NCBI RefSeq assembly: GCF_002162315.1
Contig: NZ_CP021416.1
Coordinates: 806,001 to 870,000, forward strand
DNA length: 64,000 nucleotides
From: Sulfurospirillum diekertiae
GTDB lineage: Bacteria; Campylobacterota; Campylobacteria; Campylobacterales; Sulfurospirillaceae
Direction of reading: 5' to 3'
Positions 1 through 64,000 of the stretch are shown here, piece by piece. A model generated the notes under the pieces. It saw only the letters and a program-made list of their open reading frames with translations. It made no database searches and was not told the DNA's origin. The translations under genes were made by a program, and so were the position numbers. Positions within the stretch are counted from its first letter, which is position 1; each line of letters starts with the position of its first letter.

Positions 1-44
1 TATTAATATTTTGCTGTCATTAAATTTAAAATGTATTTAGAAAA

Positions 45-76
45 TATAATTTTAAATTTATAAAACTATTGAGAGG
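45..76 (+). promoter_or_regulatory. Probable mfrA -10 element and ribosome binding site
   Basis: A TATAAT hexamer lies at 45-50 in a very AT-rich leader, and GAGAGG at 71-76 sits 7 bases before the chosen ATG at 84. No good -35 element is visible. The promoter is inferred; the ribosome binding site is clear and decides the start. Confidence 0.5.
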
Positions 77-83
77 AAATTTT

Positions 84-1934
84 ATGACTGAACAGTTTAC
101 CCGCAGAGAATTTCTGCAATCAGCCTGTATTACTATGGGTGCATTGGCAGTAAGTACAACGGGTGTTGAAAAAGCTTTTGCTGCAACTTCTGCTTCAACA
201 CCTAATACTTCAGGAATGCCAAGTTGCGATGTTTTGATTATTGGTTCAGGTGCTGCAGGTCTTAGAGCTGCTGTTGCCGCACGTAAAAAGAACCCAAATC
301 TTAGTGTCGTCGTTGTCAGTAAAGTGATGCCGACACGTAGTGCCACAACGATGGCAGAGGGTGGTATTAATGGTGTCATTGATTTTAGCGATGGAGATTC
401 ATTTGAATCACATGCTAAAGATACCGTAAAAGGTGGTGACTACCTTGTGGATCAAGATACCGCAATGAAATTTGCAACCTACGCAGGTGCAGCAATTCAT
501 GAACTTGATTACATCGGTATGCCTTTTTCACGTGATAGCAAAGGAAATGTTGCGAAACGTTTTGCGGGTGGCGCAGCCAAAAAGCGTTGTAATTATGCCG
601 CCGATAAAACGGGACATATTTTGACACATACCTGTTTAGACGATGCGTTAAAACATGGTGTTAAGTTTTTGATGGATCATCATATGTTAGACCTTAGCAT
701 AGAAAATGGTCACTGTGAGGGTGTTGTGCTTCGTAACATTCGTACGGGTGACATCGCTCCTGTGCGCGCAAAATCCGTCGTTTTAGCAACGGGCGGCTAT
801 ACCCGTGTTTTTTGGAACCGAACATCCACACCTTACATCGCAACAGGCGATGGTGCGGCAGCAGCTTTAAGAGCGGGTTTAACGTTTAAAGACCCTGAGA
901 TGCTTCAGTTTCACCCGACAGGCGTATGTCATGGTGGAACACTCATTACCGAAGCGGCACGTGGTGAAGGCGGTATCTTATTAAACAACCAAGGCGAGCG
1001 TTTTATGAAACGTTACGTTCCTAATAAAATGGAACTAGCCCCTCGTGATATCGTTTCTCGTTCTATTGAGAATGAAATTCGTGAAGGTCGTGGTTTTGGT
1101 CATGATATGGAAGCCTACGTTCTCCTTGATGTAACGCATTTAGGTCGTGAAAAAATCATGAGAGAGTTACCTCAAATTCGCCATATTGGTCTTTTATTTG
1201 AAAACATGGACTTGATTGAAAAACCAATTGCGATTCGCCCAACAGCGCACTACTCAATGGGTGGTATTGATGTGACGAGTTTGGATACCATGGCGACAAC
1301 CGCCCCTGGACTTTTTGCAGCAGGTGAAGCAGCCTGTGTTTCCATTCACGGTGCAAACCGTTTGGGAGGTAACTCCTTATGTGATGCAACTGTTACAGGA
1401 AAAATCGCAGGTATTAATGCAGCAGAGTATGCGGCAAAAGCGGATTTTGGTGCTGGCAAACGCCTTACCGACTTGACTCTAAAATGGATAAGCCACTTTA
1501 AAGAGATTACAAGCTCAAACAAAGGCAATGTCAATGACATGTATGCCCTTCGTGAAGAACTGGGTGCTGCAAACTGGTATAACATGGGAATTTTCCGTAC
1601 CGAATCAAAAATGCTTGCCCTTGCTGACAAACATGCAGAATTACAAGCACGTTATGACGCGCTTCGTATTCCAAACGCAAACCCAATATGCAATACAGCA
1701 TTTACAGAGTATGTAGAGCTTGGCAATTTACTCCTTGCATCACGTGCGGCACTCATGGGTGCTACGGCACGTAAAGAGTCACGTGGTTCGCACTTCAGAG
1801 AAGATTATTTGAAGCGCGATGATGCCAACTTCTTAAAACACTCGATGGTCACGATGGATGAGAGCGGTAAAATGCACTTAGCTTGGAAAGATGTCGTGGT
1901 AGGTCAGTTTAAAATTGAAGAGAGGAAATACTAA
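84..1934 (+). CDS. mfrA: Periplasmic methylmenaquinol:fumarate reductase, flavoprotein subunit MfrA
   Basis: Catalytic flavoprotein that reduces fumarate to succinate on the periplasmic side, with electrons from (methyl)menaquinol. The N-terminus has a twin-arginine signal (RREFLQ, residues 8-13) ending near an Ala-rich stretch, so it is Tat-exported. An FAD-binding motif (IIGSGAAGLRAA) follows at about residues 50-61. The substrate-site motifs HPTGVCHGG and RPTAHYSMGG and the late FAD motif NRLGGNSLCD are all present. The in-frame TTG at 69 was rejected because ATG 84 has the ribosome binding site and begins just before the Tat motif. It overlaps mfrB by one base and heads an mfrABE operon. 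The Tat signal and the CCG-type third subunit separate it from cytoplasmic FrdA/SdhA; family naming follows Wolinella Mfr. Confidence 0.93.
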   Translation: MTEQFTRREFLQSACITMGALAVSTTGVEKAFAATSASTPNTSGMPSCDVLIIGSGAAGLRAAVAARKKNPNLSVVVVSKVMPTRSATTMAEGGINGVIDFSDGDSFESHAKDTVKGGDYLVDQDTAMKFATYAGAAIHELDYIGMPFSRDSKGNVAKRFAGGAAKKRCNYAADKTGHILTHTCLDDALKHGVKFLMDHHMLDLSIENGHCEGVVLRNIRTGDIAPVRAKSVVLATGGYTRVFWNRTSTPYIATGDGAAAALRAGLTFKDPEMLQFHPTGVCHGGTLITEAARGEGGILLNNQGERFMKRYVPNKMELAPRDIVSRSIENEIREGRGFGHDMEAYVLLDVTHLGREKIMRELPQIRHIGLLFENMDLIEKPIAIRPTAHYSMGGIDVTSLDTMATTAPGLFAAGEAACVSIHGANRLGGNSLCDATVTGKIAGINAAEYAAKADFGAGKRLTDLTLKWISHFKEITSSNKGNVNDMYALREELGAANWYNMGIFRTESKMLALADKHAELQARYDALRIPNANPICNTAFTEYVELGNLLLASRAALMGATARKESRGSHFREDYLKRDDANFLKHSMVTMDESGKMHLAWKDVVVGQFKIEERKY

Positions 1935-2893
1935 TGAAATTTATCATTGATCGCTTTGATGGCAAAAAAAATTATCAACAAACGTATACGGTTGAGAAAA
2001 AGGATATTGAAGCATTAACCCTTCTTGGGACACTTCTTTTTATTAAACAACATCTTGATCTTACGCTCAATTTTACAGCATCCTGTCGTATGGCGATTTG
2101 TGGTGCGTGTGGTGTACGTGTCAATGGGCACTCATACCTTGGTTGCGACACTAAAATGACAGAGCTTTTTGAAGAGTACAAAGATGCTGACACGTTCCAG
2201 ATTTCTCCACTCGCAAATTACACAGTGCTTTCTGATCTTGTCGTAGATTGGGAGCCTGCAATCGAGAATTTACGTAAAATAAAACCGGGTCTTGTCGCCA
2301 AAGATAAATTCTCAGAAAAAGAGGGTTGTGTTCAAAATCAGGAAGAGTACGATCGTATTGTCAAACAGTGGGATTGTATTTTATGCGGTGTATGTGCTTC
2401 TGAGTGTAATAAACTTACTGCAGATCGCAGTGATTATATGGAACCTTTTGTCTTTACACAAGCATGGCGTGTGGCGAACGATTCGCGTACAAAAGATCCA
2501 ATGATCCATGTCAAACCAGCCGTAACAAACGGTTTATGGAACTGCGTACACTGTCAAGAGTGTGCCAATCGTTGTCCTAAACATATTAGTGCTGCGGATG
2601 ATATCGCAGGACTCCGTGCATTGGCATTAAGAAAAGGCCTCAACAGTGGTGTTGGTCCAGCGCATGCTAAATCGTTCTATACAGATTTAGTGGAAGATTC
2701 AGGTCGATTGAATGAAATTCGTCTAGCACTAAGAACTGAAGGTATGAGCACCGCACTTCGTGCAGGAACCGCTATTACCCTTATGCGTGCAGGCAAAATG
2801 AACCCACTCGAAGTCTTTGGTGGTCATGAAATTGAAGGTCACAAAGACTTAGTAAAAATGATTGAAGCAGCACATGCTGCAAACAAGGAGTAA
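1934..2893 (+). CDS. mfrB: Methylmenaquinol:fumarate reductase iron-sulfur subunit MfrB
   Basis: Electron-transfer subunit linking the quinol-oxidising part to the MfrA flavin. A plant-type [2Fe-2S] motif (CRMAICGACG, then a Cys at SYLGC) lies at about residues 52-77. Two further cysteine clusters follow, CILCGVCASEC near residue 147 and CVHCQECANRCP near residue 203, fitting [4Fe-4S] and [3Fe-4S] or second [4Fe-4S] centres of the SdhB/FrdB fold. At 319 residues it is longer than cytoplasmic FrdB (about 240), typical of the SdhABE/MfrABE type. It has no signal peptide, so it probably travels with MfrA through Tat. Its ATG overlaps the mfrA stop (TAATG), suggesting translational coupling. Confidence 0.92.
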   Translation: MKFIIDRFDGKKNYQQTYTVEKKDIEALTLLGTLLFIKQHLDLTLNFTASCRMAICGACGVRVNGHSYLGCDTKMTELFEEYKDADTFQISPLANYTVLSDLVVDWEPAIENLRKIKPGLVAKDKFSEKEGCVQNQEEYDRIVKQWDCILCGVCASECNKLTADRSDYMEPFVFTQAWRVANDSRTKDPMIHVKPAVTNGLWNCVHCQECANRCPKHISAADDIAGLRALALRKGLNSGVGPAHAKSFYTDLVEDSGRLNEIRLALRTEGMSTALRAGTAITLMRAGKMNPLEVFGGHEIEGHKDLVKMIEAAHAANKE

Positions 2894-2896
2894 CGT

Positions 2897-3751
2897 ATGC
2901 AAAAAGAATTTGCTTTTTTCCCTGGATGTGTGCTTACTCAAGCCGCGATCGAAGCTAAAATGTCGCTTGAAGCTATAGCTCCACTATTGGATATCAAGCT
3001 CAAAGAGATTAAGGGATGGAGTTGTTGTGGTGCTTCTCAAGCGCAAGATGTTGATCCATTGGCAACGTTAGTTGCAAATGCACGAAATCTAGCTCTTGCT
3101 GAACAGATGAATCTACCTATGCTTACAACATGTAGTACCTGTTTATTGATGTTACGCCGTGCAAAAGCACAGCTTGATGGTGGCGAAAAAGAGCGTATCA
3201 ATACGTTTCTTGCTAAAGGGAATATGAATTATAAAGGTACGAGTGAAGTGACCAGCCTTCTTTGGGTCTTGGCTCAAAATGCAGAGCTGATTAAGTCTAA
3301 AGTAAAAAAACCTCTCACAGGTCTTAAAGTAGCGGTTTTTTACGGTTGTCACAGTGTGAGACCTGAAAAAGATTTAGGTTTTGAAAGCTCTGTCAATCCA
3401 ACCAGCTTTGAAACAGTTGTGAAAGCATTAGGCGCAGAAGTCGTCCCTTTTGCAAAACGATTAGATTGTTGTGGATTCCATGCGGTCTATCCAGCTGAGA
3501 AATCGGTTATGAAAATGACCAGTGGCATTGTCAATAGCGCCGCAGAATCAAAAGCCGACTGTGTGGTAACGCCATGCCCATTGTGTCAAATGCAATTAGA
3601 CATCTACCAAGATGATGCACAAGATACAACGAAGTCAAAAGCACGTGTTCCTGTCCTTCACCTTTCTCAATTGGTAGGCTTAGCGCTGGGTGTTCCTGCT
3701 AAACAATTAGGTCTTGATTACAACGTTATTAATACGAGTAAATTAGGATAA
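2897..3751 (+). CDS. mfrE: Methylmenaquinol:fumarate reductase CCG-domain subunit MfrE
   Basis: Third subunit of the complex, replacing the haem-containing FrdC. It carries two cysteine-rich CCG domains: the first starts at FFPGCVLTQ, with CCGASQ near residue 43 and CSTCL near 79; the second has YGCHSVRP, CCGFHAV and CPLCQMQ in the C-terminal half. CCG domains of this kind (HdrB, GlpC, SdhE) bind Fe-S centres and mediate quinone-linked electron transfer or membrane association. It starts 3 bases after the mfrB stop with GGAG upstream, in the same operon, and is followed by a hairpin. The role is well supported by family and operon order; the exact cofactor cannot be read from sequence. Confidence 0.9.
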   Translation: MQKEFAFFPGCVLTQAAIEAKMSLEAIAPLLDIKLKEIKGWSCCGASQAQDVDPLATLVANARNLALAEQMNLPMLTTCSTCLLMLRRAKAQLDGGEKERINTFLAKGNMNYKGTSEVTSLLWVLAQNAELIKSKVKKPLTGLKVAVFYGCHSVRPEKDLGFESSVNPTSFETVVKALGAEVVPFAKRLDCCGFHAVYPAEKSVMKMTSGIVNSAAESKADCVVTPCPLCQMQLDIYQDDAQDTTKSKARVPVLHLSQLVGLALGVPAKQLGLDYNVINTSKLG

Positions 3752-3759
3752 CGCTTCTA

Positions 3760-3792
3760 AACCCACTCTACATATACCTTTTAGAGTGGGTT
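3760..3792 (+). terminator. Hairpin after the mfr operon
   Basis: A perfect 11-bp inverted repeat (AACCCACTCTA / TAGAGTGGGTT) with an 11-base loop lies 8 bases after the mfrE stop. It is followed by T-rich sequence but no long T run. It probably ends the mfrABE transcript before the porin gene. Confidence 0.7.
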
Positions 3793-3848
3793 AATCTTCT
3801 TTACATGTAATGTTAGTTGCCTTTTATAAAACACAAAAGGATGTAAGT

Positions 3849-5234
3849 ATGAAATTGGTAAAACTTAGTCTCGTAACGATTGTTATAGCAAGTATGGCAT
3901 CAAGCTCTTTTGCAGCAGATACGCTTGCTGATGCATTCAAAAATGGTAAAGTAAGTGGTGAACTTAGGGCATGGTATTTTGATAAAGATACGGAAAAATT
4001 GGATACGCAAAATGTCACTATGAACGGAGTGACGTATAAACTTCCCAAAGGTGTTAGCGATGATACTGCTAAAACGGGCAATATTTTAAATACCGTTGCA
4101 ATTTTAAATTACGTCACGGACACCTTTTACGGATTTAATCTTGGTGCAACATTCCAAGCCAGTGCGGCACCGTTTGTTGATGCTGAGGGCAAAACGGCTT
4201 ATGCCAGCGATATGTATGGTTCAGGTGCGGTTCTCTCAGAAGCGTACTTAGGGTACAAGATTGGTAAAACCAATGCTAAAATTGGTCGCCAATACATTGC
4301 AACGCCTCTTGTTAATGGTAGTGGTTCTCGCATCGTAAGAGAGTCCTTTGAGGGTGCAACGATTGTCAATACAGACATTCCATCAACAACCCTGATTGCA
4401 GGCTTTGTGGATAAATTCCAAACACGAACAAGTTATCAAACAAAAGGTGATTTAGGCGGTGATGCTCCAAGTTTTAACAAACGCGCTATTTTTAACGGTG
4501 TTTCAGCATCCGATACCTACCAATTTGATGATGCTTACACCATTGCGGTGATCAATAAATCCATTCCCCACCTTGCGTTAACAGCCCAGTACGCTACGGT
4601 CGGTGATGTTGTTGCCGCAAACACAGAAAATGTCAATCTTTACTACACCGATGCTAATTATGTACTGCCTATGAACGGCTTTAAATTAGGCTTTTATCTC
4701 AATTACCGCGGTTCTAAAACAGACCTAAGAAGCGGTGCTGTGAACAATGTAGATACCGTCTATTATGATGGTTCCCAAACAGCGGCACGCATCTCTATCA
4801 GTGAGCTTGCAGGCTTTGGCTTAGCAGTCACTGCAGCAACCAACAGTAAAGATGATGCGGTCATCGCAGGTATGGGTAATGGTGCGGCAAGTAGTACCGC
4901 AACATTGGTTAAAGCCAGTAGTCCATCATTGCGTGCCAATACAGACTCTTATCGTATTGATTTGACGTATGATTTCTCAAAATTAGGCGTAACAGGTCTT
5001 AAAAGTATTTTACAATACGCAGAGGCTAATCAAGATCGCGTCAAACAAGCCACAACCAGTGCAGATTACACTTCCTACGCTGGAGGCATCAGCTACGATG
5101 TTCCTGTACTTAAAGGCTTGAGTTTAGAGCTTATCTATGAAAAACAAGAAGTTGAAACAACACGTTATTCAAACAATACTAAATACGATTGGGATTTGAA
5201 TGAGCTTCGATTTAAAGCAAATTACAAATTCTAA
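3849..5234 (+). CDS. Opr-family outer-membrane porin, copy 1
   Basis: General porin of the outer membrane. A signal peptide of about 22 residues ends at SSSFA-ADTLADAF, and the mature protein shows alternating beta-strand sequence rich in Tyr, Gly and Asn. It ends in an aromatic residue (FKANYKF), the usual outer-membrane insertion signal. The conserved segment FKNGKVSGELRAWYF and the motif GRQYIATPLVNGSGSRI mark the Campylobacterota porin family. The ATG at 3849 was chosen over upstream in-frame codons because the signal peptide starts there and AAAAGG precedes it. A close paralogue lies at 41490. Substrate range cannot be read; the position behind mfr does not imply a shared role. Confidence 0.88.
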   Translation: MKLVKLSLVTIVIASMASSSFAADTLADAFKNGKVSGELRAWYFDKDTEKLDTQNVTMNGVTYKLPKGVSDDTAKTGNILNTVAILNYVTDTFYGFNLGATFQASAAPFVDAEGKTAYASDMYGSGAVLSEAYLGYKIGKTNAKIGRQYIATPLVNGSGSRIVRESFEGATIVNTDIPSTTLIAGFVDKFQTRTSYQTKGDLGGDAPSFNKRAIFNGVSASDTYQFDDAYTIAVINKSIPHLALTAQYATVGDVVAANTENVNLYYTDANYVLPMNGFKLGFYLNYRGSKTDLRSGAVNNVDTVYYDGSQTAARISISELAGFGLAVTAATNSKDDAVIAGMGNGAASSTATLVKASSPSLRANTDSYRIDLTYDFSKLGVTGLKSILQYAEANQDRVKQATTSADYTSYAGGISYDVPVLKGLSLELIYEKQEVETTRYSNNTKYDWDLNELRFKANYKF

Positions 5235-5278
5235 TTTTGCAATAAATCATCATTCTTTGGTATTTTGAAAAAGCGAAG

Positions 5279-5307
5279 CGGTAGGGTCTTTACAAAAGGC
5301 GCTACCG
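5279..5307 (+). terminator. Weak hairpin after porin 1
   Basis: CGGTAG (5279-5284) pairs with CTACCG (5302-5307) around a 17-base loop, 45 bases after the porin stop. There is no T run, so termination is only a guess. Confidence 0.35.
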
Positions 5308-5392
5308 TGTTAAAACTATTTCGCGTAGGGACATTTATTTCCGTCCAAATGTGTTACAATTCACGCACTATCTCCTCTTTAAAGGATTTTCC

Positions 5393-7006
5393 ATGACCCT
5401 TTCAAAACAGCTTCTTGTGATGTTGCTCTCAGCCATTATTGGTGCTTCTATCATCTATGGAATCAGTCTTCTCAAAATGGATCAGATATACACCACAACA
5501 ACAACGTGCCAAAGAACGACTTTGCCTAGTATTTTAGTGCTGGACGATATGCAAAGAGGTTTTTATCGGATCAGGCTTTTGCTGTGGGAACACATTGGAA
5601 CGGAAGTGAGTAATCACGAAGAGATAAAAGCCTTAGACGACAAGTATCGTACGTATCGCGGGGCATTTGAAGCCAATTTAAAAAATTATGCGATATTTGT
5701 TGCCGATACCAAAGAAAAAGAGATTTATGAAAAAGAACAACAGTTGTATGCGATTTATATTGCTATGGCTGATAAAGTTCTTCAAATGTCGCATGAAAAT
5801 AAAAAAGCAGAAGCCAAAGAATTTATGCTCAAAAATCGAAAAATGTCGATGAACTTAACCAATACGGTCGATGAACACCTCAATTACAATAAAAAACTCT
5901 CCGAAAACAACGCTCAAATAGCACGTGAGACCAAACAAACCGCTAGCGTTGAAATGACCGGTGTCATTCTTTTGGTCATTTTTCTCACGGTAATTTTAAG
6001 CTACTTGATCAAAAACAACATCATGCAAGGCGTACACCTCATTCGAGACAGTATCACCAAGTTCGTCAAAGAAAAAGAGCTCAAATTTAGAATCAGTTAT
6101 ACTAAGAACAATGAGATTAAAGAGATTGTGGAAAGTTTTAATGATCTTGTCAGCACTTTGGAAAACACCATTGTCGATGCGAAGCAATCATCGAATGAAA
6201 ATGCTTCGGTTTCCCATGAACTAAGTACCACCAGTATGCAAATCGGACGCAATGCAGAACAGAGCTCCGTCATTGTGGAGAACACCATTCAAGAGATTTC
6301 AACGATTAAATCCTTTGTGCAAGAAACCGCTACTCTTTCAGAGAAAATGAAACAGAACATTGCCACAGCAGGCAGTCGTTTGGATGAGGCTAAAAATGAA
6401 GTCATTACCCTTCGCAATGAAGTCGAATCTGCCAGTCAAGCCGAAACTGCTTTAGCCCAACGCTTAGATCAGATGAGTCATGATGCCGAACAAGTCAAAC
6501 AGATCTTAACGGTTATCTCCGATATTGCCGATCAGACTAATTTACTTGCGCTTAATGCCGCCATTGAAGCAGCGCGTGCAGGTGAACATGGACGCGGATT
6601 TGCTGTCGTTGCCGATGAAGTACGAAAACTAGCCGAACGAACACAATCCTCTTTAACGGAGATCAATGCTACGATCAATGTCATTGTTCAATCTATTATT
6701 GATTCATCAGAACAGATGGGACGCAATGCCAAAAATATTCAAAGACTATCGACTGTTTCCAGTGGTGTTGAGACCACCATCTTAAGTACAACCCATGTGA
6801 TGGAAGAGAGTGTAGCTTCAGTGACACAGAGTGCTCAAAACTCACAAAAGATTGCACGTGATACCGATAAGATTGTGGATATGGTCTCAAATATCAATAC
6901 CCTTATCTCTCAAAATGCCAGAAGTGTTGAAGAGATCGCTTCTGCGGCTGATCATCTCTCACGTTTGGCTGAAAATCTTAACAATAAGCTTCAACAGTTT
7001 ACATAA
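5393..7006 (+). CDS. Methyl-accepting chemotaxis protein
   Basis: Membrane chemoreceptor. One transmembrane helix lies at residues 7-27 and a second at about 190-207; between them is a helical periplasmic domain of about 160 residues like the four-helix-bundle (4HB_MCP) type. A HAMP-like linker and a long coiled coil follow. The conserved signalling tip ([19 protein letters not shown], then [18 protein letters not shown]) lies near residues 385-425 and contacts CheA/CheW. The ATG at 5393 has AAAGGA upstream and places the first helix at the N-terminus; an in-frame codon 42 bases upstream is unlikely. The ligand is unknown, and the neighbours give no clear hint. Confidence 0.88.
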
Positions 7007-7123
7007 ACATGAAGTTAAAAAAAGTACAGCAACGAAATTCAATGAGGTATACATCATAAAAATATTTTGTAAAGGGCTTTTACGCTCAGTCATTTATTGC
7101 TTACATGCGAGGAAGCTAATGTA

Positions 7124-7834
7124 ATGGATGCATTTATTTTGGGATGTATTAGTTTTTGTACGTCGGTTATAACAGGGGTTATTGGCGTAGGGGGTGGACT
7201 ATTACTCATCGCGATACTTCCATCATTTTTACCCGCCAATGATCTTATCCCTATCCATGGGTTAAATCAAATTACAAGTAACGTGTCAAGAGCTTATTTT
7301 GGATATAAAAATATACAATTTCAAGTTATACCAAAATTTTTAATAGGTTCATTGGTTGGCGTTGGAACATTTGCCTGTTTTTTAACAATGATATCGCTTA
7401 CGTATATCCCCTTGTTTATAGGCACGTATATCTTGTTATCATTATGGTCACAAAGTTTCAACAACAAAATAACAAAATATGAAAACTATTATGTCATTGG
7501 CTTTTTTCAAACAGGATTATCTGTTATTGTGGGTACAACGGGACAACTTGCAATGGTCAAATTACTGAAAGAGTTCAAAGATAAAGATAAAGTTATTGCT
7601 ACCTCAGCACTTCTTATGAGCCTGACACACATCTTGAAAATTATCGTTTTTATCTATTTTGGGTTTGTTTTTCACGACTATCTTAGTATTATCATTAGCA
7701 TGATTATCGGCTCAATTTTAGGCTCTTATTGTGGATCCAAATTAAGAGATAAAATAAAGGGTGAAAAATTAATTTTTGCCTTAAAAATATTACTTTCTAT
7801 GTTAGCAGTGAAAAGCATTCTAAGCATTATCTAA
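7124..7834 (+). CDS. TSUP-family (TauE/SafE-like) membrane permease
   Basis: Integral membrane protein with about seven hydrophobic segments and the GVIGVGGGLLL glycine-rich motif near residues 15-25 that marks the TSUP family. A second GTTGQLA-type repeat occurs around residue 140, as expected for the internally duplicated fold. Members export sulfite, sulfoacetate or other organic sulfur anions. The ATG at 7124 is preferred because GAGGAAG precedes it. It stands alone between a chemoreceptor and a CRP/FNR gene, so the substrate cannot be inferred from context. Confidence 0.78.
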   Translation: MDAFILGCISFCTSVITGVIGVGGGLLLIAILPSFLPANDLIPIHGLNQITSNVSRAYFGYKNIQFQVIPKFLIGSLVGVGTFACFLTMISLTYIPLFIGTYILLSLWSQSFNNKITKYENYYVIGFFQTGLSVIVGTTGQLAMVKLLKEFKDKDKVIATSALLMSLTHILKIIVFIYFGFVFHDYLSIIISMIIGSILGSYCGSKLRDKIKGEKLIFALKILLSMLAVKSILSII

Positions 7835-7924
7835 TTTATAGCTACGCTCCTCTACATGTAATTAAAATCTTGCACGTGAATCAAGAAAAATATTTCTACT
7901 TTAAAGAAAGTTCTAATCATGCTT

Positions 7925-7944
7925 AAGTTAGGATAGCTTAACTT
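7925..7944. promoter_or_regulatory. Dyad AAGTTA-N8-TAACTT upstream of CRP/FNR gene
   Basis: A perfect 6-bp inverted repeat with an 8-base spacer lies 21 bases before the start codon of the regulator gene at 7966. Its position over the likely promoter or leader suggests autoregulation or binding by another factor. No binding data; inference only. Confidence 0.35.
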
Positions 7945-7965
7945 TTAATCTAAAGGCTTTATATT

Positions 7966-8604
7966 ATGGATCGTATTCGAACTGTTTCATGCTTTTCAAA
8001 ACTGAACGATGAGCAATTGGAAAAACTCAAGAAGATTTCTGTTATCAAAAAGTTTAAAGCTAAAGAGATTCTATTCTATGAAGGTGACGAGCCTATTTAT
8101 CTGTATGTTCTGCTTCAAGGCACGCTGAAAGTTTACAAAACCAACCACAAAGGACAGCAGATCTTTTTGCATCAGTTTTATCCTGGCGGCTTAGTGGCAG
8201 AGTTGGCTAATTTTGAAAATATTCCGTACCCTGCAACGGCGGAGTTTATGAGTAACAGTGAAGTGCTTCGCATCGACTACAAGGCATTGGAGCATGACTT
8301 TTTCAAAAATCCTGAGATCTCCTTTGAAATCATCAAAAGCCTCATTGCTAAACATAAAATCCTCATTGATGTCATTCAAAAAGAGGTCATTTTAACGGCT
8401 GATGCCAAAGTGGCAAAGTTTATTTTAGAAAATGGCGAACTCTTTAAAACGCTCAAAAATACCCAAGTGGCTTCCATTTTAAACCTGACTCCCGAAACAC
8501 TCTCTCGCACCCTTTCCAAATTCAAAACCTCAGGGCTCATCGAGCTTGACGAGCAGCATCACATTCACGTTCTTAAGCCTCAAAAATTGGAAGAAGTCCT
8601 CTAG
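7966..8604 (+). CDS. CRP/FNR-family transcription regulator upstream of nrf
   Basis: Cytoplasmic regulator of 212 residues: an N-terminal cyclic-nucleotide-like sensor barrel (about 10-120), a dimer helix, and a C-terminal winged helix. The recognition helix reads LTPETLSRTLSKF; its E..SR pattern is the FNR-type pattern that contacts TTGA half-sites. It lacks the N-terminal cysteine cluster of true FNR, so it does not carry an oxygen-sensing [4Fe-4S] centre of that kind. It lies directly upstream of the nrf promoter, which contains a TTGAC-N4-GTCAA box. Wolinella Nss proteins and Campylobacter NssR are the best functional comparison (nitrosative or nitrate/nitrite control). Signal and target are inferred. 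Confidence 0.82.
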   Translation: MDRIRTVSCFSKLNDEQLEKLKKISVIKKFKAKEILFYEGDEPIYLYVLLQGTLKVYKTNHKGQQIFLHQFYPGGLVAELANFENIPYPATAEFMSNSEVLRIDYKALEHDFFKNPEISFEIIKSLIAKHKILIDVIQKEVILTADAKVAKFILENGELFKTLKNTQVASILNLTPETLSRTLSKFKTSGLIELDEQHHIHVLKPQKLEEVL

Positions 8605-8620
8605 CCTTTTAGACATTTTA

Positions 8621-8662
8621 TTGACATAGGTCAATGTTTTTTTTCGCCTTTCTTTATACAAT
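8621..8662 (+). promoter_or_regulatory. nrf promoter: FNR-like box plus -10 element
   Basis: The perfect dyad TTGAC-ATAG-GTCAA (8621-8634) is followed after 22 bases by TACAAT (8657-8662). Counting from a start point near 8669 puts the box centre at about -41.5, the class II activator position of CRP/FNR proteins. The napA promoter has the same arrangement. Box and spacing are read directly; factor identity is inferred from the nearby ExxSR regulators. Confidence 0.72.
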
Positions 8663-8668
8663 ACCCGA

Positions 8669-8828
8669 AAGCTTTCAATAGATTATTTTATTAAAGATAT
8701 ATTAATAAAAATAGGAGGTTGTGAGTCTTGGTTCGAAGTTGGCGTTGTTCCTTTACATGTAAAAGAACACAAAACATTAGATTTCTTATGCGAAGTTGGT
8801 TTCGTAAGGCATCTATGAAGGAGGAAAT
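8669..8828 (+). other. nrfH leader with hairpins and an isolated Shine-Dalgarno sequence
   Basis: This 160-base stretch lies between the predicted start point and nrfH. It contains AGGAGG at 8714-8719, a hairpin built on the palindrome (TGTTC...AGAACA, about 8746-8768) and a second hairpin (CTTATGCGAA / TTCGTAAG, about 8788-8811) just before the nrfH ribosome binding site. A 13-codon reading frame from GTG 8721 to TAA 8762 follows the isolated Shine-Dalgarno sequence, but its 2-base spacing is poor. The leader may control translation or stability. Confidence 0.4.
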
Positions 8829-9362
8829 GTGAAAAGTAGTAATTTCCTAAAGTACACGGCACTCTTGGTTTTTGTCATAGCCATAGGCTTTTTTGCCTAC
8901 ATGGTGCATGCATCCAAAGCGCTGTCGTATCTCTCCCATGATCCCAAAGCCTGTATCAACTGTCACGTCATGAATACGCAATACGCAACATGGCAACACA
9001 GTTCACACGCTGAGCGGGCTGGGTGTATCGATTGTCACTTGCCACGGGATAATATGGTCAATAAGTACATTGCAAAAGCACGCGATGGGTATAACCACAG
9101 TGTTGCTTTTACGTTCAATACGTACAAAAATGCCATTAAAATCAGTGATGATGGAGCGAAGAGAGTTCAGGAGAATTGTATTTCGTGTCATGCGAGTTTA
9201 ACCTCACAAATGGTTAAAAATGCCGATGCAAATCACAATTATGACGATCCAAGTGTAGCAACGGGCAGACGTTGTTGGGAGTGCCATAAAGGTGTACCGC
9301 ATGGTAAAGTCAGAGGTTTGACGACTACGCCAAATAATCTTGGCGTTAAAGAAGTTCAGTAA
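8829..9362 (+). CDS. nrfH: Cytochrome c nitrite reductase membrane subunit NrfH
   Basis: NapC/NirT-family tetrahaem quinol dehydrogenase that passes electrons from menaquinol to NrfA. One N-terminal transmembrane helix (residues 8-25) anchors it, and four haem motifs follow: CINCH, CIDCH, CISCH and CWECH. The length of 177 residues is normal for NrfH. The start is GTG: the overlapping ATG at 8827 is followed at once by TGA, and GAAGGAGG lies just upstream. It starts the nrfHAIJ operon and is 11 bases from nrfA. Confidence 0.95.
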   Translation: MKSSNFLKYTALLVFVIAIGFFAYMVHASKALSYLSHDPKACINCHVMNTQYATWQHSSHAERAGCIDCHLPRDNMVNKYIAKARDGYNHSVAFTFNTYKNAIKISDDGAKRVQENCISCHASLTSQMVKNADANHNYDDPSVATGRRCWECHKGVPHGKVRGLTTTPNNLGVKEVQ

Positions 9363-9373
9363 AAGGAGAAATA

Positions 9374-10906
9374 ATGATGAAGTTTAAAGTGTTACTTGTT
9401 GGCTCATTGGTCGCTATCGGCGCGATGGCATTACTGGCTGGCAACATAACTGAAAAAGAGAAACAAAGAGTCGAATTGGCTAAAGCTCCAAGTGAAGCAG
9501 GCATCGGAGGTAAAGCAAAAAGTGAAGAGTGGGCAAAATACTACCCAAGACAGTTTGATTCTTGGAAGCAAACCAAAGAACAAGATAATCTCAAAGATAT
9601 GCTTGCTCAAAAACCTTACCTTGTTGTTGCATGGGCTGGGTATCCTTTTTCAAAAGATTATAACGCTCCACGTGGTCACTTCTATGCTATTCAAGATAAC
9701 GTTAACTCCCTTCGAACAGGGGCTCCAACCGATGCAAAGACAGGTCCTTTGCCAACCGCATGTTGGACATGTAAATCACCTGATGTTCCTCGTTTGATTG
9801 AAGAAGATGGTGAATTAGAATACTTTACAGGTAAATGGGCAAAATACGGCGCGCAAGTGGTTAATCCAATTGGCTGTGCAACCTGTCATGATGACAAAAC
9901 AGCGCAGTTAAGCGTTCGTGTTCCTCATCTTAATCGTGGCTTGCAAGCAGCAGGGCTTAAAACATTCGAAGAGTCTACTCACCAAGAGAAACGCTCTTTA
10001 GTCTGTGCGCAATGTCACGTAGAATACTACTTTAAAAAGACAGAATGGAAAGATGCCAAAGGCGTTGATAAAACAGCCATGGTGGTGACCCTTCCTTATG
10101 GCAAAGGTTTAACCGTAGAAGCGATGGAAAAATACTATGATGAGATTAACTTCTCTGACTGGGTACATGGTATTTCTAAGACACCAATGATTAAAGCGCA
10201 ACACCCTGATTGGGAGCTTTGGAGAACGGGAATTCACGGACAAAAAGGTGTTTCATGTGCCGATTGTCACATGCCTTATACGCAAGAAGGTGCTGTTAAA
10301 TATTCTGATCACAACATTGGAAATCCTCTTAAAAATATGGATAAAAGTTGTATGAACTGCCATAGAGAGAGTGAAAATAAACTCAAAGGTATCGTACAAC
10401 AAAAAGTAGAGCGAAAAGATTTCATGATGGATATCGCGTTTGATAATATTGCAAAAGCGCATCTTGAAACAGGCAAAGCGATGGAAGTAGGCGCAAGTGA
10501 TGATGAACTTAAAGAGATCCGTACACTCATCCGTCATGCTCAATGGAGAGGTGATATGGCCATTGCAGGTCATGGTGCATTCTTCCATGCTCCTGAAGAG
10601 GTCTTAAGGCTTTTGGGATCTGCGAATGAGCAAGCCCAACAAGCACGCCTTAAATTGGTCAGTGTTCTTGCCAAACATGGTGTGATGGATTATATAGCAC
10701 CTGATTTTGATACGAAAGAAAAAGCACAAAAAATCGCAAAAGTCAATCTCCAAGCTGAGATTGATGCAAAGTTGAAATTTAAAGAAACGCTTGAGAAAGA
10801 GTGGAAAAAAGAGGCAGCTGCTAAAGGCAGACTCGCTCCAAATTCCGTTGCTCTTGATCCTTCTGTTGATGTTAAATCTTCTTACTTCGACAAAACTAAG
10901 AAGTAA
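9374..10906 (+). CDS. nrfA: Cytochrome c nitrite reductase catalytic subunit NrfA
   Basis: Periplasmic pentahaem enzyme that reduces nitrite to ammonium with six electrons. A signal peptide ends near residue 22. The active-site haem has the special CWTCK motif near residue 133, and four CxxCH motifs follow (CATCH, CAQCH, CADCH, CMNCH). The CMNCH and downstream HAQWRGDMAIAGHG region supply distal haem ligands. The length of 510 residues is typical. Two ATGs (9374 and 9377) are possible; both have AGGAG upstream. CXXCK needs a dedicated lyase, supplied by the next gene in Wolinella-type nrf operons. Confidence 0.96.
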   Translation: MMKFKVLLVGSLVAIGAMALLAGNITEKEKQRVELAKAPSEAGIGGKAKSEEWAKYYPRQFDSWKQTKEQDNLKDMLAQKPYLVVAWAGYPFSKDYNAPRGHFYAIQDNVNSLRTGAPTDAKTGPLPTACWTCKSPDVPRLIEEDGELEYFTGKWAKYGAQVVNPIGCATCHDDKTAQLSVRVPHLNRGLQAAGLKTFEESTHQEKRSLVCAQCHVEYYFKKTEWKDAKGVDKTAMVVTLPYGKGLTVEAMEKYYDEINFSDWVHGISKTPMIKAQHPDWELWRTGIHGQKGVSCADCHMPYTQEGAVKYSDHNIGNPLKNMDKSCMNCHRESENKLKGIVQQKVERKDFMMDIAFDNIAKAHLETGKAMEVGASDDELKEIRTLIRHAQWRGDMAIAGHGAFFHAPEEVLRLLGSANEQAQQARLKLVSVLAKHGVMDYIAPDFDTKEKAQKIAKVNLQAEIDAKLKFKETLEKEWKKEAAAKGRLAPNSVALDPSVDVKSSYFDKTKK

Positions 10907-10914
10907 ATTCTAAA

Positions 10915-10940
10915 CAAGAGAGAGAGGTATCTCTCTCTTG
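10915..10940 (+). promoter_or_regulatory. Intra-operon hairpin between nrfA and nrfI
   Basis: CAAGAGAGAG (10915-10924) pairs with CTCTCTCTTG (10931-10940) in an 11-bp stem with a 4-base loop if the flanking A-T pair is counted. No T run follows. It probably acts as a partial terminator or mRNA-stabilising structure, keeping nrfA transcripts above those of the cytochrome c synthase. Confidence 0.6.
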
Positions 10941-11006
10941 CCTTGTGATATACTAAAACTTCCAAAGGCACTTTTAGTGTGTCACACTCTTCTTCCAAGG
11001 ACAAAC

Positions 11007-13382
11007 GTGTTGCTCAAAGTTTTCGGCTCTTACAAAACGACACTGTTTTTACTTTTCATTTTAGCTGTAGGTGCCGCGGTAGCAACCTTTGTTGAAAATG
11101 ATTTTGGCACAGCGGTAGCGCGTCATTATGTTTACAATGCCATTTGGTACGAAGCATTTTTAACTCTGGGCGCGCTTAATCTTGCCATTGTCCTTTACCG
11201 ATCTAAAATGTTTTTACATGTAAGCCGTTTTGTCTTTCATGCCACATTTATTCTCATCCTCATTGGCGCAGGTTTAACCCATTTTTTGGGCGTGGATGGC
11301 GTGATGAAAATCCGCGAAGGCTCAAGCTCCAATGTCATCTTTTCAAACGATAAAAATGTAGAAATCACCCTTCCTTTTGCCGTGCATCTTAACCATTTTG
11401 AGCTAGAGCGTTACTATGGCAGTCGTTCGCCTTCAGCGTATACCAGTGACGTTCGTGTGCTTGATGGCAACATGACGCTGGATGCTCAGATATTTATGAA
11501 CCATACACTCACCTACAAAGGGTATAAATTTTTTCAAACCTTTTACGATCCCGATGAAAAAGGCACGATTCTCTCCGTCACCAAAGACCCTGGCGTTGAG
11601 GTGACGTATGTGGGGTATGCATTGCTTTTTTTAGGGCTGATCTTTAACCTTTTAGACCCCAAATCACGTTTTCGAAAACTTATTGCTGAGGTCAAAAGCA
11701 GTTCGCTTCTGGTGCTGCTTGTTTTGGTGGTGCAAACACCGTTGTGGTGTGAGAGCGAGTATGTACAAAACTATTTGAGTGAGCATCAGGTTAAGAGTAA
11801 AGTGGTCAGTGACGCGTTTGGCAAACTGGTCGTGCAGTCGCGTATGGGACGCATGAAGCCCTTTGATACACTTTCCCAAGAGGTACTGTATAAACTCAGC
11901 GGTCACAATAGTCTGTACGATATGGATGCCATGCAAATCGCACTTGGCATGCTTTCCCATCCAACGCTGTGGAAAAACCTTCCGATGATTCAGACCAAAA
12001 CGCCGAAACTTCGAGCGTTCATTGGCGTGCGAAACGATCAAAAGCTCGCTTCCTTCAATGATTTTTTTGATGGACATCGCTACAAGTTAGAGGCTGAACT
12101 TCAAAAAGCACTGGCGATCAAACCCAGCCAGCGTGGGACGTTTGAAAACGATCTCATCAAAGTCGATGAGCGCCTGAGCATTGCGTTTATGCTCTACCAA
12201 GGCGTTCTCTTTAAAATCTTCCCACTGCCTAATGATACACACCACACATGGCTTGCCTTTGAGCAGATGTTTGCGCAATTAGAGGGAGAGGAAGCTGAAA
12301 CACTTAAAGAGAGTTCCACCGCCTTTATCGAGGCACTGTTTGAGCGAGACTATGACAAAGCACTTTTACATGTAAAGACATTTTCACAGTTTCAAACCCA
12401 CTATGGCGCCGATATTATGCCTTCACCCACACACATCAACATGGAAATACTTTTTAATAAACTGATGCTTTTTGAGCGTTTAACTATGGCGTATGTGCTC
12501 TTAGGTTTGGTGCTTTTAGGCGTTGCATTTGGGCGTGTTTTTGCGCCACAAACCTTTACATGTAAACTCACTCGACCGCTGTTTTTTATTGTTGCAGCGC
12601 TGTTTGTCGTGCATACCTGTGGATTGGCTTTGAGGTGGTATGTGAGCGGTCATGCACCACTGAGCGACACGTATGAGTCCATTGTGTACATCGCATGGTC
12701 GTGTCTGCTTTTTTGCATGCTTTTTATGCGTCGTTCCCTTTTTGCGCTCTCAGGCTCGGTCATGATGGCGGGCATTTTTATGTTTGTCGCACATTTGGGG
12801 CACATTGACCCAGAGATCACCAACCTTGTGCCTGTGCTCAAATCCTTTTGGCTTTCGGTGCATGTTTCCATCATTACCGCCAGTTATGGTTTTTTAGCAC
12901 TCGGCTGTGCGCTGGGATTTTTCACGCTGATTCTCTTTACATGTAAACGCTCCACGCAAATTATTGCGACCATCAAACACCTCACGTCGATTAATGAAAT
13001 CACCCTTATTTTGGGCTTGAGTCTTTTGGTCATCGGTAACTTTTTGGGCGGTATTTGGGCGAATGAATCGTGGGGACGCTATTGGGGTTGGGACCCTAAA
13101 GAGACGTGGGCGTATATTTCTATTTTAGTGTACACTTTCATTTTACATGTAAGACTTGTGCCACGGTTTTATTCACACTATCTTTTTGCCGTGCTCTCAC
13201 TTTTAGGCTTTGCGTCCATCTTGATGACCTACTTTGGCGTGAATTTTTACCTAGCAGGCATGCACTCTTATGCTACGGGAGATCCTGTGCCCATTCCTAC
13301 GTGGGTGTATGTGTGCAGTGGCGTGGTTGCTTGTTTGATTGTACTGTCGTATAAAAATAAAAATTTAAAGGAAGAAAAATGA
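11007..13382 (+). CDS. nrfI: Fused CcsB-CcsA cytochrome c synthase, NrfI type
   Basis: System II haem lyase that exports haem and joins it to apocytochromes c. The N-terminal third is ResB/CcsB-like with several transmembrane helices and a periplasmic domain; the C-terminal half is CcsA with the tryptophan-rich haem motif WGRYWGWDPKETW near residue 690. Histidines for external haem ligation flank it. In Wolinella the equivalent NrfI handles the CXXCK haem of NrfA, so this copy probably does too. The GTG at 11007 is chosen: CCAAGGA precedes it and the first helix starts soon after; the longer frame from 10938 overlaps the hairpin. The gene contains five copies of TTACATGTAA, all read as LHV(K/S/R) or FTCK. 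Confidence 0.9.
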   Translation: MLLKVFGSYKTTLFLLFILAVGAAVATFVENDFGTAVARHYVYNAIWYEAFLTLGALNLAIVLYRSKMFLHVSRFVFHATFILILIGAGLTHFLGVDGVMKIREGSSSNVIFSNDKNVEITLPFAVHLNHFELERYYGSRSPSAYTSDVRVLDGNMTLDAQIFMNHTLTYKGYKFFQTFYDPDEKGTILSVTKDPGVEVTYVGYALLFLGLIFNLLDPKSRFRKLIAEVKSSSLLVLLVLVVQTPLWCESEYVQNYLSEHQVKSKVVSDAFGKLVVQSRMGRMKPFDTLSQEVLYKLSGHNSLYDMDAMQIALGMLSHPTLWKNLPMIQTKTPKLRAFIGVRNDQKLASFNDFFDGHRYKLEAELQKALAIKPSQRGTFENDLIKVDERLSIAFMLYQGVLFKIFPLPNDTHHTWLAFEQMFAQLEGEEAETLKESSTAFIEALFERDYDKALLHVKTFSQFQTHYGADIMPSPTHINMEILFNKLMLFERLTMAYVLLGLVLLGVAFGRVFAPQTFTCKLTRPLFFIVAALFVVHTCGLALRWYVSGHAPLSDTYESIVYIAWSCLLFCMLFMRRSLFALSGSVMMAGIFMFVAHLGHIDPEITNLVPVLKSFWLSVHVSIITASYGFLALGCALGFFTLILFTCKRSTQIIATIKHLTSINEITLILGLSLLVIGNFLGGIWANESWGRYWGWDPKETWAYISILVYTFILHVRLVPRFYSHYLFAVLSLLGFASILMTYFGVNFYLAGMHSYATGDPVPIPTWVYVCSGVVACLIVLSYKNKNLKEEK

Positions 13383-14029
13383 ATAAAATTAAATTACTAG
13401 CACTTTCACTAGCGCTCATCGGCAATCTTTACGCAGGCGATGTCTATGAAGGCATTGTGGTCGATACGATTGATGGCGGTGGATACACGTACTTGCAGAT
13501 TGATGACACGAAGAAAAAATACTGGGTTGCCGTTGAGGGCGTGAAAATCGAAAAAGGGACAGAAGTCCGTTTTACCGAAGAGATGAGAGTTAAAAATTTT
13601 CAAAGTAAGGCGTTAAATCGTACCTTTGATGAGGTCGTGTTTGCATCCAACCTTCAACACCGCACCAACGTTCCAGAAGCTGGTAATCTTGCTTTAATTA
13701 CAGAGCAAGTGAAAGAGTCTCCTTACAAACAAAAGGATACAATAAGTGTCAAAGAGGCATGGGAAAAACGTGCCAGTTTGAAAGACAAAACAATTACAAT
13801 TCGCGGTAAGGTTGTCAAAGCTTCACAGAACATCATTTCACGTAACTGGATTCATATTCAAGATGGTACGGGTGAGGGAAGTGAAGTAGGGCGCATCGTC
13901 TTTACCTCAAAAGAACTCCCAAAAGTGGGAGATATTGTAACGGCAACGGGTGTTGTTACCATTGATAAGGACTTTGGCTCGGGTTATTTTTATAAAATTA
14001 TTGTTGAAAATGCTACATTTACTAAATAA
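13379..14029 (+). CDS. NrfJ-like periplasmic OB-fold protein
   Basis: A secreted protein of 216 residues with a signal peptide (residues 1-19, cut near LYA-GDVY). Two OB-fold-like beta regions are visible: residues 20-75 (VYEGIVVDTIDGGGYTYLQI) and residues 120-210 with KDKTITIRGKVVKASQN, the nucleic-acid-binding-like OB pattern also seen in periplasmic proteins. It overlaps the nrfI stop by 4 bases and is the last gene of the nrf operon, the position of Wolinella nrfJ. There are no haem motifs. Its role in nitrite reduction or haem maturation is not known; the name follows position only. Confidence 0.65.
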   Translation: MNKIKLLALSLALIGNLYAGDVYEGIVVDTIDGGGYTYLQIDDTKKKYWVAVEGVKIEKGTEVRFTEEMRVKNFQSKALNRTFDEVVFASNLQHRTNVPEAGNLALITEQVKESPYKQKDTISVKEAWEKRASLKDKTITIRGKVVKASQNIISRNWIHIQDGTGEGSEVGRIVFTSKELPKVGDIVTATGVVTIDKDFGSGYFYKIIVENATFTK

Positions 14030-14049
14030 ATTATTTTAAAGAGAGTTCA

Positions 14050-14712
14050 ATGGCAAATGATTCTTTATCTCTGATCGCTTCATTGCCACTGTTCGATGCG
14101 CTAGAACATGAAGATATCGAAAAGATCGCCTCCTTTTGCACGGTACGTCATCACAAAGCAGGTGACGTACTTTTTTATGAGAAAGACACCAAAGATTCGA
14201 TCTATTATATCATCAACGGTTCAGTCAAGTTTTACAAGGTGGATCGTTTCGACAATGAAATCTTTCTCTACAAACTCTATTCAAACTCGCTCATTTTCAA
14301 CGTCTCCAAGCTGATCGACAGTTTTTTCATCAGCTGTTACGCGAATGCGGAATTTTTGGAAGACAGTATGGTGCTTTCCATCCAGAGTGAGCCGTTTCGT
14401 ACGATGATCTATGCGAATCATCGTTTGATGACGAAGATTTTGGAAGAGTCGTTTAAAATGATTCAGCAGATGCAGTGTATTATTAGCCGTGATGTTGTGT
14501 TCGATGGAACAGCAAAAGTGGCGCATATGCTCGTTAATGAGCTTGAAACCTTTAACCGCCTAAAAAAACATGAAATTGCCTATATGCTACACATTCAACC
14601 CGAGACACTTTCACGTATTTTAAACAAACTCACCCGTAATGGAACGATTGAAATCGAAAAAAACAGTGTGGTCATCTTGAATATTCAAGAATTAAAAGAG
14701 ATTTATGAGTAG
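14050..14712 (+). CDS. CRP/FNR-family transcription regulator downstream of nrf
   Basis: Second regulator of this family in the window, 220 residues. The sensor barrel occupies about residues 10-120 and the winged helix the last 70, with recognition helix IQPETLSRILNKL, again the E..SR pattern that fits TTGA half-sites. There is no N-terminal FNR cysteine set. It follows the nrf operon by 20 bases and is 6 bases upstream of a PilJ-type sensor gene, so the two are probably co-transcribed. A role in nitrate or nitrite control (Nss-like) is inferred from context and from the TTGAC boxes at nrfH and napA. Confidence 0.8.
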   Translation: MANDSLSLIASLPLFDALEHEDIEKIASFCTVRHHKAGDVLFYEKDTKDSIYYIINGSVKFYKVDRFDNEIFLYKLYSNSLIFNVSKLIDSFFISCYANAEFLEDSMVLSIQSEPFRTMIYANHRLMTKILEESFKMIQQMQCIISRDVVFDGTAKVAHMLVNELETFNRLKKHEIAYMLHIQPETLSRILNKLTRNGTIEIEKNSVVILNIQELKEIYE

Positions 14713-14718
14713 GACATT

Positions 14719-16065
14719 ATGATTAAGCCAACAACGATTAGTACCAAAATGAAATTAGCAGGTGGACTGCTCTCTTTCGTGATTATTTTCATTATCTCTT
14801 TAACCGTGATGATGAATCAGATGAGCAAAAAAGACTCCTATATCATCAACATTGCGGGTAAACAGCGTATGCTTTCGCAAAAGATCAGTAAAGAGACGTT
14901 TTTCATCGTACATCGCCATACCAATGACTTTCGTGAGCTCAATACCGCGGTGGGTCTTTTTGAAAGCAGTCTGAAAGACCTGCTGTATGGCAATGATGCC
15001 AAAGGTATTTATGCCCCGCAAAATGAACGCATTAAAGCCAAACTCGAAGAGGTCATGGCACTGTGGCTTCCGTTTCGTTCAGAAGTCGAAGCGCTTAAAA
15101 GTGGGATTGAAGAGGTGCGCCCCGATATGGAAGTGCTGACCCCTCGCATCGAAAAACTGCTGATGCTTTCAGATACGGTCGTGCAACGCATGGTCAAAGC
15201 CAATCTGAGCAACATTCACATCGATCTCTCAGGTCGTCAACGCATGCTTTCTCAACGTATGGGACTCTATGTAAACCGCTATTTGCGCTTGGCAAATGCT
15301 CAAGATTTACTGGTTTTCTCTGATGCGAGAGCACTGTATAACAAAACGATTAAAAGCTTTTTAGATGACCCTGCGGTAAAAAATTCTCCTGAAGTGTATG
15401 CTATTGTCAAAGAGAACAACGCGTATTGGGAAGAGTACATTGTTTATTTAGAGCATGTGATTGCTGTGGAAAATGGGATTAACAAGCATATGGCGTATGT
15501 GTATGAAAAAAATGTGCAGCTGCTCAACGCGATGGACGAGGCGGTTTGGCTTTACACTGCCCATAGCGAAGCAAAGAACGATATGTTCCTCAAATTTCAG
15601 TACATTGCACTTTTGGTTGGACTCATTATTATCGTCTATGCCTTCGTCATGTCAAAAGAGATTATTGAGCATTTAGAGGGATTTGTTCAAAAGGCCAAAG
15701 AGCTAGCACATGGCGATGTAAGTAAGTTTTCAACGCTACCTGTCACGCTCTCCTCCAACAGCGAAGATGAGTTGCAAGAAGCTTCTTCGCACATTTCACT
15801 TTTTGTCCATAAAGTCAATCTCGCGATGAAAGATTCCGAAGATGCGCTCAAAAAAGCTGAAAATGCGGTCTCTCAACTCCAGCAACTTGCGGAAGATGTG
15901 GAAGATGTCATTGAAGATATGGGAATTGATGAGCATGATAAAAAGACATTTGACAAAAATGTCAATGCCACGGAAGACATTGCGATTCAGTCCGCTGAAA
16001 ATCTCATTCATGTCAATCGTATGTTGCAAAAGCTGAAAAAAAAGCCTCAATGCGATGGTCGATAG
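14719..16065 (+). CDS. PilJ/NarX-type membrane sensor without output domain
   Basis: Membrane protein with helices at about residues 14-32 and 292-312 flanking a periplasmic helical domain of about 255 residues. Two similar segments, IAGKQRMLSQKI near residue 49 and LSGRQRMLSQRM near residue 172, match the type IV pili methyl-accepting (PilJ) sensor domain, a relative of nitrate-sensing NarX domains. A HAMP-like linker and a coiled coil follow, then the protein ends at residue 448. No chemoreceptor tip, histidine kinase or GGDEF domain is present. It is 6 bases after a CRP/FNR gene and close to nrf, so a nitrate or nitrite sensing role is attractive but unproven. How it signals is unclear. 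Confidence 0.75.
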   Translation: MIKPTTISTKMKLAGGLLSFVIIFIISLTVMMNQMSKKDSYIINIAGKQRMLSQKISKETFFIVHRHTNDFRELNTAVGLFESSLKDLLYGNDAKGIYAPQNERIKAKLEEVMALWLPFRSEVEALKSGIEEVRPDMEVLTPRIEKLLMLSDTVVQRMVKANLSNIHIDLSGRQRMLSQRMGLYVNRYLRLANAQDLLVFSDARALYNKTIKSFLDDPAVKNSPEVYAIVKENNAYWEEYIVYLEHVIAVENGINKHMAYVYEKNVQLLNAMDEAVWLYTAHSEAKNDMFLKFQYIALLVGLIIIVYAFVMSKEIIEHLEGFVQKAKELAHGDVSKFSTLPVTLSSNSEDELQEASSHISLFVHKVNLAMKDSEDALKKAENAVSQLQQLAEDVEDVIEDMGIDEHDKKTFDKNVNATEDIAIQSAENLIHVNRMLQKLKKKPQCDGR

Positions 16066-16155
16066 CAGCAATCAAGTGGACGAAAAAAAAAGACGTGTAA
16101 CAATTTATTTAAACTCTTAATGTATTATATTTAAAAGATTGCATAAGAGGCTTGA

Positions 16156-16723
16156 ATGAAAAAAGTTTATATTATTCATGGTTATTTTGCTTCGCCAACG
16201 GATCATTGGTTTCCTTGGTTTGTCGAAAAAGTTCATGCCGATTATGACATCGAAGTTGCAGTGTTGCATATGCCAACACCTGAAACCCCTGATATGGATA
16301 CGTGGCTTGAAAAACTTCACGATAAAATTGGCATGCCGAGCAACGAAACGTTTATTATCGCACACAGTTTAGGCTGCATCACCCTTTTGCGTTACCTTGA
16401 TAGCCTTCAAGAGAGCTTTGCCCTTGGTGGTATGATCTTGGTTTCACCTTTTGATAAACCTCTCGAAGTTTTCCCCAATCTCAATTCGTTCGTTGATGTT
16501 ACGCTGGATTTTGCCAAGCTTTCACGTAGTATTGCTCAGAAGTATGTCATCTTCTCGGACAACGATATGTATGTACCGCCATTTGTAAGCAAAAACATAG
16601 GTGTCAAACTTGACAGTGCTCTTCTTGAAATCCCACGTGGCGGACATTTTTTTAGGCATCGAAGGGTTTGAAACGTTCCCTGAACTGTATGAAATTTTTA
16701 AAATGATGTTGGCAAAAAGATAA
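16156..16723 (+). pseudogene. RBBP9/YdeN-family serine hydrolase, frameshifted near the end
   Basis: Small alpha/beta hydrolase. The N-terminal VYIIHGYFASPTDHWFPW and the nucleophile elbow AHSLGC (Ser near residue 73) are typical of the RBBP9/YdeN group; the late GGH supplies the catalytic His. As read, the frame leaves the family just after GGHF and stops at 16671. Removing one T from the T7 run at 16647-16653 restores a natural ending (GGHFLGIEGFETFPELYEIF...) with a stop at 16721-16723. The restored gene would stop 7 bases before the restored convergent lysE. The substrate is unknown. It may be a sequencing error, a true mutation or slippage. Confidence 0.75.
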
Positions 16724-16730
16724 CTTAAAC

Positions 16731-17361
16731 TCAAAGTTCTTCGTGTAAAAGTTTGATACCAAGCGCTAAAAAAAAGTGCACCGATACTTCTGTTAAACCA
16801 AAGTGCAAAGGTATGATGCGCGTGTAATTTTGAGATAAACACCATGGCTAACCATGCGACAATGATATTCCAGATTGTTCCATTGATGTCAAATAAAATA
16901 CCTAAAAACAGCATACTCATTGCTTTGTTATCGGCGGTAATATCTACAAACTGTGGTAAAAATGCAAGGAAAAAAAGTGCTACTTTTGGGTTGAGAATAT
17001 TGGTAAGAAAGCCTTGCCAAAAGATGTTTCTTAATGTTTGATGGGCAGTTTTTGTCTTTACATGTAAAGGGGTTTGAGGTGAGCGCAATATCGTGATACC
17101 AATGTAAATCAAATAAGCTGCACCGATGCTTTTAATGATGCTAAATGCCACTGCCGAGGTTGCAAGCAAAGCTGAGAGTCCAATCGTTGTTGCCAAGATA
17201 TGTACCAGACACCCCGTACCAATACCAAGGGCTGCAAAAAATCCTGCACGAAATCCTTGTGTACTTGAACGCCCGACAATATATAGCGTATCAACCCCCG
17301 GTGTAATGTTTAAAAGCAAGCCTGAAAGGATGAAAAGCCAAAGGTCATGCGTCCCTAACAT
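16731..17361 (-). pseudogene. LysE/RhtB-family amino-acid exporter, frameshifted near the end
   Basis: Membrane exporter with six hydrophobic segments and the family N-terminus including NITPGVDTLYIVGRS. As read, the protein continues 70 unnatural residues to 16522, overlapping the opposite hydrolase gene. Removing one base from the A8 run at 16768-16775 gives the usual ending (ALFLALGIKLLHEEL) and a stop at 16731-16733. The start has a near-perfect Shine-Dalgarno (AGGAGGTGATCT). It lies 44 bases after the glycosyltransferase gene on the same strand and may be in that operon. One TTACATGTAA copy lies at 17058 (read as LHVK). Family members export lysine, threonine, homoserine or leucine. Confidence 0.78.
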
Positions 17362-17405
17362 AGATCACCTCCTATCAATAAAAATATCAGTCAATTATAC
17401 TCAAT

Positions 17406-18731
17406 TTATTTTTGGTGTGTTTTATAGTGTTTAACTAAGTGTTTTGGTGAAATACCGATCCAATACAAACAACTCAAAATGCGGTTACGAAGCGTCGTGT
17501 AAAGGATGCCTTCTTTCTGCCACCTTCTGGATGATGTTAAGGCTTTGGGCTTTAAAAGGTCGATCTTCTCGCCTTGTTTTTTAATGCGTTTCATGATCTC
17601 CACATCTTCCATCAGCGGTATTTTGGCATAACCATCTAGCTCTCTAAAGAACGATGATTGAAAAAACTGGGCTTGGTCGCCATAAGGAATTTGAGTGAAA
17701 GAGGTGCGAAGATTTGCCATGGTTTCGATAAAGCGAAAAGCATAGCGCGCATCGTCAATTCCCAGTGAAAAAGCCCCCGCTTTGTTTATATGTAAAGACT
17801 CTTTGATGAGAGTATCCCATGCGTTTGGAAGCAATGTGTCGGCATGTAAAAAAAGCAAAATCTCACCACGTGCTTTGCGTGCACCTTCGTTCATCTGTGA
17901 GGCTCTTCCTTTTGGGGCGAGGATGATGTGAACATCTTGTAAGGCTAAACATTCCACCGTTGTTTTTTCATGCGTGTCGACCACGATGATCTCATAGTTT
18001 TGACTTTGTGCCATCTTCCGTAAATGTGCTAGGGTTTTAAGCAGTGTTTCGTTTTCATGGAAGACGGGAATGATGACACTGATGTGGGATAATGTGCTTA
18101 AAACACTCCGTGCAAAGTGTGCTAGCGGTGTCGTGAAATCTTTACATGTAAAAGCGCGTAGGTCATCCAAGGTGTCGATGTCACGGAGCATCGCACCTTT
18201 GGCAACGCGAAGATGTTCCATCTTTGAAAGCGTTTTGACATAGACATCCTTTTGGCTGTACGTGATACCCCAAAACGCCTCTTGGCAAAAGGTGTGTGCG
18301 TGAAAACCAATGCAATAGTAACCCCCATCCAGCGTAGGAGAGAGTAGGGCATCGTTGTGAGAAAGTAGCGTAAACGTTTCTTGTAAAATATGCTCATCCA
18401 CTTCGGGAATATCCGAACCCACCAAAATAGCACTCGTATATCCTTGTTCAAACACTATTTCAAAGGCATTTTTCATACGCTCACCCAAGTCCTTGCCTCT
18501 TTGATAAAAGAGAGATTTGTTTTCCAAATAAGCAGGTAAAGGCGAATGTGCTTCATCGTCATATGCCACGATAACATCGACATCGTGTGGCGCTGTTAGG
18601 CAAAGCAGTTGCTCACACATAAGGCGATAAAGCGCGGTAGCATTTTCGTCACCAAGGTGCTGTGCAAGACGTGTTTTTACTCGACCAACAAGGGGCGCTT
18701 TTAAAAAAAGAATCAGTGCGTTTTGACACAT
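17406..18731 (-). CDS. Fused TIGR04282-TIGR04283 glycosyltransferase-like protein (arsenosugar-linked families)
   Basis: Two enzymes in one chain of 441 residues. Residues 1-200 match the TIGR04282 / DUF2064 nucleotidyltransferase-like family (LFLKAPLVGRVKTRLAQHLG, then VGSDIPEV and LSPTLDGGYYCIG). Residues 213-430 are a GT2-like glycosyltransferase of the TIGR04283 type (ISVIIPVFHENETL, LAPKGRASQMNEGA, FLHADTLLP). Both families were first named as transferases 1 and 2 associated with radical SAM/selenodomain genes and are now linked to arsenosugar synthesis; usually they are separate genes. It overlaps the mtnK-like gene by 19 bases. The reaction here is not known. Confidence 0.82.
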   Translation of the reverse strand: MCQNALILFLKAPLVGRVKTRLAQHLGDENATALYRLMCEQLLCLTAPHDVDVIVAYDDEAHSPLPAYLENKSLFYQRGKDLGERMKNAFEIVFEQGYTSAILVGSDIPEVDEHILQETFTLLSHNDALLSPTLDGGYYCIGFHAHTFCQEAFWGITYSQKDVYVKTLSKMEHLRVAKGAMLRDIDTLDDLRAFTCKDFTTPLAHFARSVLSTLSHISVIIPVFHENETLLKTLAHLRKMAQSQNYEIIVVDTHEKTTVECLALQDVHIILAPKGRASQMNEGARKARGEILLFLHADTLLPNAWDTLIKESLHINKAGAFSLGIDDARYAFRFIETMANLRTSFTQIPYGDQAQFFQSSFFRELDGYAKIPLMEDVEIMKRIKKQGEKIDLLKPKALTSSRRWQKEGILYTTLRNRILSCLYWIGISPKHLVKHYKTHQK

Positions 18732-19804
18732 AAATGGCGCTCCACAATAGCGATAAACGCTTCCACACTCTTTACATGTAAAAAGTGTTCAACCAGCTCA
18801 ATGCTCAGATTTTCGCACAGCACATAGGCTTTTGTTTTGGCTTTCTTAGAACGAATCGCCTCAAGGGGTTTAGCTTTGGCAGGTACGACCAAACGGCGTG
18901 AAAGTTCTGCTCCACAAAAGCCGACACTCTGCTGTAAAATGTGCTCAGGTACGCCACCCACTTTTTTTTCAAAGGCTTTCCAAAAAGCGGAAATGGTGGG
19001 TTTGAATTGGAGAGGTTTTTTCTCAAAAAGGGTGTAGATTTCACCCAAAAGGATGTGTGCTAAAAGTGTTCCTACATCAAATCCTAAAGGACCAAAAAAA
19101 GAGAACTCTGCATCAATGATGGCGATGTTTTCATTTTTTATCATGATAGAGCCTGTGTGCAAATCACCGTGAATCAAACACTCTTTCTCCTGTTGAAAGA
19201 GGTTTAAAAGCAGATTGATATTTTGTAAAAAAAGCGCACTTTTTGATTTGGAGCAAAAGAAAGATGGCAAGACTAAAGCAGGGTGATTGGAAATGTAGGG
19301 AAAAATAAAAATATACTCTTCGCTGATACGTTTTAGCGTAGCATTTTCGTAGTAACGCTCATCTTTTTTCGGTGGTGTTTTAGCATAAAGTGTTGCTAAA
19401 AATAAGCCCAGTTTTGTGTAAATGGAAAGCGGAATAAACTGCTCAAACTGAGCACTTTGTAAGAGTTTATACTCCACAAGATCTTCCATCGCAAAGCAAA
19501 ATGCTTCTTCATCACAATGGTAAATGTTCGGAATGAATGATGGCGCGATAGTTTTAAAGTAAGAGAGCGTGTGCATCTCCACACAAATGCGTTCTTGTGG
19601 CAAAGGAAAATCTTTACCAAGAAGCCTAAGATAGGGTGCTGCATATTTGAGGATGAGTGTTTTTTTTCTCTCATCGCTGACACGAAAGATAAAATTTAAG
19701 TTACCATCTCCAATTTCACTGACATGCAAAGGCGTAGGGTTAAAAAATGTGTTTAAAGCTGTTGTCTTCTTGATATAGTCAATAATCTCGTTTTCGGTTT
19801 GCAT
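18713..19804 (-). CDS. S-methyl-5-thioribose kinase-like protein (MtnK family)
   Basis: Aminoglycoside-phosphotransferase fold of 363 residues. The N-terminal glycine-rich EIGDGNLNFIFRV, the catalytic loop HGDLHTGSI (about residue 214) and the metal motif DAEFSFFGPLGFDVG (about 231) are the MtnK signatures. MtnK phosphorylates 5-methylthioribose at C1 for methionine salvage. No other salvage gene (mtnA, mtnB, mtnD) is nearby. It is first in an operon with the fused glycosyltransferase, divergent from the radical SAM operon, so the substrate may instead be another 5-substituted ribose. The ATG at 19804 is the first in frame. One palindrome copy (18772) is read as LHVK. Confidence 0.8.
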   Translation of the reverse strand: MQTENEIIDYIKKTTALNTFFNPTPLHVSEIGDGNLNFIFRVSDERKKTLILKYAAPYLRLLGKDFPLPQERICVEMHTLSYFKTIAPSFIPNIYHCDEEAFCFAMEDLVEYKLLQSAQFEQFIPLSIYTKLGLFLATLYAKTPPKKDERYYENATLKRISEEYIFIFPYISNHPALVLPSFFCSKSKSALFLQNINLLLNLFQQEKECLIHGDLHTGSIMIKNENIAIIDAEFSFFGPLGFDVGTLLAHILLGEIYTLFEKKPLQFKPTISAFWKAFEKKVGGVPEHILQQSVGFCGAELSRRLVVPAKAKPLEAIRSKKAKTKAYVLCENLSIELVEHFLHVKSVEAFIAIVERHLCVKTH

Positions 19805-20015
19805 GTCTCAAATCCTTACATGTAAAAGCGCCATTATAGCAAAACAGTCAACAAACATTGACCGTGTTAACCTTTTTCTAAGTCGTAACAGTTTATCATG
19901 TCGTATAACTCATGTAATGGCTTAAGGTTTAAGCGTACATCAAAAGTGACATGAAACTGCTCTTTTTGATACTTTCCAAAATCCTTACATGTAAAAATTC
20001 CCTTTAGGAGAACAG
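19805..20015. promoter_or_regulatory. Divergent intergenic region between the two arms of the arsenosugar-like cluster
   Basis: These 211 bases separate the leftward mtnK-like operon from the rightward rhodanese-to-cobW operon. Two TTACATGTAA copies flank it symmetrically, at 19816 (11 bases from mtnK) and 19985 (22 bases before the rhodanese gene's Shine-Dalgarno). No clear -35/-10 pair was found. AGGAG before 20016 is the ribosome binding site. Confidence 0.4.
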
Positions 20016-20462
20016 ATGAAACTTGCTTCATTTTTTGTGTTGCCAATTGCGGCTTTATTATTGATTGGTTGTGGTGGAAAGGTCAAAGAAAACTCAAAAT
20101 ACAACTACATTACAGCAGATGAGACGGCAAAATTGATACGTGAAGATGCTTCTAAAATCGTTCTTGTTGATATTCAAGAAAAGCCTGATTTTGATGAGGA
20201 ACATTTAAAAGGTGCATTGGCGACGTATGCGTACCCTGTGAAAACAGAAGATGAAAAAGCAAGACTTGCCGCACTGCTCCCCGAAATCAAAGAGGGTCAA
20301 AAAGTGATTATTGTTTGTCCAAGGGGTGGTGGAGGAGCGGATCGCGCTTATGATTTTTATCTCTCCAAAGGTGTTAAAAAAGACAACCTTTTAACCCTCA
20401 AAGATGGACAATACGGTTGGCCGCGCGATAAAGTCAAAGATGTTTTAGCCGTCAGTAAATAA
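20016..20462 (+). CDS. Rhodanese-like lipoprotein
   Basis: Secreted lipoprotein of 148 residues. The lipobox LLIGC gives a lipidated Cys at about residue 19. A single rhodanese domain follows, with the active-site loop CPRGGGGADRA near residue 100, so the catalytic Cys is kept. Rhodaneses carry persulfide sulfur or bind oxyanions; the exported location suggests handling a sulfur, selenium or arsenic compound in the periplasm, but that is inference. It opens a run of genes overlapping by one to eleven bases (TVP38, Fe-S protein, TVP38, radical SAM), so a shared transcript is likely. Confidence 0.8.
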   Translation: MKLASFFVLPIAALLLIGCGGKVKENSKYNYITADETAKLIREDASKIVLVDIQEKPDFDEEHLKGALATYAYPVKTEDEKARLAALLPEIKEGQKVIIVCPRGGGGADRAYDFYLSKGVKKDNLLTLKDGQYGWPRDKVKDVLAVSK

Positions 20463-21133
20463 TGCTCAAACCACGCAAAATCGCGATACTGCTCTTTGTC
20501 GGTGTCGCGCTTACCCTTCTTTTTACCTGCCCTCAAAGCAGAAACTATTTTTTTGATGTGGTGGGGTTGTTCGAAGGGCTTGATATTGAAAAGATTAAAG
20601 CGTACATTCTCTCCTTTGGCATCTTAGCGCCTTTGATCTCCTTTGCCCTGATGGTTTTCCAAGCTGTTGTTGCTCCTTTGCCCGCATTTCTTATTACGTT
20701 TGCGAATGCGGCGCTGTTTGGTTGGGTGTACGGAGCTGCACTTTCATGGGTGAGTGCCATGGTGGGAGCACTTTTGTGCTTTTACATCGCCAAATTTTTA
20801 GGGCGTGAAGTGGTTGAAAAGCTGACCAGTAAGATGGCGTTAGAGAGTGTTGATGCTTTTTTTGAGAAGCATGGCACCTATGCTATTTTGATAGCACGCC
20901 TTTTACCTTTTATCTCCTTTGATGTGGTGAGTTACGCCGCAGGACTGACGTCAATGAGTCTTCGCTCTTTTTTGATCGCCACAGGTGTGGGGCAACTGCC
21001 TGCAACGCTTGTGTACTCGTATGCGGGAGAGATGCTCACAGGTGGTACTCAAACGATTGTGTATGGACTTTTGATTTTATTCTCCCTCTCAATTTTGATT
21101 TATCTGATTAAGCGAGTGTATCGTGGAAAGTAA
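20462..21133 (+). CDS. TVP38/TMEM64-family membrane protein, first copy
   Basis: Inner-membrane protein of 223 residues with about five helices and the DedA/VTT core: FGWVYGAALSWVSAMVGALLCF and a re-entrant motif around ARLLPFISFDVVSYAAG (about residues 140-160). The biochemical role of the family is not firmly known; related VTT/DedA proteins move lipids or metalloids. TVP38 genes recur near rSAM/selenodomain gene sets. It overlaps the rhodanese stop by one base and the Fe-S protein start by eleven. Confidence 0.8.
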   Translation: MLKPRKIAILLFVGVALTLLFTCPQSRNYFFDVVGLFEGLDIEKIKAYILSFGILAPLISFALMVFQAVVAPLPAFLITFANAALFGWVYGAALSWVSAMVGALLCFYIAKFLGREVVEKLTSKMALESVDAFFEKHGTYAILIARLLPFISFDVVSYAAGLTSMSLRSFLIATGVGQLPATLVYSYAGEMLTGGTQTIVYGLLILFSLSILIYLIKRVYRGK

Positions 21134-22225
21134 AATAAAAACCTACGAGAGCGAGTGTGTGGACTGTCGAAGTTGTATGAAGGGTTGCCCGATGTTGTAC
21201 AGCTTCACCATCTCACCCAAAAAATTGCTCACAAAATTTACCACGGAGATTCCCAGCTCTCAAATGGCATTTTCATGCGCCAATTGTGGTTTATGTGCGC
21301 ATATGTGTCCTCGTGACATCGACTTTGGGGCGATCTTCACAGCGTCTAAAAAGAACTACGCTGAAGATAAAAAAGTGTTGAAAAAGTATGGATACGGTGG
21401 AGTCATCTTCCATCAAAAAAGTAGTTTTTCAAAACTTTTTTCTACTACAAAAAAGTTTACACAAGGAGAGTACACCCATATGGCATTTATGCTGGATGTG
21501 CGCTAAGCTCGTACTCTCCGAGCCTCGTTCACACCGTTTTTAATTATTTACAATCCAAATGCTCAGGCATAGGTATCATTCAACAGTGCTGTGGCACTCC
21601 GACACGTGTTATGGGTGACATGGAGCAGTTTAAAATCTACCACTCACAACTTGAGCGCGATCTTGACACAATGGGCGCAACCACCGTGGTTACAGCATGT
21701 GAGAACTGCTTTATGAGCATCAAAACCTATGCACCACACATTAAAATTGTCTCACTTTATTCACTATTAGTGGAAATTGGGCTTCCCGAAAGCGCCAAGG
21801 AGCGCCATAAAAATACTTTGAAAATGGCATTGCATGACCCCTGTCCCACACGGTATGAAAAAAAGATTCATCACGATGTCCGTACCCTTTTAGCGCAGAT
21901 TGGTCTGCCGTATGAAGAGTTTAAACAAAATCGTGAGAAGACGCTGTGTTGCGGAAGTGGCGGTATGTTGGAGTTGACCAATTCTGCTTTAGCGCATGAG
22001 CAAATGCGCACGCGTGCCAGCCAAACTGAGTGTGAAAGCATCGTCAGTTACTGTCAAAGTTGCGCGGAGTCGATGAACAAAGGGGGGAAAAATGGGGTGC
22101 ATCTACTCGATCTCATCTTTAACCCAACATTTGAGATGAAGCAAAAAGAGCAAGGAACTTTAAAAAAATGGTACAACCGTTTTAGCGCACGTCAAATGAT
22201 CAGCGCTTTAAAGGATAACACATAA
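21123..22225 (+). pseudogene. Fe-S/CCG oxidoreductase (GlpC/HdrB-like), frameshifted
   Basis: Cytoplasmic electron-transfer protein with an N-terminal 2x[4Fe-4S] ferredoxin domain (CVDCRSCMKGCP and CANCGLCAHMCP) and two CCG domains. The reading frame stops at 21506; the rest (from codons in another frame, open to 22225) carries CCGTPTR, CENCF, CCGSGGM and CQSCAESM. Adding one C near 21492 restores the expected PGCALSSYSP start of the first CCG domain and joins both halves. Start is GTG 21123, overlapping the preceding stop. Family members (GlpC, HdrB, LutA) pass electrons to or from quinones or disulfides. This is the only event here that needs a base added outside a homopolymer of A or T. 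Confidence 0.78.
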
Positions 22226-22257
22226 AAAAGGTCATACTTTTTTTAGCCTTTGGCATT

Positions 22258-22866
22258 TTGATGTTTGTCTTTTATAAAAATGGCGTGCTCTCTTACGCGC
22301 AAGTCGAATCAATCAAAACGTTTGTGCTGGGCTTTGGCATTTACGCACCGCTTATTTTCATAGCTCTCTTCACACTCGCACCGCTTATCTTCTTTCCCGA
22401 TGGTATTTTGGCTCTTGCAGGTGGACTTATCTTTGGGTTTGTATGGGGGAGTGTTTACATCGTTTTAGGCGCACTGTGCGGCGGTACGTTGTCGTTTTAC
22501 CTTGCACGGCTTTATGGCAAAAAAATGCGTGAAAAATTGGCGCATGAAAAACTCATCAACTTTCAAAAAAGCGTTCAAAAGCATGGTTTTGTGATGATTT
22601 TACTGCTTCGTTTAGTCCCGCTTGTGCCGTTTAACATCATCAGTTACAGCGCTGGCTTTTCAACGATTCGCTACCGTGATTTTTTCTTTGCAACGCTTTT
22701 GGGTATGATGCCAGGTGTACTGGTGTATGCGAACATCGGCGCGCAATCGCTGAGTTTTGGAAGCAGAGAGTTTTACATCTCAGTGAGCTTATTGGTTGTG
22801 CTTGTGGTCGTTTCGATGGTTTTAAAACAACGTGTAAAAAAAAGGTTGGAAACGTATGAAAAGTAA
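22258..22866 (+). CDS. TVP38/TMEM64-family membrane protein, second copy
   Basis: Second VTT-type membrane protein of the cluster, about 200 residues, with LRLVPLVPFNIISYSAGFS matching the motif in the first copy. The start is uncertain: no ATG, GTG or TTG begins the natural N-terminus. The reading frame is open back to 22219 and an ATA at 22222 would give IKKVILFLAFGILM, a good first helix, with AAGGA 7 bases upstream. Standard starts are TTG 22258 or ATG 22261, which remove half of that helix. It overlaps the radical SAM gene by 11 bases. Confidence 0.75.
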   Translation: MMFVFYKNGVLSYAQVESIKTFVLGFGIYAPLIFIALFTLAPLIFFPDGILALAGGLIFGFVWGSVYIVLGALCGGTLSFYLARLYGKKMREKLAHEKLINFQKSVQKHGFVMILLLRLVPLVPFNIISYSAGFSTIRYRDFFFATLLGMMPGVLVYANIGAQSLSFGSREFYISVSLLVVLVVVSMVLKQRVKKRLETYEK

Positions 22867-25837
22867 TTGGCAACGCATTGTTTTTGAGGAGAGACCCCTT
22901 TATGTGCATCGTTACAGTGCGGACTGGTTTGTACCCAATGCAAGTGCGGATGCTTTGTTACAAAGTGAAGCAAAAAGCCTTGCGCATGAGGCGTTAAAAC
23001 GTCGTATTTCTGAGCCAAACCCTTTGGTTTATATACCAAAATCAACTTCTCAAACATCGCTACAAGAGTTTTGGATCCATCTGACCAATCGTTGCAATCT
23101 CTCCTGTACGCATTGCCTTTTTAGCTCTTCTCCCACCGAAAAAGATACGCTGAATTTTGAGACCATTGCTTTACATGTAAAAGAGGCGTACGCACTGGGC
23201 TGTCGGCTTTTTATCATCAGTGGTGGTGAACCGTTGGTGCATCCTGAGTTGTTGGCGTTGGTGGAGTTGATTTTAGCACTCAGCGACACCGAAGTGGTCA
23301 TCTTGACCAATGGTATGTTGCTTGAAAAAATCTTTACATGTAAAGAGTTTCCAACCTCTCGTTTGCATTTTCAAATCAGTCTTGATGGTCTGTCCAAAGA
23401 GCATGATGCCATTCGTGGGCAGGGAAGTTTTGACAAGCTTGAACATAATATTCTTTGGCTTCAAAAGGCGGGTTATTCGTTCTCTTTATCGGTGTGTTTG
23501 CATCCGCTGAATATTCACAGTTTAGAAGCCATTGTGGCATTGGCAAGTGAACTTAAAGCAGGGCATCTGCATTTCTTGTGGTATTTTTCACGTGGACGTG
23601 GTGAAAATGAGGGCTTGATAGACCAAGATATACTCTTTAAGGCGCTGATACATGCCTATGAAAAAGCGCAACAATTAGGCTTGGTCATCGACAATTTTGA
23701 AGCCCTGAAAACGCAAATCTTCGCCCCTAAAGGCACGGTACACGACGGCTCTAGTTCAGGGCGCAGTTCCATCGCTTTAGGCTACGATGGGCACTTTTAC
23801 CCGAGTGCGGCGATGGTAGGCGAAAATGAACTTTTAATGGAAGGCAAAAGCATCGCTGAAGCGCTTGAAAGTAGGGTGGCTAAAGCGATTGCATCGCATT
23901 CTATTACGTCTCTCACTTCTCCTTTTCGTTTTTTACTCGGTGGCGGTGACTTAGACCACAGCTTTTCTCATGCCAAAACGTTGATGGGCGATGATCCGTA
24001 TGAGCCACTTTTGGAAAAGCTTGCCTTGTGGCTGATCATGCAAGAGGCGAAGCGGTTTGAGCTTTTACATGTAAAGCCTGCTTTGTGTTTGGAAATGGGT
24101 GACATCTTGTACAGTTGTGGTGCGAATGAGGGTGTGGCGCATACCCATGCCAACTGTCTACTTGCCACAGGCGAGAGCGAGTCGTTGCGCCTTGTGAAAG
24201 CTTTTTACCATGATGCAGCATTGGAGGACAAAGAAGACATACTCAATCCTGCGTGCTACGAAGAGCAGTACCTCTCGCATATTCCTGCGCATTTGCGCTT
24301 TCGTGGGTATGGCTGTGGCAGTCCTATCTTAGATGCAAAGCTCAAGCAGGGTGAATCCATGCTCGATTTGGGTTCTGGCAGAGGCATTGAGTGTTTTATT
24401 GCCTCTAAATTGGTGGGTCAAACGGGACGCGTCGTGGGTGTTGATATGCTCGACTCCATGCTGAAAATCGCGCGAAGCGGGGCAGAAGAGGTGGCGCAAA
24501 GTCTGGGCTACAACAACCTCACGTTTGCCAAAGGCTATCTTGAAGCATTGCCAGAGGAAGAGGGGAGTTTTGATGTCATCACTTCCAACTGTGTGCTGAA
24601 TCTCTCTAGTCACAAACGTAAACTGTTTGCAGAAATATTTCGGGTACTTAAAAAGGGTGGAAGGCTCGTAGTTTCGGATGTTGTATGCGATGAAGAGGCA
24701 AGCGCCATCATCCGCAATGACGCAAAACTGAGTGGCGAGTGCATCGGTGGAGCACTGACACAAGTGCATCTTTTAGGACTGCTTCGCGAGAGTGGTTTTG
24801 AAAACGTGGAGCTTATCAAGCGCTTTGTTTACCGCGAAGTACAAGGGCATATGTTTTACTCACTTACGTTTGTTGCACATAAATCAAACGTGCAAAGACA
24901 GGTTGATGTTATCTATAAAGGGATTGCTGAAAGCCTTGTTTTTGAAAATGGAGTTGTGCTTCTTAAAGGCATCAAAACACGTATCAATGAGTCTTTGGCA
25001 AAGAAGTTAGAAAGTGAGCTATTTATTTTGGATGACAAAGGCAGTGTGATCAACCAAGAGGGGCAAAGCTGTTGTTGTGCGACACCACCTGAGTCCAAAC
25101 CAAGCCTTTTACTCAATCCTACAGCAAAAGTTTCTTCTCATGTAACGTCTAAGAAAAACCATAACTGTATGGTCTGCTCATCAGCGCTTGTTTACACTAC
25201 CTCACCGCACGAAGTGACATGTTACTACTGTGGAAATATGAGCGTTCAAAGCGTTACATGTAAAGAGGGGCATTATGTGTGCGATGCGTGTCATGCAAAA
25301 GAAGCGTTAGCCGTCATCGAACACATCTGCGCTACGTCTAAAGAGCGTGATATGCTTAAACTTTTTGCGCAGATACGAGAGCACCCCAGCATCCCAAAAC
25401 ACGGACCTGAACATCATGCCATGGTGCCTGCCATCATCGTGACAGCGTATAAAAATAGCGGTGGGAAACTCCCCGAAAATGCACTTAAAACAGCGATTTT
25501 ACGCGGTTCTAGTATTATGGGTGGCGCGTGTGGATTTTTAGGGATTTGCGGTGCGGCTTCGGGAGTTGGTATCGGCTTTGCGATTGTATTGGAGGCTTCA
25601 CCCGTTGCCAAAAAAGCACGTTCTGCTGCTCAAAAAGTAACGTATGCTGTGCTCGGTAAAATCGCTGAGTACGAAGCGGCGCGTTGTTGTCATAGAGAAG
25701 TCTGGACAGCCCTAAATATCGCGTCATCGTTGTCCGAAACCTTTTTACATGTAAAGCTTCTGGCACAAACAGAAGTCAAATGCGACCAAAAGAAATTTAA
25801 CCAATATTGCTACGGAAAAGAGTGCCCGATATTTTAA
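22856..25837 (+). CDS. Radical SAM - methyltransferase - DUF5714 fusion protein
   Basis: A 993-residue protein with three parts. (1) Residues about 65-330: radical SAM domain with CNLSCTHC (CxxxCxxC, residue 79 on) and SGGEPLVHPE. (2) Residues about 460-680: class I methyltransferase resembling ArsM, with motif LDLGSGRGIECF and Cys residues at CYEEQ, SNCVLNLS and GECIGG that could bind a soft metalloid. (3) Residues about 730-993: DUF5714, cysteine-rich (CCCATPP, CMVCSSA, CYYCGN, CDACH) and ending in CYGKECPIF. Both first parts use SAM. The ATG at 22856 overlaps the preceding gene. Neighbouring families suggest methylation and adenosylation-type chemistry on arsenic or a related element. Five TTACATGTAA copies lie inside. 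Substrate unproven. Confidence 0.8.
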   Translation: MKSNWQRIVFEERPLYVHRYSADWFVPNASADALLQSEAKSLAHEALKRRISEPNPLVYIPKSTSQTSLQEFWIHLTNRCNLSCTHCLFSSSPTEKDTLNFETIALHVKEAYALGCRLFIISGGEPLVHPELLALVELILALSDTEVVILTNGMLLEKIFTCKEFPTSRLHFQISLDGLSKEHDAIRGQGSFDKLEHNILWLQKAGYSFSLSVCLHPLNIHSLEAIVALASELKAGHLHFLWYFSRGRGENEGLIDQDILFKALIHAYEKAQQLGLVIDNFEALKTQIFAPKGTVHDGSSSGRSSIALGYDGHFYPSAAMVGENELLMEGKSIAEALESRVAKAIASHSITSLTSPFRFLLGGGDLDHSFSHAKTLMGDDPYEPLLEKLALWLIMQEAKRFELLHVKPALCLEMGDILYSCGANEGVAHTHANCLLATGESESLRLVKAFYHDAALEDKEDILNPACYEEQYLSHIPAHLRFRGYGCGSPILDAKLKQGESMLDLGSGRGIECFIASKLVGQTGRVVGVDMLDSMLKIARSGAEEVAQSLGYNNLTFAKGYLEALPEEEGSFDVITSNCVLNLSSHKRKLFAEIFRVLKKGGRLVVSDVVCDEEASAIIRNDAKLSGECIGGALTQVHLLGLLRESGFENVELIKRFVYREVQGHMFYSLTFVAHKSNVQRQVDVIYKGIAESLVFENGVVLLKGIKTRINESLAKKLESELFILDDKGSVINQEGQSCCCATPPESKPSLLLNPTAKVSSHVTSKKNHNCMVCSSALVYTTSPHEVTCYYCGNMSVQSVTCKEGHYVCDACHAKEALAVIEHICATSKERDMLKLFAQIREHPSIPKHGPEHHAMVPAIIVTAYKNSGGKLPENALKTAILRGSSIMGGACGFLGICGAASGVGIGFAIVLEASPVAKKARSAAQKVTYAVLGKIAEYEAARCCHREVWTALNIASSLSETFLHVKLLAQTEVKCDQKKFNQYCYGKECPIF

Positions 25838-25853
25838 AAGTAGGTAAGAGCGA

Positions 25854-26669
25854 ATGCTGAAATATAAACGTGAATTTATTGGCGAATTCTTAGGGACGTT
25901 TATGATGGTGATGTTTGGATGTGGCTCTGTTGCCGTATCGGTGTTGTTTAATGCCCATCAAGGATTGTTCCAAATAGCGACGATTTGGGGTATGGGTGTT
26001 AGTCTTGCCATTTACGCAGCACGTCATTTATCGTGCGCACATCTCAACCCAGCCGTGACGTTGGCAATGGTGACGAGCCAAAGAATGACGATCAAAAAAA
26101 TGCCTGTTTATCTGATAGGGCAGTTTCTTGGCGCTTTTAGTGCAGGCATGATGGTGTATGCGCTCTTTAATCCTTCTATTGTGGCCTTTGAAAATGCGCA
26201 TCACATGGTTCGTGGTACGCAAGAATCCATTGCGATCGCAAAAATGTTTGGTGAATATTATCAACTCCCTAACAGTACCGCTATCGTCTCGATGCCCTTG
26301 GCGATGATCGCAGAAGGATTTGGGACGTTCTGCCTTGTGCTCATCATCTTCTGTTTGACAGAGAGCTGTAATTTGGGACGACCCGATGATAATATAGCCC
26401 CCATTCTCATAGGGCTAGCCGTCACTTCCATCATCTGTCTTATCGCCCCTTTAACGCAAGCAGGTCTGAACCCCGCACGGGATTTTAGTCCCCGCATGGT
26501 TGCATGGATATTTGGCTGGAAACAAGCATCTTTTCCCGATCAAGTTGGAGGTTTCTTTTGGGTCTACATTCTTGCTCCTTTACTTGGAGGAATGAGTGCG
26601 GGATTTTTATTTACACACCTCATTGAGCCTCTAATGCGTAACAAATGTGAAAAATGTGACTGCCAATAA
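25854..26669 (+). CDS. MIP-family aquaglyceroporin with Cys-rich C-terminus
   Basis: Membrane channel of 271 residues with six helices and both NPA boxes: HLNPAVT near residue 64 and GLNPARDFSPR near residue 204. The Asp after NPAR is the glycerol-channel (GlpF) type, so small polyols or As(OH)3-like solutes can pass in family members. The last residues (NKCEKCDCQ) add three cysteines, absent from ordinary GlpF and suited to metalloid binding. It starts 16 bases after the radical SAM fusion gene and 11 bases before the CobW gene, so it is likely part of that operon. Uptake or efflux of a metalloid compound is inferred, similar in concept to AqpS of ars operons. Confidence 0.85.
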   Translation: MLKYKREFIGEFLGTFMMVMFGCGSVAVSVLFNAHQGLFQIATIWGMGVSLAIYAARHLSCAHLNPAVTLAMVTSQRMTIKKMPVYLIGQFLGAFSAGMMVYALFNPSIVAFENAHHMVRGTQESIAIAKMFGEYYQLPNSTAIVSMPLAMIAEGFGTFCLVLIIFCLTESCNLGRPDDNIAPILIGLAVTSIICLIAPLTQAGLNPARDFSPRMVAWIFGWKQASFPDQVGGFFWVYILAPLLGGMSAGFLFTHLIEPLMRNKCEKCDCQ

Positions 26670-26680
26670 AAAGGATGATG

Positions 26681-27769
26681 ATGAAAACACGTATTATTTT
26701 AGTAGGTGGATTTTTGGGAGCGGGTAAAACAACGCTGCTGTGTGAGTCAGCACGAATGCTAAGCGAACAAGGCAAACACGTTGGTCTAATCACCAATGAT
26801 CAAGCATCGGGACTGGTCGATACAGCATTTCTTGAGCGCTCTCTCAGTTGCGTTACAGAGGTCAGTGGTAGCTGCTTTTGCTGTAATTTTAATGGTTTTG
26901 TAGAGGCTATCTCTCACCTCAAAGCAAAAGGTGCTATGGAGATGATTATTGCTGAACCTGTAGGCAGTTGCACGGATCTTTCTGCCACGATTATGCAGCC
27001 CTTAAAACAAAAATTTGAAGAGGATTTGATCGTTTCGCCGCTGAGTGTTTTAGTCGATCCCGAACGATTGAACGCTATACTCAAAGGTGGTGCATCGGGG
27101 CTTCATGAAAGTTCGGCGTATATTCTTCAAAAACAGCTTGATGAAGCCGATATGATTGTCATCACAAAAATAGATTTACTGACATCGGATGAGCTTGAAA
27201 CCTTAAAAAGGTGCGTTGCCAAGAGGTGGCCATTGGCTAAAATCTTCTCTTTAAGCGCTAAAAGTGGTGAAGGCTTGGATCTGTGGCTTGATGAAGTGAC
27301 CCATTCTACAGTAGCAGGAACGCACTTAGCCGAAGTTGATTATGATATTTACGCACAAGGAGAGGCTGTACTTGGATGGCTTAACACGACAGTAACGCTT
27401 AAAGGTCACTCTGTGAATTGGGACACGTTCACGCAAAAAGTGTTAAAAAGCTTGGCAGAGCGGTTTGATGCTTTAAACTTAACCGTTGGGCATGTCAAAG
27501 TGTTACTCGAAGCAGACAAAAAGTATAACATAGGCAATGTGACAGGAAAGAGTGAGACTCTTAGCGTAAGAGGTAGTGCAGGAAGCGGAAATCAGGCTCA
27601 AATGACGTTGAATGCACGTGTTGAAATGAATCCAGCAGCGTTAGATCGTATCGTAGCTGAGGTCATTTCTAAGGTATGTGGCAATGAGATTGCTCAAAAA
27701 ATCGAAGCTTCCAAATGCCTGCAACCCGGACGTCCAAATCCAACTTACCGCTACGATTATGTCGTATGA
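26681..27769 (+). CDS. CobW/P47K-family GTPase
   Basis: G3E GTPase of 362 residues. The P-loop GGFLGAGKTTLL lies at residues 8-19, the CxCC motif (GSCFCCNF) near residue 65, EPVGSC near 95 and the guanine motif TKIDLL near 160. Family members deliver metals (zinc, cobalt) to target enzymes. Three ATGs are in tandem (26675, 26678, 26681); the third gives the best spacing from AAGG. It is the last gene of the rightward operon and overlaps the opposite transporter by 13 bases. It may insert a metal for the radical SAM/methyltransferase system. Confidence 0.8.
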   Translation: MKTRIILVGGFLGAGKTTLLCESARMLSEQGKHVGLITNDQASGLVDTAFLERSLSCVTEVSGSCFCCNFNGFVEAISHLKAKGAMEMIIAEPVGSCTDLSATIMQPLKQKFEEDLIVSPLSVLVDPERLNAILKGGASGLHESSAYILQKQLDEADMIVITKIDLLTSDELETLKRCVAKRWPLAKIFSLSAKSGEGLDLWLDEVTHSTVAGTHLAEVDYDIYAQGEAVLGWLNTTVTLKGHSVNWDTFTQKVLKSLAERFDALNLTVGHVKVLLEADKKYNIGNVTGKSETLSVRGSAGSGNQAQMTLNARVEMNPAALDRIVAEVISKVCGNEIAQKIEASKCLQPGRPNPTYRYDYVV

Positions 27770-28617
27770 TAGTGCTTCATAAAAAGATGATGTAACCACC
27801 ACGAAAAGGCAATAACACCGCTTCCCAAAGTCAGTAAGGGATAATTAGTCGGCGTTCCCCAGATGAGAAGGTTTATAATCAACCCTGCGGGAACGTGTAC
27901 ATTGTTCATGATGGCAAGCACTCCTGCATCGACTTCGCATGCGCCTTTGTTCCACAGAAAATACCCAAGACCCGAAGCGACAACCCCTAGCCACACTAAA
28001 ACGCCCCATTGTATCAAAGTAGGTGAGAGTTTATCGGTGTTGGCAAACAGTCCAAACGCAACGATGCTGACAAGCAGTGCTCCAAAGTGAAAGTAACCAA
28101 ATACATCACGTTGTACAATATTTGTGTTGGATTCCATTACTTTTTTATAGGCACTTTGCCCAAGAGCAAAACAGATATTCGCCCCTTGAACCATCAAAAA
28201 GCCTGTAATAAACTCAGAATTGACGTTTTGATAACGAATAATATACGCCCCCAAAACCGCCACACCTGTGCTGATAAGATACAGCGGTTTAAACTGCCCC
28301 TTTAGTCCATCATAAATCAGCGTCACATAGATAGGTGTAAAAATGGTGAAAAGAATGACCTCAGGAACGGTAAGAAATAAAAAGGATTGATAGAAAAAGA
28401 TATACATGAAGCCAATTTGCACACTGCCAATCAGCATGATTTTAAGCTTTAATTTTGTGGGAACACCTCGAAATTTTGTAAAAGGCAAAAAAACCAGTGA
28501 CGAGAGGCCAATACGCACCAACACTGCAAAATAGCTATCAACCTGACCTGCCAAAACTTCGCCAATAAAACTAAATGAAAATGCCCAAATTAGCGTCATT
28601 AAAATCAAATATCGCAT
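27757..28617 (-). CDS. EamA/DMT-family transporter
   Basis: Inner-membrane protein of 286 residues with ten predicted helices arranged as two EamA repeats. The second-repeat motif (ALGQSAYKKVM) and the C-terminal PLLTLGSGVIAFSWWL are typical. Members export amino acids, nucleosides or other metabolites; no substrate can be named. It converges on the CobW gene with 13 bases of overlap and is monocistronic. The ATG at 28617 begins the first helix. Confidence 0.8.
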   Translation of the reverse strand: MRYLILMTLIWAFSFSFIGEVLAGQVDSYFAVLVRIGLSSLVFLPFTKFRGVPTKLKLKIMLIGSVQIGFMYIFFYQSFLFLTVPEVILFTIFTPIYVTLIYDGLKGQFKPLYLISTGVAVLGAYIIRYQNVNSEFITGFLMVQGANICFALGQSAYKKVMESNTNIVQRDVFGYFHFGALLVSIVAFGLFANTDKLSPTLIQWGVLVWLGVVASGLGYFLWNKGACEVDAGVLAIMNNVHVPAGLIINLLIWGTPTNYPLLTLGSGVIAFSWWLHHLFMKHYHTT

Positions 28618-28919
28618 GTGAATCCTTGTGAAAATGAAGGTGTTACTATAGCATGGGGAGAATTAGATTTAAAGAAAAGAATTGGGGAGACTAAAGGTGA
28701 GAAGATATTTTTTAGGTTTACATGTAAAGAAAGACAGAGAGTAATAAGTTAAAAGTTTAGCTCATTTTTGTTCTTTGTTTTAAAGTATTACATATTATAA
28801 AAGAGTTCTTTTGTAGCACTTTTTGAAAAAAAATTGAAAGGTAAGCTTTAATATTTATTGTTTTATTTCATATTCTTTTTGAAGGGAGTAATATAAAAAA
28901 TTATTTAATAAGGAACAAA
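28618..28919. other. AT-rich intergenic region before the AIPR gene
   Basis: About 300 bases, very AT-rich, with one TTACATGTAA copy at 28718 followed by AAGAAAG. AAGGA at 28911 serves the AIPR gene. No gene, RNA or clear promoter pair was recognised. The base composition changes here and stays AT-rich through the AIPR gene, suggesting the edge of an acquired segment. Confidence 0.4.
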
Positions 28920-30729
28920 ATGAGTTTAAAAATATTACTTGATGATCAAATTGATAAACTATTTGATGACAACCCTGAATTAAAGTCAATAAAAAAGAAT
29001 GTTTTTGAAATTGCTGTTGCTTCATTTGCAAACTTAAAATATTTATATGGATTAGAAATCGATGATTTAATTGATGGAATTATGGGGCAATCTGGTGATG
29101 AAGGTATTGATCATTGCTATGTATTTTGTAATGGGATGCTCGTAAAAGATGAAAATCATCCCATTAACAAAGAAAGTAGTATTAAAGTAAAATTTTTTCA
29201 AGCTAAAAAAGAAACAGGATTTTCAACTACTGGATTTAAAAATTTGAAAGAAGGGATTGAAGAAATCTTTAATTTAGAACTACCTTTAGATAAACTTCGT
29301 GTAATAGGTGCAAATCAAGATATTATAGAGATGGCTGAGTTAATACGCACAATATTTAGAAAATCAAGTAGAGAACGGGCTAGCTTTAGCTGTGAAGTGT
29401 ATTATGCAACTATATCCACAGAACTAAATATTTCAGCAAAAATATTACATTTACAAGATGAATTAAAAAATAATTCTTTACATATTCCTTTTGAATTTGA
29501 ATATTGGGGGGCTCAAAGACTTTTAGACTTGACTGAAAAACATGAGGAAGCTATTGAAATAAAGTTTAGTTCTCAGCCACTTGAAATAAAAGAAAGAGGT
29601 ATTGAATTAAGTGGTTATACAGGGTTAGTTGCTGGAAATGATTTAATAAACTCCTTATTAGATGAAGAAAATAATTTTAAAAGTCATTTAACCGAGGGAA
29701 ATGTTAGATATTTTTTAGGAGAAGATAAAAAAATAAATAATTCAATTATTGAAACTGCAAAAAGCCAAAGAGGTGCTGAAAATTTTTGGGCTATGAATAA
29801 TGGTTTAACTATTATTGGAGATTCAATAGAGCCTTTAGGCAATAACGAATATAGCATACTTAATCCACAAATTGTTAATGGATGTCAAACTGTTCATTGT
29901 CTTCATTATGCCTTTAACGAAATTAAAAGATTACCAGAGACTTTAAAAGTTTTTGTGAAAATTGTAAAAACTAATAAATTGGACATTCAAACTGATATTA
30001 TCAGTGCGACAAATTCTCAAAATCAAGTAAAATCAATTAGTTTAAAAGCTAATGATAATATTCAACGAAATATAGAAAAATTTCTTAAAGATGTTGGTAT
30101 ATACTATGAAAGACGAGAAAATTTTTATAAAAGACAAGGGTTTACAGGCAATAAAGTAATTGGTTTGTTAAAAATGGCACAAATAGTACATACAGTTATA
30201 AACAAGGAGTCTATAATTGCAATGAATGATACATCTACACTCTTTGAAACTCAAACTAAATATGATTCTATTTTTAATGATTCAGCAGATTTTGACATAT
30301 ATAAATATACAACTATTCTATATCAAAAAATTTGGACAATGAAAAATTCAGATTTAAGAGTTAACACTTATACTGATAGTATTAGAAGCTTGATTTCAAA
30401 AGGAGGCTTGATTTTTTTACATATTGTGAGTTCCTTGATGATGTCAAGAGTGGTTGTTAAAGACGAAGAAGTTCAAAAATTAACTTCCAATTTAATAATA
30501 AATACTCCTACTAGAAACAATCCATTTTCAAAAAGAAAGGTTCAATTATTTGAAGAATTAGATAATGAAACTTTTTTTAGATGCTATTTATCAAGAAGCA
30601 AAAACAATATTCTTTGAAGCGGCTCAATCATATCAAACAATTACAGGAAAAGAACAAATATCTCTATTCAAGAATAGAACTTTTGATAAAGATTACTTAA
30701 GACCTATTATTGATAAATATTTGATATAA
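28920..30729 (+). pseudogene. AIPR-family abortive phage infection protein, frameshifted near the end
   Basis: Protein of the AIPR family, linked to abortive infection and phage defence. The diagnostic ILNPQIVNGCQTV motif lies near residue 320 and the ATNSQNQVKSIS segment near 360. As read it stops at 30617 after 565 residues. Removing one T from the T7 run at 30572-30578 continues the frame through DAIYQEAKTIFFEAAQS and ends at 30727-30729. The gene is far more AT-rich than its neighbours, uses AAA/AAT/TTA codons heavily, and stands alone, consistent with horizontal acquisition. The molecular mechanism of AIPR is not established. Confidence 0.8.
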
Positions 30730-30808
30730 AAACATTAAGAGAATAAAAAGAAATGCTTGCTTTTGAGGGAATTTTAGGGTACTAATTGAAGCTAGTACGG
30801 ATTCATTC

Positions 30809-31720
30809 TTAAACCACATGCTCCAAAATAATCCCTACAAACAAAAGCAGTCCAAAGAGGGTTGAGAGTTGTGCGGTTGCTTGCATGGCGGGCATTAGCT
30901 CAAGAGCGGTTCTTTTGATTTTAAAGCCAAGGATGGCTCGCAAGGCTTTGGGGAGGCTCAAGAAAACCAGCAGTGCCCAAAACGAGATGACATGTGCCAA
31001 AACCAAACCGACCATCCACAGATACGCGGTGGCGATGACGTAGCTAAAGACTTTAACCGCTCGTTCGTATCCTAAAACGATGGGTAAGGTGTGTCGTCCT
31101 TTTTCTTGATCGTTGTCTAAGTCTCGAAGGTTGTTTGCCATATTGATCGCACCCACTAAAAAGCCGATGGGCAGTGAGATGAGCACCGCGCGCATCGTGA
31201 GGGTGTCCGCTTGAATAAAAAAGGCGATCCAGAGAATAAACAGCCCCATAAAAAGCCCAGAGGCGATTTCTCCAAAAGGCGTATACGCGATAGGTTTAGA
31301 CCCACCCGAATACAAATACCCAACCGCCATACAGCCAATGCCAGAGAGTCCAACCCACCAACTGCTATGGATGCAGATGTAAAGCCCGATAAACAGAGAA
31401 ATCAGACATAAGAGTTTGGCTAAATTGGAAATGGTTTTAGGCTCAAAGCCATCGCGCACGATGCTACCGCCAATGCCGATGGAATCTTTCGTATCGAGCC
31501 CGCGTTTATAGTCAAAATATTCATTGAAAAGATTGGTAGCGATTTGAATCAGCATGGAGGCTGTGAGCATTGCCCAAAAGAGGTTCCATCGTACCGTGTA
31601 GGTGTATTCCAACGTCAAGGCTGTGCCTAAGATGACGGGGACAAACGAAGCGGTTAAAGTGTGTGGTCGAGTCATTCGCCACCATTTCATTCCTGCGCTT
31701 TGGTGTGTCTGCTGTGTCAT
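30809..31720 (-). CDS. menA: MenA-like UbiA-family prenyltransferase
   Basis: Integral membrane enzyme of 303 residues with eight or nine helices. The Asp-rich motifs NLFNEYFDYKRGLD (about residue 63) and NNLRDLDNDQEKGR (about 195) bind prenyl diphosphate through Mg2+. The N-terminal WWRMTRPHTL is typical of 1,4-dihydroxy-2-naphthoate polyprenyltransferase, which joins the side chain to the menaquinone head group. Campylobacterota usually make menaquinone by the futalosine route with a different UbiA member, so the substrate is not certain. It is divergent from pncB with 118 bases between. Confidence 0.75.
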   Translation of the reverse strand: MTQQTHQSAGMKWWRMTRPHTLTASFVPVILGTALTLEYTYTVRWNLFWAMLTASMLIQIATNLFNEYFDYKRGLDTKDSIGIGGSIVRDGFEPKTISNLAKLLCLISLFIGLYICIHSSWWVGLSGIGCMAVGYLYSGGSKPIAYTPFGEIASGLFMGLFILWIAFFIQADTLTMRAVLISLPIGFLVGAINMANNLRDLDNDQEKGRHTLPIVLGYERAVKVFSYVIATAYLWMVGLVLAHVISFWALLVFLSLPKALRAILGFKIKRTALELMPAMQATAQLSTLFGLLLFVGIILEHVV

Positions 31721-31838
31721 CGTTTAACCTTTTTAGAGGCTCACTCTTTCAAAGAATTCTCAGAGCCTATTCCTATTTTCTAAGCAATAGTATAGCAAAA
31801 TGAGACTATAAAGGCAGGATGAAAAGATAAGGAGCTGT

Positions 31839-32975
31839 ATGCAAAACAGTAACTGGCCGGACGTCAATGACGTGACCGCATGGACCGATAAATATTTTTC
31901 TAATACCAAAGCAATCATTGAACATTTTGGTGACAAGGAAGTTACGTATGCTTTCTTTTTACGTCGACCAGTGCTTTGCGCAACACGTTTAGCCACGCAA
32001 TGGGTTCAAACGCAAGCAAAAAATAGCGGCATGAGCGTTACTATCGAAGTGATGCACGAGGAGGGCGAGTGGGTAGGCGCGGGTGAGCCTTTGTTTTATC
32101 TCAGCGGTTCTTTTGCTTTTTTAACAGAACTGGAAACGCTCATTTTACAAAAGTTAGGCTCAGCGTGCGTCGCCGCTTACAATGCCTATGAGATGTGTCA
32201 AATACTTCCACACGTTGCATTTTTAGCAATGGACGCACGTCACTGCGCAGGAACGGAAATGGCTGAAATGATGGCGTATGGTGCATCGGTTGGCTCAAAC
32301 GTAGCACAGCGGAAACTGGGAGCTGTAGGATTCATCGGCAACGCAACCGATGCAACAGCTCACTTCTTTGGTCGTGAAAAAGGGTTGGGTACGGTTCCGC
32401 ACGCCCTCATCGGATACGCTAGCTCAACGCTTAAAGCGGCTCAAATGTTCCACGAATGTTTTCCACAAGAAAATATTCCTATTTTGTCCGATTATTTCGG
32501 TCGAGAAGTGACCGATACATTAGAAGTCTGTAACGCTTTTGCTGATTTAGCGCACGATGGAAAGGTTGCCGTTCGGCTCGATACCCACGGCGGACGCTTT
32601 TTAGAGGGACTTGATACGCAAAAAAGTTACCACGTACTCGAACGCCACGCACCTGACGCGGTACGTGACTACCGCACGGAAGCGGAACTGCATGACTTGA
32701 TCGGTACGGGTGTTTCGGCTGCTGCGATCTGGAGTATGCGCGAAACTTTGGACAACGCAGGCTTTTCCAAAGTACGCATTATCGCCTCTTCGGGTTTTAC
32801 ATCGCAAAAGTGCCGTTCGATGGCGTGGGCAAAAGCGCCCATCGACATCATCGGTACGGGCTCCTTTCTTCCCGATCGCTGGAGTGAAACCAATGCGACT
32901 GCTGACATCATCGCTTATGGTGGAGTGCCAAGGGTTAAAGTTGGACGGGAATTTTTGCTGAAAAAAGAGTATTAA
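31839..32975 (+). CDS. pncB: Nicotinate phosphoribosyltransferase
   Basis: NAD-salvage enzyme joining nicotinate and PRPP. The length of 378 residues and motifs fit the family: the Ser/Thr-rich phosphate loop HCAGTEMAEMM, EVTDTLEVCNAFADL, VRLDTHGG (about 248) and IIGTGSFLP near the end. AAGGAG lies 5 bases before the ATG. A decayed duplicate of its last 42 codons is present at 34880, with a similar hairpin after it. Pairing with menA is divergent and probably not functional. Confidence 0.83.
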   Translation: MQNSNWPDVNDVTAWTDKYFSNTKAIIEHFGDKEVTYAFFLRRPVLCATRLATQWVQTQAKNSGMSVTIEVMHEEGEWVGAGEPLFYLSGSFAFLTELETLILQKLGSACVAAYNAYEMCQILPHVAFLAMDARHCAGTEMAEMMAYGASVGSNVAQRKLGAVGFIGNATDATAHFFGREKGLGTVPHALIGYASSTLKAAQMFHECFPQENIPILSDYFGREVTDTLEVCNAFADLAHDGKVAVRLDTHGGRFLEGLDTQKSYHVLERHAPDAVRDYRTEAELHDLIGTGVSAAAIWSMRETLDNAGFSKVRIIASSGFTSQKCRSMAWAKAPIDIIGTGSFLPDRWSETNATADIIAYGGVPRVKVGREFLLKKEY

Positions 32976-32998
32976 CTGATTCTTATGCCATACAATTA

Positions 32999-33033
32999 GG
33001 ATAAAAAGGAAACGTTATAGCACCTTTTTATCC
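32999..33033 (+). terminator. Hairpin after pncB
   Basis: GGATAAAAAGG (32999-33009) pairs perfectly with CCTTTTTATCC (33023-33033). A degenerate palindrome TTTACATATAAA follows directly. A closely similar hairpin-plus-palindrome follows the pncB remnant at 35026. Confidence 0.65.
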
Positions 33034-33161
33034 TTTACATATAAAAAATCAAAAAGTTAAAAGTTTGGTTCCTTTAACTGCTTTAACTGTTGTCAATTTA
33101 CACAATCCATAGAAAACTTCTAATCAAGAAGTTTTTTAATAGGGAAGATATAGTTATTTTG

Positions 33162-34011
33162 CTAATTTCCCTTTTCTACGAAATTTGTGGATCTAGATAG
33201 CTCTTCCCATTTTGATATTTCATTTTTCATTGAATTTAGCTTATCATTTACAAATAATAGAGCATCATCTCCTAAATATAATCGTGTTGGCGGATTTTGT
33301 GTTTGTATTATTTTCATTACGGCTTGTGCAGCTTTATCTGGATCACCTGGTTGAAAACCACTTTTTTTTTCTCTAGCCTCTCTTATTGGATTCATAATTT
33401 CGTCGTAGTCATTAATCACTCTATTAGAGCGTTTCATAGATCTTCCTGCCCAATCCGTTCTAAATTGTCCTGGAGCTAGAGTGGTAACATGAATGTTAAA
33501 GTCTTTAACTTCTTTTCCTAAAGACTCAGAAATACCTTCTAAAGCAAATTTACTTCCACAATAATAACTTATGCCAGGCATAGTTATAAAACCACCCATT
33601 GAGGTAACATTAATAATATGACCATTTCTATTTTTTCTCATTGACGGAAGAACGGCTTTTATCATAGCAACTACCCCAAAAACATTTGTATTGAACTGGT
33701 CAATTAACTCTTGTAAAGGTGATTCTTCCAATATACCTTCATGACCATATCCTGCATTATTAATCAGTACATCAATACTCCCATGAGTATTTAAAATATT
33801 TTCTACAACCTTTGGTATTTCATCAAAATTATTGATATCCAATAATACTGGATAGGCTAACTGAGTATTTAAATTTGAAAAGTCTTGTGCAGATTTTTGA
33901 TTACGCACTGTACCTATTACCTTATGTCCCTCTTCAATTGCTTTTTTGGCAAAAGCATTTCCTAGTCCAGAACTTACTCCTGTGATTAAGATAGTTTTTT
34001 TTTTCAGCCAT
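33162..34011 (-). pseudogene. Short-chain dehydrogenase/reductase, frameshifted at its N-terminus
   Basis: NAD(P)-dependent SDR. The open frame to 33908 has the NAG motif (LINNAGYG) and the catalytic YYCGSK but no Rossmann start. Removing one base from the T10 run (33995-34004 on the plus strand) joins it to an ATG at 34011 and supplies the missing N-terminus, including KTILITGVSSGLGNAF with the TGxxxGxG motif. GGAG lies upstream of that ATG. The gene is AT-rich and divergent from a TetR gene; the pair looks like a regulator and its target. The substrate is unknown. Confidence 0.78.
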
Positions 34012-34030
34012 TTTAATAATCTCCTTTTAT

Positions 34031-34063
34031 TTTATATCGTGACTTAAGTTTATATCATGATAT
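34031..34063. promoter_or_regulatory. Candidate TetR operator between SDR and TetR genes
   Basis: Two 12-base direct repeats, TTTATATCGTGA (34031-34042) and TTTATATCATGA (34049-34060), differ at one base and start 18 bases apart. The second is part of the perfect palindrome ATATCATGATAT (34052-34063). They lie between the divergent start codons, where a TetR repressor would control both genes. Inference from position and symmetry. Confidence 0.5.
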
Positions 34064-34129
34064 GAAATGATACAATAACGGCAGACAAAATGTCAATAGA
34101 ATGGTTAAATTATATAAATTGGAGAAAAG

Positions 34130-34722
34130 ATGTTAGAAAAAAGAACTTTCATTGAGAGAAAAAAATAAATTGATTATTAAAGAAAAGATTCTTAATGCAG
34201 CAGAAATACTTTTACGTGAAAATGAAAATATAGATTTTTCAATGCGAGAATTAGCGAAAAAAGCTGAAGTGAGTTTTGCTACGCCATTTAATTATTTTGG
34301 GGATAAAAATTCTATTTTACAAGAACTATCTTCTAGATTGATAAATGAAATGAAAAATTGTTTTGACAAAAAAGATAAACACAATGATAGTATAAGTAAT
34401 TTGATGACAATGGGAGAAATTGCGGTAGAAGTTCTTTTGAAAAACCCAATACTTAATAAATTTATTATAGGTTCTTTAAATATTCCAAGAAAAGAATCAC
34501 TAAATATAAAAGAAGATTCTGAACACTTATGGAAAGCTGCATTAGAAAATACAGATGAGCTTAAAGGAGGGGACAGATTAAAAAAAAGAACTAAGTTCAC
34601 AAATAGCGTTATGCTTTAGAGGAAATATAACATTTTGGTGTACAGGAGATATAAAAGATGAAGAACTAAAAGATTCTTTTTTAAAAGGGATTTCCTTTTT
34701 ATATTACGGTATAACCCATTAA
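34130..34722 (+). pseudogene. TetR-family regulator, two frameshifts
   Basis: Small DNA-binding repressor with an N-terminal helix-turn-helix (SMRELAKKAEVSFATPFNYFGDK, split by no indel). As read, the frame runs from TTG 34152 to 34619. The natural ATG at 34130, with GGAG upstream, joins this frame if one A is removed from 34137-34142 (giving MLEKELSLREKN). Removing one A from the A8 run at 34580-34587 extends the C-terminus through ELSSQIALCFRGNITFW to a stop at 34720-34722, giving a normal TetR length of about 195 residues. It likely represses itself and the divergent SDR. The ligand is unknown. Confidence 0.72.
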
Positions 34723-34879
34723 AGGTCTTGAAGATATTACAACCATTGTTTTAATCCATTCTTTTGAAAATACTCTATTGCCAATCAAAAACAAATAATA
34801 TCTTTAGTAGGACTTGACCCCATTGAGCGAACTTCAGGTTCGTCTGTAAGAGGGAAAATACGCATCTCTAAAGCTAGAA

Positions 34880-35008
34880 ATAGACTTTATCGGCACTGGT
34901 TCGTTTTTACCTGAAAAAAGGAGCGAAATTAACGCCACCACTGACATCATCGCTTATGGTGGAAGGGGCAAAGTAGGACGGGAGTTTTTATTCAAAAAGA
35001 GTCGCTAA
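34880..35008 (+). pseudogene. Remnant of a second pncB (last 42 codons)
   Basis: An open segment reading IDFIGTGSFLPEKRSE...KVGREFLFKK is a clear but diverged copy of the pncB C-terminus (IDIIGTGSFLPDRWSE...KVGREFLLKK). Upstream similarity fades near 34840 with frame breaks. The hairpin that follows is also shared with pncB. From 34723 to 34879 nothing else coding is seen. Confidence 0.8.
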
Positions 35009-35025
35009 AGTATTCTGATTAAGCG

Positions 35026-35059
35026 GAGAAAAAGGAAAGGGTGACTTTCTCTTTTTCTC
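35026..35059 (+). terminator. Hairpin after the pncB remnant
   Basis: GAGAAAAAG (35026-35034) pairs with CTTTTTCTC (35051-35059), followed directly by TTACATGTAA at 35061. The layout mirrors the hairpin and palindrome after intact pncB. Confidence 0.55.
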
Positions 35060-35105
35060 TTTACATGTAAACAGTTCGCCCAGAACCATTTTTTAGATGA
35101 TTAGG

Positions 35106-36050
35106 TTACGCTTCGCCCAAGGCTTCAAGCATATCAAACGTTGGGATAAAAAACAGCGTTCCTGTCACGGCGGTACTAAAATCGAGCAATCGATCGTAAT
35201 TGCCTTCTTCTGTACCGATAAACATCGCTTCAAGCATTTTGCGTGTGGTACTAAAAGTACTTGCATAGCCTATAAAATAAGTCCCAAACTCATGTTTACT
35301 GACATTGGCAAAGGGCATATTGGCGCGAATGATTTTGAGTTCATTGCCTTCTTCATCCTCAATGTTCGTCACAACGTTGTGCGCATTGCTTGGTTTTTCG
35401 TCATCGCTGAGCTCAACATCGTTAAATTTTCGTCTGCCAATCACTTTTTCTTGCTCTTCAGTTGAGAGGCCATTCCATTGGTTCATGTCGTGCAGGTATT
35501 TTTGTACAAACGCATAACTTCCCCCATTAAATGCCTCTTCATCATGGATGATCGCTGCTTCATAAGCCTCTTGATCTTCAGGATTTTCCGTTCCATCCAC
35601 AAAGCCTATCATGGCTCTGCCCTCAAAATAGCGAAACCCATGCACTTCATCGATGGATTCAACGACACCTTGCAATTTTTGACTAATGATAGAGGCAATT
35701 TCAAAACATGGAGCCATCTTTTTGGCGCGAAGATGAAAAAAGAGATCGCCTTTCGTGGAAACAGCAGTATGCTTATCGCCTTTGATCTCCTGAAATGTTG
35801 ATAACTCTTTGGGTTTTTCCTCTTCTCCAAAAAGGGTGTCCCAAGCATCTGAGCCAAAACCCATAACACCGCTGATCTCAAGCTCAGGATATCGGCCTTT
35901 CATACTTCGTACAATCGCACTAAAGCTTCCACAGACCTCTTTGACTTTGTCCTCAGTGTTTGGCGTGTCGAGTAATCCATAAACGATAAAAAGCGCATTT
36001 TCCCCTGGTTTATCTGTAACGGCTTGATGATGGGTAGTTTGAAAATCCAT
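35106..36050 (-). CDS. Dyp-type haem peroxidase
   Basis: Dye-decolourising peroxidase of 314 residues. The diagnostic GFVDGTENP motif with catalytic Asp lies near residue 150; the proximal haem His is in NAHNVV near residue 223 and a conserved Arg is in IIRANMPFA near 242. There is no signal peptide or twin-arginine motif, so it is probably cytoplasmic or encapsulin-loaded; no encapsulin gene is seen here. It uses H2O2 to oxidise organic compounds. It is monocistronic and divergent from the oleate hydratase gene. Confidence 0.88.
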   Translation of the reverse strand: MDFQTTHHQAVTDKPGENALFIVYGLLDTPNTEDKVKEVCGSFSAIVRSMKGRYPELEISGVMGFGSDAWDTLFGEEEKPKELSTFQEIKGDKHTAVSTKGDLFFHLRAKKMAPCFEIASIISQKLQGVVESIDEVHGFRYFEGRAMIGFVDGTENPEDQEAYEAAIIHDEEAFNGGSYAFVQKYLHDMNQWNGLSTEEQEKVIGRRKFNDVELSDDEKPSNAHNVVTNIEDEEGNELKIIRANMPFANVSKHEFGTYFIGYASTFSTTRKMLEAMFIGTEEGNYDRLLDFSTAVTGTLFFIPTFDMLEALGEA

Positions 36051-36214
36051 AGTAGTTCCTTCAATTATTTTAGTTTAGGTATTTTACAAAAATAAGAATT
36101 AAGGCTTATCTATCATACTTTGTAAACAGTAACATACCTCTCATGTTACATTTATCTGCTTAATCACCATATCGTGACTTCGCCGTTGCATAATGGAGCA
36201 TACAGGAGCAAACT

Positions 36215-38159
36215 ATGCATAACCAAAAAAAGTACACTAGACACATCAAAATTTGACAAAGTGCTTGATACCTCAAAGCAGTATACTCACGTCAACCATG
36301 AGCCTGATTCGAGCAAAGAGATACAGCAAAACACTCCCCAAAAAACGATGCCCTTTTCGGATCAAATTGGAAATTATCAACGAAACAAAGGCATTCCTGC
36401 ATACTCTTACGCTGAGTCCAAAGTCTATATCGTTGGCAGTGGCATCGCAGGATTGAGTGCTGCTTTTTATTTGATACGCGATGGGCGCGTTCCTGCTCAA
36501 AACATTACATTTTTAGAAAAGCTCTCGGTTGAGGGTGGCTCTATGGATGGGGCGGGTGACGCCAAAGAGGGTTATATCATTCGCGGTGGACGCGAAATGG
36601 ATATGACCTATGAAAATCTTTGGGATCTGTTCCAAGATGTTCCCGCAGTTGAATTACCAAAGCCTTACAGCGTGCTCGATGAATACAGACTCCTCAATGA
36701 CAACGACTCGAACTACTCCAAAGCGCGCTTCATTCATAATAAAGGGCACATCACCGATTTTAGTAAGTTTGGATTGTCTAAAAAAGACCAATTAGCGATT
36801 ATTAAACTGTTATTGAAGAAAAAAGAGGACTTGGATGATGTAACAGTGCAAGATTATTTTTCAGAATCTTTTTTAGCCAGTGATTTTTGGACATTGTGGC
36901 GTACGATGTTTGCGTTTGAGAATTGGCATAGCGTATTAGAGTGTAAACTCTACATGCACCGTTTTTTACATGTACTCGATGGCATGAAAGATTTATCGGC
37001 ACTAGTTTTCCCCAAATACAACCAATACGACACCTTTATAGCTCCTTTGCGAAAATTTTTACAGGAAAAAGGGGTGCAGTTTCAGTTTGATACGTTGGTA
37101 GAAGATTTAGAAATCACGATGGCAAACAATGAAAAAATAGTAGAGAATATCGTGACGATTCACAATGAAACAAGCGCTAAAATCGCCGTTGGCAGAGATG
37201 ATTATGTCATCGTAACGACGGGCTCTATGACCGAAGATACATTTTATGGAGACAATCATACCGCTCCCATCATAAGCATCGACAACACAACGAGTGGGCA
37301 AAGTTCGGGTTGGAAATTGTGGAGAAATTTAGCGAAAAAATCGGAAGTTTTTGGCAAACCAGAGAAATTTTGCAGCACCATAGAGCAATCCTCTTGGGAG
37401 TCAGCGACGCTTACATGTAAACCCTCAGCCTTTGTGGAAAAATTAAAAAAACTTTCTGTGAATGACCCCTATTCAGGCAAAACGGTGACGGGAGGCATCA
37501 TTACCATCACCGATTCTAAGTGGTTGATGAGCTTTACGTGCAACAGACAGCCTCATTTTATCGATCAACCGGATGACATTTTGGTGATTTGGCTTTATGC
37601 GTTGTTTATGGACAAAGAGGGAAATTGTGTCAAAAAACCGATGCCAGAGTGTAGCGGTGATGAGATACTGACGGAGCTATGTTATCACTTAGGTATCATG
37701 GATGAATTGGAGAATGTGTTGAAAAACACCATCGTTCGTATCGCGTTTATGCCCTATATTACCTCCATGTTTATGCCACGAGCCAAAGGAGATCGCCCTC
37801 GAATTGTCCCAAAAGGGTGCAAAAATCTAGGCTTAATCGGTCAATTTGTCGAGACAAACAATGACATCGTCTTTACGATGGAATCGTCCGTAAGAACGGC
37901 AAGAATTGCGGTTTATACGCTTCTTGATCTCAACAAACAAGTTCCCGACATCAATCCGCTTCAGTACGACATACGCCAACTGCTCAAAGCCATCAAAGCC
38001 CTCAATGATGACCAACCTTTTATCGGAGAAGGCATTTTGCGTAAACTACTGAAAGATACCTATTATGAGCATATCCTTCCACCTGATAGCGAAGAGAGTG
38101 ACCATGAGTCCACTTTTATGGAGCATATTGAGAAGATTAAAGAGTGGATTTTGAGATAA
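36215..38159 (+). pseudogene. ohyA: Oleate hydratase (myosin-cross-reactive antigen family), frameshift at the start
   Basis: FAD enzyme that adds water to the C9 double bond of oleate, giving 10-hydroxystearate. The FAD motif [18 protein letters not shown] lies near residue 80, [15 protein letters not shown] follows, and the C-terminus is full length. The long open frame begins at GTG 36174 without a ribosome binding site. The natural ATG at 36215, with AGGAG 7 bases upstream, joins it if one A is removed from the A7 run 36225-36231 ([14 protein letters not shown]). If the run is real, translation must start elsewhere or shift. This enzyme is unusual for an anaerobic Campylobacterota member. 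One palindrome copy (37411) is read as LTCK. Confidence 0.82.
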
Positions 38160-38238
38160 GTTAATGGAGTGTGGGCTACTTTTAGCTTTACATGTAAAGA
38201 AAGTTAAACGTCAAGCCCTGATTCCTATTCTTTGGATT

Positions 38239-38967
38239 TTACGCTTTTAGTAAGTAATTAGCTTCATAATCCATAGCCACGCCATATTCGTTCAATACCT
38301 TGCCTTGATGATACTTTCCATCAGTTAAAAGGTCAACAATGACCTTGCCACCTTGAGGAAGAGTTTTCATGAATGATCCGGTCATATTTCCGTTCAAGTC
38401 AGTCGTAATCCCACCCGGCATCACGCCAAATATTTCAACTGAGATTTTATTTTTTGTATAGTACGCACCAAAAGCTGCAATCATTGAGTTTAATGGCGCT
38501 TTACTGGTCATATAAGCGAAAGGTGAAAAGAAATCATTGGCAACTGTTGGGATACTTAAATTCAAGATACGCCCATTATTCGCCGCTAATATGGGTGTAA
38601 AGGCTTTAATCATTTCAAAATTTCCAAAGAAATTCACATCAAAAACTTCCCGCAATTCATCGGTAGTAAAATCTAAAGCATCCTTATGCATGTCGCCAGG
38701 AATACCGGCATTGTTAATCAAAACATTTAAGTCAGCATGATTGTCTTTAATATATTTTGCAGCAGTATGAATAGTTGACACATCATTCAAATCTACTTTG
38801 ATCCATTCCGCATTGACGCCACTAGCTTTAAGTTCCTCCACGGCTGCTAAGCCACGTTTTTCACTACGTGCTCCCAATAAGATTGACCAACCTTGTTGAC
38901 CTAATTGACGGGCAGTTTCAAAACCTATCCCTTTATTCGCACCGGAAATGAATACTTTATTTATCAT
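38239..38967 (-). CDS. Short-chain dehydrogenase/reductase
   Basis: NAD(P)-dependent oxidoreductase of 242 residues. It has the Rossmann motif FISGANKGIGFETA, the NNAG motif (VLINNAGIPGD, about residue 87) and the catalytic YMTSK (about 153). It resembles carbonyl-reductase-like SDRs. Unlike the SDR at 33162 the frame is intact and base composition is ordinary. It is alone, with AGGAG before the ATG, and converges with the oleate hydratase gene. The substrate is unknown. Confidence 0.82.
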   Translation of the reverse strand: MINKVFISGANKGIGFETARQLGQQGWSILLGARSEKRGLAAVEELKASGVNAEWIKVDLNDVSTIHTAAKYIKDNHADLNVLINNAGIPGDMHKDALDFTTDELREVFDVNFFGNFEMIKAFTPILAANNGRILNLSIPTVANDFFSPFAYMTSKAPLNSMIAAFGAYYTKNKISVEIFGVMPGGITTDLNGNMTGSFMKTLPQGGKVIVDLLTDGKYHQGKVLNEYGVAMDYEANYLLKA

Positions 38968-39238
38968 AATATCTCTCCTTTGTTTTCACAATTCTGACTA
39001 CTTTATGTAATCTTTCAAAGACAATTGGACTATTTTCTAGCATCTTTTATATTGGATAATAGCATATTTCAAATTCTATATTATTAATTTATAATTTTAA
39101 AATTTTGAATCATATTTACATGTAAAGAAGATATCCAACGTCAAACCTTTTAATCCTCAATTTTCCTCTTTAGTGAAAACCCAATCCATACCAAAGCCTT
39201 TATACACTAAACTGCACCACACTATAAAGGCATCATTC

Positions 39239-40315
39239 ATGAAACACGATTTTTCATCTCTCCAACCCGATAGACCGCCAATTATTACCTCAGAAATCGA
39301 ACTGATACGTTTTTATCATGACACGAATGTAAAGGCGGCAGTAGAGCAGATGATAGCAGGGACGTATGTTTTGGTCGAAGAGTTGTATAGCGATGGCTTG
39401 GGGATTTTGGCGGAACTTAAACGAACGCTTTTGGTTTACTATACCGACACAAAATTTCAAGGACAACGCGATTATCGTAGTGCGTTTAGGGAAGTATCGC
39501 ATCGTTTATTAGTAGAAGTCAAAGGTCATAAACTGCTTGTGAAAAAAGCTCCCAAGATTGGTTGGTTAGAGGTGTTATACCCTGAAATTTCAGAATTTTA
39601 TATCTCTTTTCCTGAAATTCAGGGCATGAATAGTGCGTGGCAGTGGTATCAAAAAGGCATTGAAGTGAAAACGCTAGGCATCACCCTTCACCCGTTTTAT
39701 GGCACATACTTTCCCACACGGTTTGAGCATTTAACCCTCTTTGATCGGTGGCTTAAAAAATACGTTGGCTCCAAAGAAAAAGCGATAGAAATTGGGGTAG
39801 GAAGTGGCATTTTGTCATTTCAACTTATTCAAAATGGTTTTGAAACTATTTTTGCCACCGACACCAATAAAAATGCGATTATCGGCGTTGCGCAAGAATG
39901 TAAAAGACTAGGCTATGACGAAAAGATCACTCTCAATCATGGCGATTTATTTGAAAACTGTGATGTGAAGGCGGATGTAATTGTGTTTAATCCTCCGTGG
40001 TTACTAGCCAAACATACCTTGGAAGAGGGGCTTGATAAAGCGATTTATTATGAAAAAGAACTCTTTCCACGCTTTTTTGAACAAGCGCAAAAGCACCTTA
40101 CATGTAATGGAAAAATAGTGCTCCTTTTCTCCAATCTAGCGCAAGTCATTGACGAGCAAAGCGCTCATCCTATCATCGAAGAGTTGCGTACTAACGAGCG
40201 TTTTAGAAAAGAGTTACACCTCAGACATGATGTAAGTGCATCCTCGAAAAAAACAAAACGAACCGATGCCAGAGAGCATGAAAAAGTTGAGCTGTGGGTT
40301 TTAGCGCAGCAGTAA
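39239..40315 (+). CDS. Class I SAM-dependent methyltransferase with NPPW motif
   Basis: Cytoplasmic methyltransferase of about 358 residues. The SAM-binding motif AIEIGVGSGILSF lies near residue 180 and the catalytic NPPW near 254; N-PP-(Y/F/W) marks enzymes that modify amino groups of nucleic acids or proteins. The N-terminal 160 residues are unassigned. The ATG at 39239 is preferred: AAAGG lies upstream, while the frame from 39173 overlaps a region with the palindrome and no ribosome binding site. No partner genes. Target unknown. Confidence 0.72.
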   Translation: MKHDFSSLQPDRPPIITSEIELIRFYHDTNVKAAVEQMIAGTYVLVEELYSDGLGILAELKRTLLVYYTDTKFQGQRDYRSAFREVSHRLLVEVKGHKLLVKKAPKIGWLEVLYPEISEFYISFPEIQGMNSAWQWYQKGIEVKTLGITLHPFYGTYFPTRFEHLTLFDRWLKKYVGSKEKAIEIGVGSGILSFQLIQNGFETIFATDTNKNAIIGVAQECKRLGYDEKITLNHGDLFENCDVKADVIVFNPPWLLAKHTLEEGLDKAIYYEKELFPRFFEQAQKHLTCNGKIVLLFSNLAQVIDEQSAHPIIEELRTNERFRKELHLRHDVSASSKKTKRTDAREHEKVELWVLAQQ

Positions 40316-40370
40316 GAGGTATAACAAAAGCCCGACGTATTCGCCGCGCTTTTACTTCGAGTGCTAACGG

Positions 40371-41171
40371 CTATTTAGCTTTTTCTGTTGCAACTGCAGC
40401 AGGGATAAGACCTTGCTCAGTTAAACGAGGGTAGTTTTCTTTACTGGTGAGGAACTTGACTAGTTCTTGGGCTGCTACGGGTTCTTTGCTACCTTTGGCA
40501 ACACCGATGGAGAAGATAGTTACTTTCTGATACGGTGCTGGGATCGGACCAACGAGATCCACACTGCCTTTTTCACCCGTAAAAGGTACGATTTCACTCA
40601 CTTGTTGGAAACCGATCTCCAAATCACCTCGTCCAATCCACGTAGCGACACGATCCCCTACGATGAGCTTGGCTTTGTTCATGACACTCTCGCCAAAATT
40701 TGGAAATACTTTTTCCGCAAGATGTGTACCACTAGCACTAGCAGAATAACCAATTGATTTGGCATCCATTAAAACTTTGTCAAATGCGGCTTTGGTGCTG
40801 ATATCTGGTTTTGGTTGGCCTTTGCGAACCATCATGCCGATGGAAGAGTGAACGAGATCAACACGGCTGCCTTTGACTGCAAAACCATCGTCGATCATTT
40901 TGTCTAATTGATTGCTAGCCAGTATAATCAGATCGAAAGTTTCGCCGCGCCTTAGGCGATTAGGAATGGAAGTTGTAGAAGCGCCCATAGACGAACCAGA
41001 TTGTAGATTAATCTTGTGACCAGTTTTTTCTTCAAATGCGGGTTTGAGTTCTTCCATCGTGGCATAAAAAGCTCCTGAACTAATAACGTCAATGGTCGCA
41101 GCATGTACGCCTAATGTCAGTACAAGGTTTAACAATACAACCGATGTAATTTTAGAAAATAACTTCAACAT
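40371..41171 (-). CDS. Orphan ModA-like periplasmic binding protein
   Basis: Type 2 periplasmic binding protein of 266 residues with a signal peptide (cut near VHA-ATIDVIS). Motifs LQSGSSMGASTTSI and FDLIILASNQLD resemble ModA-type oxyanion-binding proteins. No permease or ATPase gene is next to it, which is unusual for an ABC component. It could bind molybdate, tungstate or another ligand; with Nap and other molybdoenzymes nearby, an oxyanion is plausible. AAGGAG precedes the ATG. It is divergent from the second porin. Confidence 0.75.
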   Translation of the reverse strand: MLKLFSKITSVVLLNLVLTLGVHAATIDVISSGAFYATMEELKPAFEEKTGHKINLQSGSSMGASTTSIPNRLRRGETFDLIILASNQLDKMIDDGFAVKGSRVDLVHSSIGMMVRKGQPKPDISTKAAFDKVLMDAKSIGYSASASGTHLAEKVFPNFGESVMNKAKLIVGDRVATWIGRGDLEIGFQQVSEIVPFTGEKGSVDLVGPIPAPYQKVTIFSIGVAKGSKEPVAAQELVKFLTSKENYPRLTEQGLIPAAVATEKAK

Positions 41172-41489
41172 AGCCTTCTCCTTAAGGTAAATATATTACA
41201 TTAAATATTTAATTTAAAATTAATAATGCAATCAAAATAGTAATACACTTTTATGCGTAAGTCAAAGTCTATTTTATATATGTTCTCATAGTTATTTTGT
41301 TATAGCAGGGCTTTTTCACCTTTTAAACCATTGGAAAAATAGGCACTTATTTAATTTATAATTAATTTTATAAGTTAATGCTATTTCTATGCTATACATT
41401 TAATGTAATATTTTGACAGATTTCTTACATAATTTTGCATAATCCCATTGCGATAGGTAATGAAGTCTAATCTGCATTCAGGAGGCAAT
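41172..41489. other. AT-rich divergent region between ModA-like and porin genes
   Basis: About 318 bases without a gene. It is very AT-rich, with an imperfect symmetric stretch TTATAATTAATTTTATAA near 41357-41374 and a TATAC/TTGACA-like group near 41390-41420 that may serve the porin. GGAGG (41481-41485) is the porin ribosome binding site. No palindrome copy here. Confidence 0.4.
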
Positions 41490-42872
41490 ATGAAATTAGC
41501 AAAACTTAGCTTGGTAGCTATAGTAGTTGCGGGTCTTGCATCTAGCTCTTTTGCGGCATCAGATACACTTGCTGACGCATTCAAAAACGGTAAAGTAACG
41601 GGTGAATTAAGAGCTTGGTACTTTGATAGGGATACAGGTACTTCTAACCCAACTACGGCTACAACAGGAACAATTGGTAAAGGTAACGCTGACCTTTTTT
41701 CAACAGGTGTTATGTTGAGTTATGTAACAGATTCATTGCATGGTTTATCTCTTGGTACAACATTCCAGTCAAGCTATGCTCCATTTGCTGACAACGATGC
41801 AAAAAATCTTTATGCATCAGATATGTATGGTTCAGGGGCAGTGCTTTCAGAGGCGTATGTAACGTATACTCTTGGAAAAACAACGGCAAAAGTGGGTCGT
41901 CAATTTATTACAAGCCCCCTTGTGAGTAGTTCTGGTTCACGTATGATTAAAGAAGCCTTCCAAGCAGCGGTTCTTATCAACACGGACCTTCCAAATACAA
42001 CATTAATAGCAGGATATTCTGACAAATTCCAAGGTAGAACATCCGATTATGATAAAAGTGTGGTAGGTGGTGATTCAGGGATGCCTAACTTTAAAAAAGA
42101 GGCTGTATTCTACGGAACGGGCACAGCTAATGGTGGATCAAACGTTTTTGGATTTGATGGAGCGTACACAGCTGCTGCGATTAACACATCTATCACAAAC
42201 TTGACATTAATTGGTCAATACTTATTTGTCAATGATGTTGAATTAACCAATGGTGGTGATGCCAATGTTTTCTATGCAGAGGGTAACTATGTAGTACCTC
42301 TAAGCACTATGAAATTACTCTTTGATGCGACATATCGTGGTTCTAGAACATCAAATGAGACATTTGATAGTTTCCATGTTGAAGGTGATATGTACCAAGG
42401 ACGTGTTGGCTTTAAAGAGCTAGCAGGCTTTAATGGATCTTTGGCCTATAGTACCGTATCAAGTGGGCAAAGTGTTCTCCTAGGTGCAGGAAATGGACCA
42501 ACAACGTATACCGCTCCATTGATCAAAGGTGCCGAAGTCACTTCAGGTGCTAATACAGATGCTTATAAAGTTGAAGTTGGTTATGATTTTACAAAAGTGG
42601 GTGTTACAGGTCTTAAAGTCTTAGGACAATATGTAAAAATCAATCAAGACGCTTCATCTGTCGCTGTAGGCGATATATTGAATAAGGCCTCTAGTGATAC
42701 AAAAACAAAATACTGGGAAGGACAAATTGCTTATGACATCCCTTCACTTAAAGGGTTAACGTTATCTCTTGAGTATGAAAATGCTACAAAAGATGTTGCA
42801 GCATTGGGTGCGACAGCTGCTAGTTCAACAGACTTTAATGAAATGAGATTTAGAGCTAATTACAAATTCTAA
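41490..42872 (+). CDS. Opr-family outer-membrane porin, copy 2
   Basis: Paralogue of the porin at 3849: the signal peptide (to SSSFA-ASDTLADAF), FKNGKVTGELRAWYF, MYGSGAVLSEAYV and the terminal FRANYKF all match. The protein is predicted to form a beta barrel in the outer membrane. GGAGG is 4 bases before the ATG at 41490; the longer frame from 41460 is not supported. A strong terminator follows. The two porins probably serve different growth states, but nothing here shows which. Confidence 0.88.
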   Translation: MKLAKLSLVAIVVAGLASSSFAASDTLADAFKNGKVTGELRAWYFDRDTGTSNPTTATTGTIGKGNADLFSTGVMLSYVTDSLHGLSLGTTFQSSYAPFADNDAKNLYASDMYGSGAVLSEAYVTYTLGKTTAKVGRQFITSPLVSSSGSRMIKEAFQAAVLINTDLPNTTLIAGYSDKFQGRTSDYDKSVVGGDSGMPNFKKEAVFYGTGTANGGSNVFGFDGAYTAAAINTSITNLTLIGQYLFVNDVELTNGGDANVFYAEGNYVVPLSTMKLLFDATYRGSRTSNETFDSFHVEGDMYQGRVGFKELAGFNGSLAYSTVSSGQSVLLGAGNGPTTYTAPLIKGAEVTSGANTDAYKVEVGYDFTKVGVTGLKVLGQYVKINQDASSVAVGDILNKASSDTKTKYWEGQIAYDIPSLKGLTLSLEYENATKDVAALGATAASSTDFNEMRFRANYKF

Positions 42873-42876
42873 TTGA

Positions 42877-42904
42877 AACTCCGTCTCTTTTGAGGCGGAG
42901 TTTT
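42877..42904 (+). terminator. Rho-independent terminator after porin 2
   Basis: ACTCCGTCTC and GAGGCGGAGT form a GC-rich stem (one G-T pair) with a TTTT loop, followed by TTTTCCCC. It lies 5 bases after the stop. Confidence 0.8.
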
Positions 42905-42980
42905 CCCCTCAATTGCTCTAAATAGGGAGATATTCCTTTTATATGTGCATGAATGTTCTCTAAATTATTTAAATTTTAAG

Positions 42981-42995
42981 TTATAATCATTATAA
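42981..42995. promoter_or_regulatory. Fur-like box upstream of TonB-dependent receptor
   Basis: TTATAATCATTATAA is a 7-1-7 palindrome that matches the Fur consensus TGATAATnATTATCA at all but two of fourteen informative positions. It lies about 200 bases before the receptor gene. The rest of the 321-base gap (42873-43193) is AT-rich with no gene; AGAGGGG lies before the ATG. Iron control is inferred. Confidence 0.5.
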
Positions 42996-43193
42996 TGTAT
43001 TAATTATATAAATTTTTATACAATGAATACATTATGCAAATTTTTTTCATTCTACATTGTTAAGGTACAAATATTTTTTTAAAGCCTCTGCTTGATGTTA
43101 TGATTTATTGATACTAAAGAATTCATAAAATATTTTAATCAGATATATCGTTATATATAAAAAAAATACTACAACTTAAAAAGAGGGGCAGGG

Positions 43194-45446
43194 ATGAATG
43201 TAACTGGGAAAAGAGCATTAGTGTTTAGTCTTATTGCACTGTGCAATCTGTATGGGCAAGATTCTTATCAATTAGAAGAGGTCGTTGCAACGGGAAAAAC
43301 AGGGAGTGCCACAGCTTTTGAAACGGGTGGCAAAGAAAATATCAATTCACAAGGATACAATAAAGACGCCATCGATCTTTACAGTGGACCCATTGGTATT
43401 TCAGCGCTGAAAGTTGTTGGTATGTCGCCTTCAGTAGATTATCAACCTGCCGAAGTTTTTGGCTCAAATGAAACATCGTTTCACGATCCGCTACGTATTC
43501 GCGGTAAAAGTCAGTCAGGGCCTGGCGGCGTTTACATGTTAGAGTCACTCCCCATTAGTGGCAATCCAGGGGGAGGAAAAACCATATTTGATCTGGAAAA
43601 TATCTCATGGATCGACCTTTACAAAGGGTATATGCCTGCTGAAAAAAGTCTTGGCTTCTCCAACCTCATTGGAAAAGTCGATATGATGGTCGATCGACCC
43701 AAAAAAGAGATGGAAACAACGGTGTCTCAAACTGTCGGTTCAGATCATGCATTACGAACCTTTTTGCGTTTTGATACGGGGCAAATGGGTGATGTTTCAG
43801 CGTTTGGATCGGTTTCTAAAACCAGTGGCGATAAATGGAAAGGCGAAGGTGATCTGGATCGAACCAACGTTATGTTAGGCATGACCTACAGACCGAATGA
43901 TAACTTTAAAAGTGAGCTATTTTTTGCGCACAGCGAAGACGATCATAATAACTATTATGGGCTTTCATACGCAGAAGCTAAAGATTTGGACACGAATTAT
44001 AAAAAAGACTGGAATACAGCGTATCCTACAACAAAAAATGCTAACTATTACGATTGGAATAAGCAATCTTTTACCGATGACGTCGTAACGGCAAATCTAG
44101 AGTACCGTTTTGCGAATGACTCTGTTTTAAGTTTTAAACCGTACTATTCAAAGGACAGAGGTGAATATTGGTTCACCAATATGCCCGCAACTCCAGCCAC
44201 ATCGCCTGTGACCCAATGGCTCGTTGATCATGATAGGTATGGCGCGGTATTGGCCTATGAGATACCAATCATCGAAGAGATGGCGATGAAAATTGGCTAT
44301 TGGTATGGAGAGCAAGATCTTCCAGGACCACCAACAAGTCGAAGAATGTATACGGTCAGTAACACAGGACAATTAAAATACAATGGTTGGAATACGTTAG
44401 CAGAAGAGTCAACGCACACGTTTAGCTCACCGTTTGTACAATTCAGCGGTGACATTAAAGATTTTAGCTACGCTTTTGGCATACGATACCTTGACTTTAA
44501 ACTTGCAGGAATTAACAGCCACACAGCAGGTGCGAATAGTGCTGCTGTAAGTTCAGATTACGATACAGCACTTAGCCAAGTTGCGCTTGATCCATGGTCC
44601 AGTGTTGCTTCTAAAACCTTTACTGAATGGTTACCAAGTGCCTATTTAGGCTATAAGATAACCTCCAATACGGAAGTCTATTTTGATTACGGTAGAAGTT
44701 ACGGTTATGATGTCAATCTTTTCCCAACGTACATTTCCAATCGAGCGACGTATGTGAGCAAAGGGGTCTCTCTTCAGAAATTATGGGATAAGCAAAACCT
44801 AGAGATTTCCGATAACTACGATATTGGTCTAAAGTATAGCATTGGAAGCATTGTTTTGTCTCCAAATCTCTTTTATACCAAAGTATCGGGTAAACAAGCC
44901 ACCATTTATGATACCCAATACGGTATAAATTATCCGACCAATAACCTTGACGCTGAAAGTTACGGTGCTGAGTTTGCCATTAGTGGTGCAGCTACGGAGT
45001 CTATAGATTTTCTTGCCAGCGCTTTTTACAATCGCTACTATTACACAGAGGACTTTCAGACCAGTGCACTAGCGACAACATCGACAAAAAACAATCAAGT
45101 GCCTGATGCCCCAAGGCAAGGGCTTAAAGGTTCTATGACGTATAAAATGGGTAGCTGGAAATTCACGCCAATCGTTCGCTATACGGCTAGCAGGTACGGT
45201 AATGTGGAACATACGCAAGAGATTCCTTCGTTTACAACGGTGGATTTTAATGTCGATTATAAATTGCCTAAAATACAAGGCATAAAAGAGGGTGATGTAC
45301 AATTAAGCTTTGTTAATCTTTTGGATAAACACTATATTGCTTCGATTGTAACACCGGATAATGCACTTGCCGCCGATACAACGCAACCAACGTATTTGTC
45401 AGGCATGCCATTTGGTGTCTATTTGACGCTTGGTATGAAATTTTAA
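43194..45446 (+). CDS. TonB-dependent outer-membrane receptor
   Basis: Outer-membrane transporter of 750 residues, driven by TonB. A signal peptide (cut near LYG-QDSYQ) is followed by a TonB box-like EEVVATG and a plug domain with DPLRIRGKSQSGPGGVYMLE (about residues 98-115). The C-terminal barrel ends in an aromatic residue (YLTLGMKF). Ligand is unknown; the Fur-like box suggests an iron compound. It stands alone and is followed by a hairpin shared with the convergent alaX gene. Confidence 0.88.
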   Translation: MNVTGKRALVFSLIALCNLYGQDSYQLEEVVATGKTGSATAFETGGKENINSQGYNKDAIDLYSGPIGISALKVVGMSPSVDYQPAEVFGSNETSFHDPLRIRGKSQSGPGGVYMLESLPISGNPGGGKTIFDLENISWIDLYKGYMPAEKSLGFSNLIGKVDMMVDRPKKEMETTVSQTVGSDHALRTFLRFDTGQMGDVSAFGSVSKTSGDKWKGEGDLDRTNVMLGMTYRPNDNFKSELFFAHSEDDHNNYYGLSYAEAKDLDTNYKKDWNTAYPTTKNANYYDWNKQSFTDDVVTANLEYRFANDSVLSFKPYYSKDRGEYWFTNMPATPATSPVTQWLVDHDRYGAVLAYEIPIIEEMAMKIGYWYGEQDLPGPPTSRRMYTVSNTGQLKYNGWNTLAEESTHTFSSPFVQFSGDIKDFSYAFGIRYLDFKLAGINSHTAGANSAAVSSDYDTALSQVALDPWSSVASKTFTEWLPSAYLGYKITSNTEVYFDYGRSYGYDVNLFPTYISNRATYVSKGVSLQKLWDKQNLEISDNYDIGLKYSIGSIVLSPNLFYTKVSGKQATIYDTQYGINYPTNNLDAESYGAEFAISGAATESIDFLASAFYNRYYYTEDFQTSALATTSTKNNQVPDAPRQGLKGSMTYKMGSWKFTPIVRYTASRYGNVEHTQEIPSFTTVDFNVDYKLPKIQGIKEGDVQLSFVNLLDKHYIASIVTPDNALAADTTQPTYLSGMPFGVYLTLGMKF

Positions 45447-45465
45447 GTCAGCATTTTTTCAGAAG

Positions 45466-45494
45466 TTTTGCCCATACACACAGCATGGGCAAAG
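45466..45494. terminator. Bidirectional hairpin between receptor and alaX
   Basis: TTTTGCCCAT (45466-45475) pairs with ATGGGCAAAG (45485-45494) apart from the last base, with a 9-base loop. It lies between convergent genes. No long T run. Confidence 0.55.
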
Positions 45495-45537
45495 CCTAAA
45501 TTTATAAATACGAATAAGCTGTTTTTTGGGTATTTAG

Positions 45538-46191
45538 TTATTTATCTAAATAAATTTCAATGCGCTCTTTACCTTTGCCTATATTTTTTCGTTTTAAGGA
45601 AAGTTTACCAATTTCACCTGTGCGTTTTAAATGTGTGCCACCGCAAGGAACTTGTGCGAAACCATCGATTTCCCAGTAACGTCTTTGGTTTACAAGATCG
45701 CTGTAATCACTTTTGATGGGTAGGTTTTTCTCGATCAATTCCGTTGCTTTACGAAGCAAGAGGGGAAATAAGGTACTAATATTTTCATGCCAAAAAAAAT
45801 CAATGCGTGCTTTATCTTGGGCGATGTGCGCGCCGATTTTTTCCACAGAACCTAGTTCTTGATAGAGGAGTTCCAAGATTAATTCTGCGGCAAAATGGTG
45901 TTGCATCAAGCTATAACGCCTCTGCCAGTCGATCTTGACTGTGACGTTTTGATCCACATGAAGTGTGTGACCGCTTGCTAGGGTGTAGCGTATATTGGTG
46001 CCTTCTTTCGTCGCATCTAAGACTTCAACGCCTCCAATAGTTCCAAAATCACTCTCTTGACCGCCTGAAAAGGCATAAAAAATGGTTTGATCTAAGTAAA
46101 TACAATCACCCTCAACCGCTTCAATTTTTGCTTGAATTTCGCTCGCATAAGGGTCATTCCAAAAAAGCTTATCTAACATAACGTTCTCCAT
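45538..46191 (-). CDS. AlaX-type alanyl-tRNA editing protein
   Basis: Stand-alone editing domain of 217 residues that removes wrongly attached amino acids from tRNA-Ala. The zinc-binding motifs MQHHFAAEL (HxxxH-like, about residue 97) and CGGTH (about 183) are present. The length and absence of an AlaRS catalytic domain fit AlaX-M. The frame gives ATG at 46191, or 46182; both have weak upstream signals. Not linked to its neighbours in function. Confidence 0.82.
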   Translation of the reverse strand: MENVMLDKLFWNDPYASEIQAKIEAVEGDCIYLDQTIFYAFSGGQESDFGTIGGVEVLDATKEGTNIRYTLASGHTLHVDQNVTVKIDWQRRYSLMQHHFAAELILELLYQELGSVEKIGAHIAQDKARIDFFWHENISTLFPLLLRKATELIEKNLPIKSDYSDLVNQRRYWEIDGFAQVPCGGTHLKRTGEIGKLSLKRKNIGKGKERIEIYLDK

Positions 46192-46462
46192 AGTTTAATA
46201 CATGAATATTATATAAAAAATCGAAAGGAAGAGGTGATTTTTATTTTTACATGTAAAGAAGATACCGTATTAAAAGCTAAATATTTAATGCCTAAATAAA
46301 TGGAGACAGATAAATGATGGTAGGCTACTTTAATACAATTAAGCACTAAATCTTTTACATGTAAATAAAAAGTAGCCTGTCCCTATTTTCTACACTCAGT
46401 TTTTTGAAAAATGCAGAATTGCTTTTACATGTAAAAACAAAGTGGCTTGTTTCCTAAATTCG
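46192..46462. repeat. Intergenic region with three palindromes and a REP-like inverted repeat
   Basis: TTACATGTAA occurs at 46247, 46355 and 46425, the densest intergenic cluster in the window. Around the second copy, AGGCTACTTT (46322-46331) faces AAAGTAGCC (46368-46376), followed by TGTCCCTATTTTC. That sequence recalls the repeat edges seen beside REP-associated Y1 transposases, though no such gene is present. No coding sequence seen. Confidence 0.5.
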
Positions 46463-47532
46463 TCATATTGAATTCTCAATAAATTTTTTAAATAAAATGC
46501 TACCAATAATACTTGTTGTTATGCCCATAATTATTGATATGATAAAATAAAACCAATTCCTTTGTCTTTTAGTTTTTAGTTTTAGTTTTTCTACTTATCG
46601 CTAATGATGATAATAATACAAAACTTTTTGGCCTATTGTTAGCATTACTACCTATAAAGCCTCCTAAAATTATTGATATTATAAAAGAAGCAAATAAAAC
46701 TGCTGAAAATATATATGATAACTGAGTTTCTGTACCACCTATAACAAAATCTAGTAAATTATTTATTTTGTATGTAAGAAATTCTATAGGTTCAATAATT
46801 TCCTTTGCCTTGACATTTATATTTTCTAAGTACATATTTCGATATATGGAATATGTATTCCAAGCTCCAAATAGCATACTTGCAAAAAATAATAATCCTG
46901 ATAAGAATCCAATAAATGAACTATTTTTGTATAAAAATTGCTCAAGTTTACTTGGCATTTTTGTTAATGATTTAACATGCCCTGTTAATAAAGATTCAAT
47001 ATCGATTCCCCATGTCCTCTCTGTATGATTAATTCTACAAAATATTCCCGTTTGTTTGAAGTATCTTAATTGTCTAAATAATATTGAGTCTTCATCTTCT
47101 AAAACCAATTCAGTATCTGCATCAAATATTAAATTTATTTCTTGTTTTTCTGAAACAGATTTATTTTTTAAATTTTATTAAATATGTCCATGATAAGGCT
47201 ACGCCTATTGATTCTAACGGCCTGACTTCAGTATAATGCTCAAAATCTGCAATACTATTTAATAATACGGATGTGTCATCGTTATACAATATTTTTACTG
47301 TAAATTGAACTAGTTGAGCATCATTCTGTTGTTGAATTCTTTGTTCAATTAAATAAAAAGTATTAATAATATCATCCTTTGAAACTTCAAAAGTTCCTCT
47401 AAAGGCTTTTTCAATTGTTTGCGGTTTTCCAAGTAATCCAGAAATAAATGCTCCGAAATCATTTGGATTACATGGTAGAGTTACTGCAAAATTTTCTTGG
47501 CCATCTTTTTTAAATAAATCAATATCTGGCAT
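46463..47532 (-). pseudogene. Unknown membrane protein, two frameshifts
   Basis: As read, this is two genes: 47161-47532 (123 residues) and 46569-47108 (179 residues). Removing one T from the T6 run at 47164-47169 joins them (YLIKFKNKSVSEKQEIN...). Removing one base between 46573 and 46590 replaces the odd ending KTKTKN by NWFYFIISIIMGITTS, a third membrane helix, with a stop at 46463-46465. The whole protein would be about 355 residues: a soluble N-terminal half and three C-terminal helices. I do not recognise the family. It is AT-rich and lies next to an insertion sequence, so it is probably acquired. Confidence 0.6.
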
Positions 47533-47561
47533 ATATATTCCTTTATATATTAAACTATATT

Positions 47562-48477
47562 AGACATCTTGCAAAACTCAAATAAAAGGCACTAAAAATG
47601 CTTGGCAAAAGAGATGAAAAAATATGAACAAATGCAAAAGCATAAACCCAAAGATTTTAAGCGCCATATTGGCGTTAATGAAGAGACATTTAACGCAATG
47701 ATAGAGGTGTTTAGGCAATACGATGAGAATCGTAAAAAAGGATTAGGTGTGGGAGGGAGGAGATCTCTTTCGCCAGAAAATAAAGTACTTTTGATGCTTG
47801 GCTATTATCGTGAGTATCGCACCCTTGAACATATTGGATTTGATTATGGTGTGAGTGAATCGACAGCTTCGAGGATTGTGTGTGAAGTAGAAGATATTTT
47901 GATTAAATCTGGTAGATTTTCATTGCCAAGTAAGAGAGAACTTTATAAAAGTAATGTTGAACTTTCCTTTGTTGTCATTGATGCGACAGAAGTTCCATGC
48001 CAAAGACCCAAAAAAAGCAAAGAGAGTACTACTCAGGCAAGAAAAAGAGTCATACTCTAAAAGGACAGATTGTGATTGATAAAGAGGAGAGGATTATTTG
48101 TGTGCATACCGCTAAAGGTACTACACATGATTTTAGACTGTTTCAAGAATCTAATCTTCCCTTGATGCCCTGTACCTGTGCTTATGTTGATTTAGGATAT
48201 CTGGGTATTGCAAAAGAGCATAGCCATTGTCAGATTCCATATAAAGCCTCAAAACTTCATCCTTTGAGTGATGAGCAAAAAAAGAAAAACAGACAAAAAG
48301 CACGTGCTAGAATATGCGTTGAACATGTGAATGCTAAAATCAAAACATTTCAGATACTTACTCAAAAATACCGAAATAGAAGAAAACGATTCAATCTACG
48401 CTTTAATTTGATATGTGGATTAATCAACTTTGACCGTGGTTTTGCTGTGGAATACAAATGAGTTTTGCAAGATGTCT
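47562..48477 (+). mobile_element. IS5-family-like insertion sequence, 916 bp
   Basis: Ends are perfect inverted repeats: AGACATCTTGCAAAACTCA (47562-47580) and its complement (48459-48477). The flanks show a 3-base target duplication ATT on each side (47559-47561 and 48478-48480). Inside is one transposase in two frames. The element lies between the unknown membrane gene and the napA promoter. The family call is from the transposase; the terminal repeats and duplication are read directly. Confidence 0.88.
47602..48461 (+). CDS. IS5-like DDE transposase in two overlapping frames
   Basis: The first frame (47602-48060) holds the N-terminal helix-turn-helix region and the first catalytic Asp (VVIDATEVPC). 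The second frame (open from 47997 to 48461) holds GKKKSHTLKGQ, the second Asp in YVDLGYLGI and the Glu region (CVEHVNAKIKTF). They join at an A7 run near 48010-48016 by a -1 shift, giving RPKKKQREYYSGKKK. This may be programmed frameshifting, as in some IS5 groups, or a lost A. The start could be TTG 47602 or ATG 47614. Confidence 0.8.
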
Positions 48478-48618
48478 ATTATTTAATAACCATTATATAC
48501 TGCTGTGCTTGCGTTTAGTTAAATAAAAGGTGAGAATGGTTGCTTTCTTCTGCTTTGCCCCCTTTTTTTACATGTAAACCCCAAATCCCCACAAAATTAA
48601 ATTTACAAAACTAAAGTA

Positions 48619-48660
48619 TTGACTTAAGTCATAGATTGGATTTTTGCTTAGTGATAGAAT
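48619..48660 (+). promoter_or_regulatory. nap promoter: FNR-like box plus -10 element
   Basis: TTGAC-TTAA-GTCAT (48619-48632) is followed after 22 bases by TAGAAT (48655-48660), giving a predicted start near 48667 and a box centre at -41.5. Box, spacer and -10 spacing equal those of the nrf promoter. A palindrome copy lies upstream at 48568. Confidence 0.72.
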
Positions 48661-48691
48661 GACCTCGTAACTCAAAATAGGAGGTTTCAAT

Positions 48692-51481
48692 ATGTCGCTT
48701 TCAAGAAGAGACTTTTTAAAAACATCTGCCGCTGTGAGCGCTGCTGCTGCGGTGGGCATTAGCGTGCCTTCCGAGCTCAAGGCTGCAGGGGAACACGCCG
48801 AAAAAGATTGGCGCTGGGACAAATCTGTGTGTCGATTCTGTGGTACCGGTTGTGGTATTATGGTGGCGACCAAAGAGGGTAAAATTGTCGCGGTCAAAGG
48901 TGATCCAGCGGCTCCCGTCAACCGTGGACTTAACTGTATCAAGGGCTATTTTAATGCCAAAATCATGTATGGCGCCGATCGTCTTAAAGAACCACTTTTA
49001 CGCATGAACGACAAAGGCGAATTTGACAAACACGGTCAATTCAAACCTGTCTCATGGAAACGTGCGTTTGACGAGATGGAAAAACACATGAAAGCCGCGA
49101 TGAAAGCGGGCGGTCCAGAAGCCATTGGTGTGTTTGGTTCAGGTCAATACACGATTCATGAAGGTTATGTCGCCGCAAAATTGATGAAAGCGGGCTTTCG
49201 CTCCAATGCCATCGATCCTAATGCGCGTCACTGTATGGCTTCAGCCGTTGTTGGCTTTATGCAAACCTTTGGTATCGATGAGCCGGCAGGCTGTTACGAT
49301 GACATTGAACTGACCGATACCATTGTTACTTGGGGTGCCAACATGGCGGAGATGCATCCGATTTTGTGGTCAAGGGTGAGTGATCGAAAACTGACCTCTC
49401 CCGATAAAGTCAAAGTGGTGAACCTCTCTACATATACGCACCGTTGTTCTGACCTTGCGGACACGGAGATTATCTTCTCTCCAAGTACCGATCTTGCGAT
49501 TTGGAACTACATTGCACGTGAGATTGTTTACAATCATCCAGAAGCGATTGATTGGGATTTTGTGAAGAAAAATACCATTTTTGCAACCGGTTTTTCGAAT
49601 ATCGGTTATGGTATGAGAACGGAAGCTGAGGCTAAAAAATTAGGCTACTCCGATAAAGAACTTGAGATTATTAAAAAAGAAGAAGCGAAAGTTATTTCTG
49701 AGAAAGAAGCTCCAGGTCTTGCACACTTAGGTGTTAAAGCGGGCGATACTATGAAAATGGATAAAGCAGATGCTGCGATGCTTCACTGGGAAATTAGCTT
49801 TGAAGATTTTAAAAAAGGTTTAGAGCCTTATACCCTTGATTATGTTGCAAAAATTGCTAAAGGCAATCCTGATGAGACCATCGAGAGCTTTAAAGCAAAA
49901 CTGCAAACACTTGTAAGCCTTTACATTGAAAAAGAGCGTAAAGTTGTCAGCTTCTGGACAATGGGCTTTAACCAACATCAACGAGGTACATGGGTAAATG
50001 AACAAGCGTATATGGTTCACTTTCTCCTTGGCAAACAAGCCAAACCCGGTTCTGGAGCATTTTCTTTGACAGGACAACCGAGTGCGTGTGGAACAGCGCG
50101 TGAAGTCGGTACCTTTACACACCGTTTACCTGCCGATATGGACGTTTCGATTCCTGCACACAGAGCCGTGAGTGAGAAAATATGGAAATTACCAGAGGGC
50201 ACACTCAATCCAATGGGTTACCAACATATTATGAATATTCACAGACAAATTGAGAGTGGCAAGATCAAATTTGCATGGGTCAATGTCTGTAATCCATACC
50301 AAGACACAGCGAACGCTGAACACTGGATCAAAGCGGCTCGTAAAGCTGACAACTTTATCGTCTGTTCTGACGCGTATCCAGGAATTTCTGCCAAAGTGTC
50401 TGATCTGATCTTACCTTCTGCGATGATTTATGAGAAATGGGGCGGATACGGTAACGCTGAGCGAAGAACACAACAATGGAAACAACAAGTTCTCCCCGTT
50501 GGCGAAGCGATGAGTGATACATGGCAATGGGTTGAGCTTTCAAAACGCTTTACGATTGCAGATGTTTGGGGTGAACAACCAATCAAGGGTGGCAAATTAC
50601 CAAATGTTATCGAAGCGGCAAAAGCGATGGGCTATAAAGAGACCGATACTTTGTATGATGTTTTGTTTGCTAATGAATTTTTCAAATCTTTCAAAGCACA
50701 AGACCCTATTGGTGAAGGCTTTGATAACACCGAAGTCAACGGCGATAAACGTGGTGTCATGGGCAGTGACGGTAAAGAGTGGAAAGGGTATGGCTTCTTC
50801 TTGCAAAAAGCGATTTGGGAAGAGTACCGCAAGTTTGGGGCTGGTCATGGACATGACTTGGCTGACTTTGACACCTACCACAAAGTAAGAGGACTGAAAT
50901 GGCCTGTTGTCGATGGTAAAGAGACACAATGGAGATTTAACGCTAAGTATGATCCGTATGCTGCAAAAGAAAACAATGGTGAGTTCGCATTTTATGGAAC
51001 ATTTGCAAAAGCGATCAAAAAAGGTAACTTACTCAAACCAACCACCGAAGAGACATACCCGCTTAAAAATAAAGCGAAAATTTTCTTTAGACCGTATATG
51101 GATCCATGCGAAATGCCAGATGCGCAGTATGATACATGGTTGTGTACAGGGCGTGTGCTAGAGCACTGGCATAGTGGTACGATGACGATGAGGGTTCCTG
51201 AGCTTTACCGTGCTGTTCCTGAGGCACTTTGTTATATGCACCCAGAAGATGCGAAAGTGAAAGGCTTTATCCAAGGCGAATTGATTTGGATAGAGAGTCG
51301 CCGTGGATCATGTAAAGCACGTGTGGAAACCAGGGGACGTAATCGAACACCGCGTGGGCTTGTATTTGTTCCTTGGTTTGATGAGAAAGTTTTCATCAAC
51401 AAAGTATGTCTTGATGCAACATGTCCTCTTTCTAAACAGACGGACTATAAAAAGTGTGCGGTCAAACTTTATAAAGCATAA
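48692..51481 (+). CDS. napA: Periplasmic nitrate reductase catalytic subunit NapA
   Basis: Molybdenum enzyme that reduces nitrate to nitrite in the periplasm. The Tat signal SRRDFLK is at residues 4-10. The [4Fe-4S] motif CRFCGTGCG lies near residue 47, with the last Cys in LNCIKGYF. The Mo ligand Cys is in ARHCMASAV near residue 180. The length of 929 residues fits Campylobacterota NapA. ATAGGAGG is a strong ribosome binding site. It leads napAGHBFLD; there is no napC, so NapGH is expected to feed electrons. Confidence 0.96.
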
Positions 51482-51489
51482 GTAATAAA

Positions 51490-52305
51490 ATGGAAACAAC
51501 AGATAAAATCGCAATCTCAGACCGCCGTAAATTCCTCGCTTTGATGGCTCAAAGTGGTGGATTCATGGCGTTGGGTGGCATGGTTTGGACAGGGTATTTG
51601 GAAGAGGCAAAAAGCGCTCCGTTGGTTTTACGACCACCTGCTGCAGTCTTGGAAAAGGACTTTATGCGCTTGTGCATCAAGTGTGGGCAGTGTGTTGTCG
51701 CATGTCCTTACCATACGCTTAGCCTTGCCAAACCGGGTGACACAAAGCCGTTGGGAACACCGTTTTTTATTCCTCGTGAAGTACCGTGTCACATGTGTAC
51801 GGATATACCGTGTGTACCTGTCTGTCCCACGGGAGCATTGGATGAGAAGAGTGTTTCTAAAATCACTGAAGGTGTCTTTGAACTGGACATCACCAAAGCG
51901 CGCATGGGACTTGCCGTCGTTGATGTCCAGTCCTGCATCGCATTTTGGGGAATTCAGTGCGACGCGTGTTACCGAGCATGTCCTATTATGGACAGTGCGA
52001 TTAAGTTAGAGTATAGACGCAATGAGCGAACGGGCAAACATGCCTATTTGACACCGATAGTCAACAGTCTTACCTGTACGGGATGTGGTTTGTGCGAGAG
52101 AGCCTGTGTCACTGAAAAAGCAGCAATCCATGTGTTGCCTTTGGAAATCGCCACAGGAAATATCGGCTCACACTATATTAAAGGCTGGGAGCAGGGGGAT
52201 GAGCAACGCTTAGAAAAAGCGAGTGGTGATGTTACAACGCATACCAAACGTAGCGAGAAGTCTGCGACAGACTACTTGAATTCGAATGAGGAGATGTTCA
52301 AATGA
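51490..52305 (+). CDS. napG: Ferredoxin-type protein NapG
   Basis: Fe-S protein of 271 residues with a Tat-like N-terminus (DRRKFLALMAQ) and four [4Fe-4S] motifs: CIKCGQCVVACP, CHMCTDIPCVPVCP, CDACYRACP and CTGCGLCERACV. With membrane-bound NapH it forms the quinol dehydrogenase that passes electrons to NapB/NapA in species without NapC. It starts 8 bases after napA and overlaps napH by 4 bases. Confidence 0.94.
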   Translation: METTDKIAISDRRKFLALMAQSGGFMALGGMVWTGYLEEAKSAPLVLRPPAAVLEKDFMRLCIKCGQCVVACPYHTLSLAKPGDTKPLGTPFFIPREVPCHMCTDIPCVPVCPTGALDEKSVSKITEGVFELDITKARMGLAVVDVQSCIAFWGIQCDACYRACPIMDSAIKLEYRRNERTGKHAYLTPIVNSLTCTGCGLCERACVTEKAAIHVLPLEIATGNIGSHYIKGWEQGDEQRLEKASGDVTTHTKRSEKSATDYLNSNEEMFK

Positions 52306-53135
52306 GAGAATGGATCAGAAGCCACCGTTTTATGATGGCACGACGCTTCACTCAACTGAGCATTCTTGGTTTGTTTGTGGCTGCCAATGGTTATGGGTTT
52401 AGGCTACTCAATGGTGATTTAAGCGCCTCTTTGGTGATGAAAAAACTTCCTTTAGCCGATCCTTTTGCCTTATTGCAGATATTAGCGACGGGTGCGATTG
52501 TAGGCATAGATGTACTTACGGGTGCAGCTTTGATCCTACTGTTTTACATGGTTGTCGGTGGGCGCGCATTTTGTTCATGGGTTTGTCCTCTCAATATGGT
52601 AACCGATGCTGCAAATGGAACACGAAGAGTCCTTCTTTTGGATAAAACCGTTGAAAAGAAGGTGTGGATGAGTCGTAATGTAAGGTATTGGGTTTTGGCT
52701 CTTAGCCTTATATTATCGTTTCTGACAGGCGTGGCTGCATTTGAAATGGTCAGTCCTATTGGGATTTTAAATCGGGGTATCATCTTTGGGATGGGCATGA
52801 GCGCGGCTCCTATACTTTGCATTTATCTGTTTGATCTTTTTGCCGTAAAAAATGGCTGGTGCGGACACATTTGCCCTTTGGGCGGGTTTTACTCTCTTGT
52901 TGGGCGTTTAAGTCTGGTACGTATTAAACACGACCACACGAAGTGTACCTTGTGCATGAAGTGTAAAGAGATTTGTCCTGAGAAGCAGGTTCTTGGCATT
53001 ATCTCCAAAAGGAGCGGTGCCATAACTTCAGGAGAGTGTACTAATTGTGGACGATGTGTTGAAGTGTGTGAGAGTGATGCACTCTCTTTTGGTGTGCGGA
53101 ATTACATTAACACAAATGTAGGAGAAAAAGAATGA
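52302..53135 (+). CDS. napH: Quinol dehydrogenase membrane subunit NapH
   Basis: Membrane protein of 277 residues with four helices. Two CxxxCP motifs (CSWVCPLN and CGHICPLG) sit at the membrane edge, and two ferredoxin motifs (CTLCMKCKEICP, CTNCGRCVEVC) lie in the cytoplasmic C-terminus. It oxidises menaquinol together with NapG. It overlaps both neighbours by 4 bases (ATGA type). Confidence 0.94.
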   Translation: MREWIRSHRFMMARRFTQLSILGLFVAANGYGFRLLNGDLSASLVMKKLPLADPFALLQILATGAIVGIDVLTGAALILLFYMVVGGRAFCSWVCPLNMVTDAANGTRRVLLLDKTVEKKVWMSRNVRYWVLALSLILSFLTGVAAFEMVSPIGILNRGIIFGMGMSAAPILCIYLFDLFAVKNGWCGHICPLGGFYSLVGRLSLVRIKHDHTKCTLCMKCKEICPEKQVLGIISKRSGAITSGECTNCGRCVEVCESDALSFGVRNYINTNVGEKE

Positions 53136-53656
53136 CTAGTATAAAAACGTTGATAATGGGTTCTTTGATAAGTATTATTGTGGCAAGCGGATGTGCGGTG
53201 TCGCAATCATACAATGAAGAGGATTTAGGGCTTAGAAAGGTGGATCTCTACAGCGAAAAAACCGTTGTGGGTGAGCCAACATCATACTCAACAGTGTCTG
53301 CTGGTGAGTCAAAAACGATTCAAAGGTCGTTTGAAAATGCACCTCCGTTGATTCCACATGATGTGGAAGGAATGCTCGATATGACGAAAGAGAACAATGC
53401 GTGTACGGGTTGCCACATGCCTGAAGTTGCTGAGGCAGTGAAAGCGACTCCGATTCCGAAGTCTCACTTTTTCGATATGAGAACGCAAAAAGTGCTTACA
53501 GAGATGAGTTCTGCACGCTATAACTGTTCAGCATGTCATGTGCCTCAATCTGCCAACGAGCCTTTGGTTCAAAATAATTTTAAACCAGACTATCGTAAAG
53601 AGAGTGAGAAAAGTCGTTCAAACCTCATTGATAACCTTAATGAAGGTGTGAAGTAG
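53132..53656 (+). CDS. napB: Dihaem cytochrome NapB
   Basis: Small electron-transfer subunit of NapA. Two haem motifs, CTGCH (about residue 91) and CSACH (about 133), are present. The N-terminus is a signal sequence with a lipobox-like SGC at residues 20-21, so it may be a lipoprotein, which is unusual for NapB; cleavage as a soluble protein is also possible. It overlaps napH by 4 bases. Confidence 0.92.
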   Translation: MTSIKTLIMGSLISIIVASGCAVSQSYNEEDLGLRKVDLYSEKTVVGEPTSYSTVSAGESKTIQRSFENAPPLIPHDVEGMLDMTKENNACTGCHMPEVAEAVKATPIPKSHFFDMRTQKVLTEMSSARYNCSACHVPQSANEPLVQNNFKPDYRKESEKSRSNLIDNLNEGVK

Positions 53657-53658
53657 CC

Positions 53659-54177
53659 ATGACAAATGGTAGCAGAAGAGGGGTTTTTACCTCTCTTTTT
53701 GGTAACAAAAAGGCGCAAAAAAATCAAAATGAGTTGTGTGTGCGCCCTCCTTACCATCATGTGGGGTATGAATTTTTGGATCATTGCGTTACATGTAAAG
53801 ATACGCCTTGCATGAATGCGTGTGAAGAAAAGATTATCGTCCTCTCTGCTGCCACCCATACCCCTTACTTAGACTTTACCAAAGGTGGATGTACCTTTTG
53901 TGAAGCGTGCGCAAGGGCGTGCCCAAGTGGTGTTTTAAGTCTTACATGTAACGATGAAAAAGATTTACATGTAAAAGCGAAGATTGATATAATAGCCTGT
54001 ATGGCATGGCATCAAAGTCTGTGCAATAGCTGTTTGGATGCGTGTGAACCTAGAGCCATTCAATTTTTAGGGCTTTGGAAACCGCAAATAGAGATGGATG
54101 TCTGTAATGGATGTGGCATGTGCGTCGGCATCTGTCCTAGTAATGCGATTATAATCCAAGAGGAGAAAAAGGCATGA
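53659..54177 (+). CDS. napF: Ferredoxin-type protein NapF
   Basis: Cytoplasmic Fe-S protein of 172 residues with [4Fe-4S] motifs CVTCKDTPCMNAC, CTFCEACARACP, and CNGCGMCVGICP. NapF is thought to help mature NapA before export. Three TTACATGTAA copies lie inside; one (53789) encodes the second Cys of the first cluster (VTCK), so the palindrome overlaps a functional residue. It overlaps napL by 4 bases. Confidence 0.92.
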   Translation: MTNGSRRGVFTSLFGNKKAQKNQNELCVRPPYHHVGYEFLDHCVTCKDTPCMNACEEKIIVLSAATHTPYLDFTKGGCTFCEACARACPSGVLSLTCNDEKDLHVKAKIDIIACMAWHQSLCNSCLDACEPRAIQFLGLWKPQIEMDVCNGCGMCVGICPSNAIIIQEEKKA

Positions 54178-55121
54178 AATTATTTCTGTTTCTAAATCTC
54201 TTGACAAGTGTGCTGTTAAGTGCAGCGTTAGTACCAGAACGAACAATAGAAACGGCTGGAACGGTACAACATATAGCTTTGGTTGAGGGAAAGATCATCG
54301 CAGGAACAAGCGCAGGAACTCTTGAGGTGTATCAACTGAGTGATGCGACCAAACTTTCTCAAACCAAATTTCCGAATATAAAAGATTTTACAGGCGATGA
54401 GGTTGCTCCTAAAGTTTTTTCAGTTGATATGCTAGGCAACACGCTTCTTGCTGTCGTTCAAGCCAGTAACGGTGCGCGTGAGTTATACCTTATAGAAGAG
54501 GGTAAGCCTAAAGTGCTCATAGACGCTACGGCTAATCTTTTCATCTCCAAAGCACAATTTGTCGATAAAAAGCACATTTTGGTGGCACTTCTCAGTAATG
54601 AGATTTTTTTGTGGGACATTCAAACGAAAAAAGAGATTTACCGCATTCAACCTTCCTCTTCACACTTTAGCGATTTTGCATTGAATGAAACAAAAAGTAG
54701 GGTCGCAAGTGCATGTGAGTCGGGTGAAATCACTCTCTTTGATGTTTTAAGTGGCAAAATTACTCAAGTGCTCAAAGGCGGTAATGTGGACAATGTTTAT
54801 ACTGTGGATTTTAAAAAAGATAAAGTGCTCTGTGCGGGTCAAGACAGACGTGGCATTGTTTACACTCTTCAAAATAGCACGTATGAACGATTTGATGGCT
54901 CGTTTCTCATTTATGCGGGAGCACTGAGTCCTAGCGTAACGTTGGGTGCGTTTGCCTTTAATGAACAGAATGATATTGTTGTGTTTGATCTTGCCACAAA
55001 AGCGAAAGTTCATACGCTTAAAGGGCAAAAAAGTACGCTCAATACCATCATCTTTGCGACGGAGAAAGAGCTTGTCAGTAGCAGTGACGATCAATTTATT
55101 ATGATTTGGAGAATCCCATGA
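54174..55121 (+). CDS. napL: NapL, secreted beta-propeller-like protein
   Basis: Protein of 315 residues with a signal peptide (cut near SA-ALVPERT) and repeated WD40/PQQ-like beta segments (IFLWDIQTKKEIYRI, ITLFDVLSGKI, FIMIWRIP). It occupies the napL position of Campylobacterota nap operons. Function is not well established; Wolinella NapL is described as dispensable. It ends ATGA with napD. Confidence 0.85.
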   Translation: MKLFLFLNLLTSVLLSAALVPERTIETAGTVQHIALVEGKIIAGTSAGTLEVYQLSDATKLSQTKFPNIKDFTGDEVAPKVFSVDMLGNTLLAVVQASNGARELYLIEEGKPKVLIDATANLFISKAQFVDKKHILVALLSNEIFLWDIQTKKEIYRIQPSSSHFSDFALNETKSRVASACESGEITLFDVLSGKITQVLKGGNVDNVYTVDFKKDKVLCAGQDRRGIVYTLQNSTYERFDGSFLIYAGALSPSVTLGAFAFNEQNDIVVFDLATKAKVHTLKGQKSTLNTIIFATEKELVSSSDDQFIMIWRIP

Positions 55122-55471
55122 ATATTTCAAGTATTGTGATACAAACAAAGCCTTTACATGTAAAAGAGATTATTGCGATTTGTGAGGCGAGTGATTTTTG
55201 TGACTACCATTTTCATGACGAGCAAACTGGCAAAATTATTGTCACGATTGAGGGTGCAGACCTTGACGAAGAGATGGCAAAAATGAAAAAAATTGAGCAG
55301 ATTCCTCATGTCATTTGCGCTGATATGATGATGGCTTACAGTGAAGATGAGCTCGATGTGGAAAGAGAAAAGCTAGCGCAATCCCCTAGTGTACCAGATA
55401 TTCTCAACGATGAAACGGTTGCCCTCAAAGATATTGTCTATAAGGGTGATTTGAAAAAGAAAATCAACTAA
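55118..55471 (+). CDS. napD: NapA maturation chaperone NapD
   Basis: Cytoplasmic chaperone of about 117 residues that binds the Tat signal of NapA. The N-terminal ISSIVIQTKPLHVKEI and the following ferredoxin-like fold pattern fit NapD. The ATG at 55118 overlaps the napL stop (ATGA), preferred over 55106. A palindrome copy (55154) encodes LHVK in a conserved region. Last gene of the nap operon. Confidence 0.88.
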   Translation: MNISSIVIQTKPLHVKEIIAICEASDFCDYHFHDEQTGKIIVTIEGADLDEEMAKMKKIEQIPHVICADMMMAYSEDELDVEREKLAQSPSVPDILNDETVALKDIVYKGDLKKKIN

Positions 55472-55480
55472 GGAAGGGTT

Positions 55481-56017
55481 ATGCAAACGATGTATCAGAT
55501 GTTTATTGAAACTATTGTGCCAAGTGATGAGCTTATTGTCTCTCGTACCGATTTGCATGGAAACATAACCTACGCCAATGAAACGTTTGCCCATATTTCG
55601 GGCTATGAGATTGATGAACTCATTGGAAAACCCCATAACATCGTTCGTCATCCCGATATGCCTCATTCCGTTTTCAGGACACTCTGGCAGACTTTGAAGC
55701 AAGAGCAGATGTGGAAAGGGTATGTCAAAAATCTGCGAAAAGATGGCGGTTACTACTGGGTTTACGCCGAAGTTTCAGGTGTCTATAAAGATGGCGTATT
55801 GGTTGAATACAAATCATTGCGAGCACCTATAGAAGAAGAGACGAAAATTAAGATGCAGCGCGAATATGATGAAAAATGTGAACAAGAAGAGGGAAAAAGC
55901 CGAGTTGTTGTCTATTTGAAAAGCGATATTGTTCATAAAGTTGAAACACTTGCACGTGAAAAAGCCTGTTTAGGCGATACGATCATGAATGACATTTTAA
56001 GCGATTCCCTCTTTTAA
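55481..56017 (+). CDS. PAS-domain protein (Aer/CetB-like)
   Basis: Soluble protein of 178 residues. A PAS domain fills residues 10-120, with FAHISGYEIDELIGKPHNIVRHPDMP, the signature of FAD-binding energy-taxis PAS domains (Aer, CetB). The remaining 50 residues look helical and might contact a receptor. No output domain. It starts 10 bases after napD with AAGGAAGGG, so it may be part of the nap transcript and report respiratory state. Confidence 0.8.
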   Translation: MQTMYQMFIETIVPSDELIVSRTDLHGNITYANETFAHISGYEIDELIGKPHNIVRHPDMPHSVFRTLWQTLKQEQMWKGYVKNLRKDGGYYWVYAEVSGVYKDGVLVEYKSLRAPIEEETKIKMQREYDEKCEQEEGKSRVVVYLKSDIVHKVETLAREKACLGDTIMNDILSDSLF

Positions 56018-56164
56018 TTCCTCCCTCTGGGTTGAAGTTGACCCTTCAATCCTCCCCATGATTTCATTAAGACTAAATCCTAGCCATTTTTATTTATGAT
56101 TTTATAATTAATAAAAGTATATTCTTATAATTATATTTAGTATAAATTATAATTAGGAGTGTCA

Positions 56165-57133
56165 ATGGATGAGGTTCTTACGTGCGAGAACAGTAGAGTA
56201 AAATTTTTCCCTATCATGATGTATGCGATGGTTATGGGAATGAGTGGTTTAACGATTATGTACCAAAAAGCTGCCCTTTGGTTAGGCTTTACAGATATGA
56301 TTGGTCATCTCTTAATGATGGTTTCAACCACATTATTTGTTGTTATTTCTCTCATCTATCTTAGTAAATACATCAAATATACACCCATGGTAAAAAAAGA
56401 GTTTTCACACCCCATTAGACTCAATTTTTTTGCAGCGATTTCGATTTCGATGTTAATGCTAGCGATTATTTATAAAGAGGTCAATGTCAATGTCGCTTCT
56501 ATGTTTTGGTATACAGGAACGGTTTTGCATTTTTACCTTACCATGTACACGATCTCTTTTTGGATCAATAATAATCAAGAACTAGACCACTCTAATCCTG
56601 CATGGTTTATTCCTGTGGTGGGCAATGTCCTTGTTCCTGTGGGCGGTGTAGGGTTTGCAAGCCAAGGGGTTCTGATGTACTTTTTTAGCTGTGGTATCTT
56701 TTTTTGGGTAATTCTGTTTGCCATTTTACTCAATCGTATTATTTTTCACCATCAATTAGCCGTAAAGTTTATGCCAACGATGTTTATTCTTATCGCTCCA
56801 CCCGCGGTTGGCTTTCTGGCATACTACAAAATGTACGGTGTGATTGATGTTTTTGCCACGATGTTGTTCAATCTTGCCCTTTTCTTTACGCTTTTAGTCG
56901 CTTTCATGTACAAAAATTTCATTAAAATCAAATTTTTCATCTCTTGGTGGGCCTTTGTTTTTCCCCTTGCAGCTATGAGTATCAGCGCGATGTTAATGTA
57001 TCATGAAACTAAAGATGTTATACTTTTATCACTCTCGTATGTGATGGTTGGTGTGACAACAATGGTCATCTCTGTTGTGATGTATCAAACGGTATCGCAT
57101 GTGCTCAAAGGTGAAATCTGCGTACAAGAGTAA
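56165..57133 (+). CDS. SLAC1/TehA-family anion channel or transporter
   Basis: Integral membrane protein of 322 residues with about ten helices. NPAWFIPVVGNVLVPVGG near residue 145 is typical of the SLAC1/tellurite-resistance family, whose members pass anions such as chloride, nitrate or C4 acids. ATG 56165 has TAGGAG upstream. Located between nap and nifX-like genes; an anion such as nitrate or nitrite is possible but not shown. Confidence 0.8.
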   Translation: MDEVLTCENSRVKFFPIMMYAMVMGMSGLTIMYQKAALWLGFTDMIGHLLMMVSTTLFVVISLIYLSKYIKYTPMVKKEFSHPIRLNFFAAISISMLMLAIIYKEVNVNVASMFWYTGTVLHFYLTMYTISFWINNNQELDHSNPAWFIPVVGNVLVPVGGVGFASQGVLMYFFSCGIFFWVILFAILLNRIIFHHQLAVKFMPTMFILIAPPAVGFLAYYKMYGVIDVFATMLFNLALFFTLLVAFMYKNFIKIKFFISWWAFVFPLAAMSISAMLMYHETKDVILLSLSYVMVGVTTMVISVVMYQTVSHVLKGEICVQE

Positions 57134-57157
57134 ACAACACTTTACAAGGAAAATTAG

Positions 57158-57544
57158 ATGGAAAAAACACTCTTTTTAGATCAATATCCTATTCATTCAC
57201 TAACCCTGAAGAAAGAAGGATTTCGTTATCAGCATATGTCCCAAATCGTTGATTATTTTAAAGAGAAGATCAACGCTGATCCTGTGGCGCACTTTATCGC
57301 AATTTTTGACCATTATGCCCACACCAAAGCACTGGGTGGAGAGATGATGGAAGGGCTCAAAGATGTTCAAAATGTTATTTTTTGTTTTGGAAAGACTATC
57401 CAAAATACCAAAATCGTAGCAGTCCGTCCACGAAGTATCGGAATCTGTGAGTTTGAAGATCGCTTTGTGATTGAATTTATGGAAGCACCCAAAGAGGAGA
57501 TTCATACGATTATGCAACTGTGGATAAAAGCCTTGGTAGCTTAA
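57158..57544 (+). CDS. Conserved small protein of unknown function
   Basis: Soluble protein of 128 residues without signal peptide, helices or metal motifs that I recognise. The pattern VAHFIAIFDHYAHTKALGG and the C-terminal half with KIVAVRPRSIGICEFEDRFVIEF look like one compact alpha/beta domain. It follows the SLAC1-family gene by 24 bases with AAGGA, so the two may be co-transcribed. Function not recognised. Confidence 0.7.
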   Translation: MEKTLFLDQYPIHSLTLKKEGFRYQHMSQIVDYFKEKINADPVAHFIAIFDHYAHTKALGGEMMEGLKDVQNVIFCFGKTIQNTKIVAVRPRSIGICEFEDRFVIEFMEAPKEEIHTIMQLWIKALVA

Positions 57545-57545
57545 A

Positions 57546-58136
57546 CTACCAAAGTGCCGTAATCTCTTCGTCTGTAATTTCTTCTTTTAAAAGCACGGGT
57601 ATTCCTTTTGTGGAAAGCATGCTTTTAAATCCTTGCCCAATGGTTCCCGTGACAAATACATTGACACGTTGATTGACAAAAAGCTCTGTTAAGACTAAAG
57701 GGGGTTTCATCTGGTTGGATGTCAGAGGATTTGGAATCATCTGGTGCTCACTAATGTGATGATTTTCAAGTGTAAAAAAATGAATGTATCTGCTTTTAGG
57801 GCTCAAAGAGCTATAAGGGGAGGTTTCATTTTCACTGCAGAGTGCAACCACATAACGCTCTTTCGTATTTTCCAGATGTAACGTATGTCCACCCAGTAGT
57901 GCTAAAGCCACCTTATTTCGAGCAGATTTAATAATACGTGCAAACGTAGGGCGAGAAACTTCCATCTTTTGTGCGGCTTCTTCTTGATACAACTCCAATA
58001 AATCCATAAGATAAAGCGCTTCCACCTCTTCGGATAAAAGTGTGATCGTCTCTTGATGTGTTTGAATTTCACGAGGGTTAAATTGGCAACACGGCGGTCT
58101 GAATGAAGTAAACCGTTTGCATTTTTACCGTGGCAT
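57546..58136 (-). pseudogene. DUF134-type regulator with NifX-like domain; stop at codon 4
   Basis: The protein combines a DUF134 helix-turn-helix (AAQKMEVSRPTFARIIKSARNK) with a C-terminal domain of the dinitrogenase iron-molybdenum cofactor type. The natural start, ATG 58136 with GGAG upstream, reads MPR then TAA (58125-58127), then KCKRFTSFRPPCCQF, the usual DUF134 beginning. As it stands only a shorter protein from GTG 58025 (159 residues, lacking part of the helix-turn-helix region) could be made. The gene faces two NifX-like genes, so it is probably their regulator. Confidence 0.65.
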
Positions 58137-58154
58137 AATTCTCCTTTACATGTA

Positions 58155-58320
58155 TAGACTTTTTGTATAACCCATTGAAAAAAGAGTATCGCTTATAGCA
58201 CATCACTTTTTAAAACTAAAAACATCGCCATAGCTTTGGCTATGACTCAATTTTGAGTTTTAAAAATTAACGCACTCTCAGCAAACTCTTTATCTTTTCA
58301 AGGGGCATACAAAAAGTCTA
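58155..58320. repeat. Long imperfect palindrome, MITE-like, 166 bp
   Basis: TAGACTTTTTGTAT (58155-58168) and ATACAAAAAGTCTA (58307-58320) are perfect 14-base ends. The arms stay similar inward (TTGAAAA, AAGAGT, TTTTTAAAACT) and close in CCATAGC-TTT-GGCTATG around 58229-58244. No reading frame. It could be a miniature transposable element or a large hairpin RNA. It sits between the DUF134 gene and the nifX-like promoter. Confidence 0.6.
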
Positions 58321-58351
58321 ATATGCACATTATAACATGATTTAAAAATAC

Positions 58352-58399
58352 TTGACATATGTCCATTATGAGAGTATTATTTTGAACATATGCTCATTA
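58352..58399 (+). promoter_or_regulatory. Promoter with repeated operator for nifX-like genes
   Basis: TTGACA (58352-58357) and TATTAT (58375-58380) with 17 bases between form a good sigma70-type promoter. ACATATG-N2-CATTA occurs twice, at 58355-58368 over the -35 and at 58386-58399 near the start point, 31 bases apart. This suggests a repressor binding on one face of the helix; the DUF134 protein is the obvious candidate. Confidence 0.6.
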
Positions 58400-58409
58400 A
58401 GGAGTTTCA

Positions 58410-58796
58410 ATGATAGCAGTACCTGTTAAAACAGAAAAAGGCGATGTGATAGCACCTCTTTTTGGAAAAGCAAACTATTTTAGTTTGATCGATGCGCAAG
58501 GTCATATAGCAACACGCGAATGCAGTGTTCAAGGAGGCATGAATGTTGTCCCTTGGTTACAAAATTTGGGCGTTAAAACGGTTTTACTCAATCACGTAGG
58601 CGAAAAACCTTTTCATGCACTTTTGGGTGCAGGCATCGATATTTATTATGTCGGGAAAGAGCGAATTATGCTCAAAGAGGCTTTGGATCAATTGCATAAG
58701 GGCACACTTGAAAAAGTGACAGTTATGAATTATATGAAGCTTCTAGGCGATGACGGAGATCATCATGATAGTGGTGGTTGTGGCTGTGGGCACTAA
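58410..58796 (+). CDS. NifX/NifB-like dinitrogenase cofactor-domain protein, first copy
   Basis: Soluble protein of 128 residues with the Fe-Mo-cofactor-binding fold (start IAVPVKTEKGDVIAPLFGKA). The C-terminus HHDSGGCGCGH is rich in His and Cys and could bind a metal. No nitrogenase genes are in the window; such proteins also occur outside nitrogen fixation. AAGGAG precedes the ATG. It is 43 bases before a second copy and shares its transcript. Confidence 0.78.
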   Translation: MIAVPVKTEKGDVIAPLFGKANYFSLIDAQGHIATRECSVQGGMNVVPWLQNLGVKTVLLNHVGEKPFHALLGAGIDIYYVGKERIMLKEALDQLHKGTLEKVTVMNYMKLLGDDGDHHDSGGCGCGH

Positions 58797-58839
58797 ACCA
58801 TAAAATACAAAACTCTATTAACATAAAAAAGGATCGCAA

Positions 58840-59205
58840 ATGACAATTATATTTCCAACCATGAAAGACGAAGGGATTGGAGCAAAGAGAGGCGCACATT
58901 TTGGTAAGGCAACTTTTTATACAGCCGTTACGGTTGAAGATGGTGTGGTGAAAGAGGTCAAGGTGCATAAAAACCCTGGTCATGTAACGGGAGGATGTGC
59001 GAATGCTGTGGCAAACATACAAGCTTTAGGTGCTGATACATTGGTAGTTTCAGGCATCGGTGGAGAGCCTTTAAAAAAGTTTTTAGCGGTGAATGTTTCT
59101 GTCTATTTTGATGATAAAAATGAAACGGTAGAAGATTCGTTAAGAGATTTTCTAGCCGGAAAAACAGCTAAAATTGACCCAAACCATACGTGTGCTCACC
59201 ATTAA
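58840..59205 (+). CDS. NifX/NifB-like dinitrogenase cofactor-domain protein, second copy
   Basis: Protein of 121 residues with the same fold (GAHFGKATFYTAVTVEDG) and VTGGCANAVANIQALGAD. It ends HTCAHH, again a metal-binding tail. It is the last gene of the pair and is followed by a strong terminator. Specific function unknown; metal handling inferred. Confidence 0.78.
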   Translation: MTIIFPTMKDEGIGAKRGAHFGKATFYTAVTVEDGVVKEVKVHKNPGHVTGGCANAVANIQALGADTLVVSGIGGEPLKKFLAVNVSVYFDDKNETVEDSLRDFLAGKTAKIDPNHTCAHH

Positions 59206-59214
59206 TTATTTTTG

Positions 59215-59251
59215 AATTTCTGCAAGGAAGTGTTCTTGCAGAAATTTTTTT
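59215..59251 (+). terminator. Rho-independent terminator after nifX-like genes
   Basis: AATTTCTGCAAG (59215-59226) pairs perfectly with CTTGCAGAAATT (59235-59246), followed by a T7 run. Strong terminator. Confidence 0.88.
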
Positions 59252-59338
59252 GATCACACTTTATAACCAGATAACAATGTGTATTTTTAATTAATATTTA
59301 TTATTATTTAGTTATAATTTTGAAAAGGTTGATTTAAA

Positions 59339-59548
59339 ATGCAGTGGGTTAAACAGATCGTTTTTTTCTACCGTGATGGTTTTAAACAGATGCGCGTTGG
59401 CAAACAGCTCTGGCTCATTATTGCCATTAAGTTTTTCCTTTTTTTTGTTGTTCTAAAGCTCTTCTTTTTCCCCAATATCCTCCAAACACACTTTTCAAAT
59501 GACACACAAAGAGCAGACTCTGTGCTGGAACATTTGATGCAAAAATAA
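59339..59548 (+). CDS. DUF4492 small membrane protein
   Basis: Protein of 69 residues with one helix (residues 24-42) after a basic N-terminus (FFYRDGFKQMRVGKQLW). DUF4492 genes typically sit just before cydA, as here (12 bases). Probably an accessory of the bd oxidase; function unproven. Confidence 0.75.
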   Translation: MQWVKQIVFFYRDGFKQMRVGKQLWLIIAIKFFLFFVVLKLFFFPNILQTHFSNDTQRADSVLEHLMQK

Positions 59549-59560
59549 AAGGCATTACCG

Positions 59561-61087
59561 ATGGATCACACCCTTCTTGTTGAGTTATCGCGTGCGCAAT
59601 TTGCGCTTACGGCGTTGTATCACTGGCTTTTTGTCCCGCTTACACTAGGACTTTCATTTATCATTGCTATGATGGAGAGCATCTATGTCAAAACAAAAAA
59701 TCCTGAGTGGAAAAAGTTGACCAAATTTTGGATGACGCTCTTTGCAATCAATTTTGCGATCGGTCTTGCTACGGGCATTATCTTAGAGTTTGAATTTGGT
59801 ACAAACTGGTCGAATTACTCGTGGATCGTGGGTGATCTTTTTGGAGCACCTTTGGCGATTGAAGGCATTATGGCGTTCTTCTTAGAGTCGACTTTTTTTG
59901 CCGTGATGTTTTTTGGCTGGGATAAAGTTTCCCCTAAAATGCACCTCTTCTCCACATGGCTCGTCGCCATTGGCTCGAACCTCTCAGCACTTTGGATACT
60001 TGTAGCCAATGGTTGGATGCAACATCCTGTGGGAATGGAATTTAACCTTGAGAGAGCGCGTTTTGAGATGAAAAGCTTTGCCGACGTTCTCTTTAACCCC
60101 AACGCCGTTTCCAAATTTTTACACACGATTGGCAGTGGTTATGTGATGGGCTCCCTCTTTGTCGTGGGGGTAAGCAGTTGGTTCTTACTCAAAAATCGCC
60201 ATACGCTTTTCGCCAAACGCAGCATCATTGTGGGCGCTTCTTTTGGATTTTTGGCTTCCATTTTCTTGCTGGTTACAGGCGATGAGTCCGCGCATCAAGT
60301 TGCCCTTAGTCAACCGACCAAACTGGCTGCGATGGAAGGGCTTTACGATGGAAAACATCGAGCAGGCATCGTGGCGATCGGTCAGTTGAATACAAACAAA
60401 AAAATTGGCGATACGCAAGATGAATTTATCTGGTCGATTGAGATTCCTTACGCACTCTCTTTTCTAGGGTTTCACAACATCAACGCGTTTGTACCGGGCA
60501 TTGATGATCTCGTACTTGGAAACACAATACTGGGTATTGAGTCTGCTCAAAGCAAACTGGACAAAGGCAAACTGGCGTTAGAGGCGTTGCGTACCTACAA
60601 AGAAGCGCAGCAGATGAATAATGTTCCAACTCAAGAAGAAGCTTTAGCACTGTTTCGTACCAATGAGGCTTATTTGGGCTATGGCTACTTAGATAAACCC
60701 GAAAAAATTATTCCTCCCATTGCATTGACTTTTTACAGCTTTCACATCATGGTAGGCTTAGGCAGTTGGTTTTTGGCACTCTTCTTTTTCGTACTCTACT
60801 TTAGTATGATCGGCAAGATTGGGAGCAAAAAACTCCTCCTTTATGCGGGTCTTTTCTCCATTCCTTTGGGTTACATCGCAGGCGAAGCGGGTTGGATTGT
60901 GGCAGAAGTCGGCAGACAGCCGTGGGCGATTCAGGGCATGCTGCCTGTGGGCATGGCGAGTTCGCACATTGATGAAGTCTCAGTCATGATCACACTAGGA
61001 CTTTTTGCGATTATCTTTACTGCACTTTTAATTGCGGAAGTGAAAATCATGCTGAAACAAATTACAATCGGACCTGAGGAGGCATAA
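59561..61087 (+). CDS. cydA: Cytochrome bd quinol oxidase subunit I, CydA
   Basis: Haem-bearing subunit of the bd oxidase, which reduces O2 to water with quinol. Nine helices in 508 residues; the N-terminal SRAQFALTALYHWLFVPLTLG carries the haem ligand His, and the quinol region ends in VGRQPWAIQGML. The Q-loop is of the short type. Its stop lies 1 base before cydB. Used for microaerobic respiration or O2 protection. Confidence 0.93.
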   Translation: MDHTLLVELSRAQFALTALYHWLFVPLTLGLSFIIAMMESIYVKTKNPEWKKLTKFWMTLFAINFAIGLATGIILEFEFGTNWSNYSWIVGDLFGAPLAIEGIMAFFLESTFFAVMFFGWDKVSPKMHLFSTWLVAIGSNLSALWILVANGWMQHPVGMEFNLERARFEMKSFADVLFNPNAVSKFLHTIGSGYVMGSLFVVGVSSWFLLKNRHTLFAKRSIIVGASFGFLASIFLLVTGDESAHQVALSQPTKLAAMEGLYDGKHRAGIVAIGQLNTNKKIGDTQDEFIWSIEIPYALSFLGFHNINAFVPGIDDLVLGNTILGIESAQSKLDKGKLALEALRTYKEAQQMNNVPTQEEALALFRTNEAYLGYGYLDKPEKIIPPIALTFYSFHIMVGLGSWFLALFFFVLYFSMIGKIGSKKLLLYAGLFSIPLGYIAGEAGWIVAEVGRQPWAIQGMLPVGMASSHIDEVSVMITLGLFAIIFTALLIAEVKIMLKQITIGPEEA

Positions 61088-61088
61088 G

Positions 61089-62214
61089 ATGTTTGGAACT
61101 TTATCTCTTTTAACGCTTCAACAGTATTGGTGGTTTTTGGTGAGCCTGATTGGGGCATTTTTTTGTGTTTATTACCTTTGTGCAAGGCGGACAAACCCTT
61201 TTGTATGCCATCGCCAAAGATGACAAACAACGCAACATGCTCATCGCCTCACTGGGGCGTAAATGGGAACTCTCCTTTACCTCATTGGTTCTTTTTGGAG
61301 GTGCGCTTTTTGCGGCATTTCCTCTGTTTTATGCGGTCAGTTTTGGAGGAGCTTATTATGTCTGGATGGCGATTTTGTTCTGTTTTATCCTGCAAGCAGT
61401 TTCCTATGAATACCGTGTAAAACCCAACAACTTTTTAGGCAAACGCACGTATGAAGCCTTTTTGTACATCAACGGAAGTGTGGGTATTATCCTCATCGGA
61501 ATTGCGCTTGGTACACTCTTTACAGGTGGAAATTTTATGCGCAACAGCATGAATTTTTCGGCTTGGACACTGCCAAGTTACGGGCTTGAAGGCGCACTCA
61601 ATCCCTTTAATGTGGCATTTGGCTTGAGCCTCTTTTTCTTAGCGCGCGTACAAGCAGCGCTTTATTTTATCAATAACATTGAGGATGTTCCCATCATCGC
61701 CCATGCCAAACAACAGCTTTTTAAAGACGCTCTTTTGTTTGTGGGCTTTTTTGTACTGCTTGTGGTGATGCTCTTGGTCATGAACGGCTTTACCTACCAT
61801 ATGGGCGTTGTCTTTCTCGAATCGCATAAGTTTTTGAACAACTTTTTAGCCACGCCACTGCTCATCGTTACCTTTCTTAGCGGTACACTTTTGGTATTGT
61901 ATGCCATCTTTAGTACGCTTTTTAAAGGAAGCAGACGCGGCATTTGGTTCAGTGGTTTTGGCGTGATTTTAGTCGTAACGAGCCTGCTCTGTCTGCTTGG
62001 GTTTAACGCCACACCTATTTATCCTTCGCTCTCTGATGTGGCAAGTTCGTTGACCATTGAAAACAGCTCCTCATCCCACTATACGCTCAGTGCCATGAGT
62101 TACGTCTCTTTGGGTGTTCCCTTTGTTTTGGGGTATATCTATGTGGTATGGCGCGCTATGGATAAAACCAAAATGACATCAGCCGAAATCGAAGCTGATT
62201 CACATCATTATTAG
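61089..62214 (+). pseudogene. cydB: Cytochrome bd oxidase subunit II CydB, frameshifted near the start
   Basis: The natural ATG at 61089, one base after cydA, reads MFGTLSLLTLQQYWWFLVSL and then leaves frame at the T7 run 61158-61164. Removing one T gives GAFFVFITFVQGGQTLLYAI and an open frame to 62214, a normal CydB of about 374 residues with eight or nine helices. As written, only an N-terminally shortened form (from about 61150) is open, missing the first helix. If real, the bd oxidase would be inactive; if an error, the gene is intact. Confidence 0.85.
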
Positions 62215-62222
62215 GAGTCATC

Positions 62223-62348
62223 ATGGAAGCAATCAACTATACCTCAGGGTTTTTGTGGCTCTGCACATGGCCTGTTATTATTTACGTCTCGTATCGCTTT
62301 ATTGCGCTTAATATTGACCATTTTGAAGCGTATTTGAAAGACAAATAA
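62223..62348 (+). CDS. CydX-like small membrane protein
   Basis: A 41-residue protein with one helix (GFLWLCTWPVIIYVSYRFIAL) and a charged C-terminus (HFEAYLKDK). It starts 8 bases after the cydB stop with AGGAG. Its size, single helix and position match the small accessory subunits of bd oxidases. Sequence similarity to CydX itself is weak. Confidence 0.68.
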   Translation: MEAINYTSGFLWLCTWPVIIYVSYRFIALNIDHFEAYLKDK

Positions 62349-62458
62349 CCTTTACATGTAAAGCTCAAATCCTATACTTGTAGATTGAGGACATATGTCA
62401 GTTTTTAAGACGATTTAAGGTAAAATCCCCCTTAAAAGTTAATTAAAAAGGTCAATCT

Positions 62459-63559
62459 ATGGGTTTAGGTGTCGGTATCGTAGGACTCCCCAATGTCGGA
62501 AAATCAACCACGTTTAATGCGCTGACTAAAGCGCAAAATGCAGAATCTGCAAACTATCCTTTTTGTACCATCGAGCCTAATAAAGCCGTTGTTCCAGTTC
62601 CAGATCCAAGACTTGAAGAGCTGGCAAAGATCGTCAACCCTGAACGTATTCAGCACTCAACGGTCGATTTTGTCGACATCGCAGGACTTGTAAAAGGTGC
62701 GAGTGCAGGCGAGGGGCTTGGCAATCAATTCTTATCGAACATTCGTGAAGTCGAAGTTATTTTACACATGGTACGTTGTTTTGAAGATGAAAACATCACG
62801 CACGTTGAAAACAGTATCAATCCGCTTCGTGACATCGAAATCATCGAAAGCGAACTCATTTTTGCGGACGTTCAACAACTCGATAAAAAACTCGATCGTC
62901 TGAAACGCCAAGCGAAAGTGGACAAATCTGCCGCAGGTATTGCTGAGATCGCCGAAGCACTTCGCGCGCACCTTGATGAGATCAAACCGGTCAGTACGTT
63001 TGCACGTCGTGAGGATGAAAATTTCCAAATCCTAGATAAAGAGCTACGTTTTCTCTCCAATAAAACCATCATTTACGGCGCAAACGTTGATGAAGCAGGG
63101 CTTTTAGAAGAGAATGATTTTGTCAAAGCGGTCAAAGAACATGCCAAAGCAGTGGGTGCAGACGTTGTTGTTCTCTGTGCTAAAGTTGAAGAAGAGATGA
63201 TCGCCCTTGAGGATGATGAAGCCGAAGAGTTCTTAAAAGAGCTTGGCATTGAAGAATCAGGACTTAAACAGATCATCCGCTTGGCGTTTGACAAACTAGG
63301 GCTTGCTTCATACTTCACCGCAGGTGTGAAAGAAGTTCGCGCGTGGACGATTGAAAAAGGGTGGAAAGCACCTAAGGCTGCCTCTGTGATTCACAACGAT
63401 TTTGAAAAAGGATTCATCCGTGCCGAAGTCATTGGTTACAACGATTTTATCGCGTACAAAGGTGAGACTGGCTCCAAAGAGGCAGGTAAAATGCGCCTCG
63501 AAGGTAAAGAGTACGTCGTTCAAGATGGCGATGTAATGCACTTTAGATTTAACGTTTAG
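62459..63559 (+). CDS. ychF: Redox-regulated ATPase YchF
   Basis: Universal OBG-type P-loop protein of 366 residues. P-loop GLPNVGKST at residues 9-17, switch region DIAGLVKGASAGEGLGNQFL, a central coiled coil and a C-terminal TGS domain (ending VQDGDVMHFRFNV) are all present. It binds ribosomes and hydrolyses ATP. Monocistronic; two palindromes follow it. Confidence 0.95.
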   Translation: MGLGVGIVGLPNVGKSTTFNALTKAQNAESANYPFCTIEPNKAVVPVPDPRLEELAKIVNPERIQHSTVDFVDIAGLVKGASAGEGLGNQFLSNIREVEVILHMVRCFEDENITHVENSINPLRDIEIIESELIFADVQQLDKKLDRLKRQAKVDKSAAGIAEIAEALRAHLDEIKPVSTFARREDENFQILDKELRFLSNKTIIYGANVDEAGLLEENDFVKAVKEHAKAVGADVVVLCAKVEEEMIALEDDEAEEFLKELGIEESGLKQIIRLAFDKLGLASYFTAGVKEVRAWTIEKGWKAPKAASVIHNDFEKGFIRAEVIGYNDFIAYKGETGSKEAGKMRLEGKEYVVQDGDVMHFRFNV

Positions 63560-63573
63560 TCCGCTTTAAATGT

Positions 63574-63597
63574 TTACATGTAAGCGTTTACATGTAA
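63574..63597. repeat. Tandem pair of TTACATGTAA palindromes
   Basis: Two copies (63574-63583 and 63588-63597) are 14 bases apart in a stretch GTTTACATGTAAGCGTTTAC that can fold as one hairpin or two. They lie 14 bases after ychF and could end its transcript, though no T run follows closely. Confidence 0.6.
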
Positions 63598-63640
63598 ACA
63601 TTCTTCGTTTCTATTTCAAAAATTTTTTAGGGAGTCATTC

Positions 63641-64000
63641 ATGAAATTATGGGCTGTTTTACTTTTTTGTTCAGCAACACTTTTTGCCGCTGAAAACTAT
63701 TATGCGATTGAAGATTTGGATGTTCGTGAAGATGGCATCCTTGTAGAGGTTAAAACACAAAAACTTGCCAATGGTATTGGTCAATTTTTCTATGAATCTG
63801 GAAAAATTAAGAGTGAAACTCCGTTCAAAGAAGGGTTACGAGAGGGGCTTGGTAAGATGTATTACGAATCAGGAAAGCTCCAAAGTGAAACACCATTTAA
63901 AAACGATAAAATTGAAGGACTCAAAAAAGAGTATTACGAATCAGGCGTGCTTCGAACCGAAGTTACTTTTGTCAATGATCAAGCCGAAGGTGTCGGTAAG
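63641..64000 (+). CDS. Secreted MORN-repeat / YwqK-like protein, cut by the window end
   Basis: The first 120 residues are seen. A signal peptide (cut near LFA-AENYY) is followed by repeats of about 23 residues, each with YESGK(I/L)-x-SET-x-FKxxxxEGLxK. Such YwqK/MORN-like repeats occur in secreted proteins of unclear role and in some toxin-antitoxin annotations. GGAG precedes the ATG. Confidence 0.72.
   Translation, partial: MKLWAVLLFCSATLFAAENYYAIEDLDVREDGILVEVKTQKLANGIGQFFYESGKIKSETPFKEGLREGLGKMYYESGKLQSETPFKNDKIEGLKKEYYESGVLRTEVTFVNDQAEGVGK

Follow-up and report, generated by a model that had tools for sequence, protein, structure and literature searches.

A PilJ-type receptor without a kinase core, paired with an NssA-type CRP/FNR regulator, as a candidate nitrate-signalling unit of Campylobacterota

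How a membrane sensor without a known output domain could reach the genes it serves is the question raised by a gene pair of Sulfurospirillum diekertiae. In the window (the whole 64,000-nucleotide stretch of DNA that was analysed), a gene for a CRP/FNR-family transcription factor is separated by 6 bases from the ATG (14719) of a gene for a PilJ-type receptor, and the genes for cytochrome c nitrite reductase lie upstream.

8829..14029, + strand: nrfH-nrfA-nrfI-nrfJ, cytochrome c nitrite reductase genes, starting at 8829, 9374, 10938 and 13379, respectively (ORFs, Pfam, NCBIfam)
14050..14712, + strand: CRP/FNR-family transcription factor, 220 amino acids, classed as NssA-type (Pfam, CRP alignment, identity to W. 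succinogenes CRPs)
14719..16065, + strand: PilJ-type membrane receptor, reading frame shifted at the 3' end from about residue 442 on (Pfam PilJ, relatives, frame break)
15604..15654, + strand: predicted second transmembrane helix, about residues 296-312 (hydrophobicity judged by eye; modelled helices, pLDDT about 50 there)

The name nrfJ was given by position after nrfI (nrfHAIJ order: PMC12285233). The initial annotation had described a CRP/FNR gene 6 bases from a PilJ-type sensor near nrf, the sensor having two QRML(S)Q repeats, two membrane helices and no output domain, and this description was borne out by the reading frames, by Pfam and by the position of the pair downstream of nrfHAIJ. 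The transcription factor belongs to the CRP/FNR superfamily, with matches to Pfam cNMP_binding (37.0 bits) and HTH_Crp_2 (42.1 bits), both above cut-off; its recognition helix is QPETLSRIL. The receptor is a member of the PilJ family (PF13675; 92.5 bits over two stretches, cut-off 26.6) and the sole PilJ protein above the family cut-off in the whole genome. QRMLSQ occurs twice in it, at residues 49-54 and 174-179. Hydrophobicity read by eye and the structural model place the first transmembrane helix at about residues 13-32 and, after the second, a HAMP-like helical stretch and a coiled coil. MCPsignal, HisKA and HATPase gave no match to the receptor at E ≤ 1, so that it has neither the kinase domains of NarX/NarQ nor the signalling domain of a chemotaxis protein, and NCBIfam gave matches below cut-off only.

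The 3' end of the receptor gene needs correction. Relatives of about 459 amino acids (range 452-465), ending ..LQKLKKSLNAMV.., align up to residue 441-442 and then read ..KLKKSLNAMV.., whereas in the window one extra A in the run at 16036-16043 (A8, A7 in relatives) shifts the frame from about residue 442 on and yields the incorrect C-terminus KKPQCDGR. Identity to the S. diekertiae comparison receptor is 90% (91% by tblastn). Besides the run that breaks the receptor, those at 16083-16091, about 16654 and about 16768 are also longer than their S. diekertiae counterparts, and a serine-hydrolase-like ORF next door is probably broken by long homopolymer runs as well. As several long runs lie close together, the differences are likely to be assembly errors rather than biology.

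The pairing is conserved. Of 44 family genomes surveyed, 39 have the receptor and 38 the orthologous CRP, intact copies being adjacent in every case; a receptor fragment in one genome (G004) is the sole difference between the two counts. Both genes are absent from five of the 44 (G005, G006, G007, G030 and G035; G030 is 77% complete), and this joint absence, together with the conservation, excludes chance pairing. Beyond the family, a receptor profile (A1) matched 117 of 397 sampled Campylobacterota genomes at E ≤ 1e-20; the same genomes were also searched with a CRP profile (A2), surroundings were fetched and genes were called by a simple ORF script. An adjacent, co-directional CRP-receptor pair was found in 112 of the 117, which include five genomes from the 44-genome inspection and three from a supplementary locus set. 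One of these genomes (G234), in which a nap-type receptor at a contig start is unjudgeable, is counted through its nos-linked pair (L178). The other five of the 117 (G137, G170, G277, G292 and G305) have PilJ-repeat proteins that match the sensing part only and have no tail. Two such proteins (L222 in G305 and L226 in G137) are about 560 amino acids long and match the PilJ part of the receptor model four times in succession.

The table of pairs, 133 in 118 genomes, was gathered around matches and is therefore not an unbiased sample. All gaps in it are 20 nucleotides or less, and an overlap of exactly 4 nucleotides occurs in 49 of the 133, as judged from mechanically called starts; one further family genome outside the table (L012) has a gap of 63 nucleotides. 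The neighbourhood survey called for by the initial annotation thus revealed a real unit that is widespread across Campylobacterota, in which a CRP gene lies upstream of, and often overlaps, a gene for a receptor with one or more PilJ domains, two transmembrane helices and a helical tail. It is apparently undescribed, the novelty being the pairing: a search of openly accessible papers turned up none that reports a PilJ receptor and a CRP as partners in this group of bacteria; the primary NssA paper, which lies outside that search, may mention the neighbour.

The genes next to the pairs are mainly those of nitrogen-oxide respiration. The 133 pairs lie beside nap (53, one of them also beside nrf), nos (21) or nrf (13); those beside none of these three adjoin queA (13), acnB (6) or other genes (27). 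NapA, NapG and NosZ identities were confirmed on representatives. Recurrent neighbours, besides nap, nos, nrf, queA and acnB, are moaA, ftsAZ, tatC, rsmG, rpsO and the gene for a TrpD-like protein, and a GGDEF protein recurs beside the pair in one group. The acnB-linked pairs come from one genus (g43; L089, L104, L137, L139, L141 and L142) and keep only the second N-box position. Directly upstream of one nos-linked CRP, and adjoining ftsZ, is a gene for a 142-amino-acid protein with no Pfam or NCBIfam family (L097:5980-6408, - strand), and the cluster to which it belongs occupies the same place in 21 genomes. The notion that the unit is a prerequisite for nap was dropped: napA was found in 109 of the 112 genomes with a pair (not in G157, G356 and G378), an enrichment, but also in 330 of the 397 sampled genomes, many of which have no pair, so that the unit is not required for nap.

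The same neighbourhoods bear on where the receptor sends its signal. It might act through an unlinked histidine kinase or a chemoreceptor array, in mixed dimers or bundles, with the CRP merely co-regulated. Its HAMP-like and coiled-coil parts resemble those of chemoreceptors, and four longer frames of the same genome (567, 466, 700 and 647 amino acids) match weakly at the same receptor region. However, the receptor itself lacks MCPsignal, HisKA and HATPase domains, and the neighbour clusters of the pairs contain no recurring kinase family. A conserved partner kinase and a pair that is not conserved were the two findings by which the initial annotation would have been refuted, and the survey went in its favour on both. 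Moreover, among the receptor-match genomes the receptor was never found without its CRP, which an unlinked partner does not predict. Signalling by this route is unlikely.

The ligand is suggested by the periplasmic part, in which two boxes stand out.

14845..14880, + strand: N-box of PilJ domain 1, residues 43-54, INIAGKQRMLSQ, exact match to the McpN pattern (pattern from PMC6381276)
15220..15255, + strand: second box, PilJ domain 2, IDLSGRQRMLSQ, one residue off the N-box, G-x-x-R kept (sequence)

McpN is the nitrate chemoreceptor of Pseudomonas aeruginosa and has the same PilJ ligand-binding domain with an exact N-box. According to the accessible part of its description, McpN is nitrate-specific and binds nitrate through the N-box [IVL]-[ND]-x-A-G-x-Q-R-M-L-[ST]-Q, while a PilJ receptor without the box did not bind nitrate (PMC6381276). 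The receptor matches McpN in sequence (E 7e-11) and in structure (PDB 6GCV; rmsd 1.7-1.8 over 82 columns). Whereas McpN feeds the Che pathway, the receptor here lacks a chemotaxis domain, and its PilJ domains number one or two depending on lineage. The best fold match is P. aeruginosa PilJ (7zjr, 8wdf), with the same tandem PilJ periplasmic region (modelled periplasmic part against PilJ, Foldseek E 4.9e-8); unlike the receptor, that protein is devoid of an N-box; it signals into the Chp pathway and does not bind nitrate, as far as the accessible text of PMC6381276 describes it.

The box follows the genomic context. An exact N-box is present in 48 of 53 nap-linked, 11 of 13 nrf-linked, 5 of 13 queA-linked, 5 of 6 acnB-linked and 10 of 27 other receptors, but in none of the 21 nos-linked ones. 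A looser box of the G-x-x-R type, [NDS]..[GN]..R[MLT]..[QRK], is found in all nap- (53/53), nrf- (13/13), queA- (13/13) and acnB-linked (6/6) receptors, in 25 of 27 others and in 1 of 21 next to nos. Receptors range from about 450 amino acids with two PilJ domains to about 330 with one (families f7 and f8), and neither of two nos-linked receptors tested had a PilJ match. By analogy with McpN there is a strong case for nitrate binding by the PilJ dimer, with the N-box as the site; the nitrate box has been lost from nos-linked units, which would respond to a different signal.

Which regulator the paired CRP corresponds to was approached through Wolinella succinogenes, whose Nss regulators share a TTGA-N6-TCAA operator and nap, nrf and nos targets. 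One sampled genome (G204) was identified as this species and contains the exact 40-base dif site of strain DSM 1740. It has three CRP genes: one, beside nap, is paired with the receptor; another, beside nosZ, and the third have no receptor adjoining and are NssB-like and NssC-like. In the same genome nosZ is in two parts with a 396-amino-acid, insertion-like reading frame on the opposite strand between them (L243:7522-11425). The window CRP is 46% identical to the nap-linked CRP of this genome, and 29% and 24% identical to the other two. In the available part of a study of Nitrosophilus (PMC11539149), a nap-linked CRP is 44.8, 29.2 and 26.1% identical to NssA, NssB and NssC, respectively, and a nor-linked one 33.3, 50.0 and 28.2%. 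When four f9 genomes were compared with the three G204 CRPs, the nap-linked CRP gave 45.0-46.2, 28.1-31.4 and 23.7-27.6% and the second CRP 32.1-35.7, 45.2-50.5 and 26.7-30.4%. As these figures agree with those published, the nap-linked, receptor-paired CRP of G204 is most likely NssA, and the window CRP, closest to that protein, is best classed as NssA-type, an assignment that depends on the identities in PMC11539149.

This link gives the predicted ligand a physiological setting. The accessible part of PMC6682613 has NssA mediating the nitrate response, with NarP and FNR orthologues not encoded in Campylobacterota genomes, and that of a 2021 review (PMC8139620) lists nitrate, NO or N2O, but not nitrite, as inducers in W. 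succinogenes, and calls for further work on the way in which nitrate, NO and N2O are sensed by NssA, NssB and NssC. Induction by nitrate but not by nitrite is what an McpN-like N-box predicts. The nitrate ligand proposed in the initial annotation has therefore gained backing from the exact N-box and from the NssA match of the W. succinogenes member; the direct contact proposed with it we infer.

A second CRP gene and an operator lie on the other side of the nrf genes.

7966..8604, + strand: second CRP/FNR gene, unpaired, NssB-like clade, directly upstream of nrfH (tree, identities)
8621..8634, + strand: Nss-type operator, exact, TTGACATAGGTCAA, between the second CRP gene and nrfH (pattern search)

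Of the W. succinogenes proteins, the NssB-like one is 42% identical to the second CRP and the NssA-like one 36%. In upstream intergenic regions of at least 50 nucleotides, an exact TTGA-N6-TCAA was present at 43 of 53 napA, 18 of 18 nosZ and 10 of 12 nrfH genes, where the density within the same loci would predict about 1.2, 0.3 and 0.4, respectively; none of six control palindromes occurred more than once in any class. The operator expected of an NssA-type regulator is thus found at nap, nrf and nos. As it is common to Nss proteins, its occurrence does not tell which CRP acts, and NssB and NssC, reported to act on the same genes as NssA, are not separated by this survey.

The CRP could also sense a cytoplasmic ligand of its own (NO, heme or a nucleotide, as DNR and CRP do), leaving the receptor to another nitrate task such as taxis, transport or reductase assembly. 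Its nearest solved relative is indeed DNR (3dkw), and six genomes (G053, G289, G113, G236, G416 and G301) have the CRP without a receptor; a search of these genomes at E ≤ 1 found no receptor elsewhere other than a weak 586-amino-acid frame in G053 (E 9.7e-4). A quick maximum-likelihood tree of 164 CRPs unites 25 that have no receptor, the second CRP of the window among them, in one clade (SH-aLRT 100), while the six sensorless ones nest among the paired CRPs. Against CRPs acting on their own, these six are mostly on long branches, as if constraint had gone (1.03 in G053, 1.09 in G289, 1.85 for the stem of G113 and G236, 0.51 in G416 and 0.12 in G301; median end branch 0.12). Arg196 points the same way, being present in 93% of paired CRPs and 0% of the 25 NssB-like ones and changed in five of the six sensorless genomes, but paired CRPs of the acnB group also have Gln; as a contact for the tail it was kept as a lead only. 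The frequent overlap of the two genes also argues against separate tasks, and we consider an independently sensing CRP improbable. The four cluster cysteines of FNR were not found in the paired CRPs, in which only Cys96 (65%) and Cys143 (62%) recur; among the unpaired CRPs, Cys exceeds 30% in none of the columns, and Cys96 and Cys143 may form a redox pair.

If receptor and CRP work together, the part of the receptor most likely to be shared by all units is its C-terminal tail.

15973..16038, + strand: C-terminal tail motif E-D-x-x-I-[QE]-S-x-E-x-L-x6-L-x2-L-K-x2-L, proposed output surface (131-receptor alignment)

In the window the last residues of the motif are lost through the frame break. 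The alignment holds the 131 receptors longer than 250 amino acids (two shorter ones excluded), and the best-kept columns of the last 165 residues lie in the tail: E in 131/131, D in 121/131, I in 129/131 and L in 129/131, then L in 124, 129 and 123. The output that had been described as absent is therefore so with regard to kinase and chemotaxis domains, but the tail is the best-kept stretch between membrane and C-terminus in paired receptors. The motif persists with tandem PilJ domains, a single PilJ domain or no PilJ match; a tail that is retained across such different sensing domains is marked out as the common output. Its conservation also contradicts the reading of the receptor as a decaying NarX-like kinase that has lost its output, which would account for the lack of any output domain: the receptor is intact across the order, with the tail glutamate invariant and the N-box kept, and such a remnant is extremely improbable. 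A likeness of E-D-x-x-I-Q to the H-box of NarX-type kinases was dropped, there being no HisKA match.

Contact of the tail with the CRP is what we infer from this pattern. An AlphaFold model of the receptor (10 close sequences) is good in the periplasmic part; the tail, with pLDDT mostly below 50, was modelled as helices at 346-400 and 405-456, which serve as a lead only. Mutual information with APC between tail and CRP (131 pairs, effective number 89) gave top scores, dominated by invariant columns, that were not above those of 20 shuffles within context classes. Across 48 nap-linked loci, distance matrices of CRP and receptor correlate at 0.85 (C-terminal part) and 0.88 (N-terminal part), compared with 0.75 for CRP and NapA; with NapA and NapG both taken into account, the partial correlations are 0.68 and 0.73 for the two receptor parts in the same order. 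As the correlation is not specific to the tail, it is weak evidence and possibly reflects joint inheritance.

In the mechanism that we favour, the periplasmic PilJ dimer would take up nitrate at the N-box, and binding might be passed through the second transmembrane helix and the HAMP-like coil to the tail, which may control the CRP by direct protein contact without phosphotransfer. That this whole chain holds, with a nitrate receptor controlling an NssA-type CRP through its tail, seems somewhat better than an even bet; that the pair is one nitrate-signalling unit is more probable than the chain.

The direction of control could be either. Tentatively, the apo-receptor would hold the CRP inactive at the membrane, nitrate then releasing it to turn on nap and nrf, as an anti-activator would. 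Alternatively, the nitrate-bound receptor might activate the CRP or recruit it to membrane-near promoters; this is a possible but doubtful arrangement, as the receptor has been lost with the CRP kept in six genomes, whereas no genome showed the opposite loss. An inhibitor accounts for this asymmetry more readily than an obligate activator would, and restraint of the CRP by the receptor is thereby weakly favoured.

The proposed unit shares features with several known systems. NarX/NarQ have the same periplasmic four-helix nitrate sensing, an N-x-A-G-x-x-R box, transmembrane helices and control of nap and nrf (PMC8199190, PMC12285233), but they have a kinase core and a response regulator where the receptor has no kinase core and a CRP/FNR partner. 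In Thermus, the accessible part of PMC6282519 proposes that DrpA and DrpB sense nitrate at the membrane and act on DnrS/DnrT without a classical phosphorelay; DrpB is a membrane protein and DrpA lies in the periplasm, a consensus nitrate motif is not noted there, and the comparison is by description only. For the W. succinogenes Nss regulators, of which the paired CRP is the NssA counterpart, the consulted portions of the reviews describe no membrane partner.

It is an evenly balanced proposition that the pairs represent a type of transmembrane signalling, found across Campylobacterota, in which a receptor dimer devoid of enzymatic output addresses a CRP/FNR factor directly by way of its conserved tail. 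Receptor variants would be tuned to nitrate beside nap and nrf or, where the nitrate box has been lost beside nos, to a different N-oxide, for example N2O, and the receptor would be the missing nitrate sensor of NssA. For NssA the pair thus provides a candidate receptor, in a laboratory species that is amenable to genetics. Should the contact prove real, control of a CRP/FNR factor by a membrane receptor would need no phosphotransfer, and the nos-linked variant would be a candidate sensor for the greenhouse gas N2O.
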